Source: Bacteroidota bacterium
GTDB taxonomy: Bacteria; Bacteroidota; Bacteroidia; Bacteroidales; GCA-2748055
Assembly (NCBI GenBank): GCA_020047715.1
Contig: JAIFNN010000035.1
Coordinates: 1 to 45,966, forward strand
Direction of reading: 5' to 3'
Length of the DNA stretch: 45,966 nt
Position 1 is the stretch's first letter; every line of letters starts with the position of its first letter. Of the stretch, positions 1-45,966 are shown piece after piece. The notes under the pieces are model-generated. The model was not told where the DNA came from. It searched no databases and saw nothing but the letters and a program-made list of their open reading frames with translations. The translations under genes and the position numbers were made by a program.

Positions 1-614
1 CAGAAATTAATGCTGGCTCGATGGCGGATATCGCTTTCCTGCTGCTTATTTTCTTTATCGTAGCCACAACCATGGATGTTGATACTGGTATTACCCGTTT
101 ACTTCCTCCGATTCCTGAAGACAAAGTTAAGGAAAAGGAGATCAAAGTGAAGGAAAGAAACGTATTAGTTGTTCTTATAAACAGAAGTGACCAGTTAATG
201 GTGGAAGGCCAGATAATGAATGTTGAAGAACTAAAGGATAAAACGATCGAGTTTTTTAGCAATCCTGCGGATGATGTCAGCCTTCCTGAAAAAGAAGAGG
301 TGACAATTGAATTTCCTCCTGGGCAATCACCAAGATTTCCAAACGGAACCGTGAACATATTGGTTTCTAAAGGAGTTGTATCTCTTCAGAACGACAGAAC
401 AACAACCTACGGGAAATATCTTAGTGTTCAAAATGAATTGGTGGCGGCAGTTAATGAGCTGAGAAATCAATTTTGTGTCGAGAATTTCGGAAGGAAATAT
501 GATGAACTGGATTCTAAAAAGTCAATAGATCAAGCAATCATAGACGGGATTAACGATATCTATAAGATGAATATCTCTGAAGCAGAGCCAAAAAATATTG
601 GAGGAACCAACTAA
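1..614 (+). CDS. ExbD/TolR-family biopolymer transport protein, 5' end cut by the window
   Basis: The open frame runs into the left window edge. Six codons (E-I-N-A-G-S) precede the first visible ATG at 21 and match the usual ExbD lead-in to the membrane helix, so the real start lies outside. ExbD proteins form the proton-motive-force-driven ExbB/ExbD motor that energises TonB or Tol systems in the inner membrane. The single transmembrane helix is visible (MADIAFLLLIFF, then V-A-T-T-M), with the family's essential Asp early in the helix. A long periplasmic domain of about 170 residues follows, longer than in classical ExbD of about 140 residues. Its stop overlaps the start of the next exbD by one base, so the two are translationally coupled. 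Upstream genes such as exbB are expected but not visible. Confidence 0.9.
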   Translation, partial: EINAGSMADIAFLLLIFFIVATTMDVDTGITRLLPPIPEDKVKEKEIKVKERNVLVVLINRSDQLMVEGQIMNVEELKDKTIEFFSNPADDVSLPEKEEVTIEFPPGQSPRFPNGTVNILVSKGVVSLQNDRTTTYGKYLSVQNELVAAVNELRNQFCVENFGRKYDELDSKKSIDQAIIDGINDIYKMNISEAEPKNIGGTN

Positions 615-1111
615 TGTCAAAATTTAAAAGCGCTGTTAAAAAAGGTGTTCCACCTTTAAGTACTGCATCACTTCCGGATATTGTTTTTATGATTTTATTC
701 TTTTTCATGGTTACTACAACCATGAGACAGACTGAAGTTCAGGTGGCTGTTACTGTGCCCAAGGCAACGCAGATTAAAAAGCTGGAAAAAAAATCAGTTG
801 TAAGTTATATTTATATTGGAAGACCCATTACAAGGATGCAAGCACTTTATGGTGTTGAGCCGATGATTCAAATGAACGATAAGCTTGTAAATGAGGAAGG
901 CGTCCCAACCGAATCTGTTAAAGATTTTATTCTTGCTGAAAGAGAGCAACTTGCAGAATCTGATAAAAATAAAATGACTGTTTCATTGAAAATTGACCAG
1001 AATATTCCTATGGGAAAGGTTACTGATGTAAAACAGGCACTTCGTTATGCAAATGCACTTAAGATTAACTACTCAGCAAAGAAAGATTACAGGAATCTAG
1101 CTACACGGTAA
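614..1111 (+). CDS. ExbD/TolR-family biopolymer transport protein, second copy
   Basis: A 165-residue protein of the ExbD family: short cytoplasmic N-terminus, one transmembrane helix with the motor Asp (LPDIVFMILFFFMV, around residues 21-34), then a periplasmic domain. It overlaps the upstream exbD by one base (TAATG). Tandem divergent exbD genes are common in Bacteroidota, where the two products probably make a mixed ExbD assembly; that part is inference. A strong terminator follows, so this is the last gene of the operon. Confidence 0.92.
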   Translation: MSKFKSAVKKGVPPLSTASLPDIVFMILFFFMVTTTMRQTEVQVAVTVPKATQIKKLEKKSVVSYIYIGRPITRMQALYGVEPMIQMNDKLVNEEGVPTESVKDFILAEREQLAESDKNKMTVSLKIDQNIPMGKVTDVKQALRYANALKINYSAKKDYRNLATR

Positions 1112-1128
1112 ATTCTTATGCTTTTTAT

Positions 1129-1164
1129 AAGAAAACCGCCCTTAAAGGCGGTTTTCTTATTTTT
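1129..1164 (+). terminator. Rho-independent terminator of the exbD operon
   Basis: A perfect 12-bp stem (AAGAAAACCGCC at 1129-1140 with GGCGGTTTTCTT at 1147-1158), a 6-base loop and a following T-run. It lies 17 bases after the second exbD stop. The A-rich left arm means it could also act on minus-strand transcripts coming from yebC. Confidence 0.9.
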
Positions 1165-1232
1165 AGCGATTCATAACCATAACTTTACCAGATCCTAAAT
1201 CCGAGATACTATTTGAATAAATATAGATTTTC

Positions 1233-1973
1233 TTAATCCATACTTTCCATAACTTCATCAGTAACTTCAAGGTTGTGAAATACGTTCTGCACGTCTTCAT
1301 CTTCTTCGAATTCATCGATTATTCTCAGAATTTTCAGGGAATCATTCAGCGGCAGAACCTTCGTTTCGTTCGGAATTCTCTGTAATTCCGCATTTTCCGC
1401 TATAATTCCCAATTCGTCGAGCCTCTTCTGAACGGTTCCGAAATCTTCCAGAGCCGTTGTAATCACAAACATTTCATCCTCAACCTGGAAATCCTCTACT
1501 CCGGCATCGATAATCTCAAGCTGGAATTCCTCCGGATCCAATTTGCCTTTTGGAACCTGGATCACACCCTTGCGTTCGAAAATAAAGCTCAAAGAGCCAT
1601 TGGTGCCCAGATTGCCTCCTCTTTTATTGAAAATGGAGCGGATATTACTAACCGTCCGGTTGTTGTTGTCCGATAAGCACTCAATAAATACAGCGATTCC
1701 ATTGGGGAGATATCCTTCAAAGCTTGATTCCTGTAAACTTGAATCGTCCTTGTCGGCCTTGCTGATAGCCCTGGAGATGTTTTCCTTTGGCATGTTTATC
1801 CCTTTGCCATTGTTTATGGCTACCCTCAGACGGGGATTCAGCTCCGGATCGTTCCCCCCTTCTTTTACCGCTATTGTAATCTCCTTTGCAATCCTCGAAA
1901 ACATCTTGGAACGCTTGGAGTCAGCTGCTCCCTTTTTCCGCTTGATGGTCGACCATTTACTGTGTCCTGACAT
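1233..1973 (-). CDS. yebC: YebC/PmpR-family (TACO1-like) protein
   Basis: A 246-residue protein of usual family length. The N-terminus MSGHSKWSTIKRKKGAAD is the family signature, followed by the conserved region containing NNGKGINMPKENISRAI and an acidic C-terminus. Family members were described as DNA-binding regulators; later work on YebC and mitochondrial TACO1 supports a role in translation, relieving ribosome stalling at proline-rich stretches. The ATG at 1973 is the only sensible start because the signature begins there. The gene is monocistronic between two plus-strand genes, with a -7-like element just upstream. Confidence 0.95.
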   Translation of the reverse strand: MSGHSKWSTIKRKKGAADSKRSKMFSRIAKEITIAVKEGGNDPELNPRLRVAINNGKGINMPKENISRAISKADKDDSSLQESSFEGYLPNGIAVFIECLSDNNNRTVSNIRSIFNKRGGNLGTNGSLSFIFERKGVIQVPKGKLDPEEFQLEIIDAGVEDFQVEDEMFVITTALEDFGTVQKRLDELGIIAENAELQRIPNETKVLPLNDSLKILRIIDEFEEDEDVQNVFHNLEVTDEVMESMD

Positions 1974-1997
1974 ATTTCTTTTTTAATGATGTGTATG

Positions 1998-2005
1998 CAA
2001 AAATA
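1998..2005 (-). promoter_or_regulatory. Putative -7 element of the yebC promoter
   Basis: Read on the minus strand this is TATTTTTG, an exact match to the Bacteroidota -7 consensus TAnnTTTG, 25 bases before the yebC ATG. I see no clear TTTG at -33, only T-rich sequence, so the call rests on the -7 box and position. Confidence 0.4.
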
Positions 2006-2109
2006 TAAAAAGATGGGGTAAATTAAAACCTGTTTGAGAAATGTATGAAGCTGAGTCCGAAAAAAGTCCACTATCTTTATCTTTTCAAAACAAATCACAG
2101 ATCTTCCCT

Positions 2110-2457
2110 ATGAGCGAAAAAATTCAGGAATTCCGTCAGTACCGCGAAAAGATGAACGAACGGCTTCTTGCCGCAGATAACAAAATCATTAAGCGCATTT
2201 TTAATCTCGATACCAATACCTATGTCGACGGAGCACTCTCTGCCCGCGAAAAGGAACTCCTTGGCCTGGTTGCTTCCATGGTGCTAAGGTGCGACGATTG
2301 TATCAAATACCACCTTGAAACTTGCTTTGAACTCAAGGTCACCAAAGATCAGATCATGGAAGTGTTTGCCGTGGCTAATCTTGTCGGAGGAACTATTGTT
2401 ATACCTCATACCCGGCGTGCTTTGGAATACTGGGAGGAACTTGAAAGTTTGATTTAA
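2110..2457 (+). CDS. Carboxymuconolactone decarboxylase (AhpD-like) family protein
   Basis: A 115-residue, single-domain, all-helical protein of the CMD/AhpD superfamily. The hallmark CxxC followed by a His is present (MVLRCDDCIKYH, about residues 58-69); in AhpD-type members this is a redox-active thiol pair used in peroxide defence. The frame extends up to an ATG at 2041, but the extra 23 residues are polar and unlike the family, so I place the start at 2110 (MSEKIQEF). Whether it reduces a peroxiredoxin or does something else cannot be told from the sequence. It sits alone, 42 bases before the large envelope gene. Confidence 0.85.
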   Translation: MSEKIQEFRQYREKMNERLLAADNKIIKRIFNLDTNTYVDGALSAREKELLGLVASMVLRCDDCIKYHLETCFELKVTKDQIMEVFAVANLVGGTIVIPHTRRALEYWEELESLI

Positions 2458-2499
2458 AAGTTGTATCTTTTATTGCTCAGGTTTTAAAATACTAATCCC

Positions 2500-4911
2500 A
2501 TGAAACACCGTAATTTATTGGTTTTGTTAGGATTGGCTTTGCCTTTGATAGCAATATCCTGGTCGATGATCCCTAATATCAGCAACGATCATCCAATCCT
2601 TCAGGCAATTGTTGAGAAGTTTGAATCCTATTTTAAGCGGCTTCCACAACAGAAAGTTTACCTGCATTTCGATAAGTCCAATTACAAGGCCGACGAAACC
2701 GTGTGGTTCAAAGCCTATCTCGTAAATGCCACGGACCATAAGCCCGACAGCAGTACCTCCAATCTTTACGTCGAGCTCGTAAACCCTTCCGGTTATATCG
2801 TGCAAAACAAACTTATCCGGATGACAGATGGCTTTGGAAATGGCGATTTTTCCTTCCAGGATACTGTTCCCGAGGGCGTTTACAAGGTTCGTGCATTTAC
2901 AAACTGGATGAGGAATGTGGACGAGGATTTCTTTTTCGAAAAGTCAATTTATCTGGCTAACCCCGACTTTAGTACCTATGTTACACGTGAAGAACTTCAT
3001 AAAATCAAGTCGGAAAAGCGGAAATACAAGAAAAGCGAAAGCAAATTCGATGTTCAGTTTCTTCCCGAGGGAGGGCACCTGCTGAGCGGAGTGGAAAACA
3101 AACTTGGGATCAAAGCCATAAATGAACTTGGACAGGGAATACCTGTCAAAGGCGAAATTTTTGATTCTAAAGGAAATAGTATTGCGGAATTCTTAAGCTC
3201 AGGCCTTGGAATAGGTTCAGTGGTTTTTACTCCTGTTGCGAAAGAATCCTACACGGCACAGGTTGATATTATAGACGAAAAACCTCTTAAAGTCAGGTTG
3301 CCGGAATCAATAGAAATGGGGATTAACATTGCTGTCAGCAGGAATAAGGATGGGGTAGTCACTATTAAAATGGTTAACAATTTTTCCGGCGGACAGCTGC
3401 CTCCTAATCCAAATTATTTTCTGCTGGCCCATTCACGCGGGAAACTTCTCTTTACCCATACCTTTGACCTGAAAAATCCCGATAATTCCTATGAGGTTTC
3501 AACCCTCGGTCTCCCCTCCGGGATTGTACATCTCAGCCTGTTTAACATGTTTTCGCAAGTGGTTAGCGAGAGGCTTATTTTTGTGAATAACCGGCATTCA
3601 GTAAATGTGATGATTGAACCCTCAAAGTCGATCGCTTCCTCCCGTGAGAAAATTTCCATGAAATTGAAACTTTCCGATTCCTCCGGCCTACCGGTAAGGG
3701 GTAACTTTTCCGCATCGGTTGCAAATGCCGAGGACTCTGACCTAAGCGACAACATTATCTCAAATTTGCTGCTCAGTTCCGATCTGACGGGCAAAATTGA
3801 AAATCCCGGATATTATTTCACAGATTGGAATCCGGAAAAAGAAAATCAACTCGACAACCTGATGCTGACCCAGGGATGGCGAAGGTGCAGTTGGACAAAC
3901 GTATTGTCTGATGCGATAATTCCTCCGAAATTCGAACAGGAAAAAGGGATAGTGATTACGGGCAGGATCACCAAGGAATTTTTTAACATCCCCTTGAGAG
4001 ACATTAAGGTAACACTTAATATCCTTAACGAGTTTAACGATGTGTTTGAAACCCGCTCCCACGAGAAGGGAATTTACCGTTTTGAGAGTATTGATTATCA
4101 GGATACCATTTCGGTTTCAATTGAAGCGGTGAGGGCCAGCGGTAAACGAAACCTTGTTATTTATGTCGATTCGAAGGAGGATGTCAAGGACAAGGAAATG
4201 CGGTATCAAACCAGTCAGAACCTAAAACGACACGGATCAAAGGGACAATATACTCCCCCTGAAGACCCTTACAAAGATGACCCCTTTGCCGAAGAGAACA
4301 AGAGAATAACCAGGTTACATGAAGAACCTTCTGCTGGTAACGTGATTATTGTTGATGAGAAAACCCAGAACTATCAGAGCGTAGGGCAGATCCTTGAAGG
4401 CAGAATACCGGGAGTCAATGTTACTGGTAATAAGGTAATTATAAGGGGAATAAACACCTTCTATGGAAATACCGATCCATTGTTTCTGGTCGACGGAATA
4501 CCAGTGGATGCGGATTTCGCCATGAGCATGAACCCCTTCGATGTGGAGCGAATTGAGGTATTAAAAGGGCCTGAAACGGCCATTTACGGGTCCAGAGGGG
4601 CCAATGGGGTTATTGCCATTTATACCAAGCGGGGAAAGTTTATGAAAAAGGGGGTGATCGATTTTCAAATGTTAGGGTACTATACGCCCAAAGAGTATTA
4701 TAAGCCTGCATTTGAATACAAGACAGACGATGCCTTTGAAGACGATCGAAGAACCCTGCATTGGATGCCTTATGTTCAAACGGATTCACTCGGGCAGGGT
4801 TCTTTCTCTTTCTATACTTCCGATGTTAAAGGTCCTTACACCATAAGAATAGAAGGACTTAGCTTTGAAGGAGTGCTTGTTTCTGCGGAGGCTTTGATTG
4901 AGGTGAAATAA
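2500..4911 (+). CDS. MG2-like/TonB-plug envelope protein without a beta-barrel
   Basis: An 803-residue exported protein with an N-terminal hydrophobic signal (about residues 5-23). Residues about 50-150 resemble the macroglobulin MG2 repeat of Bacteroidota surface proteins (VYLHFDKSNYKADETVWFKA). Residues about 485-555 look like a carboxypeptidase-regulatory-like beta-sandwich. A TonB-dependent-receptor plug domain occupies about 625-715 (VGQILEGRIPGVNV, DPLFLVDGIPVD, IEVLKGPETAIYGSRGANGV). Only about 85 residues follow the plug, too few for the 22-strand barrel of a true TonB receptor; they look like another beta domain. The architecture is known in Bacteroidota but its function is not. A role in an outer-membrane or periplasmic complex is inference. 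A strong terminator follows. Confidence 0.85.
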   Translation: MKHRNLLVLLGLALPLIAISWSMIPNISNDHPILQAIVEKFESYFKRLPQQKVYLHFDKSNYKADETVWFKAYLVNATDHKPDSSTSNLYVELVNPSGYIVQNKLIRMTDGFGNGDFSFQDTVPEGVYKVRAFTNWMRNVDEDFFFEKSIYLANPDFSTYVTREELHKIKSEKRKYKKSESKFDVQFLPEGGHLLSGVENKLGIKAINELGQGIPVKGEIFDSKGNSIAEFLSSGLGIGSVVFTPVAKESYTAQVDIIDEKPLKVRLPESIEMGINIAVSRNKDGVVTIKMVNNFSGGQLPPNPNYFLLAHSRGKLLFTHTFDLKNPDNSYEVSTLGLPSGIVHLSLFNMFSQVVSERLIFVNNRHSVNVMIEPSKSIASSREKISMKLKLSDSSGLPVRGNFSASVANAEDSDLSDNIISNLLLSSDLTGKIENPGYYFTDWNPEKENQLDNLMLTQGWRRCSWTNVLSDAIIPPKFEQEKGIVITGRITKEFFNIPLRDIKVTLNILNEFNDVFETRSHEKGIYRFESIDYQDTISVSIEAVRASGKRNLVIYVDSKEDVKDKEMRYQTSQNLKRHGSKGQYTPPEDPYKDDPFAEENKRITRLHEEPSAGNVIIVDEKTQNYQSVGQILEGRIPGVNVTGNKVIIRGINTFYGNTDPLFLVDGIPVDADFAMSMNPFDVERIEVLKGPETAIYGSRGANGVIAIYTKRGKFMKKGVIDFQMLGYYTPKEYYKPAFEYKTDDAFEDDRRTLHWMPYVQTDSLGQGSFSFYTSDVKGPYTIRIEGLSFEGVLVSAEALIEVK

Positions 4912-4956
4912 AAAACCTCCACAGAATCGCAGATTCTGTGGAGGTTTTTTATTTTC
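4911..4956. terminator. Bidirectional terminator between convergent genes
   Basis: An 18-bp perfect stem (left arm 4911-4928, 3-base loop GCA, right arm 4932-4949) with an A-run on the left and a T-run on the right. It sits between the stops of the TonB-plug gene (plus, 4911) and the S46 peptidase gene (minus, 4970), so it can end transcription from both sides. Confidence 0.92.
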
Positions 4957-4969
4957 GAGCGTGAAGAGA

Positions 4970-7126
4970 TTATTGTACTATTGTCATCTCGTCAACAAGA
5001 TGTTTGGCACCAGCATAGATTTCGGTTACAAAAAGAACATAGCGAATATCCACGTTAATGCACTTTTGCAAAGCGGGTTCGAAAGCAATATCGCCGCTCA
5101 TTGCCTCCCAGTTGCCGTCGAAGGCAATGCCGATAAGTTCGCCTTTCGAATTCATAACCGGGCTTCCTGAGTTGCCGCCCGTAATATCGTTGTTTGTGGT
5201 AAAGCAAACCGGTAGTTCGCCATTCACCCCATAACGGCCATATTCCTTATTCTTGTAAAGCTCTTTAAGTCTGTCGGAAACAACAAACTCCCAATTGTTT
5301 GGATCTTCTTTTTCCATAACCCCTGTAAGGGTGGTGTAATGGGAGTAGCGAACGGCATCACGTGCCTCATAATCGCCAACTGTTCCGTAAGTCATACGCA
5401 AGGTTGAGTTAGCATCAGGATAGAAGTTCTTCTCCGGCATCATTTCGATAAGTCCGGCTAGCCATTGTTTTCTTCCAAGGTCAACCATTCCGTCGAATTT
5501 GGCAGCTCCCTGATAATATCCCCTGATAGAATTGATCATAGAAACAGCAGCCTGGTAGGCGGGATCGTTTCCAAGAGTCTTTGCATTGGGATTAGCCAAA
5601 AATGCTTCCAGTTTTTCCCGGTATGGGAAAATGGATTTCTTATAGAACATCTCGTTGTACTTGTCGAGATTCCCTTTGTATTTGGTTTTGATCAATGAAA
5701 AATATTCAGGTTGGTATTCGGCAGGAACATCTTTGTAGAAAAGTTCCAGCATCGCACGGCTAACTTTCTTGTCGGTTGACACATTGTAATCTTTGTAAAA
5801 CTCATCAATAGATGATTGCAGGCTTTTTGCCACGCTCATAATCGAATCGCGATTATCGGGGAGTTCGGTAAGCACGTTTTGCAGGCTCATAAATTGAAAC
5901 GCGAAAGTAACAGACTCCATTCCCTGATACATCGTCTCAAGGGCATATTGCTTTGCGTTGCTGTATTCTTTCCGGCCTGCAACACCCTGCTCAATCATGC
6001 TTAATGCCTCACCATACTTTGCTTTGCGCTCGTCGTTTTCGTTTACCCAATTGGTAAAGGTGGCTTCCAGCTCTTTTTTCCTTTCAACAACATTGAGGTT
6101 TTTCAGTCCTTCCGATTGTCCGATCGAATATTTCCAATAGTTGCTCGAACGGGAGTATTTTGACGCGTACTGAATACGAACTTTATCGCTCGCCTGCATA
6201 TCCTCGAGCATGAGATTCTGTTTAATACCCCTGATTTTTATCCGGTTGGGGTGCTCAATGGAAAGGATTTCATTTACTTCAAACGATGTCATATAGCGGT
6301 CGGTACTCCCCGGAAAGCCCATAACCATGGCAAAGGCTTCTTTGTCGTATCCCTTGAGAGAAACCGGCAGGTAATGTTTGGGTTTCATAGGAATATTCTC
6401 GGGGGAGTATTCCGCGGGAGTTCCATCGGGAGCTGTATAAACTCTGAATATTGAAAAATCGCCGGTATGACGGGGCCACATCCAGTTGTCGGTATCTGCG
6501 CCGAATTTCCCGATAGATTCTGGCGGAGCACCCACAAGCCTTACATCTTTGTAAGTCTCAAGAACCACAAGAAAAAAGCGGTTCCCGTTAAAAAAAGAAC
6601 GAACAAAGGCTTCATAAACAGTACCTTCTGTGGCGTTTTTTACAATATCCTTCGAAAGATTTTCAACAGTTCTGTCGAGAACCATTCCTGAAAGGCCTTC
6701 TTTTAATTTCGGGACGATCTGATCAGTTACCTCTTCAATTCTAACAACAAAGGAAACTGTTTTGCCGGGATTGGGAAGTTCTTCAGCACGGGTCATTGCC
6801 CAAAAACCGTTTTTAAGGTAGTCATGGTCAACGCTGCTGTGACTTTGAATCTCTCCATATCCACAATGGTGGTTGGTAAGAAGGAGGCCTTCTGATGAAA
6901 CCAACTCGCTTGTGCATGAGCCGTGATCGAGTGCTCCAACGGCATCCTTCAGACTGGAATTATTAATACTGTATAGTTGTTCAGGGGTAAGCTCAAAACC
7001 CATTGCTGTCATCTCGGCATTGTTCGACTTCTGCAATAAGTTTAAAAGCCACATGCCTTCATCTGCCCTTAGGCTGAGGTTAAATGCAAGGAACAAGCCT
7101 GCAATAAGTGCCAATACTTTTTTCAT
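4970..7126 (-). CDS. S46-family dipeptidyl-peptidase, DPP7-like
   Basis: A 718-residue secreted serine exopeptidase of family S46 (DPP7/DPP11), about the normal family length of 710-720. It removes dipeptides from peptide N-termini in the periplasm, feeding amino-acid uptake. The start at 7126 is chosen because it begins a clean signal peptide (MKKVLALIAGLFLAFNLSLRA); the open frame goes 55 codons further upstream but without family similarity. The catalytic His lies in TNHHCGYG (residues 84-90) and the nucleophile is Ser653 in GGNSGSPV. The residue 18 after the Ser is Gly671. In the family this position is Gly in DPP7 (hydrophobic P1) and Arg in DPP11 (acidic P1), so DPP7-like specificity is predicted. 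Confidence 0.93.
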   Translation of the reverse strand: MKKVLALIAGLFLAFNLSLRADEGMWLLNLLQKSNNAEMTAMGFELTPEQLYSINNSSLKDAVGALDHGSCTSELVSSEGLLLTNHHCGYGEIQSHSSVDHDYLKNGFWAMTRAEELPNPGKTVSFVVRIEEVTDQIVPKLKEGLSGMVLDRTVENLSKDIVKNATEGTVYEAFVRSFFNGNRFFLVVLETYKDVRLVGAPPESIGKFGADTDNWMWPRHTGDFSIFRVYTAPDGTPAEYSPENIPMKPKHYLPVSLKGYDKEAFAMVMGFPGSTDRYMTSFEVNEILSIEHPNRIKIRGIKQNLMLEDMQASDKVRIQYASKYSRSSNYWKYSIGQSEGLKNLNVVERKKELEATFTNWVNENDERKAKYGEALSMIEQGVAGRKEYSNAKQYALETMYQGMESVTFAFQFMSLQNVLTELPDNRDSIMSVAKSLQSSIDEFYKDYNVSTDKKVSRAMLELFYKDVPAEYQPEYFSLIKTKYKGNLDKYNEMFYKKSIFPYREKLEAFLANPNAKTLGNDPAYQAAVSMINSIRGYYQGAAKFDGMVDLGRKQWLAGLIEMMPEKNFYPDANSTLRMTYGTVGDYEARDAVRYSHYTTLTGVMEKEDPNNWEFVVSDRLKELYKNKEYGRYGVNGELPVCFTTNNDITGGNSGSPVMNSKGELIGIAFDGNWEAMSGDIAFEPALQKCINVDIRYVLFVTEIYAGAKHLVDEMTIVQ

Positions 7127-7348
7127 TAGCTTTGATAAGTTAAGGTTTAATAATAAACTCACAAATATATAACATTTTAGTACTGTCGAACTGTTGGTTA
7201 GCATAATAAGGAAGGTTTTAGAGTCTATGTGCTGAATTTTGCGTTTAGCATCTGTATATGGCGGTTTGGCGTCTGTAAGCGACAGTTTCAATCCCCTGAA
7301 AATAGCTCCTTGCAGTTCTTGAAGTTTTTTTTATACTTTTATTGCCTT

Positions 7349-7813
7349 ATGGAAAAAAAGATCAGCATTTATACCGATGGTGCTGCCAGCGGAAATCCGG
7401 GTCCAGGAGGACTTGGAGTAGTTATGATTTATGGGGATCTGCGGAAAGAAATCTCCGAAGGCTATCAGCTCACAACCAACAACCGGATGGAATTGCTGGC
7501 CGTTATCCGCGGTTTGGAGGCAATTCGTTGGGAAAATACCGATGTTGTTGTATATACCGATTCGAAATATGTTTCGGAGGCAGTGAATCAGGGCTGGCTT
7601 TTCGGCTGGGAAAAGAAGAACTTCAAAAACAAAAAAAACCCTGATTTGTGGAAAATGTTTCTCCCGCTTTACCGACGACACATGGTTAAGTTTCAATGGA
7701 TCAAAGGACATGCAGGGAACAAGGAAAACTCGCGCTGCGATGAACTGGCTGTTATTGCATCGAGGGGAAAAAACCTAAGGGAGGATTCGGGGTATACGGG
7801 TTCGTATGAGTAG
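7349..7813 (+). CDS. rnhA: Ribonuclease HI
   Basis: A 154-residue enzyme that cuts the RNA strand of RNA-DNA hybrids, needed for primer removal and R-loop control. All four metal-binding acidic residues are visible: Asp10 (YTDGAASGNPGPGG), Glu48 (NNRMELLAVIRG), Asp71 (YTDSKYV) and Asp131 (SRCDELAV), plus the His of KGHAGN. The open frame begins at 7229, but the 40 extra residues do not belong to the family and would overlap the promoter region, so the ATG at 7349 is used. It stands alone, divergent from the peptidase gene. Confidence 0.95.
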   Translation: MEKKISIYTDGAASGNPGPGGLGVVMIYGDLRKEISEGYQLTTNNRMELLAVIRGLEAIRWENTDVVVYTDSKYVSEAVNQGWLFGWEKKNFKNKKNPDLWKMFLPLYRRHMVKFQWIKGHAGNKENSRCDELAVIASRGKNLREDSGYTGSYE

Positions 7814-8007
7814 TGTGGTAGTTTTGATTTTTCTGCTAAACTGGTATTTTATGTGGATGTTAGTCTTTCGCGATTCATCGTGAGAAATATCATGCATCTG
7901 ATTTTCATTTAATTGCGTTTGTGTTTTGAAAACATGTGGGTTTCATCAATAAATTTTCTTTTATTTGATAAGAATTTACTATTTTGGATCGGAATTAAAA
8001 CTGATGA

Positions 8008-8520
8008 ATGACAAATCGTGAAACTATTCTGGAGTACACAGGCCATCTGACCTTTAGTACCATAGGACGCTTACTGACAATGCTCAAGCACAAGATGGTT
8101 GAGAAAGGAATAAAGATTGGAATTTATAAGAGGATTCTTGGTGTAATGATAGAAGCTCTTGAGAATATTTACAAATACAGCGATCAATATCATGACAACC
8201 AAATGATTGACAAGAATCATCTCCCTACTTTCAAATTGGAGCGTGTTGATCAGAATTATGTTATCAAAACCAGCAGTCCTATAAAAAACAAGGATGTTCC
8301 CCGCCTTAAAGAGAAAATTGAAATCGTGAACAGCAAATCTGCTGATGAGTTGAAGGTGCTTTACCGTCAAACCATCACCGACGGCCATTTCACCGCGAAG
8401 GGAGGAGCAGGGCTGGGTCTTATTGAAATGGCCAAAATCACAAATAACACCCTAGGCTATCGTTTTGAACAAATCAATGCTGAATTTTCCCTTTACCACC
8501 TAACACTTACCTTTATCTAA
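8008..8520 (+). CDS. SiaB-like protein kinase (GHKL-type ATPase fold)
   Basis: A 170-residue protein resembling the SiaB family. In Pseudomonas, SiaB phosphorylates SiaC (DUF1987) and SiaA (a PP2C phosphatase) reverses this, controlling aggregation. A histidine-kinase-like ATP-binding fold is suggested by a conserved N-box-like helix (IEALENIYKYS, about residues 47-57) and a Gly-rich lid (GGAGLGLIEMAKI, about 132-144). There is no adjacent SiaC, phosphatase or receptor gene, so it is an orphan copy here. The ATG at 8008 is used; an out-of-frame ATG sits four bases before it. Confidence 0.75.
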   Translation: MTNRETILEYTGHLTFSTIGRLLTMLKHKMVEKGIKIGIYKRILGVMIEALENIYKYSDQYHDNQMIDKNHLPTFKLERVDQNYVIKTSSPIKNKDVPRLKEKIEIVNSKSADELKVLYRQTITDGHFTAKGGAGLGLIEMAKITNNTLGYRFEQINAEFSLYHLTLTFI

Positions 8521-8587
8521 ACAGCGCTTTTTGTTTGCCTGTTAACATTTGGAAACTAAATAAGCCTCTCGTTGGATTATCCAATGC

Positions 8588-9331
8588 CTAAAGCATTCCG
8601 ATTGCTCTGGTCAAATCTTCCGGTGTGTCTATCCCGATGCTTTCATGAATTGTGGCTGCTGTTTTAATACGGTAACCATTGCTCAGCCATCGGAGTTGCT
8701 CGAGCGACTCTGCCATTTCAATTTCTGAGGGTGGAAGTTTTGTTATCTCCCGCAACACAGCAGTGCGATAGCCGTAAATTCCAATATGCTTGTAAAAGGT
8801 AAATTCACCCGGCCAATCTTCTTTTGCCAGTCCTCTTATGTACGGTACAGGTGAACGGCTAAAAATCAACGCGAAATCGTTTTTATCCATAACAACTTTT
8901 GGCTTGTTCGGATCGAAAATGTCTTCCCGGTTACTTATCCTTTTCACAAGCGTTGTAATCTGGGAGGCGGGATCCTCAAAAAGTGCCGCAAGCTGAATGA
9001 TTTGTTCAGGCTGAATAAAGGGCTCGTCGCCTTGGATGTTTATCACCAAATCAAATCTCACTGAGGTTTCTTTTTCAATGATTTCGAGAGCCTCAGCACA
9101 GCGATCGGTGCCGCTGGTGTGGGAGGAGGAAGTCATAACAGCGTTTCCGCCAAAGCGCTTTACTTCATCGAAAATCCTCGAATCATCCGTGGCTACGTAA
9201 ACCCATTTCGTTGCATTTTGGGCTGATTCATATACCCGCTGGATAATGGGTCTGTCGCCAAGCATAACCAATGGCTTTCCGGGAAATCGCGTGGAGGCGA
9301 AGCGGGCGGGGATTATACCGAGGATGTTCAT
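8588..9331 (-). CDS. kdsB: 3-deoxy-manno-octulosonate cytidylyltransferase (CMP-Kdo synthetase)
   Basis: A 247-residue cytoplasmic enzyme that activates Kdo with CTP for attachment to lipid A in LPS inner-core synthesis. Length and motifs fit the family: the nucleotide-binding N-terminus IIPARFASTRFPGKPL, VYVATDD, NIQGDEPFI (metal and CTP site) and the KHIGIYGYR region. It is monocistronic, with its own -7 element upstream, and divergent from the sigma-54 activator gene. Confidence 0.96.
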   Translation of the reverse strand: MNILGIIPARFASTRFPGKPLVMLGDRPIIQRVYESAQNATKWVYVATDDSRIFDEVKRFGGNAVMTSSSHTSGTDRCAEALEIIEKETSVRFDLVINIQGDEPFIQPEQIIQLAALFEDPASQITTLVKRISNREDIFDPNKPKVVMDKNDFALIFSRSPVPYIRGLAKEDWPGEFTFYKHIGIYGYRTAVLREITKLPPSEIEMAESLEQLRWLSNGYRIKTAATIHESIGIDTPEDLTRAIGML

Positions 9332-9394
9332 TTGTTGAGTCTTGTTGATGATAAAGTTCTGTTTCTAAAACCAGAGGAATGGGTTAAGCAGGCA

Positions 9395-9402
9395 CAAAGG
9401 TA
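9395..9402 (-). promoter_or_regulatory. Putative -7 element of the kdsB promoter
   Basis: Minus-strand TACCTTTG, an exact TAnnTTTG match, 64 bases upstream of the kdsB ATG. The nearest minus-strand TTTG is 13 bases away rather than the expected 17-19, so the -33 box is uncertain. Confidence 0.35.
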
Positions 9403-9583
9403 ACGATGAATGCGGCAAACAGGCTAGTAGATCGTGTGATTTTTTCATATAATATGTTTAAATCTTTGTTCTATAGTTGTTTATGCTTTGGTACTTTGTG
9501 GAATTTACCTTTTATTCCATAAAATTTTCCAGAGCAAAAGCTATTTATTAACATTCAATAGTAGTAAAAACCCCTGAATTTTG

Positions 9584-9615
9584 TAATTTTGTCAGACTTT
9601 TGGATAAATTGTCAG
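9584..9615 (+). promoter_or_regulatory. Putative -7 element and TTGTCAG direct repeat before the sigma-54 activator
   Basis: TAATTTTG at 9584-9591 matches the Bacteroidota -7 consensus, about 70 bases before the activator ATG; no -33 box is clear. Two copies of TTGTCAG (9589-9595, 9609-9615) are spaced two helical turns apart and overlap the start-site region, a position suited to a repressor. That role is inference. Confidence 0.3.
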
Positions 9616-9659
9616 TATAGAATTTTGATATGAGTTATTTTCTAATTTTCAAAATGTAA

Positions 9660-10889
9660 ATGGAAATTCAGTCAACAAAGCAAAGATTTGGGATCATTGG
9701 CAACAACGAGGCATTAACCCGGGCAATCAATGTAGCGATGCAGGTTGCCTCAACCGATTTGTCGGTATTGATTTCCGGGGAAAGTGGTACGGGCAAGGAA
9801 GTTTTTCCCCAGATCATCCATTCTCTCAGCTCACGAAAGCACGGTAGTTATATCGCTGTGAATTGCGGCGCTATACCGGAAGGCACGATCGATTCCGAAC
9901 TTTTTGGCCATGAAAAGGGAGCTTTTACCGGCGCACATGAAGCGCGAAAAGGATACTTTGAGGTTGCCGATGGGGGAACAATTTTCCTTGACGAGGTTGC
10001 CGAACTCCCTCTCTCAACACAGGTCAGGCTGCTTAGAGTCCTAGAAACCGGCGAGTTTATGAAGGTAGGATCTTCCAAGATGATTAAAACCAATGTGCGT
10101 GTAATTGCGGCAACCAATGTGGATCTTGCTACGGCTATTGGTCATGGGCGGTTCCGCGAGGATTTGTTTTACCGTTTGAATACCGTTCCTATCCTTATTC
10201 CTGCCCTTCGGAAAAGAGGTGACGATATTCATCTTCTGTTCCGGAAATTCGCCTCCGATTTTGCAGAGCGATACCGCATGCCTGCGATTTCCCTTACCGA
10301 TGATGCAGTGCATGCACTCGAAGTCTATGAGTGGCCAGGTAATATCAGGCAACTCAAAAACATCACCGAACAAATTTCCATCATTGAAAGAGAAAGGCTT
10401 ATCAGTTCTGAAACCTTATTGAAATACCTTCCGGATTACAACCGTTCCAAGCTCCCGGCAGTGATGGGACGTAAAATCGACCAGGACACCTTCACTTCAG
10501 AAAGGGAAATCTTGTATAAGATACTCTTCGATATGAAGAATGACGTGAATGACCTGAAAAAACTGGTTGGCGACCTCATGGAGAAGGGTACGCAAAGCAG
10601 AGAGTTTCAGGAAGACAATGCCCAGCTCATCAAAAAACTCTACTCTTCGGCCGACACCCTGGTGGAGGACGAGCCATCTGAGGGCGTGTTTATGCCAAAA
10701 AACGACGATGGACAGATTCAAGACACCGAGGAGATTGTTGAGGAATCCCTTTCCCTTGAAAATAAAGAGATTGAGATGATTCGAAAAGCTCTTGAGAAAC
10801 ATCTCGGGAAACGAAAATATGCCGCTGAGGATCTCGGAATTTCCGAGAGGACACTGTATAGAAAGATCAAAGAATATAATATAGAGTAG
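9660..10889 (+). CDS. Sigma-54-dependent transcriptional activator lacking a sensory domain
   Basis: A 409-residue bacterial enhancer-binding protein. The AAA+ domain starts almost at residue 1: Walker A GESGTGKE (40-47), the sigma-54-contacting loop GAFTGA (87-92), Walker B GGTIFLDE (105-112) and arginine-finger region FREDLFYRL (165-173). A linker follows, then a C-terminal Fis-type helix-turn-helix (about 370-409, KYAAEDLGISERTLYRKIKEY). No receiver, GAF, PAS or ACT domain precedes the AAA+ module, as in PspF, so activity is probably set by a partner protein or by expression level. Three bases separate it from lptE, so it leads an lptE-TPR-secG operon followed by groESL. A sigma-54 promoter match upstream of groES suggests a target. 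Confidence 0.93.
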   Translation: MEIQSTKQRFGIIGNNEALTRAINVAMQVASTDLSVLISGESGTGKEVFPQIIHSLSSRKHGSYIAVNCGAIPEGTIDSELFGHEKGAFTGAHEARKGYFEVADGGTIFLDEVAELPLSTQVRLLRVLETGEFMKVGSSKMIKTNVRVIAATNVDLATAIGHGRFREDLFYRLNTVPILIPALRKRGDDIHLLFRKFASDFAERYRMPAISLTDDAVHALEVYEWPGNIRQLKNITEQISIIERERLISSETLLKYLPDYNRSKLPAVMGRKIDQDTFTSEREILYKILFDMKNDVNDLKKLVGDLMEKGTQSREFQEDNAQLIKKLYSSADTLVEDEPSEGVFMPKNDDGQIQDTEEIVEESLSLENKEIEMIRKALEKHLGKRKYAAEDLGISERTLYRKIKEYNIE

Positions 10890-10892
10890 AGG

Positions 10893-11408
10893 ATGAAACG
10901 ATTCGTAACTATTTTTACTGCAGTCCTTGTAATAGCTAGCGCAAGCTTTCAATCGTGCAAGGTTACCTACTCTTTTACCGGGGTGACAATTAACCCGGAA
11001 ATCAAAACGGTGTCGATTCAATACTTCGATAACCGCGCACCTCTAGTGCAACCCCAGCTTAGCCAGATTTTCACCGATGCCCTGAGAGATAAAATCCAGG
11101 GTTCAACAAGTCTGGAACTTGTTACAGGATATGGGGATGTAGACTTTTCAGGTGAGATTAAGAATTACGAAACAAGGCCTCAAGCCATTACCGGGGCTGA
11201 AACTGCTGCACTTAACCGACTTTCGGTTACGGTTAGAGTAAAATTCTCCAACGAAGTTGAGCCCGACAAAAGCTTCGATACCAGTTTTACCCGCTACGAG
11301 GAATACGATAGCAGCAAAGACCCTTCAAGTGTTGAGGATGAACTAATCAAACTTATTGTGGAACAGCTGATGGAGGATATTTTCAATAAAGCATTTGTTA
11401 ACTGGTAA
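10893..11408 (+). CDS. lptE: LptE-family lipoprotein
   Basis: A 171-residue lipoprotein with a signal peptide ending in a lipobox-like FQSC (Cys22). It matches the Bacteroidota LptE group, which plugs the LptD barrel and helps deliver LPS to the outer leaflet. The small alpha/beta fold typical of LptE is consistent with the N-terminal region INPEIKTVSIQYFDNRA and the strand-rich middle part. It starts 3 bases after the activator gene and is followed 11 bases later by the TPR gene, so it is clearly in the operon. Confidence 0.85.
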   Translation: MKRFVTIFTAVLVIASASFQSCKVTYSFTGVTINPEIKTVSIQYFDNRAPLVQPQLSQIFTDALRDKIQGSTSLELVTGYGDVDFSGEIKNYETRPQAITGAETAALNRLSVTVRVKFSNEVEPDKSFDTSFTRYEEYDSSKDPSSVEDELIKLIVEQLMEDIFNKAFVNW

Positions 11409-11419
11409 GGTAATTGTCC

Positions 11420-12292
11420 ATGCAAAAAGAAAAATTTCAGGAGTACCTGTATCATCCGGAAACCTATAAGACTGCAGATCTTGGTGAGTTGAAGGAGCTG
11501 GTAGCGAAGTACCCGTGGTTTAGTACGGCAAGTATTGTTTTGCTGGCTTGCAGTAAAATACAGTCGGATACCGGATTCGATTCCCTGCTTGGGAAACATG
11601 GTTTGTCAATCCCCAATCGGCGTGCCTTGAGCAAAATGATAAATACCAGATGTGAAACTTTTGAGCAAGGTAATGATGTGGAAATTGAACTGGAGTCGGA
11701 GGTTGGCTTGGATTCCCGAATACATGGCATTTTTGACTCCCCGGAGTACGAACACCCTTCTGAAACCTCGGGAGCTAGCGTTCTTGACGATGAATCCCTT
11801 CTCGATTTTGCTTATGCCAACAGCACTGCCCATTTGGACTCCGGGGAAGGTGAGGTTATGGATGAGGTTATGGACGAGGTTAAGGATGAGGATGAGGATG
11901 AGAGAGGCGGGGAAAAAATCCGGAAAACTATTGAAAACAGGGGTGAAGGGAAGGTGAGGAATTTTGATAATTGGATTGATAGGTTGGGGGGGGATTCCCC
12001 GGTTGAAAAAAGCACTTTCAAGAAACACCATATTATCGAGAGTTTTATTCATTCAGAGGCTGGGGTTATCAGGGCAGATAAGGTGACTCAGATTGAGGGG
12101 GATATCTCTAAAACAAGCGCCGAAGAGCATGAGGGATTTATTACCGACACCCTGGCCAAGATTTATGTTAAACAGGGGCTTTATAATAAGGCAATTTATG
12201 CCTATGAGAAATTATGTTTGAAATATCCGGAAAAAAGTATTTACTTTGCCACGCAAATTGAGGAAATAAAAACCCTCTATATTAAAAATTAA
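11420..12292 (+). CDS. TPR-containing protein with acidic repeat, function unknown
   Basis: A 290-residue protein; the ATG at 11420 is preferred over the in-frame TTG at 11414. The N-terminal third (EYLYHPETYKTADLGELKELVAKYPWF) is a helical region seen in Bacteroidota proteins between lptE and secG. The middle is low-complexity and acidic, encoded by an imperfect 12-bp tandem repeat. The last 50 residues form one TPR-like pair (DTLAKIYVKQGLYNKAIYAYEKL). No signal peptide or membrane helix is visible, so it is probably cytoplasmic. Its place beside lptE and secG hints at an envelope-related scaffold, but nothing shows this directly. A G8 run at 11986-11993 lies in the coding sequence. Confidence 0.75.
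   Translation: MQKEKFQEYLYHPETYKTADLGELKELVAKYPWFSTASIVLLACSKIQSDTGFDSLLGKHGLSIPNRRALSKMINTRCETFEQGNDVEIELESEVGLDSRIHGIFDSPEYEHPSETSGASVLDDESLLDFAYANSTAHLDSGEGEVMDEVMDEVKDEDEDERGGEKIRKTIENRGEGKVRNFDNWIDRLGGDSPVEKSTFKKHHIIESFIHSEAGVIRADKVTQIEGDISKTSAEEHEGFITDTLAKIYVKQGLYNKAIYAYEKLCLKYPEKSIYFATQIEEIKTLYIKN
11852..11902 (+). repeat. In-frame 12-bp tandem repeat coding for an acidic tract
   Basis: Three 12-base units of GAGGTTATGGAT with small changes (11852-11887) followed by a GAGGAT-type run to 11902. They encode EVMD, EVMD, EVKD and then alternating E and D. Unit length is a multiple of three, so gain or loss of units keeps the frame. Confidence 0.85.
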
Positions 12293-12296
12293 TAAT

Positions 12297-12635
12297 ATGC
12301 ATACCCTTTTTGTTATATTCCTGATTATCATCTGTCTGCTCTTGGTAATGATTGTATTGGTCCAGAACTCAAAAGGTGGGGGCCTGGCATCGAATTTTGC
12401 CGGATCAAACCAATATATGGGCGTTCGCAAGACTGCAGACTTTCTTGAAAAAGCAACCTGGACCCTGGCCGCAAGCCTTTTGGTTTTCAGCCTTCTTTCA
12501 ACCTGGACTCTTCCTAAACAGGAAGAAGTAAGCAAGTCAAGAGTGGAAGGTCAATTCGACAATTCACGTCTCGATCAGCAAGGTGATGCCACCATCAGCC
12601 TGCCTGAATCCGGAGAAAGCACACCCGAGGAATAG
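12297..12635 (+). CDS. secG: Preprotein translocase subunit SecG
   Basis: A 112-residue inner-membrane protein, the small accessory subunit of the SecYEG channel. Two transmembrane helices (about residues 3-23 and 55-75) flank the conserved cytoplasmic loop VQNSKGGGLASNF. The C-terminal tail of about 35 polar residues is longer than in E. coli, as is common in Bacteroidota. It starts 4 bases after the TPR gene and is followed by a long hairpin, so it is probably the last gene of the activator-lptE-TPR-secG unit. Confidence 0.93.
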   Translation: MHTLFVIFLIIICLLLVMIVLVQNSKGGGLASNFAGSNQYMGVRKTADFLEKATWTLAASLLVFSLLSTWTLPKQEEVSKSRVEGQFDNSRLDQQGDATISLPESGESTPEE

Positions 12636-12680
12636 GATACTCCTCAAACATCCTTAAACCTTAGGTTTAAGAAAAAAATT

Positions 12681-12749
12681 AAAGGACAAAGATGAAAGTG
12701 AAAATCAATCGATGGTTTAAGCTTTGATCTTTGTCCTTTATCCTTTTTA
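12681..12749 (+). terminator. Probable terminator after secG
   Basis: A 13-bp perfect stem (AAAGGACAAAGAT at 12681-12693 with ATCTTTGTCCTTT at 12727-12739) closing a 33-base loop, followed by a T-rich stretch. The large loop makes it less typical, but it separates secG from the groES promoter region. Confidence 0.65.
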
Positions 12750-12766
12750 ACCCGCTTTAATGTCAC

Positions 12767-12787
12767 TATGTCATAAACGCTGACATA
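12767..12787. promoter_or_regulatory. Inverted repeat upstream of groES, candidate enhancer-binding site
   Basis: TATGTCA (12767-12773) and TGACATA (12781-12787) form a perfect 7-bp inverted repeat with a 7-base spacer, and a third TGTCA lies at 12761-12765. Its centre is about 157 bases before the start site predicted from the sigma-54 promoter, a normal distance for an enhancer site. A 7-bp repeat of this kind can also arise by chance in 340 bases. Confidence 0.35.
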
Positions 12788-12907
12788 ATTGAAAACCCAA
12801 TTAGCTCATATGGAAATAGCTGGATTTCTGATTATTGCGACTAGCCTTGGGCCGATCGCCCGATGAGGGGTAGAAAAAATGTCGGTAAAAAAGTCTGTTT
12901 CCACACA

Positions 12908-12923
12908 TGGCACAAAATATGCA
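12908..12923 (+). promoter_or_regulatory. Sigma-54 (-24/-12) promoter match before groES
   Basis: TGGCAC at 12908-12913, five bases, then ATGCA at 12919-12923. The consensus is TGGCAC-N5-TTGCW: the -24 element is exact and the GG and GC pairs have the required spacing; the -12 element has one mismatch. The predicted start is near 12934, giving a leader of about 40 bases before the groES ATG. No Bacteroidota TAnnTTTG box and no CIRCE operator are seen in the same region. Confidence 0.6.
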
Positions 12924-12974
12924 TAGATAGTCGCAAATAAAGAAAAATTAGTTAAACCTATAAATTTACTCAAA

Positions 12975-13253
12975 ATGGCAGATGTTAAATTAAAACCATT
13001 AGCAGACAGAGTGCTGATTGAACCCAAAGAAGCAGAAACAAAAACTGCCAGCGGCATTTTTATTCCTGATACAGCGAGGGAGAAACCTCAGCAAGGTACA
13101 GTTGTTGCTGTTGGCCCCGGTATCAAAGACGAGAAAATGGAAGTTAAAGTTGGTGACCTGGTGCTTTACGGAAAGTATTCGGGAACCGAAATCTCTGTTG
13201 AAGGCAAAGATTACCTGATTATGAAGCAATCCGACATTCTTGCTATTGTATAA
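12975..13253 (+). CDS. groES: Co-chaperonin GroES
   Basis: A 92-residue cytoplasmic lid protein of the GroEL folding cage. The family pattern is complete: [16 protein letters not shown] at the N-terminus, the mobile loop [19 protein letters not shown] (about residues 23-41) that docks onto GroEL, and the C-terminal [13 protein letters not shown]. It is followed 30 bases later by groEL in the standard operon. Its upstream region carries the sigma-54 promoter match and inverted repeat described separately. Confidence 0.98.
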
Positions 13254-13271
13254 CCCCTTTTAAATTATTAA

Positions 13272-14930
<1,659 letters not shown>

Positions 14931-14953
14931 GTTTATCAACCCTATATATTTCC

Positions 14954-14988
14954 AAAAGGGCTTCTCTGAAAAGGGAAGCCTTTTTTTT
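14954..14988 (+). terminator. Terminator of groESL
   Basis: Stem AAAAGGGCTTC (14954-14964) with GAAGCCTTTT, one bulged G, ten-base loop, followed by a T8 run (14981-14988). It is 23 bases after the groEL stop. Confidence 0.85.
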
Positions 14989-15084
14989 AACTGAAAAATT
15001 CTGCCTTTATCACAATGTTTGACAAGTTAAAGTTAATTTCTTTGAATTATTCTTGTTTATCTGCTTTTCACGGTTTATTCTGAC

Positions 15085-15092
15085 TATTTTTG
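15085..15092 (+). promoter_or_regulatory. Putative -7 element before the SGNH hydrolase gene
   Basis: TATTTTTG is an exact match to TAnnTTTG, 31 bases before the ATG at 15124. There is no clear TTTG at the expected -33 distance, only a TTTT tract. Confidence 0.4.
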
Positions 15093-15123
15093 CACAAGAA
15101 AATCTGTCACTAAAGTTTTTGGA

Positions 15124-15876
15124 ATGTCTAAAGTTTGGATTGGATTTTGGGTGGGATTTATGCTGGCTACCGGGAGTGTTTTCTCTCAAGACACAATACG
15201 GATATTGTTTATCGGAAACAGTTACACCTTTGCCAACACAGGGCTCAACGCACCGGAGCTGCCTTTGCGCCTGAAGGAGATGGGAAGGCTATATGGAAAG
15301 ACTATCATAACCGATTTTGCCGGAGCTGGTGGGGTGACTCTTGAGAAAACCTGGAAAACGGGGAAAGCCGTAACGAAAATCAATACAGCAAGCTATAATT
15401 ATGTGGTTCTTCAGGAACATAGCATGGGAACAATTTTCAATAGCGGGAAGTTTGAGATGTATTCGCAGAAATTTTCGGAACTGATCTCTGAAAACAAGGC
15501 CCGACCTGTTTTTTATATGACCTGGGCCCGACAAAATCGCCCAACCATGATCGATACCATCTCGCGGGAATATATTAAAATGGCGGAAGCGTTGAATGGC
15601 ATCGTTGTTCCCTGCGGCTATGCATGGGACATGGCGGGTTCCCAGTATCCCCTGATTCCCTTGTACCAAAACGACCGCTCACACGCCCGTCCTGAAGGCG
15701 TTTTGCTCAATACCTTTGTTTTTTATAAAACGCTTTTTGGAGAAATTCCTGAGGAGCCTTTATATAACTTCCAGTTTAAAGGCTCAGCCATAAGCGAAGA
15801 TACCGTTCGAAAACTTATGCGTGTTGCCAATAACGCATTTCAGGAATTAAGCTATCAGGTGGGAGATCAGTTTTAG
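15124..15876 (+). CDS. Secreted SGNH/GDSL-like hydrolase
   Basis: A 250-residue exported esterase-like protein. A signal peptide covers about residues 1-21 (cleavage near VFS-Q). SGNH blocks are visible: block I ILFIGNSYTF with the likely nucleophile Ser33, a Gly in block II (GAGGVTLEKTW), and block V DRSHARPEG with Asp184 and His187 as the other triad members. The substrate cannot be read from sequence; relatives act on acetylated sugars or lipids. It has its own promoter-like box and lies 121 bases before the flavin reductase gene, so joint transcription with that operon is possible but not shown. Confidence 0.8.
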   Translation: MSKVWIGFWVGFMLATGSVFSQDTIRILFIGNSYTFANTGLNAPELPLRLKEMGRLYGKTIITDFAGAGGVTLEKTWKTGKAVTKINTASYNYVVLQEHSMGTIFNSGKFEMYSQKFSELISENKARPVFYMTWARQNRPTMIDTISREYIKMAEALNGIVVPCGYAWDMAGSQYPLIPLYQNDRSHARPEGVLLNTFVFYKTLFGEIPEEPLYNFQFKGSAISEDTVRKLMRVANNAFQELSYQVGDQF

Positions 15877-15997
15877 ACATATTATGAATCTCGGCGAAAT
15901 GTTTTTGCCGGTACCAGATTCGAAATGAACCCTTCTTTCCGAAAAACGTTATGGGTATTAATTTCACTTATATACGTTTGAACACCAAAAGATAATT

Positions 15998-16669
15998 ATG
16001 AGCAAGATTGAAATACAATCGATGATTGCCCCTTTTACCGTTACCGAAGTCAGGGACCTTTGCGAAGCCTCATATGTGGTTCGTTTCAGTAAAAGGGACC
16101 TTAGTTTCAGGCCCGGACAGCATCTTGTTGTGGGAGTGCTAGGGATGTCCGACGCACGCGAATATTCCGTCTATAGCGGGAGGGATGAGGAGTTCCTCGA
16201 AATTCTGGTTAGGGAGGTGGAGAATGGAGTGGTTAGCAAAAAATTAAGAAGGCTTAACCCGGGAAATAATCTCGAAGTCAACGGACCATATGGTTTTTTT
16301 CTTACCAACGCCCAACCCCCAGCAAACAAAAAGTTGCTTTTTATTGCCAGTGGCACAGGCATCGCCCCTTTTCACAGTTTTGTGAAAACCTATCCCGATG
16401 CCGATTACACCATTCTGCACGGAATACGAACCGTCGACGAGGCTTATGAAAAGGAAGTTTATGGGGAAGGGAGATATATTACCTGCACCTCAAAAGATGA
16501 AAAGGGCCATTTTCAAGGGAGGTTGACGGAATACCTGAAAAATATGGATATCGACAAGGAGACGATGGTTTACCTCTGTGGAAACAGCGACATGGTTTTT
16601 GAATCTATTGACATTCTTCAGGAAAAAGGTTTGTCGAATTCTCATATCTTTACGGAAGTTTATTTTTAA
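15998..16669 (+). CDS. Ferredoxin-NADP reductase-like flavoprotein
   Basis: A 223-residue cytoplasmic oxidoreductase with an N-terminal FAD-binding beta-barrel (FRPGQHLVVG, then REYSVYS, the RxYS flavin-binding motif, near residues 51-57) and a C-terminal NAD(P)-binding domain (FIASGTGIAPFHSF, about 114-127; VYLCGNSDM, about 193-201). No iron-sulfur domain is attached. Such enzymes pass electrons between NAD(P)H and ferredoxin or flavodoxin. The stop codon overlaps the strong ribosome-binding site of miaB, 9 bases from the next start. This suggests it supplies electrons to the two radical-SAM enzymes downstream, which is inference from context. Confidence 0.85.
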   Translation: MSKIEIQSMIAPFTVTEVRDLCEASYVVRFSKRDLSFRPGQHLVVGVLGMSDAREYSVYSGRDEEFLEILVREVENGVVSKKLRRLNPGNNLEVNGPYGFFLTNAQPPANKKLLFIASGTGIAPFHSFVKTYPDADYTILHGIRTVDEAYEKEVYGEGRYITCTSKDEKGHFQGRLTEYLKNMDIDKETMVYLCGNSDMVFESIDILQEKGLSNSHIFTEVYF

Positions 16670-16676
16670 GGAGGAG
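16668..16676 (+). promoter_or_regulatory. Strong Shine-Dalgarno overlapping the reductase stop
   Basis: AAGGAGGAG precedes the ATG at 16679 by 2 bases (4 from the AGGAGG core) and overlaps the TAA at 16667-16669. Strong Shine-Dalgarno sequences are unusual in Bacteroidota, where most genes here lack one, so this supports efficient translation and fixes the start. Confidence 0.8.
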
Positions 16677-16678
16677 AA

Positions 16679-18034
16679 ATGTTTTATCATTTAATTACTC
16701 TGGGTTGCCAGATGAATGTTTCAGACAGCGAGCGCATGCATTCCATTCTTCAAAAGATGGGCTATGTGCATACTGATGACGAGGGAGATGCCAACCTGCT
16801 TGGGATTCTTGCCTGCTCGGTACGTCAGAAAGCCATCGACAAAGTCTATTCCCGCATTCACAAATGGAACAAATGGAAGAATCAGCGCAATCTTATAACC
16901 TTTGTAAGCGGATGCGTGCTTCCTGCCGACAAAGAGAAGTTTCTGAAACTCTTCGACCTGGTGTTCCCTATGTCGGATGCGAACCAATTGCCGGAAATGA
17001 TCCATGAATATGGAGTAACCAGCGGCATTTCCCTTAAGAGGGATACTGCCCGGATGCCTCTGAATGAGAATATCTTTTCGCTGTGGAATGTAAATCCGAT
17101 TTACCATTCGAACTTTGAAGCTTTTGTTCCCATTCAGAATGGATGCGACAAGTTCTGCACCTTCTGCGCAGTTCCCTATACCCGCGGAAGGGAGGTGTCC
17201 CGTCCCTCTAAGGACATCCTCGAGGAAATTGAAAAACTTGTTCGGGGCGGATATAAAAGCATCACGCTTTTGGGCCAAAATGTCAATTCGTATGGGAAAG
17301 ACAAGAAAGGCGAAGAAATTAGTTTTGCTGAATTGCTGAAACAAATCGGTGAGTTGGGCGAGGCATCGGGCCGTGAATTCCTGGTTTATTTCACCTCGCC
17401 ACATCCCCGTGACATGAAACCCGAAGTCATCGACATGATGTCGAAATACAAGGTTCTGGCCAAGATGGTTCATATCCCCCTGCAATCGGGAGATGACAAA
17501 ATCCTGGTCAAGATGAACCGTGGGTATAACCTTGAAAAATATCGGGAAATCATCCACTATATATGGGAAAAACTGCCTGAAGCAACTTTGTTCACCGATA
17601 TAATTGTAGGGTTTACCGGCGAAACCGAAGAACATTTTTTAAACAGCTGTAAAGCCATGGAAGAGTTCCGGTTTAATATGGCTTACATAGCAAAATATTC
17701 CGCGCGGCCCGGAGCTGCCAGTTACCGCTGGGACGATGATGTAAGTGCTGCCGACAAAAAAGACCGTTTTGAGCGGCTCACAAAACAACTCTCCGGAATT
17801 TCCGAGAATTACAACAAAGGCCTTATCGGAAAAACCTTCAGAGTGCTGGTTCTCGGAAAGGACCGAAAACCCGGCCATCTCTACGGACTTACCGAAGGTA
17901 AAATCATTGTGAGGTTTTCCTCCAACCAGGAATCCCTCATCGGCACTTTTACAGATATCACCGTTACCGGCGCATCGGATTTTTCGGTTGAAGGGGAAAG
18001 CACAGTGCACGCTCATGAGTTAAAAGTTTTTTGA
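16679..18034 (+). CDS. miaB: MiaB-like tRNA methylthiotransferase (radical SAM)
   Basis: A 451-residue radical-SAM methylthiotransferase with the three family domains. The N-terminal UPF0004 domain has cluster Cys residues in TLGCQMN (Cys10), ILACSVRQ and VSGCVLP. The radical-SAM core carries NGCDKFCTFCAVPYTRGRE (CxxxCxxC), and a TRAM-like C-terminal domain starts near 375. MiaB adds a 2-methylthio group to isopentenyl-A37 of tRNAs reading U-initial codons. The spacing and sequence around the second and third Cys (ACSVRQKAIDKVYSRIHKW, then GCVLPADKEKF) differ from textbook MiaB, so the precise substrate is less certain than the family. Its stop overlaps the mtaB start. Confidence 0.85.
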   Translation: MFYHLITLGCQMNVSDSERMHSILQKMGYVHTDDEGDANLLGILACSVRQKAIDKVYSRIHKWNKWKNQRNLITFVSGCVLPADKEKFLKLFDLVFPMSDANQLPEMIHEYGVTSGISLKRDTARMPLNENIFSLWNVNPIYHSNFEAFVPIQNGCDKFCTFCAVPYTRGREVSRPSKDILEEIEKLVRGGYKSITLLGQNVNSYGKDKKGEEISFAELLKQIGELGEASGREFLVYFTSPHPRDMKPEVIDMMSKYKVLAKMVHIPLQSGDDKILVKMNRGYNLEKYREIIHYIWEKLPEATLFTDIIVGFTGETEEHFLNSCKAMEEFRFNMAYIAKYSARPGAASYRWDDDVSAADKKDRFERLTKQLSGISENYNKGLIGKTFRVLVLGKDRKPGHLYGLTEGKIIVRFSSNQESLIGTFTDITVTGASDFSVEGESTVHAHELKVF

Positions 18035-19308
18035 TGAAGAGAGTATCATTCAAAACCTTGGGCTGTCGCCTGAATCAATATGAAACCGACACAATGGTTA
18101 GTGAGTTTCATGAGGCAGGGTATGAGATTGTGGATTTCAAGGATGATGCTGATGTGTGTATTATAAATACCTGCACGGTTACCAATCAAAGCGATCAGAA
18201 ATCGCGCAACATAATTTCACAACTTGCCTCGCGCAACCCGGATGCCGTTGTTGTTGTGGCCGGCTGCATGGTTAACAATCATAAGGAGTTTCTCCAAAAA
18301 AATGAGCGCATAACCTACGTGGTTGACAATGAGCATAAGAACAATGTTTTCACGCTGGTCGACTCTCATTTCAGGGGAGAAATACTACATCCCGAACAGT
18401 TGCCTTCCGATATTTTTGGCTACCAAACCGTCGACAAGAGTCTGCACACAAGGACCTCTATTAAGGTTCAGGACGGTTGCGACAATTTCTGCACCTTTTG
18501 CATTATCCCTTCCGTGCGAGGCAGAGCTATTAGCCGCAATCCAATTGAAGTTTATGAAAACATCAGGAGAGTTACGGAAAACGGGTTCAAGGAAATTGTA
18601 ATCACCGGGGTAAACATAGGTCGCTATGATTATGATGGATTGAAGTTTGAGAACTTACTTGAGAACATTTTAGAGCTCCCGGGAGACTTTCGTGTAAGGA
18701 TTTCTTCGATTGAGCCGGATGGTTTTGGACCCGGTTTTGCCAAACTGTTTGGCCACCCTCGCTTGGCCCCTCACCTTCATCTATGCCTGCAGAGCGGATC
18801 GGACCCCATACTGCTGAAGATGCGTAGGATGTACAATGTGCGCTCCTTTATGGAAATCGTAAACGAATTCCGCAGACTTTATCCCCTGTTCAATTTCACC
18901 ACGGATCTGATTGTCGGTTTTCCGGGGGAGACAGACGCCGATTTTGAACAGACACTGAAAATTGCCAAAGAAGCCGCTTTTAGTCATATCCACACCTTTC
19001 GCTATTCTGTGCGCAAAGGAACGCGTGCCGAAAGGATGGAAAACCATATCCCGGAACGAGAAAAAGCTGCCCGAAGTTCTCTGATCCGGGAAATCTCCGA
19101 GTCAAACAAAAGAGATTATTATAATTCCATGCTAGGAAAGGAACAAACGGTGCTTGTTGAAAAATTCCTCAAGAACGGAACCGTTCAGGGTTATGGGGAG
19201 CATTATCTCCCGATAGAATTTCGCGACCCGGCAGCACAGCAAAACACTTTCGTTAAGGTCAGGCTGGACTCTCTCACGGGACGTGGACTCCTCGCTGTGA
19301 AGCTATAG
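18034..19308 (+). CDS. mtaB: tRNA t6A37 methylthiotransferase MtaB
   Basis: A 424-residue radical-SAM enzyme converting t6A37 to ms2t6A37 in tRNAs reading ANN codons. Family features: FKTLGCRLNQYETD (Cys11) at the N-terminus, NTCTVTNQSDQKSRN, and the radical-SAM Cys triad in QDGCDNFCTFCIIPSVRGR. GCRLNQ rather than GCQMN, and TVTNQSD rather than SVR, separate MtaB from MiaB. The ATG at 18034 overlaps the TGA of the upstream gene by one base; an in-frame TTG three bases earlier is unlikely to be used. It ends the reductase-miaB-mtaB operon. Confidence 0.93.
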   Translation: MKRVSFKTLGCRLNQYETDTMVSEFHEAGYEIVDFKDDADVCIINTCTVTNQSDQKSRNIISQLASRNPDAVVVVAGCMVNNHKEFLQKNERITYVVDNEHKNNVFTLVDSHFRGEILHPEQLPSDIFGYQTVDKSLHTRTSIKVQDGCDNFCTFCIIPSVRGRAISRNPIEVYENIRRVTENGFKEIVITGVNIGRYDYDGLKFENLLENILELPGDFRVRISSIEPDGFGPGFAKLFGHPRLAPHLHLCLQSGSDPILLKMRRMYNVRSFMEIVNEFRRLYPLFNFTTDLIVGFPGETDADFEQTLKIAKEAAFSHIHTFRYSVRKGTRAERMENHIPEREKAARSSLIREISESNKRDYYNSMLGKEQTVLVEKFLKNGTVQGYGEHYLPIEFRDPAAQQNTFVKVRLDSLTGRGLLAVKL

Positions 19309-19568
19309 TTCAACAAAATATCTTGAAAACACCCTGCTTGATTAAATAACTGCTATTTCTGCATGCAGTCAAATTGAAATTGGCATGTAATACCTTGGTT
19401 TTCTCTGAATTGCCACAAAGCTTGATTGGAATTTGATTTGTATGGGGTATGGAAAATATTTCATACTAATATATAGATTGTAGATATAAAAACAATGGGG
19501 GTATATTGAAAATATATAAATAAAAAAATAATACAAATAAAAAAATAGGGGGTTCAATAAGAAATGAC
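19309..19568. other. AT-rich intergenic stretch after mtaB
   Basis: About 260 bases with no convincing gene on either strand. The second half is extremely A+T-rich with long A-runs broken by single T or C (about 19500-19550), ending in a G-run at 19550-19554. Such DNA is often bent and can act as an UP-element-like sequence for the promoter that begins at 19569. No clear terminator hairpin for mtaB was found. Confidence 0.4.
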
Positions 19569-19598
19569 TTGTTTATTTAAAAATGATTTGTACATTTG
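19569..19598 (+). promoter_or_regulatory. Bacteroidota-type promoter driving the 19.6-kb structured RNA
   Basis: TTG at 19569-19571, a 19-base spacer, and TACATTTG at 19591-19598. Both boxes and the spacing fit the Bacteroidota -33/-7 consensus. Start of transcription is expected near 19604. The preceding A-tract-rich DNA may strengthen it. No protein gene begins within 400 bases downstream. Confidence 0.65.
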
Positions 19599-19603
19599 TG
19601 TCG

Positions 19604-19890
19604 TAGTAGTTTTAGTTAGTACGTTTAGAAAAAAGGAGTAAACTTGTCGGCTATCAGCTTTGCGGGAGATTGGAGAAACGCGGTAAGAACAATGGGTAGT
19701 CTAATTTTTTTTACCGAACTGTAAAGCCATAAAGGACTCAGGGAAGCAGTCAAATGTTTCTGGGGTTTCTTTATGAACGCCGGCAGTTTATTTTTACTTA
19801 ACTGTGATGCTGTTTCGAGCCGAAGTCAGCAACGATCGAAATCCCTCGAATACATTTGAATACAGCTGCAAGTCGCTTTTTTTCAATTCC
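19604..19890 (+). ncRNA. Candidate structured non-coding RNA or long leader, unknown family
   Basis: This begins at a well-formed promoter and contains no normal gene. Complementary arms follow one another: GTTTA/TAAAC (19623-19627, 19639-19643), CGGTAA/TTACCG (19681-19686, 19711-19716), AACTG/CAGTT (19717-19721, 19784-19788) enclosing CATAAAG/CTTTATG (19728-19734, 19769-19775) and GACT/AGTC (19735-19738, 19748-19751), and a hairpin GCTG-TTCG/CGAA-CAGC (19809-19830). A second AACTG (19800-19804) could compete for the same CAGTT. A T7 run at 19877-19883 after a weak stem may be the 3' end. It does not match tmRNA, RNase P or SRP RNA as I know them; a 6S-type RNA is possible but unproven. The 3' end is a guess. 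Confidence 0.4.
19644..19724 (+). CDS. Possible 26-residue micro-ORF with TTG start (speculative)
   Basis: An AAGGAG at 19633-19638 stands 5 bases before a TTG that opens a 26-codon frame ending at TAA 19722-19724. The peptide would start M-S-A-I-S-F-A-G-D-W and end L-I-F-F-T-E-L. The AAGGAG lies in the loop of the GTTTA/TAAAC hairpin. This may be a small protein or leader peptide, or chance within a structured RNA; no similarity is recognised. Confidence 0.15.
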   Translation: MSAISFAGDWRNAVRTMGSLIFFTEL

Positions 19891-20002
19891 TGAAAACCTG
19901 TTCTTGCAAATCCCCCGGACTCACCAAATTGCTTCCTTCCAAGCCGTAAAACTAATTGATTTATATTCTACTGCTCCCCCTGTCGGAATTCTTCTATTTT
20001 GC

Positions 20003-20010
20003 TATCTTTG
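20003..20010 (+). promoter_or_regulatory. Putative -7 element of the lepA promoter
   Basis: TATCTTTG, an exact TAnnTTTG match, 26 bases before the lepA ATG. It lies inside the upstream extension of the open frame, which argues that translation starts at 20037 and not at 19956. The -33 box is not clear. Confidence 0.5.
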
Positions 20011-20036
20011 TACCTCTAAATCCCGGGAAAAACTAT

Positions 20037-21824
20037 ATGGATCATATACGAAATTTTTGCATCATCGCGCATATTGACCATGGCAAAAGCACACTTGCCG
20101 ACCGTTTGCTTATGAAAACCGGAACGGTTAGCGAGAGGGACTTTCAAAACCAGGTACTTGACGATATGGACCTGGAGCGCGAAAGGGGTATTACCATAAA
20201 GAGCCATGCTATTCAGATGGTGCACTACCATGAGGGGAAAAAATATGCTTTAAACCTTATCGATACTCCGGGTCACGTTGACTTCTCTTATGAAGTGTCC
20301 CGCTCCATTGCAGCCTGCGAAGGCGCTTTGCTGGTGGTGGATGCTACCCAGGGAATTCAGGCCCAGACAATATCAGTGCTCTATCAGGCTATAGAAAATA
20401 ATCTGGAGATCATTCCTGTTTTGAATAAAATGGATTCTGAAAGTGCAATGCCCGAAGATGTTAAAGACCAGATTGTTGATCTGATTGGCTGTGAGCGGGA
20501 CTCAATTCTCGAAGCCAGCGGAAAAACCGGTCAGGGTATTGATGAAGTGCTTGAAGCAATTATTAATCGTGTGCCTGCTCCAAAAGGAGACCCCGGTGCT
20601 CCTCTTCAGGCTTTGATATTTGATTCGGTTTTTAATAATTTCCGGGGAATTTACGCCTATTTCCGGATCTTTAACGGTACTATCAGAAAAGGCGAGTTGG
20701 TGAAATTTTTCAACACCAAGAAGGAATACAACGCAGATGAAATCGGTGTTTTGGCCCTGAAGAACGAACCCCGCGATGTCCTGAGCGCCGGCGATGTGGG
20801 ATACATCATCTCCGGCATAAAAGCTTCCAAAGAGGTTAAAGTTGGCGACACTGTAACCACTGTTGCCAATCCTTGTGATAAGCCGATATCGGGCTTCGAG
20901 GATGTTAAGCCTATGGTGTTTGCCGGGATTTATCCCGTTGATGCCGACGACTACGAAGATCTGCGCGCCTCTATTGAAAAATTGCAGCTCAACGACGCTT
21001 CCCTTACTTTTATTCCAGAGTCCTCAGCCGCACTTGGTTTCGGTTTCCGTTGCGGGTTTCTGGGCCTGTTGCACATGGAAATCATCCAGGAACGTCTTGA
21101 CCGCGAATTCGATATGGATGTTATTACCACGGTTCCAAACGTTTCATACAAAGTGGTTACAAACAAGGGCGAACTGATCGACGTTCACAACCCTTCCGGT
21201 TTGCCCGAATCGAATTATATCGAGCGTATCGAAGAGCCTTATATCGTTGCACAGGTGATTTCGCAATCTGAATACGTGGGCTCAATTATGAAGCTGTGTC
21301 TCGACAAGCGCGGCATTCTTAAAAGTCAGGTTTACCTCACCAGTAATCGGGTAGAGCTCACTTTCGAAATGCCCCTGGCTGAAATCGTTTTTGATTTTTA
21401 CGATAAGCTCAAGAGTATTTCCAAGGGTTATGCATCCTTCGACTACCATCCCCTGGATTACAAAAAAGCTGATCTGGTGCGACTCGACATCCTCCTCAAC
21501 GGCGAAATGGTCGATGCCCTTTCAACCCTTATTCACAGGGATAATGCATACGACTTCGGTCGCCGGATGGTTGAAAAACTCAAAGAACTTATACCACGGC
21601 AGCAATTTGATATTGCAATTCAGGCTGCCATTGGCGCAAAAGTAATAGCTAGGGAAACGGTCAAAGCTGTTCGAAAGGATGTTACAGCCAAGTGTTATGG
21701 GGGAGATATCTCCCGAAAGCGCAAATTGCTCGAAAAACAGAAGAAAGGCAAGAAGCGCATGCGTCAGGTAGGAAACGTGGAGATTCCTCAGACAGCATTT
21801 TTAGCGGTTCTGAAGCTGGACTAG
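20037..21824 (+). CDS. lepA: Elongation factor 4 (LepA)
   Basis: A 595-residue translational GTPase that acts on the ribosome and affects initiation and subunit biogenesis. G motifs are intact: [13 protein letters not shown] (G1), [10 protein letters not shown] (G2), DTPGHVDF (G3) and NKMD (G4). The LepA-specific C-terminal domain ends with [18 protein letters not shown] and so on. The frame continues 27 codons upstream, but [16 protein letters not shown] is the family N-terminus and a promoter box sits in the extension, so the ATG at 20037 is used. Standard family length is about 595-600. It is monocistronic. Confidence 0.98.
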
Positions 21825-21896
21825 ATAAAGATTTTTTGGTGGAAGCAAATTTGTAAAAATAAGCAATTCAACTTCCTGTTTGAGATTGCCAACTTT

Positions 21897-22097
21897 TCAC
21901 TGCCCCTTCTTGTTCCCACCAATTGCCCATTCCTCCTTTGCATTTCTGATAATCATGAGCACAAACATGGTGATGGCAACTGTCAGGAAGCCCATTGCAA
22001 AGTGCTTGAAATTCCCCCACTGAAAAAAGAAGGATATTCCCGATAAGATAAAAAGTATTGCAGCAATTATACCTGTAATGAGAATTAGGATATGCAT
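21897..22097 (-). CDS. Small membrane protein, function unknown
   Basis: A 66-residue protein with two predicted transmembrane helices (about residues 3-25 and 33-51) and a short charged C-terminal tail. I do not recognise a family. It follows the lipoprotein gene by 12 bases on the same strand, so the two are probably co-transcribed. Length and hydrophobicity make it a credible gene, but there is no motif to assign a role. Confidence 0.6.
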   Translation of the reverse strand: MHILILITGIIAAILFILSGISFFFQWGNFKHFAMGFLTVAITMFVLMIIRNAKEEWAIGGNKKGQ

Positions 22098-22109
22098 TGT
22101 ACCGGGTAA

Positions 22110-22769
22110 CTATTTGGTTTTAATTGTGGTTTTCATGAAGTCGCTGTTATCAAATATCTCCGACAAGGTAGCTTCAACCGTAACCGAATTGTTTTCAATG
22201 GTATAATTTGCAAGGCTTGTAACTTTCTTGACCGGTTTTTGGAATTCAACCGAGATGTTGTATTTCATGCCTTCCATAATCATTTTGGTCGATTCTTCGT
22301 CCAGTTCCTCGGAGCCAAGCAGGTCCTCCTTGTTGAACTCATGCGAGGTCTGGCCGTTCCTAATGAAAGTCTTGCCGTTAAACTCAACGTATTTAACGAC
22401 GGCCACGGATCCTTCCTCGTTTTCGAGAACTATGGCAAGGGCCTTGTTGAGGGCTATAACGTCCTTGAAATCGAATCTGATACCGGCAACATACTTCGTT
22501 ATATCGCCTGTAAGCTCAACTTTGGTGATGCCCGGTATTTTTTCCAGTTCGGGAAGTGCTTCACGAAGGGTAACGTCCATATCTGATGTCTCAATCTCTT
22601 CGGTACTGTCAGAAAAAGCCCCCATCATCTCGTACAACTCACTCATGTCGATAATATATTCCATTGAGCCGGAACCATCTTTATTGAATTTGTATTTCTC
22701 AAAAATCGTGATGCATCCGGTAAGGAACAAAAGAGCCATGGAGATACCTAAAAGGCTTAATTTTTTCAT
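22110..22769 (-). CDS. Predicted lipoprotein, function unknown
   Basis: A 219-residue protein with a lipoprotein signal peptide: KKLSLLGISMALLFLTGC, lipidated Cys at residue 19. The mature part begins with a short strand pattern (YKFNKDGSGSMEYIID), which resembles bacterial lipoproteins that carry a beta-rich domain measuring a polypeptide trait, but I cannot name the family. Several acidic stretches (STEEIETSDMD, GSEELDEESTK) are present. The next residue after the Cys is Ile rather than Asp, so in a proteobacterial scheme it would go to the outer membrane; sorting in Bacteroidota differs. It heads a two-gene unit with the small membrane protein. Confidence 0.7.
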   Translation of the reverse strand: MKKLSLLGISMALLFLTGCITIFEKYKFNKDGSGSMEYIIDMSELYEMMGAFSDSTEEIETSDMDVTLREALPELEKIPGITKVELTGDITKYVAGIRFDFKDVIALNKALAIVLENEEGSVAVVKYVEFNGKTFIRNGQTSHEFNKEDLLGSEELDEESTKMIMEGMKYNISVEFQKPVKKVTSLANYTIENNSVTVEATLSEIFDNSDFMKTTIKTK

Positions 22770-22847
22770 GATTTGGATTTTTTGGGGAAGAATGTGAAGT
22801 ATGCAAAAAAGTTAGCGAAAGATAAATGTATTTATATTACGACCGAT

Positions 22848-23099
22848 TCACTTGGTGATTTTTTTTTCAAATAAAATTTTCCCTCCCAGATATTGACCAA
22901 GAAAGAAAGCTCCAACATTAAAGGGAAGCATCAGCAGCTGGTAGGGCATGTCAAAAAAGTACCTGCATGCAATAATGATTAAAACGGGGATATGAATTGA
23001 CAAGACCCAATTGAGGCTAAATCTTCTAACCCGGTATCTCCAATAACCAAAAGGAATATTTAAAAGGATTATGAAAACAATGAATAAAAGATCTCTCAT
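22848..23099 (-). CDS. Small polytopic membrane protein, function unknown
   Basis: An 83-residue protein with about three hydrophobic helices (residues 3-19, 30-47, 54-73), the first followed by the positive cluster YRVRRF. It resembles short uncharacterised membrane proteins found across bacteria, with no catalytic motif. It lies 78 bases upstream of the lipoprotein gene on the same strand and may belong to the same transcript. The coding call rests on length, membrane pattern and good placement. Confidence 0.6.
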   Translation of the reverse strand: MRDLLFIVFIILLNIPFGYWRYRVRRFSLNWVLSIHIPVLIIIACRYFFDMPYQLLMLPFNVGAFFLGQYLGGKILFEKKITK

Positions 23100-23418
23100 A
23101 TTATAAACCGTTCAAGAGCAGAGTTTCGCCTGCAGGAGATATTTGGCAATGCGCAGAATCGAAAGGCTTAACAATTTTGCGTAAGGTTATAAACACTTTG
23201 GCGTTAAATAAAGAACAAACAACATAAGCTTAGTTTTGTTGTTGGTTTCTTCGGTAATTTAGGAATATTTGCCAAATGTCCTCTATCAAGGACTTGTTCA
23301 GGCCTATTTTAAAGTAAACAGGGCGATTTTTTTTCGTGGGAATTAAATAGTTGAAAAAAATCTAAACATTAACTGTCCTGCTTTGTTTAATTCCAAATGA
23401 ACGTTCAATCCATAAAAA

Positions 23419-23469
23419 AATAGCACCGCTGTGCAGATTGATAGACGAGGGTGAAAAAGCGGTGCTATT
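23419..23469 (-). terminator. Hairpin with T-run on the minus strand, probable terminator of the P-loop gene
   Basis: A perfect 12-bp stem (AATAGCACCGCT at 23419-23430 with AGCGGTGCTATT at 23458-23469) and a 27-base loop. Read on the minus strand it is followed by T-rich sequence, as expected for a terminator of the gene ending at 23566. The stem is flanked by a 7-bp direct repeat (see findings). Confidence 0.6.
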
Positions 23470-23504
23470 GCTTTTTCGGACGTTCAGTTATTCTTAATTC
23501 AATG

Positions 23505-23543
23505 AAAAGAGAGATGTCTTGCTGTGACCTCTCTCTTTTTTTT
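23505..23543 (+). terminator. Hairpin with T9 run on the plus strand
   Basis: AAAAGAGAGA (23505-23514) pairs with TCTCTCTTTT (23530-23539), and a T-run continues to 23543. The best orientation is plus, although no plus-strand gene precedes it; on the minus strand only four T follow. It may serve the minus-strand P-loop gene as a first hairpin, or end an unseen plus-strand RNA. Confidence 0.55.
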
Positions 23544-23565
23544 CAAATTCGGACCTCCGGAGAAA

Positions 23566-24909
23566 CTACCTGCCGGGTTTGAATTTTATAACAAATTCGT
23601 CTAAAACATCTTTCAGGTCGGGTTTGCCTATTTCCTGGAGATCATAATAAACCCGCGTATTGGGTTTTTTGATTTTAATAATTCGGTTCAGATCGATAGG
23701 AGTGGCTATTATTACCGAGTCGCAATCTGTATTGTTGATGGTGGTTTCCAAATCTTTCAGCTGCTCATCACCATAACCCATTGCGGGAAGCAGTGCGCCT
23801 ATATTCGGATAAATCCTGAAGGTCTCCGATAACTTTCCAACGGTAAAAGGGCGCGGATCAACCATCTCTGCAGCCCCGAACTTATGGGCAGCAACAACTC
23901 CTGCGCCAAGCTTCATTTCTCCATGGGTGAGGGTTGGTCCGTCTTCCACAACAAGCACACGTTTTCCCCTGATAAGTGAGGCATTGTCTACCTTTATGGG
24001 AGAAGCCCCGTCAATAACAATTGCTTTTGGGTTTACCTTCTCGATGCTTTCTCTTACAATCTGAATGGAAGCCGCATCAGCACTGTCAATTTTGTTAATC
24101 ACCACTACATCTGCAATTCGGAGGGTTACTTCACCGGGATAATACGACAATTCATGGCCCGGGCGGTGCGGATCGGTAACGGTAACCGTAAGGTCAGGCA
24201 CATAAAAGGGGAAGTCGTTGTTCCCGCCATCCCAAAGGATTACGTCGCATCCGTCGGGATCGTTCTCGGCTGCCCGCAATATTGCTTCGTAATCCACACC
24301 TGCATAGATTACATTTCCTCTTACAACGTGAGGTTCGTACTCCTCCATTTCTTCCACGGTGCATTTGTGTTTTTCAAGATCGGATAGAATAGCAAAGCGT
24401 TGAACTTTTTGGGCAATCAGGTCACCGTATGGCATTGGATGTCTGACGGCAACAACTTTCAGTCCTTTCTCCATAAGCAATTCGATGATTCTTCTGGAGG
24501 TTTGGCTCTTCCCGCAGCCTGTGCGAACAGCACCCACCGCAATAAGGGGTTTTGTGCTCTTGATCTGGGTGTCTTTTGTGCCGAGAAGAACAAAATTAGC
24601 CCCTGCCGCATTTACAATAGCACTTACGCCCATCACTCGGTTGTAGGGAACATCGCTGTATGAAAAAACGCAATCGTCGACCTTATGCTCATGGATTAAC
24701 CTGGTGAGGTCCGACTCTGCAAAAATCGGGATGCCCTTGGGATATAACTTGCCAGCCAGCTCGGCGGGATATTTTCTGCCATCGATATCGGGAATCTGAG
24801 CTGCAGTGAAGGCTACTACATTAAATTGCGCATTGTCCCTGAAATAGGTATTGAAATTGTGAAAGTCGCGCCCTGCGGCGCCAATGATAACTACATTTTT
24901 AGGAGTCAT
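23566..24909 (-). CDS. Cyclic 2,3-diphosphoglycerate synthetase-like P-loop protein
   Basis: A 447-residue cytoplasmic protein matching the group annotated as cyclic 2,3-diphosphoglycerate synthetase. It has an N-terminal Rossmann-like part (NVVIIGAAGRDFHNFN), a P-loop-like GAVRTGCGKSQTSRR (126-140), the region ILWDGGNNDFPF, and VVINKID, which looks like a GTPase-type NKxD specificity motif. In methanogens the enzyme makes a thermoprotectant; in bacteria the true reaction is untested, and the NKID element suggests a GTP-using role. It has a promoter-like -33/-7 pair upstream and is monocistronic. Confidence 0.8.
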   Translation of the reverse strand: MTPKNVVIIGAAGRDFHNFNTYFRDNAQFNVVAFTAAQIPDIDGRKYPAELAGKLYPKGIPIFAESDLTRLIHEHKVDDCVFSYSDVPYNRVMGVSAIVNAAGANFVLLGTKDTQIKSTKPLIAVGAVRTGCGKSQTSRRIIELLMEKGLKVVAVRHPMPYGDLIAQKVQRFAILSDLEKHKCTVEEMEEYEPHVVRGNVIYAGVDYEAILRAAENDPDGCDVILWDGGNNDFPFYVPDLTVTVTDPHRPGHELSYYPGEVTLRIADVVVINKIDSADAASIQIVRESIEKVNPKAIVIDGASPIKVDNASLIRGKRVLVVEDGPTLTHGEMKLGAGVVAAHKFGAAEMVDPRPFTVGKLSETFRIYPNIGALLPAMGYGDEQLKDLETTINNTDCDSVIIATPIDLNRIIKIKKPNTRVYYDLQEIGKPDLKDVLDEFVIKFKPGR

Positions 24910-24937
24910 ATGAATTGTGTTAAGTAATTTTGCAAAG

Positions 24938-24965
24938 CAAAGTTATCGATTTGAAATAAATCCAA
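24938..24965 (-). promoter_or_regulatory. Promoter of the P-loop (cDPG synthetase-like) gene
   Basis: Minus-strand TTG (24965-24963), a 17-base spacer and TAACTTTG (24945-24938), matching both Bacteroidota boxes with correct spacing. The -7 box is 29 bases before the ATG at 24909. Confidence 0.6.
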
Positions 24966-25187
24966 TCTATTGAATAACATACCCTGGCTTTTTTATAATA
25001 TGGCATTGATCGTCTAAGTCATTAGTATGTAAGATATTAGCTGACTTATGGCAAGCGAATGTCTGATATGTTTAACAATATGAAGGAATTCAATTGCACT
25101 TTTAACCATAGAGTTAGGAAAAACTGATCGGTTTTTGTAATTTACAGAACTAGTGAACGTTATACTAAGGCATTAATATTCAACCCA

Positions 25188-25799
25188 ATGAATTTTTTGG
25201 CACACCTGTATCTTTCCGGCAATCATGAAGAAATCATGGTGGGCAACTTCATTGGGGATTATGTGAAGGGGAAGGAATACTTGTATTATCCCGAAAAAAT
25301 CAGAAAGGGGATCATGCTACACCGCTATATCGACAGTTATACCGATAGTCATCCTATTACAAAAATAAGTCGGGCCCATGTATCCGAAAAATACGGCAAG
25401 TACTCTGGGATAGTTATTGACATCTTCTACGACTATTTCCTTTCGAGCAACTGGAGTCTTTTTAGCCCTATTGAGCTTCAGGGTTTTGTGGACTTCGCTT
25501 TCGCAACTCTTAAGAAGCATTATTATGATTATCCTCAGGGGATCAAAAACTGGTTTCCAAATTTTATTCGAAACAACTGGCTCATAAAATACTCAACCAT
25601 TGAGGGGATTGAAGAGGTCCTGTTTCGCATGTCAAGCCGAACATCACTCCCCGAATTCTCAAATTATGCAGTTGGCATTTTGCGGGAAAGAGAGGTTGAA
25701 ATGAGGAACGAATTTCTTGAATTCTTCAGCGCAATCAGGGATTTTGTGGAAATTGAGCACGGGATTATCACAGGTCTTCCCCAGAGTTTGGAAAAATAG
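25188..25799 (+). CDS. acpH: Acyl carrier protein phosphodiesterase family protein
   Basis: A 203-residue protein of the AcpH family, which removes 4'-phosphopantetheine from holo-ACP. Typical features: MNFLAHLYLSG at the N-terminus, VGNFIGDYVKG (about residues 18-28), HRYIDSYTDSHP (about 46-57) and a conserved DIFYDYFLSSNW segment. These His/Asp residues fit the HD-like metal site described for the family. Usual length is about 190-200. It is monocistronic, convergent with rodA, 32 bases between stops. The ACP gene itself is at the right end of the window. Confidence 0.85.
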   Translation: MNFLAHLYLSGNHEEIMVGNFIGDYVKGKEYLYYPEKIRKGIMLHRYIDSYTDSHPITKISRAHVSEKYGKYSGIVIDIFYDYFLSSNWSLFSPIELQGFVDFAFATLKKHYYDYPQGIKNWFPNFIRNNWLIKYSTIEGIEEVLFRMSSRTSLPEFSNYAVGILREREVEMRNEFLEFFSAIRDFVEIEHGIITGLPQSLEK

Positions 25800-25831
25800 T
25801 TTTAGGCCGAGGCTTACGACATAATTTGTTT

Positions 25832-27244
25832 CTACTCCATCCTTCCGGCATCCAACCTGAGAAAAATAAAGAGCATTATTGTAAATGCCCAAAGAGATGA
25901 ACCCCCGTAACTAAAAAAGGGCAAGGGTATCCCAACCACCGGGAAAAGACCTATGGTCATTGCAATATTAATGAAAAAGTGTATGAATATTACGCTTATT
26001 ATTCCATAGCCATAGATCCGGGCGAAATTTTCCTTTTGTCGTTCCGCAAGATAGATTAGTCGGATAAAAAAGGTTAGAAATAAAAGAATCACAAAAAAGG
26101 TACCTATAAAGCCCCATTCTTCTCCCACGGTGCAGAAAATAAAATCAGTGCTTTGTTCCGGAACAAAGTCAAGCTTGGTTTGTGTACCCTGTAAAAACCC
26201 TTTGCCCGCGAATCCACCTGAACCAATTGCGATCATCGACTGGTTGACATTATAGCCTGCGCCCAAAGGGTCGGACTGTATCCCCAGCATTATATTCACC
26301 CGTCTTTGCTGATAGTCGCTCAAGAAATGTTCGAAAGAGTAATCCACGGCAAAAGTGTAAAAAACCACAACAGTAACGGCCAGAATTAGCAAGCCAATCT
26401 TTCTGATCCTGTATATATATGCCATCACCAGGTAGGATGCCAAAGAAAATGCAAGAGACATAAGGGTTGCAGCATAGTAGGCGGAATCCATGCCAAACAG
26501 AAACAGGATGCCGTAGCTGACTATAAAAAACCCGACAAAGATAAGAAAGGCCACCATCAGGTTCTTGAAATTTCTGGCCAGCAGCCAATAGGCAATGAAA
26601 CCAATGACAAGAATAATGAGCAGGAGAAGCAATTCATTAAACAACAAAACAAGGATAAACAGCAGTGCCAGAGTAAACATCGTTATGAGTATCATTCCTG
26701 AAAATCCTTCCCTGTAAACCGGGAAAACAAATGCGAAAAATACCAGGGCAGAGCCGGTGTCAGGCTGTAAAAGTATTAATAGGGAAGGCAGAAAGATGAT
26801 AACAGCAGTCTTTACAAAAGTCCTGGCTTTTTGTATGTTGATATTGAATGTGCTTAGGTACTTAGCCAGAGCAAGGGCCACAGCGGGTTTGGCAAATTCC
26901 GAAGGTTGAATCTGAAATCCCCCCATAACAAACCAGCTTTTAGACCCGTTTATTTCTTTTCCAACGATAAGTACGGCCAGCAATGTTAGAATCGCCACCG
27001 CATAAATAAAGTAACCGAAAAACTCAAAGAAGCGGTGATCTATCAGCAATATGGCCACTGCCATAACAATAGCTGCCAAAATCCAAAGGAACTGCTTCCC
27101 GTATTTCTGGTTAAAATCGAGAATGCTGGGATGACTCTCGTTATAAATCGCAGAGAATATATTCAGCCATCCCAGGAATATCATTAAGATAAACAGAAGG
27201 ATGGTGAACCAGTCAAGGTTTGCTATGATGTTTCCGCGTTTCAA
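25832..27244 (-). CDS. rodA: Rod-shape peptidoglycan polymerase RodA
   Basis: A 470-residue SEDS-family glycosyltransferase of the elongasome, polymerising lipid II in the inner membrane with PBP2. About ten hydrophobic segments are visible, with the SEDS motifs GGFQIQPSEFAKPA and FSYGGSSL near the C-terminus. The start is a TTG at 27244, 5 bases after the PBP2 stop; no ATG is available and the peptide that follows (KRGNIIANLDWFTILLF) matches the family N-terminus. An extended central hydrophobic part of about 60 residues relative to E. coli RodA (370 aa) is usual in Bacteroidota. It is last in the shape operon. Confidence 0.95.
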   Translation of the reverse strand: MKRGNIIANLDWFTILLFILMIFLGWLNIFSAIYNESHPSILDFNQKYGKQFLWILAAIVMAVAILLIDHRFFEFFGYFIYAVAILTLLAVLIVGKEINGSKSWFVMGGFQIQPSEFAKPAVALALAKYLSTFNINIQKARTFVKTAVIIFLPSLLILLQPDTGSALVFFAFVFPVYREGFSGMILITMFTLALLFILVLLFNELLLLLIILVIGFIAYWLLARNFKNLMVAFLIFVGFFIVSYGILFLFGMDSAYYAATLMSLAFSLASYLVMAYIYRIRKIGLLILAVTVVVFYTFAVDYSFEHFLSDYQQRRVNIMLGIQSDPLGAGYNVNQSMIAIGSGGFAGKGFLQGTQTKLDFVPEQSTDFIFCTVGEEWGFIGTFFVILLFLTFFIRLIYLAERQKENFARIYGYGIISVIFIHFFINIAMTIGLFPVVGIPLPFFSYGGSSLWAFTIMLFIFLRLDAGRME

Positions 27245-27249
27245 TGGCT

Positions 27250-29067
27250 CTATTTGATTACTGCATTAAAAATATAATCTTCAAGAAATTTTCGTTTTAC
27301 TTCTCCCGTAAGGTATTCTTCAATCATCAAACTTGCAACGGGAGCAGCCCAGGTTCCTCCAAATCCCCCGTTTTCTATATAAACAGCGATTGCGATTTTC
27401 GGGTTTTCGCGTGGGGCAAAAGCAATAAATATTGAATGGTCTTCTCCATGAGGGTTCTCAGCGGTACCGGTTTTGCCGCAAACAATGATGCCTTCTATTT
27501 TCGCCCTACCTGCCGTACTTCCTGCTCCCCCGTTAACCGCCAAATCCATCCCGTCGATTGCCACGGTAAAATGTGCGGTATCGATTTCTATAATGTGCTT
27601 TTCGGTGAAGCGGTGGTTTATGGTGTCGCTTCCTTTGATCGATTTTACAACATGAGGAGTCATAAAATAGCCCTTATTGGCAATGGCAGCTGTGATGTTG
27701 GCCATTTGCAAGGGGGTTACTCCCAGTTCACCCTGTCCGATTGCCAGGGAACGTATGGTAAGGAAATTCCATCGCCCCACTCCGTAATAGCGATTGTAGT
27801 ACTCATCTTTAGGGATAAAGCCCTTGAGCTCGCCCGACAAATCGGAGTTCATTGAATTCCCCAATCCGAAGGACAGGAGATGATTTCTCCAGTTGTTATA
27901 GGCATCGTGGGTAGCCTCGAATTTAGGGTCCTCCATGATTTTCCTGAAAGTATTCACAAAATATGAATTGCAGGAATGCTGAATAGCCTCTCTAAGATCC
28001 AATGGCGAGCGGTGGCTGTGGCAGCCCAGGAATTGTCCCCTGAAAGAATACCCCATATGGCATCCAAACTCAGTAGAGGGGCTAATAACTTTTTCCTGAA
28101 GGCCGATGAGTGCGTTGATAATTTTGAAGGTGGAACCGGGGGGATAAGAAGCAGCAAGAGCCCTGTTGAACAAAGGTTTTAAACTGTCTCCTGAAAGCGT
28201 ATTGAAATTCTGGCTTAAGCCCCTTCCAACGAGAAGATCTGGAGGGTAGGAGGGGGTCGAAACCAGGCAAAGCACCTCACCGGTTGTGGGCTCGATGGCC
28301 ACAATACTGCCTGTGAAATCCTTCATCAATAGTTCGCCGTATTCCTGCAAATCTGCATCAATAGTAAGGTTGATGTCGTTGCCGATCCGGGCAGGCTCAT
28401 CAAACCGGCCGTCCTGATAACTTCCGGTAATCCGGCTGTGAACGTCCACAAGGAAGTTTTTCTTGCCCTTCTCTCCCCTGAGAATATCCTCATAATTCTT
28501 TTCAATACCGCTGATCCCAATATAGTCACCCATCTGATAATAAGGATTCTTTTCAATAAGATTTTTATCCACTTCACCAACATAACCCATAAGGTGTGCG
28601 GCGATATTTTTCGGGTACTTCCTGAGAGTCCTCGTTTGCACGAAGAAACCAGGAAACTTGTACAACTGTTCCTGTAACACCGATGCTACTTCACCGGATA
28701 CCTGCTTCATGAAAACCGTTGGTGCAAAACGCGAATAATCCCTTGCCTTTTTAATGCCCGTTGCAACATCACTTACTGAAATTCCCAACAACTTGCTGAA
28801 TGAAAGTGTATCGAAACGTGACAGCTGTCCGGGGGTGAGCATGACATCATACGCCGCCTGATTGGAAACCAGCAATACCCCGTTGCGATCGTACATAAGC
28901 CCGCGAGCCGGGTACTGAATTACCTCTCTCTTTGAGTTGTTCTCAGCAGATAGTTTATAGGTGGAATTGATAACCTGGAGATAGAACAGCCGGAGAATTA
29001 ATATAAGCCCGGTCAGAAGAATTAATCCCCCGATGATATACTTCCGCTGGGAGTATTGATTTATCAT
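27250..29067 (-). CDS. mrdA: Penicillin-binding protein 2 (elongation transpeptidase)
   Basis: A 605-residue class B PBP that cross-links peptidoglycan in partnership with RodA. An N-terminal membrane anchor (about residues 10-29) is followed by a dimerisation domain and the transpeptidase domain, with SxxK in PPGSTFKI, SxN in HSCNSYF and KTG in CGKTGTAENP. The start overlaps the mreD stop by four bases (ATGA). Confidence 0.97.
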   Translation of the reverse strand: MINQYSQRKYIIGGLILLTGLILILRLFYLQVINSTYKLSAENNSKREVIQYPARGLMYDRNGVLLVSNQAAYDVMLTPGQLSRFDTLSFSKLLGISVSDVATGIKKARDYSRFAPTVFMKQVSGEVASVLQEQLYKFPGFFVQTRTLRKYPKNIAAHLMGYVGEVDKNLIEKNPYYQMGDYIGISGIEKNYEDILRGEKGKKNFLVDVHSRITGSYQDGRFDEPARIGNDINLTIDADLQEYGELLMKDFTGSIVAIEPTTGEVLCLVSTPSYPPDLLVGRGLSQNFNTLSGDSLKPLFNRALAASYPPGSTFKIINALIGLQEKVISPSTEFGCHMGYSFRGQFLGCHSHRSPLDLREAIQHSCNSYFVNTFRKIMEDPKFEATHDAYNNWRNHLLSFGLGNSMNSDLSGELKGFIPKDEYYNRYYGVGRWNFLTIRSLAIGQGELGVTPLQMANITAAIANKGYFMTPHVVKSIKGSDTINHRFTEKHIIEIDTAHFTVAIDGMDLAVNGGAGSTAGRAKIEGIIVCGKTGTAENPHGEDHSIFIAFAPRENPKIAIAVYIENGGFGGTWAAPVASLMIEEYLTGEVKRKFLEDYIFNAVIK

Positions 29068-29570
29068 TTTCTATAAATGAAGAACTGGCTTATAAGAATC
29101 AGCAAACTTGTGAGAACAGTGCTTAAAATAACCCTTGCAAGGGTAAAGAGAATGTCGGAAAAGTGGAACGATTCGACCAAGAACAAAAATAGTTGGTGCG
29201 ACAAAATCATGATGATTGTATATTTTGCGAACCACCGGATTCCATAATAATACACCCTTGGAAATGTGCCGGACTCATAACCTTCCCGGGGAGAGAAATT
29301 CTTAAGGGTAAAGGGCCTCATGAAAGCCATAAACACTGAAGCCGAAGCATGCATGCCCGGTGTGCCGTTAAAAAGATCAACGCTTAATCCCAACATAAAG
29401 GCAAGGATTATAAGCAGCCACTTCGGAGTTTCAAAGGGAAGAAGGAGTATGAAGATTACATAAAAATAGGGGTTCAGGTATCCTCCCAACTGGATATTAT
29501 CGAGTAGCAATACCTGTAGCAGAACTACAGTAAAAAAGCTGAGTATATTTCTTATGTAAATATTAATCAT
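29064..29570 (-). CDS. mreD: Rod-shape determining protein MreD
   Basis: A 168-residue inner-membrane protein of the elongasome with about five transmembrane helices (FFTVVLLQVLLLDN, FYVIFILLLPF and later segments). Sequence is poorly conserved in the family; identity rests on position between mreC and mrdA, size and topology. I use the ATG at 29570, which overlaps the mreC end by 8 bases, because the upstream 15 codons (MRIKRRLRNL and so on) only extend into mreC. Confidence 0.88.
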   Translation of the reverse strand: MINIYIRNILSFFTVVLLQVLLLDNIQLGGYLNPYFYVIFILLLPFETPKWLLIILAFMLGLSVDLFNGTPGMHASASVFMAFMRPFTLKNFSPREGYESGTFPRVYYYGIRWFAKYTIIMILSHQLFLFLVESFHFSDILFTLARVILSTVLTSLLILISQFFIYRK

Positions 29571-30387
29571 TCCGGGTGCGGTTTTCAAGTTCCTCAATCT
29601 CCGCTTTATGCGCAAAACGAATCAGGTTTACATGGTATAGCTTTCTGTAATCTGTGGATAGCTTTACCTTTATTTCATGGAAATTTCCTCCTGAGTCTTC
29701 AATACTTTCGATTGTGCCTACCAGAATACCTTCAGGAAAAACCGCTGAAAAACCGCTGGTAACTACAGTGTCGCCGGGCTGAACATCAACGTGAACAGGT
29801 ATTTCCCTTAAGCTAACGTATTCTGGAGAACGCCCTTCCCATTCCACAATCCCGAAAAACAAGTTCTTTTTCAGTCTTGCACTAAGTCTGAAGTTTCGGT
29901 TCAGTACCGGAATAATGGTGGAATAGTTATCGGAAACAGCAACTACGATACCTACAACCCCTGTCTCGGTTATCGCCGCCATATCCGGATAAATGCCGTG
30001 ATTGCTTCCCTTATTTACTGTAAGGTAATTGTATTGCTTGTTAATCGAAGAGGTTATTACCCTTGAAGGTATATAATGGTATGCCGTTTGGCTAACCGAG
30101 TCAACAACCATTCCCGGGATCTTCTCAAAACTCCCTCTCGCCACAAGTTCATTCCTCAATTGAGCGTTTTGAATCGATAAAACCTCGTTTTCAATTCTCA
30201 GATGAAAATACGATCGCAATCCGGAGAAATTATCCTGCAGAGCACTGGTGATGTTGCGCGTCTGGCCAATAAAAGCCGAACGCTGGAAGGCATTGTATTG
30301 AAAAATCAATAAAAATGACAGGCCTTCCAGAAGTATGAAAAGGAAAACAAAATTGTTTCGCAGAAAAAAATAAAGAAGGTTCCTCAT
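29563..30387 (-). CDS. mreC: Rod-shape determining protein MreC
   Basis: A 274-residue periplasmic scaffold of the elongasome: short cytoplasmic N-terminus, one transmembrane helix (about residues 12-30), a coiled coil (about 50-85) and the conserved beta-rich MreC domain (VTKNGSNHGIYPDM-like pattern at VNKGSNHGIYPDM and DTVVTSGFSAVFPEGILVGTIE). MreC relays MreB organisation to PBP2. It lies 20 bases after mreB. Confidence 0.95.
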   Translation of the reverse strand: MRNLLYFFLRNNFVFLFILLEGLSFLLIFQYNAFQRSAFIGQTRNITSALQDNFSGLRSYFHLRIENEVLSIQNAQLRNELVARGSFEKIPGMVVDSVSQTAYHYIPSRVITSSINKQYNYLTVNKGSNHGIYPDMAAITETGVVGIVVAVSDNYSTIIPVLNRNFRLSARLKKNLFFGIVEWEGRSPEYVSLREIPVHVDVQPGDTVVTSGFSAVFPEGILVGTIESIEDSGGNFHEIKVKLSTDYRKLYHVNLIRFAHKAEIEELENRTRND

Positions 30388-30407
30388 TGCATACTCTCAC
30401 TCCGCTT

Positions 30408-31427
30408 CTAACGCATTAAGAACGAAAACTTATCGGAATTCTTCAAGGCAATACCGGTTCCTCTTACCACTGCCTGCAAGGGATCTTCGGCAACGAGAAA
30501 AGGAATGTTTATTTTATCGGTGAGTCGTTTGTCGAGACCCCGAAGCAGTGCCCCGCCCCCTGTGAGGTAAATACCCCGCTGTACAATATCGGCATAAAGT
30601 TCCGGAGGAGTTTGCTCCAAAACGGACAGCACTGCGGTCTCGATTTTCGAAATCGACTTGTCCAGGCAATGCGCGATTTCCTGGTAGGAAATCGGTATTT
30701 CGATAGGCATGGCTGTCATGAGATTCGGACCGCGAACGTTGAAATCAGGCGGAGGATTGTCGAGTTCGGAAATTGCCGACCCCACAACGATCTTGATTTC
30801 TTCCGCTGTCCGCTCACCAATTTTGATATTGTGCTGATGCCTCATATAAGCCTGGATATCGGAGGTGAAGCCGTCACCGGCAACCCTTAGCGACTGATTG
30901 CATACAATGCCTCCCAGAGCGATCACGGCAATTTCGGTGGTTCCACCGCCGATGTCAACAACCATACTGCCATCAGGAGCTTCTACGTCAATCCCAATCC
31001 CGATAGCAGCTGCCATGGGTTCATAGATCATGTAAACATCGCGACCGCCGGCATGCTCGGAAGAGTCTCGAACAGCGCGCCTTTCAACCTCAGTGCAACC
31101 GCTGGGAATGCACACCACCATTTTCAGGGAGGGGGTGAAGAACTTGTTGCCTTTGTTGATCATTTTGATCATGCCGCGAATCATCTGCTCGGCAGCGTCA
31201 AAATCGGCAATCACGCCATCACGCAAGGGCCTGATTGTTTTGATGTTTTCATGGGTCTTACCATGCATCTGCCTGGCCTTTTCACCAATGGCTATAAGCT
31301 TTCCCGATCGGGCGTCGATGGCCACAATCGAAGGCTCGTTAACTACTACTTTGTCATTATGAATAATGAGGGTGTTGGCGGTACCCAAATCAATTGCCAA
31401 TTCTTGCTGAAATGAAAACAAACCCAT
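30408..31427 (-). CDS. mreB: Rod-shape determining protein MreB
   Basis: A 339-residue bacterial actin that guides lateral wall synthesis under the inner membrane. Actin-fold motifs: LAIDLGTANTLI (phosphate 1), VVDIGGGTTEIAVI (phosphate 2), LTGGGALLRGLD (adenosine), and the connecting regions. Length is close to the usual 335-347. It starts 14 bases after the purH stop, so the two are probably one transcript. Confidence 0.98.
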   Translation of the reverse strand: MGLFSFQQELAIDLGTANTLIIHNDKVVVNEPSIVAIDARSGKLIAIGEKARQMHGKTHENIKTIRPLRDGVIADFDAAEQMIRGMIKMINKGNKFFTPSLKMVVCIPSGCTEVERRAVRDSSEHAGGRDVYMIYEPMAAAIGIGIDVEAPDGSMVVDIGGGTTEIAVIALGGIVCNQSLRVAGDGFTSDIQAYMRHQHNIKIGERTAEEIKIVVGSAISELDNPPPDFNVRGPNLMTAMPIEIPISYQEIAHCLDKSISKIETAVLSVLEQTPPELYADIVQRGIYLTGGGALLRGLDKRLTDKINIPFLVAEDPLQAVVRGTGIALKNSDKFSFLMR

Positions 31428-31441
31428 ATTCTTACCTCTTT

Positions 31442-32965
31442 CTAGTGTTTAAAATGTCTTATTCCTGTAAATACCATGTTCATCTTGTTGTTGTTGCAGA
31501 AGTCAATCGACTCCTGGTCTTTTACCGATCCGCCGGGCTGAATCACTGCGCGTATCCCTGCATTGAACGCGATCTCTACCGAATCGCCAAAAGGGAAAAA
31601 TGCGTCCGAGGCCATTACCGCACCCTTTAAGTCGAAGGAGAAACTTTTTGCTTTTTCGATCGATTGCCTCAGCGCATCAATCCTGGAAGTCTGTCCTACA
31701 CCGCTTGCAATGAGCTGCCTGTTTTTTGCCAGAACGATTGCATTTGACTTGGTGTGCTTCACAATTTTGTTGGCAAACAGCAGATCCTCAATTTCTTTTT
31801 TCCCGGGGGAGGTGACCGTAACCACTTTCAGGTCTTTTTCCGTTTCGCAATATACATCTCGGTCCTGAACAACGGCACCATTCAAAAGCGTTCTACTGAT
31901 TCTGCCGGATAAGGTTGCGGTTTTCTGAACAAGTATAATACGGTTCTTTTTCTGTTTAAGTATAGTCAGGGCCTCTTCTTCGTAAGATGGGGCAATAATA
32001 ATTTCAAAAAACAGATTGTTGATCTCCGAAGCCGTAGCCGCGTCAACCTTGGCATTGGTAATCAGAACTCCACCGAATGCCGAAACAGGGTCTCCTGCAA
32101 GTGCATCTTTCCAGGCATCGATAAGCTTTTCTCGGCAAGCCAATCCACATGCGTTGTTGTGCTTCAGTATTGCGAAAGTAGTCTCTTCAAATTCAGCGAT
32201 CAGGCAAACTGCAGCATCAACATCCAAGAGGTTGTTGTAGGAGATTTCTTTTCCATGGAGCTGATCAAAGATCTCTCCGAAATTGCCAAAGAAGAAACCT
32301 TCCTGATGAGGATTTTCGCCATACCTCAACTTTTTGCCGGGATAAAGGCTCTGCTTGAAGGCCGAAAAATCGTCTTTGTCGAAATAGGAAAAAATAGCGC
32401 TGTCATAATGCGAAGAAACCTGAAAAGCCTTTCCTGCATACTTGCGGCGATCGTCCAAACTCGTGCTGCCGTTCTTCTCTTTCAGGAGCGCATATACCTC
32501 CTCGTATTGATCCCTGCCAGATACCACAAGAACGTCATTGAAGTTTTTGGCCGCTCCGCGTATCAGAGAGATCCCACCAATGTCGATCTTTTCGATAATC
32601 GACTGGTCGTCGGCTCCTGACTTTAAGGTTTCCTCAAAAGGGTAAAGATCAACAATTACCAAATCGATTTCAGGAATATCATATTGCTTGAGTTGCTCCA
32701 AATCACCCTCTTCACCCCTGCGGGCAAGAATCCCTCCAAAAACTTTGGGATGAAGCGTCTTTACCCTTCCCCCGAGAATGGAAGGATAGGAAGTAAGACT
32801 TTCGACCGACTGTACGGCAACGCCCCTGTCCTCAATGAACTGCTTAGTGCCACCGGTAGATACGATTTTTACATTTAATTCGTTTAATAAATCAATTATG
32901 GGCTCCAGTTTGTCTTTGTAATACACAGAAACCAAAGCGGTTGAAATTCTTTTTAAATCATTCAT
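31442..32965 (-). CDS. purH: Bifunctional AICAR formyltransferase/IMP cyclohydrolase
   Basis: A 507-residue cytoplasmic enzyme for the last two steps of de novo IMP synthesis. The N-terminal IMP cyclohydrolase domain (MGS-like, STGGTKQFIEDRG, LGGRVKTLHPK) is followed by the AICAR formyltransferase domain with the catalytic KHNNACG. A length of 507 is typical. Its place at the head of the mre operon is a frequent Bacteroidota arrangement. A -7-like box lies 25 bases upstream of the ATG. Confidence 0.98.
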   Translation of the reverse strand: MNDLKRISTALVSVYYKDKLEPIIDLLNELNVKIVSTGGTKQFIEDRGVAVQSVESLTSYPSILGGRVKTLHPKVFGGILARRGEEGDLEQLKQYDIPEIDLVIVDLYPFEETLKSGADDQSIIEKIDIGGISLIRGAAKNFNDVLVVSGRDQYEEVYALLKEKNGSTSLDDRRKYAGKAFQVSSHYDSAIFSYFDKDDFSAFKQSLYPGKKLRYGENPHQEGFFFGNFGEIFDQLHGKEISYNNLLDVDAAVCLIAEFEETTFAILKHNNACGLACREKLIDAWKDALAGDPVSAFGGVLITNAKVDAATASEINNLFFEIIIAPSYEEEALTILKQKKNRIILVQKTATLSGRISRTLLNGAVVQDRDVYCETEKDLKVVTVTSPGKKEIEDLLFANKIVKHTKSNAIVLAKNRQLIASGVGQTSRIDALRQSIEKAKSFSFDLKGAVMASDAFFPFGDSVEIAFNAGIRAVIQPGGSVKDQESIDFCNNNKMNMVFTGIRHFKH

Positions 32966-32989
32966 TTACAATCCATTAATAAAATGTCA

Positions 32990-32997
32990 CAAAGTTA
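32990..32997 (-). promoter_or_regulatory. Putative -7 element of the purH-mre operon
   Basis: Minus-strand TAACTTTG, an exact TAnnTTTG match, 25 bases before the purH ATG. No clear -33 box. If used, it would drive purH through rodA. Confidence 0.4.
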
Positions 32998-33121
32998 TTA
33001 AAAAGTAATTATAATTAGGTACTTTTAGGCTTTATATTAAAGTTATCTGCTTAATAATTGTCTTACAAAGGAAACAGTTTACTTTTAATATAAAAAGCTT
33101 TGTAAAGAATATTGAAAATAT

Positions 33122-34378
33122 ATGTTTTTACTCCTTAAACACATAAAAGAGAGCTTCATTTTTGCTGTTCAACAGGTAATAATGAACAAATTGCGTACAA
33201 TCCTTTCACTCTTGGGAATTACCATCGGGATTTTCGCAATCATCAGCGTTTTCACTATCGTTGATTCACTTGAGTCGAACATCCGGTCGAGCCTCTCGTC
33301 ACTTGGAACAAACATCGTGTATGTTCAAAAATGGCCATGGACCGAAGAAAACGGCGCTGAATACCAATGGTGGAAGTACGTTAACCGCCCGGTTCCCAGT
33401 TTTGACGAATACAAGGAAGTAGAGAACCGTTCGGTGCGTGCTCAGGATGTTGGATTTGTGGTATCGACAAACAAATCCGTAAAGTTCGAAAACAACAAAA
33501 TCGATAATACCCGTTTTATAGGGGTTTCAAATAATGTTGAGAATATCCGCGCCATAGAAATTGAGGACGGACGGTATTTTTCAAGCTTTGAAATCAACAG
33601 CGCAAGAAATCTCGCAGTAGTCGGACACTCAATTGCTAAAAACCTTTTTCCCAACACCAACCCGATTGGAAAAGTTATCCGTGTTGAAGGTTTTAAGCTC
33701 AAGATTGTAGGAGTAATCAAAAAAGAAGGCAAGGCAACCTTCTCCGATTCCATGGACGAGGCCATAATCGTTCCGGTTACCTTCATCCGCAATGTTATCG
33801 ACATAAAGAGCGAAGAAATGAATCCTGAGCTTTGGGTTAAAGCACTGCCATTGGTCAGCAATGAGGAACTTATCGACGAACTGCGTCAGATACTTCGTTC
33901 GGTGCGAAGGCTGAAACCCAATGCCGATGATAACTTTGCTCTCAATCAGACCAGCATGCTCAGCAATTCACTCGACAGTTTTTTCAAAGTGCTTAACATG
34001 GCGGGCTGGTTTATCGGTATCTTCAGTCTTTTGGTTGGGGGATTTGGAATTGCAAACATCATGTTTGTGGGTGTAAAGGAGCGAACCACACAAATCGGGA
34101 TACAAAAAGCTCTCGGGGCCAAGCGATATTTCATTATGGCTGAGTTTCTCTTCGAGGCTGTTCTCCTTTCGGTGTTTGGAGGAGCTGTTGGACTCTTTTT
34201 GGTTTGGGCCGGTACAATGGCAATCAACCTGATGTCGGGCTTTACTATTGATCTTACCCTTGGGAATATTGTTCTCGGACTGGGGATTGCCAGCTTCATC
34301 GGCCTAATATCAGGACTTGCCCCGGCCTGGTCGGCTGCAAGAATGGACCCGGTTTCGGCTATTAACACAAGTTTCTAA
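33122..34378 (+). CDS. MacB/FtsX-type ABC transporter permease without ATPase
   Basis: A 418-residue inner-membrane protein with the MacB layout: one N-terminal transmembrane helix (NKLRTILSLLGITIGIFAIISV), a periplasmic core domain of about 220 residues, then three helices at the C-terminus (about 290-315, 340-365, 380-400; the loop with KERTTQIGIQKALGAKR is typical). MacB-type permeases transmit ATP-driven force for export of lipids, lipoproteins or toxins. No ATPase gene is adjacent, so a partner must be encoded elsewhere. The gene is divergent from purH and convergent with rsmA. Confidence 0.88.
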   Translation: MFLLLKHIKESFIFAVQQVIMNKLRTILSLLGITIGIFAIISVFTIVDSLESNIRSSLSSLGTNIVYVQKWPWTEENGAEYQWWKYVNRPVPSFDEYKEVENRSVRAQDVGFVVSTNKSVKFENNKIDNTRFIGVSNNVENIRAIEIEDGRYFSSFEINSARNLAVVGHSIAKNLFPNTNPIGKVIRVEGFKLKIVGVIKKEGKATFSDSMDEAIIVPVTFIRNVIDIKSEEMNPELWVKALPLVSNEELIDELRQILRSVRRLKPNADDNFALNQTSMLSNSLDSFFKVLNMAGWFIGIFSLLVGGFGIANIMFVGVKERTTQIGIQKALGAKRYFIMAEFLFEAVLLSVFGGAVGLFLVWAGTMAINLMSGFTIDLTLGNIVLGLGIASFIGLISGLAPAWSAARMDPVSAINTSF

Positions 34379-34411
34379 AAGTGCCACCATGGGGCAAAGC
34401 CCTTTCATCTT

Positions 34412-35203
34412 TTACGGATTGCCCTCAGCAGTATGGCTTGCAGCAATGAAACGTGTGAGTTCTATAAATTCCTCGACCGACAATTGTTCTGGACGCCTTT
34501 GAAATAGAGGGTTTTCCATCACATCCTCGTTCAGCAATCCTTTAACTGAGTTTCTCAGCATTTTTCGTCGCTGGTTAAACGCGGTTTTAACTACTGTTTT
34601 GAACTTCTTTGCATCGACTCCCAGGGCTGTTCTTTCATTTCTCGTCAACCGGATCACAGCCGACTGTACCTCAGGCCTGGGAAAGAAGGAGCCGGCATTA
34701 ACAGTGAACAAGTATTCAATATTGTACCAGGTTTGCAACAGTACCGATAGTATCCCATAGGTTTTATTTCCCGGGGGAGAGGCAATACGTTCCGCAACTT
34801 CTTTCTGAATCATGCAAACAACCTCGGTTACCTGTTCCGTGTGGTCGAGCACTTTAAAAAATATCTGTGAGCTGATGTTATAGGGGAAGTTGCCGATAAT
34901 CCGGAACTTTTCCTCTTCACCAAACAGGCTGTTCAAGTCGAGCCTAAGGAAATCGGCTTCAAGCAACATTGAATCAATTCCAGGAAACTGTTGTATCAGG
35001 TATTCCACCGATTCACGGTCGATTTCCACCGGTATCAGCTTTATGTTCTCCCTTTCAAGCAAGAATCCCGTGAGTACTCCTTTGCCGGGACCTACTTCTA
35101 TTATATTGTTGCTTCCCTCGGGGGAGAGGCTATCGGTAATCCTTTTGGCAATATTCGGGTCGGTCAGGAAGTGCTGGCCCAAGTGTTTTTTTGGTCGTAC
35201 CAT
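34412..35203 (-). CDS. rsmA: 16S rRNA dimethyladenosine methyltransferase RsmA (KsgA)
   Basis: A 263-residue SAM-dependent enzyme that dimethylates A1518 and A1519 of 16S rRNA during small-subunit assembly. Motifs: KKHLGQHFLTDPNIAKRI at the N-terminus, SAM loop IEVGPGKGVLTG, catalytic NFPYNIS (NxPY-type) and a C-terminal helical domain. Normal length is about 255-275. It is monocistronic, with only 34 bases between its stop and that of the ABC permease. Confidence 0.97.
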   Translation of the reverse strand: MVRPKKHLGQHFLTDPNIAKRITDSLSPEGSNNIIEVGPGKGVLTGFLLERENIKLIPVEIDRESVEYLIQQFPGIDSMLLEADFLRLDLNSLFGEEEKFRIIGNFPYNISSQIFFKVLDHTEQVTEVVCMIQKEVAERIASPPGNKTYGILSVLLQTWYNIEYLFTVNAGSFFPRPEVQSAVIRLTRNERTALGVDAKKFKTVVKTAFNQRRKMLRNSVKGLLNEDVMENPLFQRRPEQLSVEEFIELTRFIAASHTAEGNP

Positions 35204-35346
35204 TTAAGTTTGTTTCAACGCTCCAAATTAATACTTTTATACCATCTTGATTGTATTAAAATTCCCTAAATGAAAATCTTGCCGGATTCTTGATCCGGGA
35301 CACCTGTGCACAGCAGCTTTGAACACTTTTGTTAAACTTTTTGATG

Positions 35347-36519
35347 ATGACTTACGATTTTGATAAAATAATTTTGCGGGAGAACACCTCTTGCGTTAAA
35401 TACGACCTTCGGAAAGAATTTTTCGGCACAGCTTCTGTCGTCCCGCTTTGGGTAGCCGACATGGATTTTGAAACTCCGGATTTTATTCGCGATGCTGTCA
35501 TCAAACGCGCATCCCATCCCGTCTATGGATATACCTTCCGCTCAGATTCATTTCAACGCAGTATCATCAACTGGATGGGAAAACGACATAACTGGGAAAT
35601 TAAAAAGGAATGGGTCGCATTCAGCCCCGGAGTCGTACCGGCTTTGAACATGGCCGTTATGGCCTTCACGAGTCCCGGGGACAAGGTTATCGTTCAGCCT
35701 CCTGTGTACTTCCCTTTTTTCACTGCTGTAAAAAACCACGGAAGGCAATTGGTTTATAATCAATTAACCGAAAAAAACGGCCGGTATGAAATGGATTTCG
35801 ACGATCTGGAGCAGAAAATAGATGAAAAAACCAAGCTATTGCTGTTGTGCCACCCTCATAACCCGGTAGGGAGGCTTTGGTCAAGGACGGAGTTGGAAAC
35901 CCTGGTTGAGATCTGCACCCGGAAAAACATTCTGATAGTCTCCGACGAGATTCACTCCGACCTTATGCTTAAGGGTAATGTGCATGTACCTCTTGCAAGC
36001 CTTTCGCAGCAAGCTGCCGATATAAGCCTCACCTGCATTGCGCCGAGCAAAACATTTAATCTGGCAGGGCTGGCTACTTCTGCCCTGATTATCCCAAATG
36101 AAGCACACCGAAAAGTGTACGAGAAAATTCTCGACGACTTGCACGTTGGTATGGGAAACCTTTTCGGGATAACCTCACTCGAAGCTGCATATGATGGGGG
36201 AGAAGAATGGCTGGGGCAGTTGCTGGCCTATCTGGACCAAAATCTTGAGCTCCTGAATAATTTTATTTTCAGCCGGATTCCTGGCATCAAGGTGGTGCCG
36301 GCAGAAGCAACCTATCTTATATGGCTCGATTTCAGGGGTCTTGGGCTCAAGGGGAAGGAACTCAAAGAGTTTGTGATTCAGAAAGCGGGGATTGGATTAA
36401 ACGACGGTCCCTCTTTCGGTCCGGGTGGCGATGGATTTCAAAGGATCAACATTGCCCTCCCCCGAAAAATATTGACTGAAGCCCTTGAGAAACTTGAAAG
36501 AGCGGTCAAGGAGTTATAA
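35347..36519 (+). CDS. MalY/PatB-type PLP aminotransferase (cystathionine beta-lyase family)
   Basis: A 390-residue fold-type I PLP enzyme of the MalY/PatB group, which splits C-S bonds (cystathionine or cysteine conjugates) or acts as an aminotransferase. The N-terminus WVADMDFETPDFIRDAV is the group signature; the PLP lysine is in APSKTFNLAGL (about Lys235), with the DEIHSDLM Asp contact upstream. Two ATG triplets occur at 35344 and 35347; I use 35347 because MTYDFDKII aligns with PatB starts. The TTG at 35329 is not needed. Confidence 0.9.
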   Translation: MTYDFDKIILRENTSCVKYDLRKEFFGTASVVPLWVADMDFETPDFIRDAVIKRASHPVYGYTFRSDSFQRSIINWMGKRHNWEIKKEWVAFSPGVVPALNMAVMAFTSPGDKVIVQPPVYFPFFTAVKNHGRQLVYNQLTEKNGRYEMDFDDLEQKIDEKTKLLLLCHPHNPVGRLWSRTELETLVEICTRKNILIVSDEIHSDLMLKGNVHVPLASLSQQAADISLTCIAPSKTFNLAGLATSALIIPNEAHRKVYEKILDDLHVGMGNLFGITSLEAAYDGGEEWLGQLLAYLDQNLELLNNFIFSRIPGIKVVPAEATYLIWLDFRGLGLKGKELKEFVIQKAGIGLNDGPSFGPGGDGFQRINIALPRKILTEALEKLERAVKEL

Positions 36520-36768
36520 GGCGAAAAACTATATAGCAATGGTGCCCATGGCAAAATGTGATTTGTAAATATATTCATTCCTGTTGTTTAAAATCAACTC
36601 GGCTCTCTGCTTTATTAGTTGCTGTGTATTTGCGAATTAACTATTTTTATAGAAAATTTCAACTTTTATGCAACGGCAATTGCTTTCCAGACCCCAAAAC
36701 AAGTGCTTAAAAGAGGGAATGTATTGCCCGGGCAGAACAGGGCTCTGACCTTAATAAAATGAATTCCA

Positions 36769-38406
36769 ATGAACATCAAACTTTCACTGTACAACAGAAT
36801 AATTACCGGCATTGCACTCCTTTCCGCTATTATTATTGGTTTCTCGGCATACCTCACTGTTCAGATCAAAGACAAGGACCGCCTGACAAACATTATCTCC
36901 GATGACTTTCAGCCTTCCATAACCGATCTGTCAATGCTCACCGACAAGTATATGGAGTCGCAGAACCTGATTGTATACTGGGGGAATGCTGAAAAATCGA
37001 GCGATCCGACTTTCAGAGACAATATGGAAAAACTTTTTGTGTCCGAAATCAACCCTATTCTCGACGATCTGGCGGTTCTCTCCATCAATTGGAGCCCAGA
37101 AGATATCGACCTGTTCAAATCAACAAATGCCCTTATCCGGGATTCTCTTTTCTATTCCTATATCAGTCTTGTCAGCACCTACCGGGCCGAACAATCTCAA
37201 ACCAATGCCTATTCCGGAATAAGCGAGTTTATTGAGGAACAGGAAATCCTTTTTTTGCTTAGCGAAGTGGAGCAGAATATCAGCTATCTGCTCGACAAAC
37301 GCAAAATCGAAATGAACAACAACTTCAAGTTAATTGAGGAAAGCGCCATTAGGATCAGGAAAACATTGGTAGGTTTTACGATTCTTGTGCTGTCGATCAT
37401 CATTTTCTACTCGGTTTGGATCAGTCTCTTCATTAGAAACTCGGTTCGAAAGCTCAACGACAATCTGAAATTGCTTACCCAGGGCATTATCCCCCCTCAA
37501 ATTGAAAAGATCGAAAATGATGAGATGGGAACAGTGTTGGATCAGATGAACAAACTGTTCGCCTATCTGAAAAACCTAACCATCGTTTCACAGAAAATCA
37601 ATCAAAAGGAATTCAACAATAACTTCAAAGCCCTGAGTGAAAAGGATGAATTGGGGATTGCTATGATTAATCTGCAGAACAACCTGAAACAGGCTAGCGA
37701 AGAAGAACTGCGGCGAAAAAAGGAGGATAGTGAACGAAGCTGGACGGCCGACGGCATTGCCAGAATCAACGATATCCTCAGGATTTCAAGCGACAGGCTC
37801 GAAGATCTGGCATACAGTCTTATCAAGGAGATTGCCACTTTTACCAGCTCGCAGGTCGGGGCACTTTACATACTTAATACAAATGAAGTTGGAGAGGAAT
37901 ATGCCGAAATGATAGCCGCTTATGCTTACGATAGGCAAAAATTTATCAACAAAAAGATTTTAATTGGTGAAGGGCTGGTTGGTCGATGTGTTCAGGAAAA
38001 CGAAACGGTTTACCTTTCCGACGTGCCCAAGAATTATCTCTCGGTAAAATCAGGCCTGGGTGAAAGTATCCCTGTCAGTATACTTATCGTGCCTCTCCAC
38101 CTTAACGATAATGTTTATGGGGTTATTGAGTTGGCGTCCTTCTCGCTCATCGAGGCCTATAAGATCAAGTTTACCGAAACCATTGGGGAAAGCATCGCTA
38201 CATCAATCTCAAAGTTCAAGGTTAACCTGCAGACCTCCTATTTGCTTGAACAAACCCGCCAGCAGGCGGAGGAGAAGAAATCCCAGGAAGAAGAAATGCG
38301 ACAGAACATGGAGGAACTGCGGTCTACCCAGGAACTTTCCGCTGCCCGCGAACAGGAGCTCCGCAAAGAGATCGAGATCCTGAAAATAAAAATCACCCAG
38401 TCGTAA
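36769..38406 (+). CDS. HAMP-GAF sensor protein without a kinase or cyclase output
   Basis: A 545-residue membrane protein. A first transmembrane helix (about residues 10-30) and a second (about 198-220) frame a helical periplasmic sensor of about 165 residues like four-helix bundle MCP sensors. A HAMP-like region follows (about 221-275), then a GAF domain (about 325-480; EGLVGRCVQENETVYLSDVP) and a C-terminal coiled coil (about 485-545). No histidine kinase, GGDEF, PP2C or methyl-accepting hairpin is attached, so the signal must pass to a separate protein. The frame is complete with a normal stop. Neighbouring genes do not point to a partner. Confidence 0.8.
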   Translation: MNIKLSLYNRIITGIALLSAIIIGFSAYLTVQIKDKDRLTNIISDDFQPSITDLSMLTDKYMESQNLIVYWGNAEKSSDPTFRDNMEKLFVSEINPILDDLAVLSINWSPEDIDLFKSTNALIRDSLFYSYISLVSTYRAEQSQTNAYSGISEFIEEQEILFLLSEVEQNISYLLDKRKIEMNNNFKLIEESAIRIRKTLVGFTILVLSIIIFYSVWISLFIRNSVRKLNDNLKLLTQGIIPPQIEKIENDEMGTVLDQMNKLFAYLKNLTIVSQKINQKEFNNNFKALSEKDELGIAMINLQNNLKQASEEELRRKKEDSERSWTADGIARINDILRISSDRLEDLAYSLIKEIATFTSSQVGALYILNTNEVGEEYAEMIAAYAYDRQKFINKKILIGEGLVGRCVQENETVYLSDVPKNYLSVKSGLGESIPVSILIVPLHLNDNVYGVIELASFSLIEAYKIKFTETIGESIATSISKFKVNLQTSYLLEQTRQQAEEKKSQEEEMRQNMEELRSTQELSAAREQELRKEIEILKIKITQS

Positions 38407-38467
38407 GTCGGTTTGTGACAAATTGACGCAGAATTGCTTTTATCTCCGGTCTGGAAAAATCACTCCG

Positions 38468-38498
38468 TTTGTGCTGACTCACAGATATTTTACTTTTG
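38468..38498 (+). promoter_or_regulatory. Bacteroidota-type promoter before hsp20
   Basis: TTTG at 38468-38471, a 19-base spacer, and TACTTTTG at 38491-38498: both consensus boxes with exact spacing. It predicts a start near 38504 and a leader of about 148 bases before the hsp20 ATG. Confidence 0.65.
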
Positions 38499-38547
38499 CA
38501 GCACTAGAGGATCAACCGCCTTCTTGTCCCACAACAGTCAACTAATC

Positions 38548-38562
38548 ATGACGTTATGTCAT
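38548..38562. promoter_or_regulatory. Inverted repeat in the hsp20 leader
   Basis: ATGAC and GTCAT form a 5-bp inverted repeat with a 5-base spacer in the untranslated leader of hsp20. It shares the TGTCA/TGAC half-site seen before groES, but with different spacing, so any link is weak. Confidence 0.2.
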
Positions 38563-38637
38563 TCTAACAGGGCTTTTCCCCTCTTGGTATATGATTTGAT
38601 TTAGCTTAGACGTAAAAACAAATGTTTAACTAAATAT

Positions 38638-38643
38638 AGGAGG
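38638..38643 (+). promoter_or_regulatory. Strong Shine-Dalgarno of hsp20
   Basis: AGGAGG 8 bases before the ATG at 38652. Most genes in this window lack such a site, so this one stands out and fits high-level stress expression. Confidence 0.8.
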
Positions 38644-38651
38644 ACAAGAAA

Positions 38652-39083
38652 ATGTTACCAGCAAATCGAAGAGCAACATGGTTACCAAATGTATTAGACG
38701 ACATATTCGGTAACGATTGGTGGAGTGAGAGCCTGAACAGCGCTCTGACCTCCACAAGACCGGCAGTAAACATTGCCGAAACAGATCAGGAATACCGTGT
38801 GGAGCTTGCCGCACCGGGACTTGAAAAGAAGGATTTCAAAATCGACCTTCACAAAAACGTTCTTACGATCTCTTCCGAGAAGGAAGTTGTTAATGAGGAA
38901 AGCAACGAATCCTTCATGCGTAGGGAGTTCAGCTACAATTCCTTTAAACGCTCGTTTACATTGCCCGAAACTGTAAATGCCGAGAAGATCAGGGCGGAGC
39001 AGAGCAATGGAATCCTAACTGTTCATATTCCCAAGAAGCCGGAAGCTGTTGAAAGAGGCCCACGCCAAATCAGTATTTCATAA
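38652..39083 (+). CDS. Small heat shock protein, Hsp20/alpha-crystallin family
   Basis: A 143-residue cytoplasmic holdase that binds unfolding proteins without ATP. A short variable N-terminus carries the aromatic WSESLNSAL stretch. The alpha-crystallin domain (about residues 38-130) shows VNIAETDQEYRVELAAPGLEKKDF and the conserved NGILTVHIPK (A-x-x-n-G-v-L type motif, about 117-127). The C-terminal tail has an ISIS pattern close to the usual I-x-I/V docking motif. The gene has its own promoter, a strong Shine-Dalgarno and a good terminator. Confidence 0.96.
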   Translation: MLPANRRATWLPNVLDDIFGNDWWSESLNSALTSTRPAVNIAETDQEYRVELAAPGLEKKDFKIDLHKNVLTISSEKEVVNEESNESFMRREFSYNSFKRSFTLPETVNAEKIRAEQSNGILTVHIPKKPEAVERGPRQISIS

Positions 39084-39107
39084 TAAGGCTTGTAGATTAT
39101 AAATCTT

Positions 39108-39147
39108 GCGCCCCACCCCGGAATTTCCAGAGTGGGGCGCTTTTTTT
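39108..39147 (+). terminator. Terminator of hsp20
   Basis: Perfect 9-bp GC-rich stem (GCGCCCCAC at 39108-39116 with GTGGGGCGC at 39132-39140), 15-base loop and a T7 run. Confidence 0.93.
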
Positions 39148-39215
39148 AAATTCGGATCAGAAGGACAACTCGCCAGGATGAATTGTAACAGTCTGCGAGG
39201 GTAGGACTTCTGCCC

Positions 39216-39920
39216 CTAATCCACAATTAGTTTGTATCCTTTGCCGTGCACATTGATTATCTGCACAGAAGGGTCTTCTTTCAGATATTTGCGAAGTTTG
39301 GTAATGTAAACATCCATGCTGCGGGCATTGAAATAATTGTCGTCGAACCAGATTGCCTTTAGTGCATAATTTCGCTCAAGGATCCTGTTTTTGTTGTTGC
39401 AGAGAAGTTTAAGCAATTCGGTTTCCTTGGTGGTTAGATTCTGAATCTTTTCGCCAATAATAAGCGTTTGCTTCTGGGAGTCGAATTCGTATTTGCCGAT
39501 ATTCTTGCAATTGTTGATTCCTTCCCCGCCTCCTTTTATTCTTCTTAAAATGGCTTCAATTCTGAAAATCAGTTCCTCCATGCTGAAGGGCTTTGTAATA
39601 TAATCGTCGGCTCCCCTGGTGAATCCCTCAAGGACATCTTCTTTCATCGATTTGGCGGTGAGGAAAATGACAGGCATCTCCGAGTCAACCATCCTGATTT
39701 CGGAGGCCAATGTAAATCCGTCTTTCAGAGGCATCATTACATCCAGGATGCAGAGATCGTAATGGTTTTTTTCGAAAGCGCGAAAGGCCTTTTCTCCATC
39801 TTTAACCCAGTCGGCTTCAAAGTTTCTTGCTTTCAGGTATTCCTGGAGCAGCGAGCCCAGATTTTCATCATCCTCGGCCAACAAAAGCCGTACCTTAATA
39901 TTTTGTCCTGCGTTGCTCAT
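39216..39920 (-). CDS. rprY: OmpR-family response regulator, RprY-like
   Basis: A 234-residue DNA-binding response regulator. The receiver domain has the acidic pocket AEDDEN, phosphoacceptor Asp60 (CILDVMMP) and the conserved Lys (FLTAKS); the winged-helix domain ends with ITKLRKYLKEDPSVQIINVHGKGYKLIVD. The residues resemble Bacteroides RprY closely, including DDYITKPFSMEELIFRIEAILRR. In Bacteroides RprXY affects envelope and stress-related genes. Its ATG overlaps the rprX stop by four bases, so the pair is translationally coupled. Confidence 0.88.
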   Translation of the reverse strand: MSNAGQNIKVRLLLAEDDENLGSLLQEYLKARNFEADWVKDGEKAFRAFEKNHYDLCILDVMMPLKDGFTLASEIRMVDSEMPVIFLTAKSMKEDVLEGFTRGADDYITKPFSMEELIFRIEAILRRIKGGGEGINNCKNIGKYEFDSQKQTLIIGEKIQNLTTKETELLKLLCNNKNRILERNYALKAIWFDDNYFNARSMDVYITKLRKYLKEDPSVQIINVHGKGYKLIVD

Positions 39921-41503
39921 GATGTTGGGTCGATTAGGGGTAAATGTACTTCAAACCTGCTTCCTGAGCCAGGCTCACTGCTTATGGAAATGCTTCCGTG
40001 GTGAATTTCGGCAATCATTTTCACGTAACTCAAACCGAGCCCAAATCCCTTAACATTATGGATGTTTCCCGTGGGCACGCGATAGAATTTCTCGAAGATA
40101 CGCTTCTGGTTTTCCTTGGAAATCCCGATTCCCTTATCTTCCACTGACAGCACAATGTATGACTTCTCATTCCTTGTGATCACTGTTATTTCAGGTGTCT
40201 CACGACAATATTTCATGGCATTGTCGAGCAAATTGGAAACCAGGTTGGTGAAATGGATTTCGTCGATTCTTACGTGCGATAAGGAAGCTTCGGGGCGGTA
40301 AACAAGAATCCCGTTTTTCTTTTTAACCTGTAGGCTGAAATTGTTTACCACCGCTTCAACCAATTCATGAAGGTTCATGTCCTTTTCTTTCAGCACGATC
40401 TTGCCCCGGTCGAAAACCGCCATCTGCAGAACCTTTTCTACCTGATATCCTAATCGCTTGCTCTCCGCATCGATTATTCTGGAAATATGGACTATATTCT
40501 TGTTCTCAATGGGGATGCCCGGATCACTCAGCATTTGCGAGGCAAGCGAAATAGTCGAAATGGGGGTCTTCAACTCGTGGGTCATGTTGTTCACAAAATC
40601 ATTCTTGATCTCGGAAAGCTTTTTCTGGCGGAAAATCACAAAAAGGGTTATGCTGAAAATCGAGACGATAATCAGGGTGAGGATAATCGATGATACCCCC
40701 ATGAAACCTATGGACCGGATCATGAAGTTTTTCTGGTTCGGGAAGTACAGGCTTATGAAATTCGGGCGCATAAACACATCCTCCGGAAACAGACGGGCAG
40801 AATACATTGGAGTCTCTTTCGAGGGATTAAAGGACTTGGATTTGAAAGCAATGTTCCGGTCGGGCCTTACAACCGCGTATTCAAAGTGAAGGTTGATTCC
40901 TCTTTGTATGAATTCGTTGACGAGGATTTTCTCCAGGTTCTTTGAGTCGATCCGTTCCTCAATATGAACGCGGGGCCTGAGCATCTCCGAAACAACTTTT
41001 TCCACAAGCACCTGCTTGGTTTGGGCGTTGTTCTTCAGGTTGTTAGCCGCTACTTCCACTGCCTCATTTCCCGAATAATACTCGTCACGATAGGAATCAA
41101 GGAAGGGCTGGGATTCGGGAAGAACAATTTGCGAGCTGTCGTATCGCAGTCTGTAAGGTTTGTTTGTTCTCGGGGGAGTTGAACCATAAACGGTAAGGTT
41201 CTGGCTGAAGCTCATCTGTGTGCCGTTGCTGCTTGCATTGGCATCGAAGCGGAAATTAATGCTTCCCACGGCCTGACTGGAATCCGGATTCCAGTCGGGG
41301 TTCATCTGATCAATAATGTGCAGAAGGGTTTCCCTTTTCTCCAAAGCGAGGCTCAGTTCGTCGAGGGTGCTGTTCACTATCTGGGAAAACTGTTTTTCTT
41401 TAATGCTGATGGCAATATTGATCCAATACGCCTGAACCAGGATGAGAATAATCATCCCGATTGCCATAAACCCCGCCAGCAGCCATAAAAGTTTTTTGCT
41501 CAT
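39917..41503 (-). CDS. rprX: Sensor histidine kinase, RprX-like
   Basis: A 528-residue membrane kinase. Two transmembrane helices (about residues 5-27 and 265-290 in this numbering) frame a periplasmic sensor of about 240 residues. Then come the phospho-His (His309 in NNMTHELKTP), N box NLVSNLLDNAMKYC, G1 VEDKGIGIS, F box IFEKFYR and G2 GFGLGLSYV. The open frame begins at 41521, but a -7 promoter box lies inside that extension, so the ATG at 41503 (MSKKLLWLL) is taken. Partner of the RprY-like regulator. Signal unknown. Confidence 0.88.
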   Translation of the reverse strand: MSKKLLWLLAGFMAIGMIILILVQAYWINIAISIKEKQFSQIVNSTLDELSLALEKRETLLHIIDQMNPDWNPDSSQAVGSINFRFDANASSNGTQMSFSQNLTVYGSTPPRTNKPYRLRYDSSQIVLPESQPFLDSYRDEYYSGNEAVEVAANNLKNNAQTKQVLVEKVVSEMLRPRVHIEERIDSKNLEKILVNEFIQRGINLHFEYAVVRPDRNIAFKSKSFNPSKETPMYSARLFPEDVFMRPNFISLYFPNQKNFMIRSIGFMGVSSIILTLIIVSIFSITLFVIFRQKKLSEIKNDFVNNMTHELKTPISTISLASQMLSDPGIPIENKNIVHISRIIDAESKRLGYQVEKVLQMAVFDRGKIVLKEKDMNLHELVEAVVNNFSLQVKKKNGILVYRPEASLSHVRIDEIHFTNLVSNLLDNAMKYCRETPEITVITRNEKSYIVLSVEDKGIGISKENQKRIFEKFYRVPTGNIHNVKGFGLGLSYVKMIAEIHHGSISISSEPGSGSRFEVHLPLIDPTS

Positions 41504-41510
41504 AACTTTA

Positions 41511-41518
41511 CAAAGATA
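41511..41518 (-). promoter_or_regulatory. Putative -7 element of the rprX promoter
   Basis: Minus-strand TATCTTTG, an exact TAnnTTTG match, 7 bases before the rprX ATG. Transcription would then begin at or next to the start codon, giving a leaderless or nearly leaderless message. The -33 box is not clear. Confidence 0.45.
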
Positions 41519-41593
41519 CATTCATATTGACACGTCGGATTAATGTTTAACAATCTTTAACATTCCTTAGAATCTGTTAACTAAAGTTTGCCA

Positions 41594-41601
41594 TACATTT
41601 G
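41594..41601 (+). promoter_or_regulatory. Putative -7 element for the 41.6-kb small RNA
   Basis: TACATTTG, an exact TAnnTTTG match. No TTTG or TTG at the expected 17-19 base distance, so the call relies on the box and on the terminator 170 bases downstream. Confidence 0.4.
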
Positions 41602-41606
41602 TGACA

Positions 41607-41806
41607 TCAGAATTCAAACAAGTGCGAGTGTGGTTTCAAAGCGTCATCCCCTGAAACAGAAAGTCTGGACGAAAAAAAAATATCAGGATTTGAATTTGAT
41701 GTTAATAGGAATTAAATGGCAGTGATTATTCAGGAAAACTTTTCATAGATCAGCGTTTAGGTAGCGTGAAGCCGTTATGCTTAGTGATAAGCATGGCGGC
41801 TTTTTC
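41607..41806 (+). ncRNA. Candidate small RNA between rprX and the J-domain gene
   Basis: A plus-strand segment of about 200 bases between a -7-like box and a textbook terminator, with no ORF longer than a few codons. The only neighbouring plus-strand gene starts after the terminator, and rprX runs the other way, so the terminator has no protein gene to end. A hairpin GTTTCA/TGAAAC (41633-41638, 41652-41657) lies near the 5' end. Family unknown; it does not look like tmRNA, RNase P RNA or SRP RNA. It could be an sRNA coupled with rprX control. The 5' end is inferred. Confidence 0.45.
41770..41806 (+). terminator. Strong plus-strand terminator without a preceding plus-strand gene
   Basis: A 13-bp continuous stem with two G-U pairs (41770-41782 with 41789-41801), a 6-base loop AGTGAT, then a T-run. 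On the minus strand no T-run follows, so it acts on plus-strand transcripts. Confidence 0.88.
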
Positions 41807-41845
41807 TTTTTCGACACTTTGAAATGCGTGTTGTGTTAAAAACAG

Positions 41846-41853
41846 TATATTTG
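41846..41853 (+). promoter_or_regulatory. Putative -7 element of the J-domain gene
   Basis: TATATTTG, an exact TAnnTTTG match, 28 bases before the ATG at 41882. A TTTG lies 24 bases upstream, somewhat too far for a standard -33 box. Confidence 0.4.
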
Positions 41854-41881
41854 AATGAGAATGTAACAGACCTATTATCTG

Positions 41882-43135
41882 ATGTTTGAAAAGTATTACC
41901 AAACACTTGGCATCCCTGCCGATGCTGACGAAAAAACTCTCAAGAAGGCTTTCAGGAAACTAGCCCTGAAATCCCATCCCGATGTTAACAATTCCCCCGA
42001 TGCCGGCGAGCGTTTTCACGAACTTTGCGAAGCCTATGAAGTAGCTCTTCGCCACATCCAAAATCAAACTACTTTCCACACAAACCGGCAGTACCAAACA
42101 GAAGAAACCGACTATTCCTACGAGGATGTGATCCGCGAAGCCCGCGAGGCCGCTTACAAAAGGGCCAAGATGAAGTACGAAAAGATGAAGGCTGAACAGG
42201 AACTATTCGAGCAGAGCGGGTGGAGGGATGTGTTGCTTCTTTTTAATTATGCGGGCCGAATACTTGCGCTTCCACTGGCTCTTTTTTTTATCGGACTTCC
42301 CATTTTTATTGGCATAAAGGAAGGGATAGGCTTGTTTTTCGGACTTTTGTTTTTTTGGATTTTCGGGGGATACCTCCTTATTCAGATTTACATCTCACGA
42401 AAAAAATGGTTTCGGCAGGGAAAACTAAAGTGGACAACGAAGGATTTTTTTAAGCTGTTTGATTTTTCACCTCTCACCGATAATCCTCAGGCCGATTGTT
42501 ACTATAGCGATGGGAAAAGAGCTAATTCAGATCCTCACAAGCTGTCGTTTCACAAAATTCGTGAGGTTAAGCTGCAGAACAATGGTGTTTATCAGCACTA
42601 CGTGGGATATAAAAGGAAGTTTAAAGATGTTATTATACCCAGAAGTTGCAAGGCGCGGAAGGTACATTTTGCGGAATCGCTGATTAAAATCTTCAGCCTT
42701 TTTGGAAGTCTGATATTTGTGCCATTCCCGGATTTTATCTGGAGGTTTTGCTTTGGGCTTTTTCTTGGGGCACTTTTATCGTCGGCACTGTTATGTCTTA
42801 CGCGCACCCGCTCTAAAGTTTCCTTCCTTCTGAATTATTTCCTCCTGATCAAAGTTGGAGTTTGGATGGCATTTATTATCTCACAATCGACGCTGCATCC
42901 AGGGTTTATTCTCGAAAGTTCGATCTACACACCTTTCTATATTATGGTACTTATAGTTTTCGGGGATATGATACTGGATCTCTTGCTAAAGATCTTCCCT
43001 TTCTACAACAAACTTTACCAGCCAATCTTTCCACAAGGTCCTCTGATCGACAAGCTGTATAAAGAGGGCTATCAAAACTATCTCGATATCCCGGTGTGGT
43101 CAACGGTTTACCCCTTGTTCACTTGGCTGTTTTAA
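41882..43135 (+). CDS. Membrane-anchored J-domain protein
   Basis: A 417-residue protein with an N-terminal J domain (residues about 3-60) containing the HPD triad (KSHPDVN) that stimulates DnaK ATPase. A charged coiled coil follows (about 70-110). The rest is membrane protein: hydrophobic segments near 125-160, 258-300, 315-330 and 345-375. It lacks the Gly/Phe-rich, zinc-finger and substrate-binding parts of DnaJ, so it is a specialised J-protein that would recruit DnaK to a membrane site. The client is unknown. The final segment (YWNxxVPVWSxxYPLF-like, [17 protein letters not shown]) is unassigned. Confidence 0.85.
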
Positions 43136-43150
43136 CAACCTTCAGGGAAA

Positions 43151-43576
43151 TCAGAACACCAGATTTTCGCGGTTTTTGAGGGTTGCGGGATCGATTTTGA
43201 AAACTCCCTGAACGCTTTCCACTTTTTTAAGCCGGTTTTGGAAACCGTTTGAGAAAGCCTCGGTAAATTCACCCTGTATCATGATCAGGTAGTCGATATT
43301 CTTCAGTTCTTCCAGTAATACGGTCTGTTCAGATTTGTTGGCAAGGAGGTAGTACATATAAAAGGTGTCCTCGTCATCATAGGAGTAGAGAGCAAACTCT
43401 TGTTCCTGACCCGTTTTCTTCGAGATAATCCTGTGGTTTTCGCCCCGTTCAAAGTTAAGGCTAAAGTCCTGGTTGATCTTCCAGGCAAGCCGGTAATCGT
43501 TCTCGTGGGAAGAGAGCCCAAATAGAAGGAAGTCGAATTTCTCCTTGTACTCAAGTTTATGTCGACGGATGGTCAA
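43151..43576 (-). CDS. IPExxxVDY-family protein
   Basis: A 141-residue small protein of the Bacteroidota IPExxxVDY family, named for a motif here seen as LEELKNIDYLIMIQGE (about residues 88-103), i.e. a variant without the usual Ile-Pro. N-terminus HKLEYKEKFDFLLFGLSSHENDYRLAWKIN fits the family. The function is not established; the family habitually lies beside rnc, fabF and acpP, as here. The start is a TTG at 43576, since no ATG exists before the upstream in-frame stop. The gap to rnc is 118 bases. Confidence 0.82.
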   Translation of the reverse strand: MTIRRHKLEYKEKFDFLLFGLSSHENDYRLAWKINQDFSLNFERGENHRIISKKTGQEQEFALYSYDDEDTFYMYYLLANKSEQTVLLEELKNIDYLIMIQGEFTEAFSNGFQNRLKKVESVQGVFKIDPATLKNRENLVF

Positions 43577-43694
43577 TGCTTTGGGATTTTGGGACGGTAA
43601 GTTAGATCAAAGCCACATGCTTTCCAAATATTTGTCATTTGCATCTTCCCACATGCAAGTAGGCTGCTTCAAGGTTTTTTCAGCCTTGGGCTTG

Positions 43695-44444
43695 TCAAAT
43701 TGACGATTCTTCCCTTGGCCCTTTAAAGAGTCCTTCGAGCCCGATTTTGGCAGCTTTCTGCTCTGAATCTTTCTTGGAGTTCCCAACTCCTCGGCCTACG
43801 ACCTCTGCAGCAATTTTTACATGGGTTATAAAAAGAGGCAGATGGGTGTGAGCTTTGATTTCTTCGCGGCTCTCAAAAACGATTTCCTGTTTATGCTTCT
43901 GTGCCCATTCTATGAGTTGACTTTTATAGTCGGTATCGGTTTGGAGAAGTCGTTCAAGGTTGATATATCTTTTTATGATCTGGCTTATGAAGAGGCTCGT
44001 GCGGTGGTATCCCTTATCGATGTAAACCGCTCCAACCAAGGCTTCGAAGGCGTTGCCGTATAAGTGTTTGGAAACGTTTACGGGATTGGTTTGGGCTACC
44101 ATCAACTTGTCGATGCCTAGCCTTAGGGCCAAAAGGTTGAGGTGCTTGCGCTTGACCATTTTCGATCTCATTTTCGTGAGAAACCCCTCATCCTTGTTGG
44201 GGTAATGACGAAAGAGGTAGTCGGCTGCAATGGCTGCCAAGATTGCATCGCCCAGGTATTCGAGACGTTCGTTGTTTATTATGGTTCCATCGGGAAGCAC
44301 CAGAGATGCCGATTTGTGAATAAAGGCCATCTCATAGAGTTTCATATGAGTAGGCTTGAATCCCAGTATTTTATAAAGACAAGAAGCAAGCTTTCGGTTG
44401 CGGTTGAATGGGAAAGCCAGATAAGATCTTATGGATGCAAGCAC
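43695..44444 (-). CDS. rnc: Ribonuclease III
   Basis: A 249-residue double-strand RNA endonuclease for rRNA and mRNA processing. The catalytic motif NNERLEYLGDAIL gives the metal-binding Glu and Asp; the second acidic set is in NAFEALVGAVYIDKG. A C-terminal dsRNA-binding domain runs from about 175 (DYKSQLIEWAQKH) to AKIGLEGL. The N-terminal 25 residues are longer than in E. coli. The start is a GTG at 44444, 6 bases after the fabF stop. Confidence 0.96.
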   Translation of the reverse strand: MLASIRSYLAFPFNRNRKLASCLYKILGFKPTHMKLYEMAFIHKSASLVLPDGTIINNERLEYLGDAILAAIAADYLFRHYPNKDEGFLTKMRSKMVKRKHLNLLALRLGIDKLMVAQTNPVNVSKHLYGNAFEALVGAVYIDKGYHRTSLFISQIIKRYINLERLLQTDTDYKSQLIEWAQKHKQEIVFESREEIKAHTHLPLFITHVKIAAEVVGRGVGNSKKDSEQKAAKIGLEGLFKGPREESSI

Positions 44445-44450
44445 AAGTGT

Positions 44451-45701
44451 TTAACTTAGCTTTTTAAAGATTGTAGATGTGTTATGTCCGCCAAACCCGA
44501 AAGTATTGTTCAGCGCATAATTAACTACACGCTTTTGCGCCGTATTTGGAGTGAGATTGAGCTTCGGGTCGATTTGCGGGTCGAGTGTAACCAAATTAAT
44601 GGTTGGGGGAACAATATCGTACTTGGTTGCAAGAATTGCTGCAATCGCTTCAACAGCACCGGCAGCACCTAAGAGATGGCCTGTCATTGATTTCGTTGCG
44701 CTTATATTCACCTTGTAGGCATGCTCGCCAAATATCGATTTGATGGCAATCGTTTCTGAGATGTCTCCCAGTGGGGTAGCTGTTCCGTGAACATTGATGT
44801 AATCGATGTCTTCGGGCTTAAGATTTGCGTCGCTCAGAGCTCGTTGCATCACCAGTCGGGCTCCAAGTCCCTCGGGATGGGGAGCGGTAAGGTGGTGAGC
44901 ATCGGCCGACAAACCTCCGCCAACTAACTCGGCATAGATTTTGGCACCTCTGGCTTTGGCATGTTCGTATTCTTCAAGAATAATAGCACCGGCTCCTTCT
45001 CCCATAACGAAACCATCCCGGCTTGCGTCGAAAGGACGGGAAGCCGTTTTGTAATTGTCGTTATTGGCAGAAATAGCCTGCATGCTGTTAAACCCACCCA
45101 TTCCAGCCTCATTAATGGCTGCTTCTGAACCGCCGGAAACAAACATGATTGCTTTTCCCAAACGAATCAGATTCAATGAGTCAATAAGTGCATTGTTTGA
45201 TGAAGCACAGGCCGATACCGTTCCGTAGTTTGGACCACGAAAACCGTATTTCATGGAGATGTGTCCTGCTGCAATATCCGAAATCATCTTTGGAATAAAG
45301 AAGGGACTGAACCTCGGGGAACCGTCCCCATTGGCATAACTTCTCATCTCTTCCATGAAGGTTTCGATACCGCCAATCCCGGAGGCCCAAATAACACCAA
45401 CATTATCTGTGTCGATCTTTGTTAGGTCAATCCCGGAATCAACAATCGCCTGATCCGCCGCTACTATCGCAAACTGCGCGTAGGGATCAAGCTTTCGCAT
45501 CTCTTTCCTGTCGAAAAACAGCGATGGATCAAAATTTTTGACCTCGCAGGCAAATTTTGTTTTAAACTTTTCGGTATTAAAACGGGTAATGGGAGCTGCA
45601 CCACTGACGCCTGCAACCAGATTATTCCAGTATTCCTCAACTGAATTACCCAGTGGAGTTAATGCGCCAAGACCTGTTACTACTACCCGTTTTAATTCCA
45701 T
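44451..45701 (-). CDS. fabF: 3-oxoacyl-ACP synthase II
   Basis: A 416-residue condensing enzyme elongating acyl-ACP with malonyl-ACP in fatty-acid synthesis. The thiolase-fold triad is visible: Cys165 (TVSACASSNNALID), His in NVHGTATPLGD and His in MTGHLLGAAGAVEA. Length is typical of KAS II. It follows acpP by 26 bases in the usual acpP-fabF-rnc order. Confidence 0.98.
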   Translation of the reverse strand: MELKRVVVTGLGALTPLGNSVEEYWNNLVAGVSGAAPITRFNTEKFKTKFACEVKNFDPSLFFDRKEMRKLDPYAQFAIVAADQAIVDSGIDLTKIDTDNVGVIWASGIGGIETFMEEMRSYANGDGSPRFSPFFIPKMISDIAAGHISMKYGFRGPNYGTVSACASSNNALIDSLNLIRLGKAIMFVSGGSEAAINEAGMGGFNSMQAISANNDNYKTASRPFDASRDGFVMGEGAGAIILEEYEHAKARGAKIYAELVGGGLSADAHHLTAPHPEGLGARLVMQRALSDANLKPEDIDYINVHGTATPLGDISETIAIKSIFGEHAYKVNISATKSMTGHLLGAAGAVEAIAAILATKYDIVPPTINLVTLDPQIDPKLNLTPNTAQKRVVNYALNNTFGFGGHNTSTIFKKLS

Positions 45702-45727
45702 ACTAATAAAAGTTTATATGCGAATAA

Positions 45728-45964
45728 TTATTTCGCGTTTGCCTCAATGTATTTGATTGCTTCACCAACTGTGCCAATATTCTCAGCCTGATCATCAGGG
45801 ATACCAATATTGAATTCCTTCTCGAACTCCATGATCAATTCAACAGTGTCAAGAGAATCAGCACCCAAATCGTTCGTGAAGCTTGCTTCGGGGGTAACTT
45901 CGTTCTCATCAACACCTAATTTGTCAACGATGATAGCTTTAACTCTTGATGCAATATCAGACAT
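45728..45964 (-). CDS. acpP: Acyl carrier protein
   Basis: A 78-residue acidic protein that carries fatty-acyl chains on 4'-phosphopantetheine. The attachment Ser is Ser37 in [10 protein letters not shown], the invariant DSL motif. The complete gene fits in the window, with the ATG at 45962-45964 just inside the right edge; the promoter is outside. First gene of the acpP-fabF-rnc group here. Confidence 0.98.
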
Positions 45965-45966
45965 AG

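Follow-up and report, generated by a model that had tools for sequence, protein, structure and literature searches.

A likely RprY-activated small RNA, encoded divergently from rprXY in a Bacteroidales genome, with predicted pairing to a SusC leader

We describe a small RNA unit that lies divergent from the two-component system genes rprXY in a draft genome of 254 contigs from an uncultured bacterium of the Bacteroidales, related to gut species. Our analysis supports, with a probability of roughly 0.72, that this unit encodes a trans-acting small RNA (sRNA) that is activated by RprY and blocks the translation of a SusC-type receptor. The promoter, the conservation of an operator and of the RNA, and a complementarity to SusC leaders that co-varies between genomes are all directly evident in the sequences that we compared. 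The features are listed in Table 1, in which positions are those of the window, that is, the whole stretch of 45,966 nucleotides that was analysed (G000:C140). The partner regulator of rprX is a true RprY, and an RprY-type response regulator adjoins the histidine kinase in the window. No report of an rprXY-linked sRNA, nor any paper joining rprXY with an sRNA, was found in the literature searched.

Table 1. Features of the rprXY region and of the divergent RNA unit in the window
Feature	Position	Strand	Basis or remark
rprY, OmpR-family response regulator	39216..39920	-	NF051850 RprY equivalog, 376.3 bits (curated cut-off 370)
rprX, sensor histidine kinase	39917..41521	-	HisKA and HATPase_c domains; linked to rprY
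-7 box TATCTTTG of rprX	41511..41518	-	CAAAnnTA, starting 34-36 bp before the operator in 42/44 loci
Operator, four 10-bp direct repeats TTTAACAATC TTTAACATTC CTTAGAATCT GTTAACTAAA	41546..41585	.	probable RprY site
-7 box TACATTTG (Bacteroidota TAnnTTTG) of the putative sRNA promoter	41594..41601	+	direct sequence; identical in the sister species
Putative sRNA gene, ~206 nt	41606..41811	+	start placed by the -7 box (estimate); T-run taken as the 3' end
Variable 5' part with weak hairpin	41602..41720	+	predicted fold; diverged in the sister species
Conserved 3' half (antisense element and terminator)	41721..41811	+	90/91 identical in the sister species
Antisense (seed) region, complementary to SusC leaders	41729..41768	+	duplex energy; whole-RNA scan
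Core of the seed	41739..41761	+	this genome and the sister species each have two complement matches, one the RNA and one a SusC start
Intrinsic terminator hairpin	41768..41803, tail TTCTTTTT to 41811	+	terminator prediction
DnaJ-domain protein gene, downstream neighbour outside the RNA	41882..43135	+	own -7 box TATATTTG at 41846-41853

The RNA unit and its conservation

A sequence-only reading of this DNA had pointed to a plus-strand terminator with a T-run where no plus-strand gene ends, and to an exact -7 box about 170 bases before it. Both claims held, as no gene on that strand was found to end at the terminator and the distance from the box is 174 bases. The stem, described there as 13 bp, was corrected to 16 pairs if G-U pairs are allowed (6 are G-C, and the loop is of 4 bases). 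This hairpin is the strongest in the stretch, yet alone it is weak evidence, because generic terminator and sigma-70 scans of the region gave no enrichment over shuffles (7 terminators vs. 9.5 expected), and the case therefore rests on comparison with relatives. A transcript of about 200 bases without a coding frame had also been claimed, which held as far as the sequence can tell, since the predicted RNA has no usable reading frame. The sole longer plus-strand frame (45 aa, from a TTG at 41588) begins before the promoter box, and a coding RNA was rejected on that basis. That the RNA is transcribed, and its exact 5' end, are inferred from sequence alone.

The RNA was not recognised as a member of a known family. 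A tRNA/tmRNA search found none, and Rfam gave no match in the window at the gathering threshold, although the release may be without FopS, an sRNA of Bacteroides thetaiotaomicron that is stated to have been deposited in Rfam (PMC11697453). At a relaxed threshold nothing relevant was found in the window and seven other loci. Rfam families (6S, tmRNA, and others) were consequently rejected as the identity of the RNA for want of a match.

Comparison with a sister species of the same genus (G001, locus L062) revealed the unit at the same place, with 86% identity overall. This identity was distributed unevenly: 38/40 in the operator, 8/8 in the -7 box, 59/70 in the spacer to the next gene, and, within the RNA, 89/118 in the 5' half and 90/91 in the 3' half. 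The surroundings of the 3' half differ by 16-25% between the two species, and a single change in 91 bases is very unlikely at that local rate, which indicates strong constraint on the 3' half. The RNA unit is real and conserved beyond chance. Conservation of the terminator and a 5' hairpin next to rprXY had been suggested as a check on the sequence-only reading. The terminator proved to be conserved and the 5' hairpin poorly so, and the latter was dropped as a conserved part since the 5' part diverges in the sister species, where a different fold is predicted. Conservation of the terminator only, as part of another gene, would have refuted that reading, and this was not observed.

In a plain blastn search of the RNA against 100 relatives, the sister species was the sole clear homologue and other matches were short. 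TTTTAGGGTT hardly varies among 15 aligned relatives, and the predicted 5' stem and the terminator are kept. No compensatory base changes were found when structure covariation was sought in relatives.

Several observations concern the neighbouring genes. The RNA is not the leader of the DnaJ-domain gene, because that gene has its own TATATTTG box, which is preserved in the sister species. In the interval 41501-41521 (minus strand), the longest rprX frame begins at 41521, upstream of the gene's own -7 box (41511-41518). Translation probably starts instead from the Met at 41503, which would give a nearly leaderless mRNA; this, too, is inferred from the sequence. Near rprXY, at 38652-39083 on the plus strand, lies a gene for a small heat-shock (Hsp20-like) protein, so named by sequence, in keeping with a stress theme of the neighbourhood. 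Viral contigs were searched for relatives of the kinase, and none were found.

The operator and the rprX loci

The operator is situated between the rprX box on the minus strand and the promoter box of the RNA. We examined 81 rprX loci, consisting of the window and 80 rprX loci, and in 44 of them the first repeat lies exactly 48 bp before TAnnTTTG, while strict repeat matches at any other single distance occurred in no more than 4 loci. The consensus retains all four repeats. On the other side, the rprX box is 34-36 bp from the operator in 42 of these 44 loci. The operator and -7 box at this fixed spacing have one match in the window's own genome. In 100 relatives, most genomes of the window's family have a single match to the full pattern, which lies at rprX in every case where we compared coordinates; its reversed control gave 0 matches in the 100 genomes. 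That RprY reads the operator is inferred, there being no binding data, and the RprY paper that we examined gives no motif. Direct repeats of 10 bp suit dimers of OmpR-family regulators.

What follows the shared promoter differs between loci. About 30 of the 44, judged by eye, have an RNA whose 3' end is formed by a hairpin with a T-run; a sequence of the type CATAGGTTTATATTTTAGGGTTA directly precedes this hairpin. In about 13 of the 44, a small secreted protein is encoded from the same promoter instead of the RNA. The sequence-only reading had proposed that an RNA back to back with a two-component system is made under the same signal. This is supported by our comparative data, because the operator stands between the divergent promoters at a fixed distance to both in 42 rprX loci and because an RNA with a terminator is present at about 30 of them; control by RprY is nevertheless an inference.

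The small secreted protein (L063, L065-L069, L073-L075, L086, L099, L105, and L113) is divergent from rprX, placed as CpxP is beside cpxRA, and is often EITIQVKKDGKVVKDTTYQFDD-like; the one that was tested had no Pfam match. Neither the RNA nor this protein was seen at the Prevotella, Bacteroides, and Tannerella rprX loci inspected, and the Prevotella and Bacteroides loci are without the operator. A similar operator-like pattern was noted before genes for MoxR-type ATPases, named by eye from sequence, in distant families (L281, L282, L305, L307, and L310). It is possible that these genes are another part of the regulon.

Complementarity to SusC leaders

A target among SusC mRNAs had not been proposed in the sequence-only reading. 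It came to light through a short blast match in another genome (G009, L029), which led to a SusC leader of which the conserved stretch is the reverse complement. The same holds in the window, where the reverse complement of the conserved block corresponds to a SusC leader with its start codon, CCTAAA...ATCTATGAAAAG. Two segments form the core of the block: CTTTTCATAGAT (41739-41750), complementary to the sequence across the start codon, and TTTAGG (41756-41761), complementary to CCTAAA in the leader. The pattern CCTAAAN{3,14}ATCTATGAAAAG was present in 18/18 genomes of the family and 0/11 others, and its reversed control had no matches. Every match that we examined belonged either to a SusC-type gene or to an antisense unit that has a terminator. 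In the window's own genome the pattern has two occurrences, one being the RNA and the other a SusC gene on contig 143 (G000:C143; TIGR04056, 550 bits), whose leader follows a TAnnTTTG box.

The predicted duplex of the seed region with this leader has an energy of -24.7 kcal/mol, and 0 of 1000 dinucleotide shuffles were as good. We tested 17 pairs (our own and 16 others from 14 further genomes); all were in the best 2.2% of shuffles or better, and all other pairs of family f1 likewise beat all 1000 shuffles. In a scan of the whole RNA, pairing peaked at 40-nt windows starting at 41726-41741, and the SusC match is confined to the conserved block. The seed and the SusC leader vary together, with cognate pairs beating swapped pairs in an eight-by-eight table (p = 0.0035). 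At one locus (L070), the pairing extends into the SusC coding sequence. These comparisons concern sequence; that the two RNAs pair in the cell, and that repression results, is inferred.

To rank targets, we used a set of 529 start regions drawn as a sample from the window's own genome. The longest Watson-Crick run, of 12, was with the SusC leader, which was top of the 529. By raw duplex energy the SusC leader was only 7th, and 1st was a GlgB-like gene (L244:3-1637, minus strand), the start region of which gave -30.8 with the RNA and whose Bacteroides relative is 65% identical. The seed is only partially accessible in the predicted fold. At L071, L072, L096, L102, and L119, the seed keeps the part complementary to the leader without the anti-start part, and for the seed GTTTCATAGTGTTTTGGTTA of L092 and L098 the best imperfect matches in their genomes were not at SusC starts. 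When whole SusC loci were searched for duplexes with the start left free, only long-loop noise resulted, and this approach was rejected.

Further RNA-like units were observed away from rprX. A second anti-SusC RNA, with the seed CTTTTCATAGATTTAGTTT(T)AGGGTTAG, a terminator, and TTTAACA-type repeats upstream, occurs in genera g2 and g4, mostly between glycosyltransferase-like and argS-like genes (names taken from N-terminal sequence only). It lies at about position 1500 of L172, L173, L174, L176, L178, L186, L188, L189, L194, and L195. One genome (G090; L311, L312, and L314) has three paralogous RNAs in separate places with the same operator and seed, the rest having diverged. This pattern fits selection on the operator and seed, because the three share these but little else. 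L276, from the genome of L098, is an RNA-like unit with the seed TTTTCATAGTTTTTAGGTT and a terminator, and suggests the possibility that there are several anti-leader RNAs per genome.

Known systems, rival explanations, and a proposed circuit

The closest functional parallel is FopS, for which a block of susC translation was shown by EMSA, in-line probing, and in-vitro translation (PMC11697453). Like FopS, the rprX-linked RNA is trans-encoded, has an antisense stretch and a terminator, and is, by prediction, antisense to a susC start region. In contrast, FopS is 65-70 nt with its seed at the 5' end, whereas the rprX-linked RNA of the window has ~206 nt, its counterparts in other genomes being shorter, and carries its seed just before the terminator, ~123 nt from the predicted 5' end. 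FopS also has 12-15 copies per genome and has been described in Bacteroidaceae, whereas one copy was found here, a count based on one antisense match to the seed complement and one operator match that would miss copies with different seeds. Lastly, FopS has no reported link to rprXY, while this RNA adjoins rprX with a conserved operator. As the 5' seed, length, and copy number do not agree, we class the RNA as working like FopS but not as a member of that family.

GibS of Bacteroides pairs at target start regions and represses the glucan-branching enzyme BT_0771 (PMC7366714; PMC11697453), of B. thetaiotaomicron; our best raw-energy match is likewise a gene for a branching enzyme, the GlgB-like one. 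GibS differs in being 145 nt, with an extended 5' seed and a place beside glycogen genes, and in having its highest level with N-acetylglucosamine and a non-canonical promoter (PMC7366714). A gibS neighbour beside glgB was not seen in the stretch checked of one Bacteroides genome. The DonS antisense RNAs of Bacteroides fragilis are named in both papers (PMC11697453; PMC7366714). DonS small RNAs act on susC-type operons and are cis-encoded beside their own polysaccharide locus, a feature that is unmet here, as the matching SusC gene is on another contig and the RNA beside rprX is trans-encoded.

In enterobacteria, envelope regulators have sRNAs that repress outer-membrane proteins, namely OmrA/OmrB (OmpR), CpxQ (Cpx), and MicA/RybB (sigma E), and cpxP is divergent from cpxRA much as the RNA unit is from rprXY. 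Those sRNAs are unrelated in sequence, Hfq-dependent, and from another phylum; classic sRNA chaperones are not known in Bacteroidota. That the rprX-linked RNA works in the same manner is an argument by analogy, in which control by the regulator and repression at the start codon are inferred. When B. fragilis rprXY was expressed in Escherichia coli, ompF expression fell (quoted in PMC3646045).

We considered four rival explanations. The RNA could be a real sRNA whose antisense stretch acts on a general translation leader (CCTAAA...CTATGAAA) shared by many genes, envelope and metabolic, with SusC as just one partner, or it could titrate a leader-binding protein, e.g., an RbpB-like RRM protein. 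In favour of this rival, leader pieces are common to several SusC genes and lipoprotein genes, the GlgB-like gene gives the best raw energy, and the genome has one RRM protein gene (RNA binding by its product is not established). The co-variation of seed and SusC leader across genomes and the pairing into the SusC coding region at L070 favour a specific SusC partner, and we consider the rival, in its two forms taken together, unlikely. Also improbable, in our judgement, is that a different regulator, and not RprY, acts on the operator of a real RNA, which would then have no tie to the RprX signal. In favour of this are the absence of direct evidence for binding, the occurrence of similar repeats ahead of moxR-type genes in distant families, and the Prevotella and Bacteroides loci that have rprX without the operator. 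Against this, the operator holds a fixed distance to both divergent promoters at 42 of 44 rprX loci, and its repeats have the 10-bp period suited to OmpR-family dimers.

We give still less weight to the proposal that the complementarity is coincidental and the RNA has another function. A+T-rich sequence near ATGAAAA is common, the shared core is short, and run lengths are only moderate in several genomes. However, dinucleotide-preserving shuffles fall short in the window's own genome, the pattern has no reversed-control matches, and conservation peaks at the antisense block and terminator. The last rival, in which the hairpin would attenuate the DnaJ-domain gene from within its leader and would not end an independent RNA, can be all but excluded. 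That gene does start on the same strand, 71 bases beyond the tail, but its -7 box comes after the terminator and is kept in the sister species, and the RNA unit stays at other loci while the downstream sequence differs.

In the reading that we prefer, RprX would sense an envelope signal, the nature of that stress signal being an inference, and RprY would activate both its own operon and the RNA through the four direct repeats, which may stand in for a -33 element. The RNA would then be made together with rprXY whenever RprX/RprY is on. Its 3' half, the antisense stretch followed by the terminator, is predicted to pair with the 5' leader and start codon of the mRNA for a SusC-type TonB-dependent receptor, and probably also with other mRNAs that have a like leader, e.g., that of the GlgB-like branching enzyme. 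Such pairing would block ribosome access and lower receptor synthesis under envelope stress.

A bolder hypothesis is that this is a Bacteroidales circuit in which one RprY-driven divergent promoter has a product that alternates by lineage, a small secreted protein or a SusC-repressing sRNA, with the seed co-evolving with SusC leaders. We regard this as having as much chance of being wrong as of being right. If true, it would be the Bacteroidota counterpart of the OmpR, Cpx, and sigma E sRNA circuits, in a phylum where knowledge of envelope-stress circuits is sparse. Bile salts raise FopS levels, and the authors of that study suggest an unknown transcriptional regulator (PMC11697453); RprY, again if the hypothesis is true, would be a candidate for the regulator that drives anti-SusC sRNAs under membrane stress. 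With its predictable SusC target, a widely conserved RNA next to rprXY would give this two-component system an output, one in which stress sensing may be joined to nutrient uptake, and it makes the question of how anti-SusC sRNAs are regulated a testable one.
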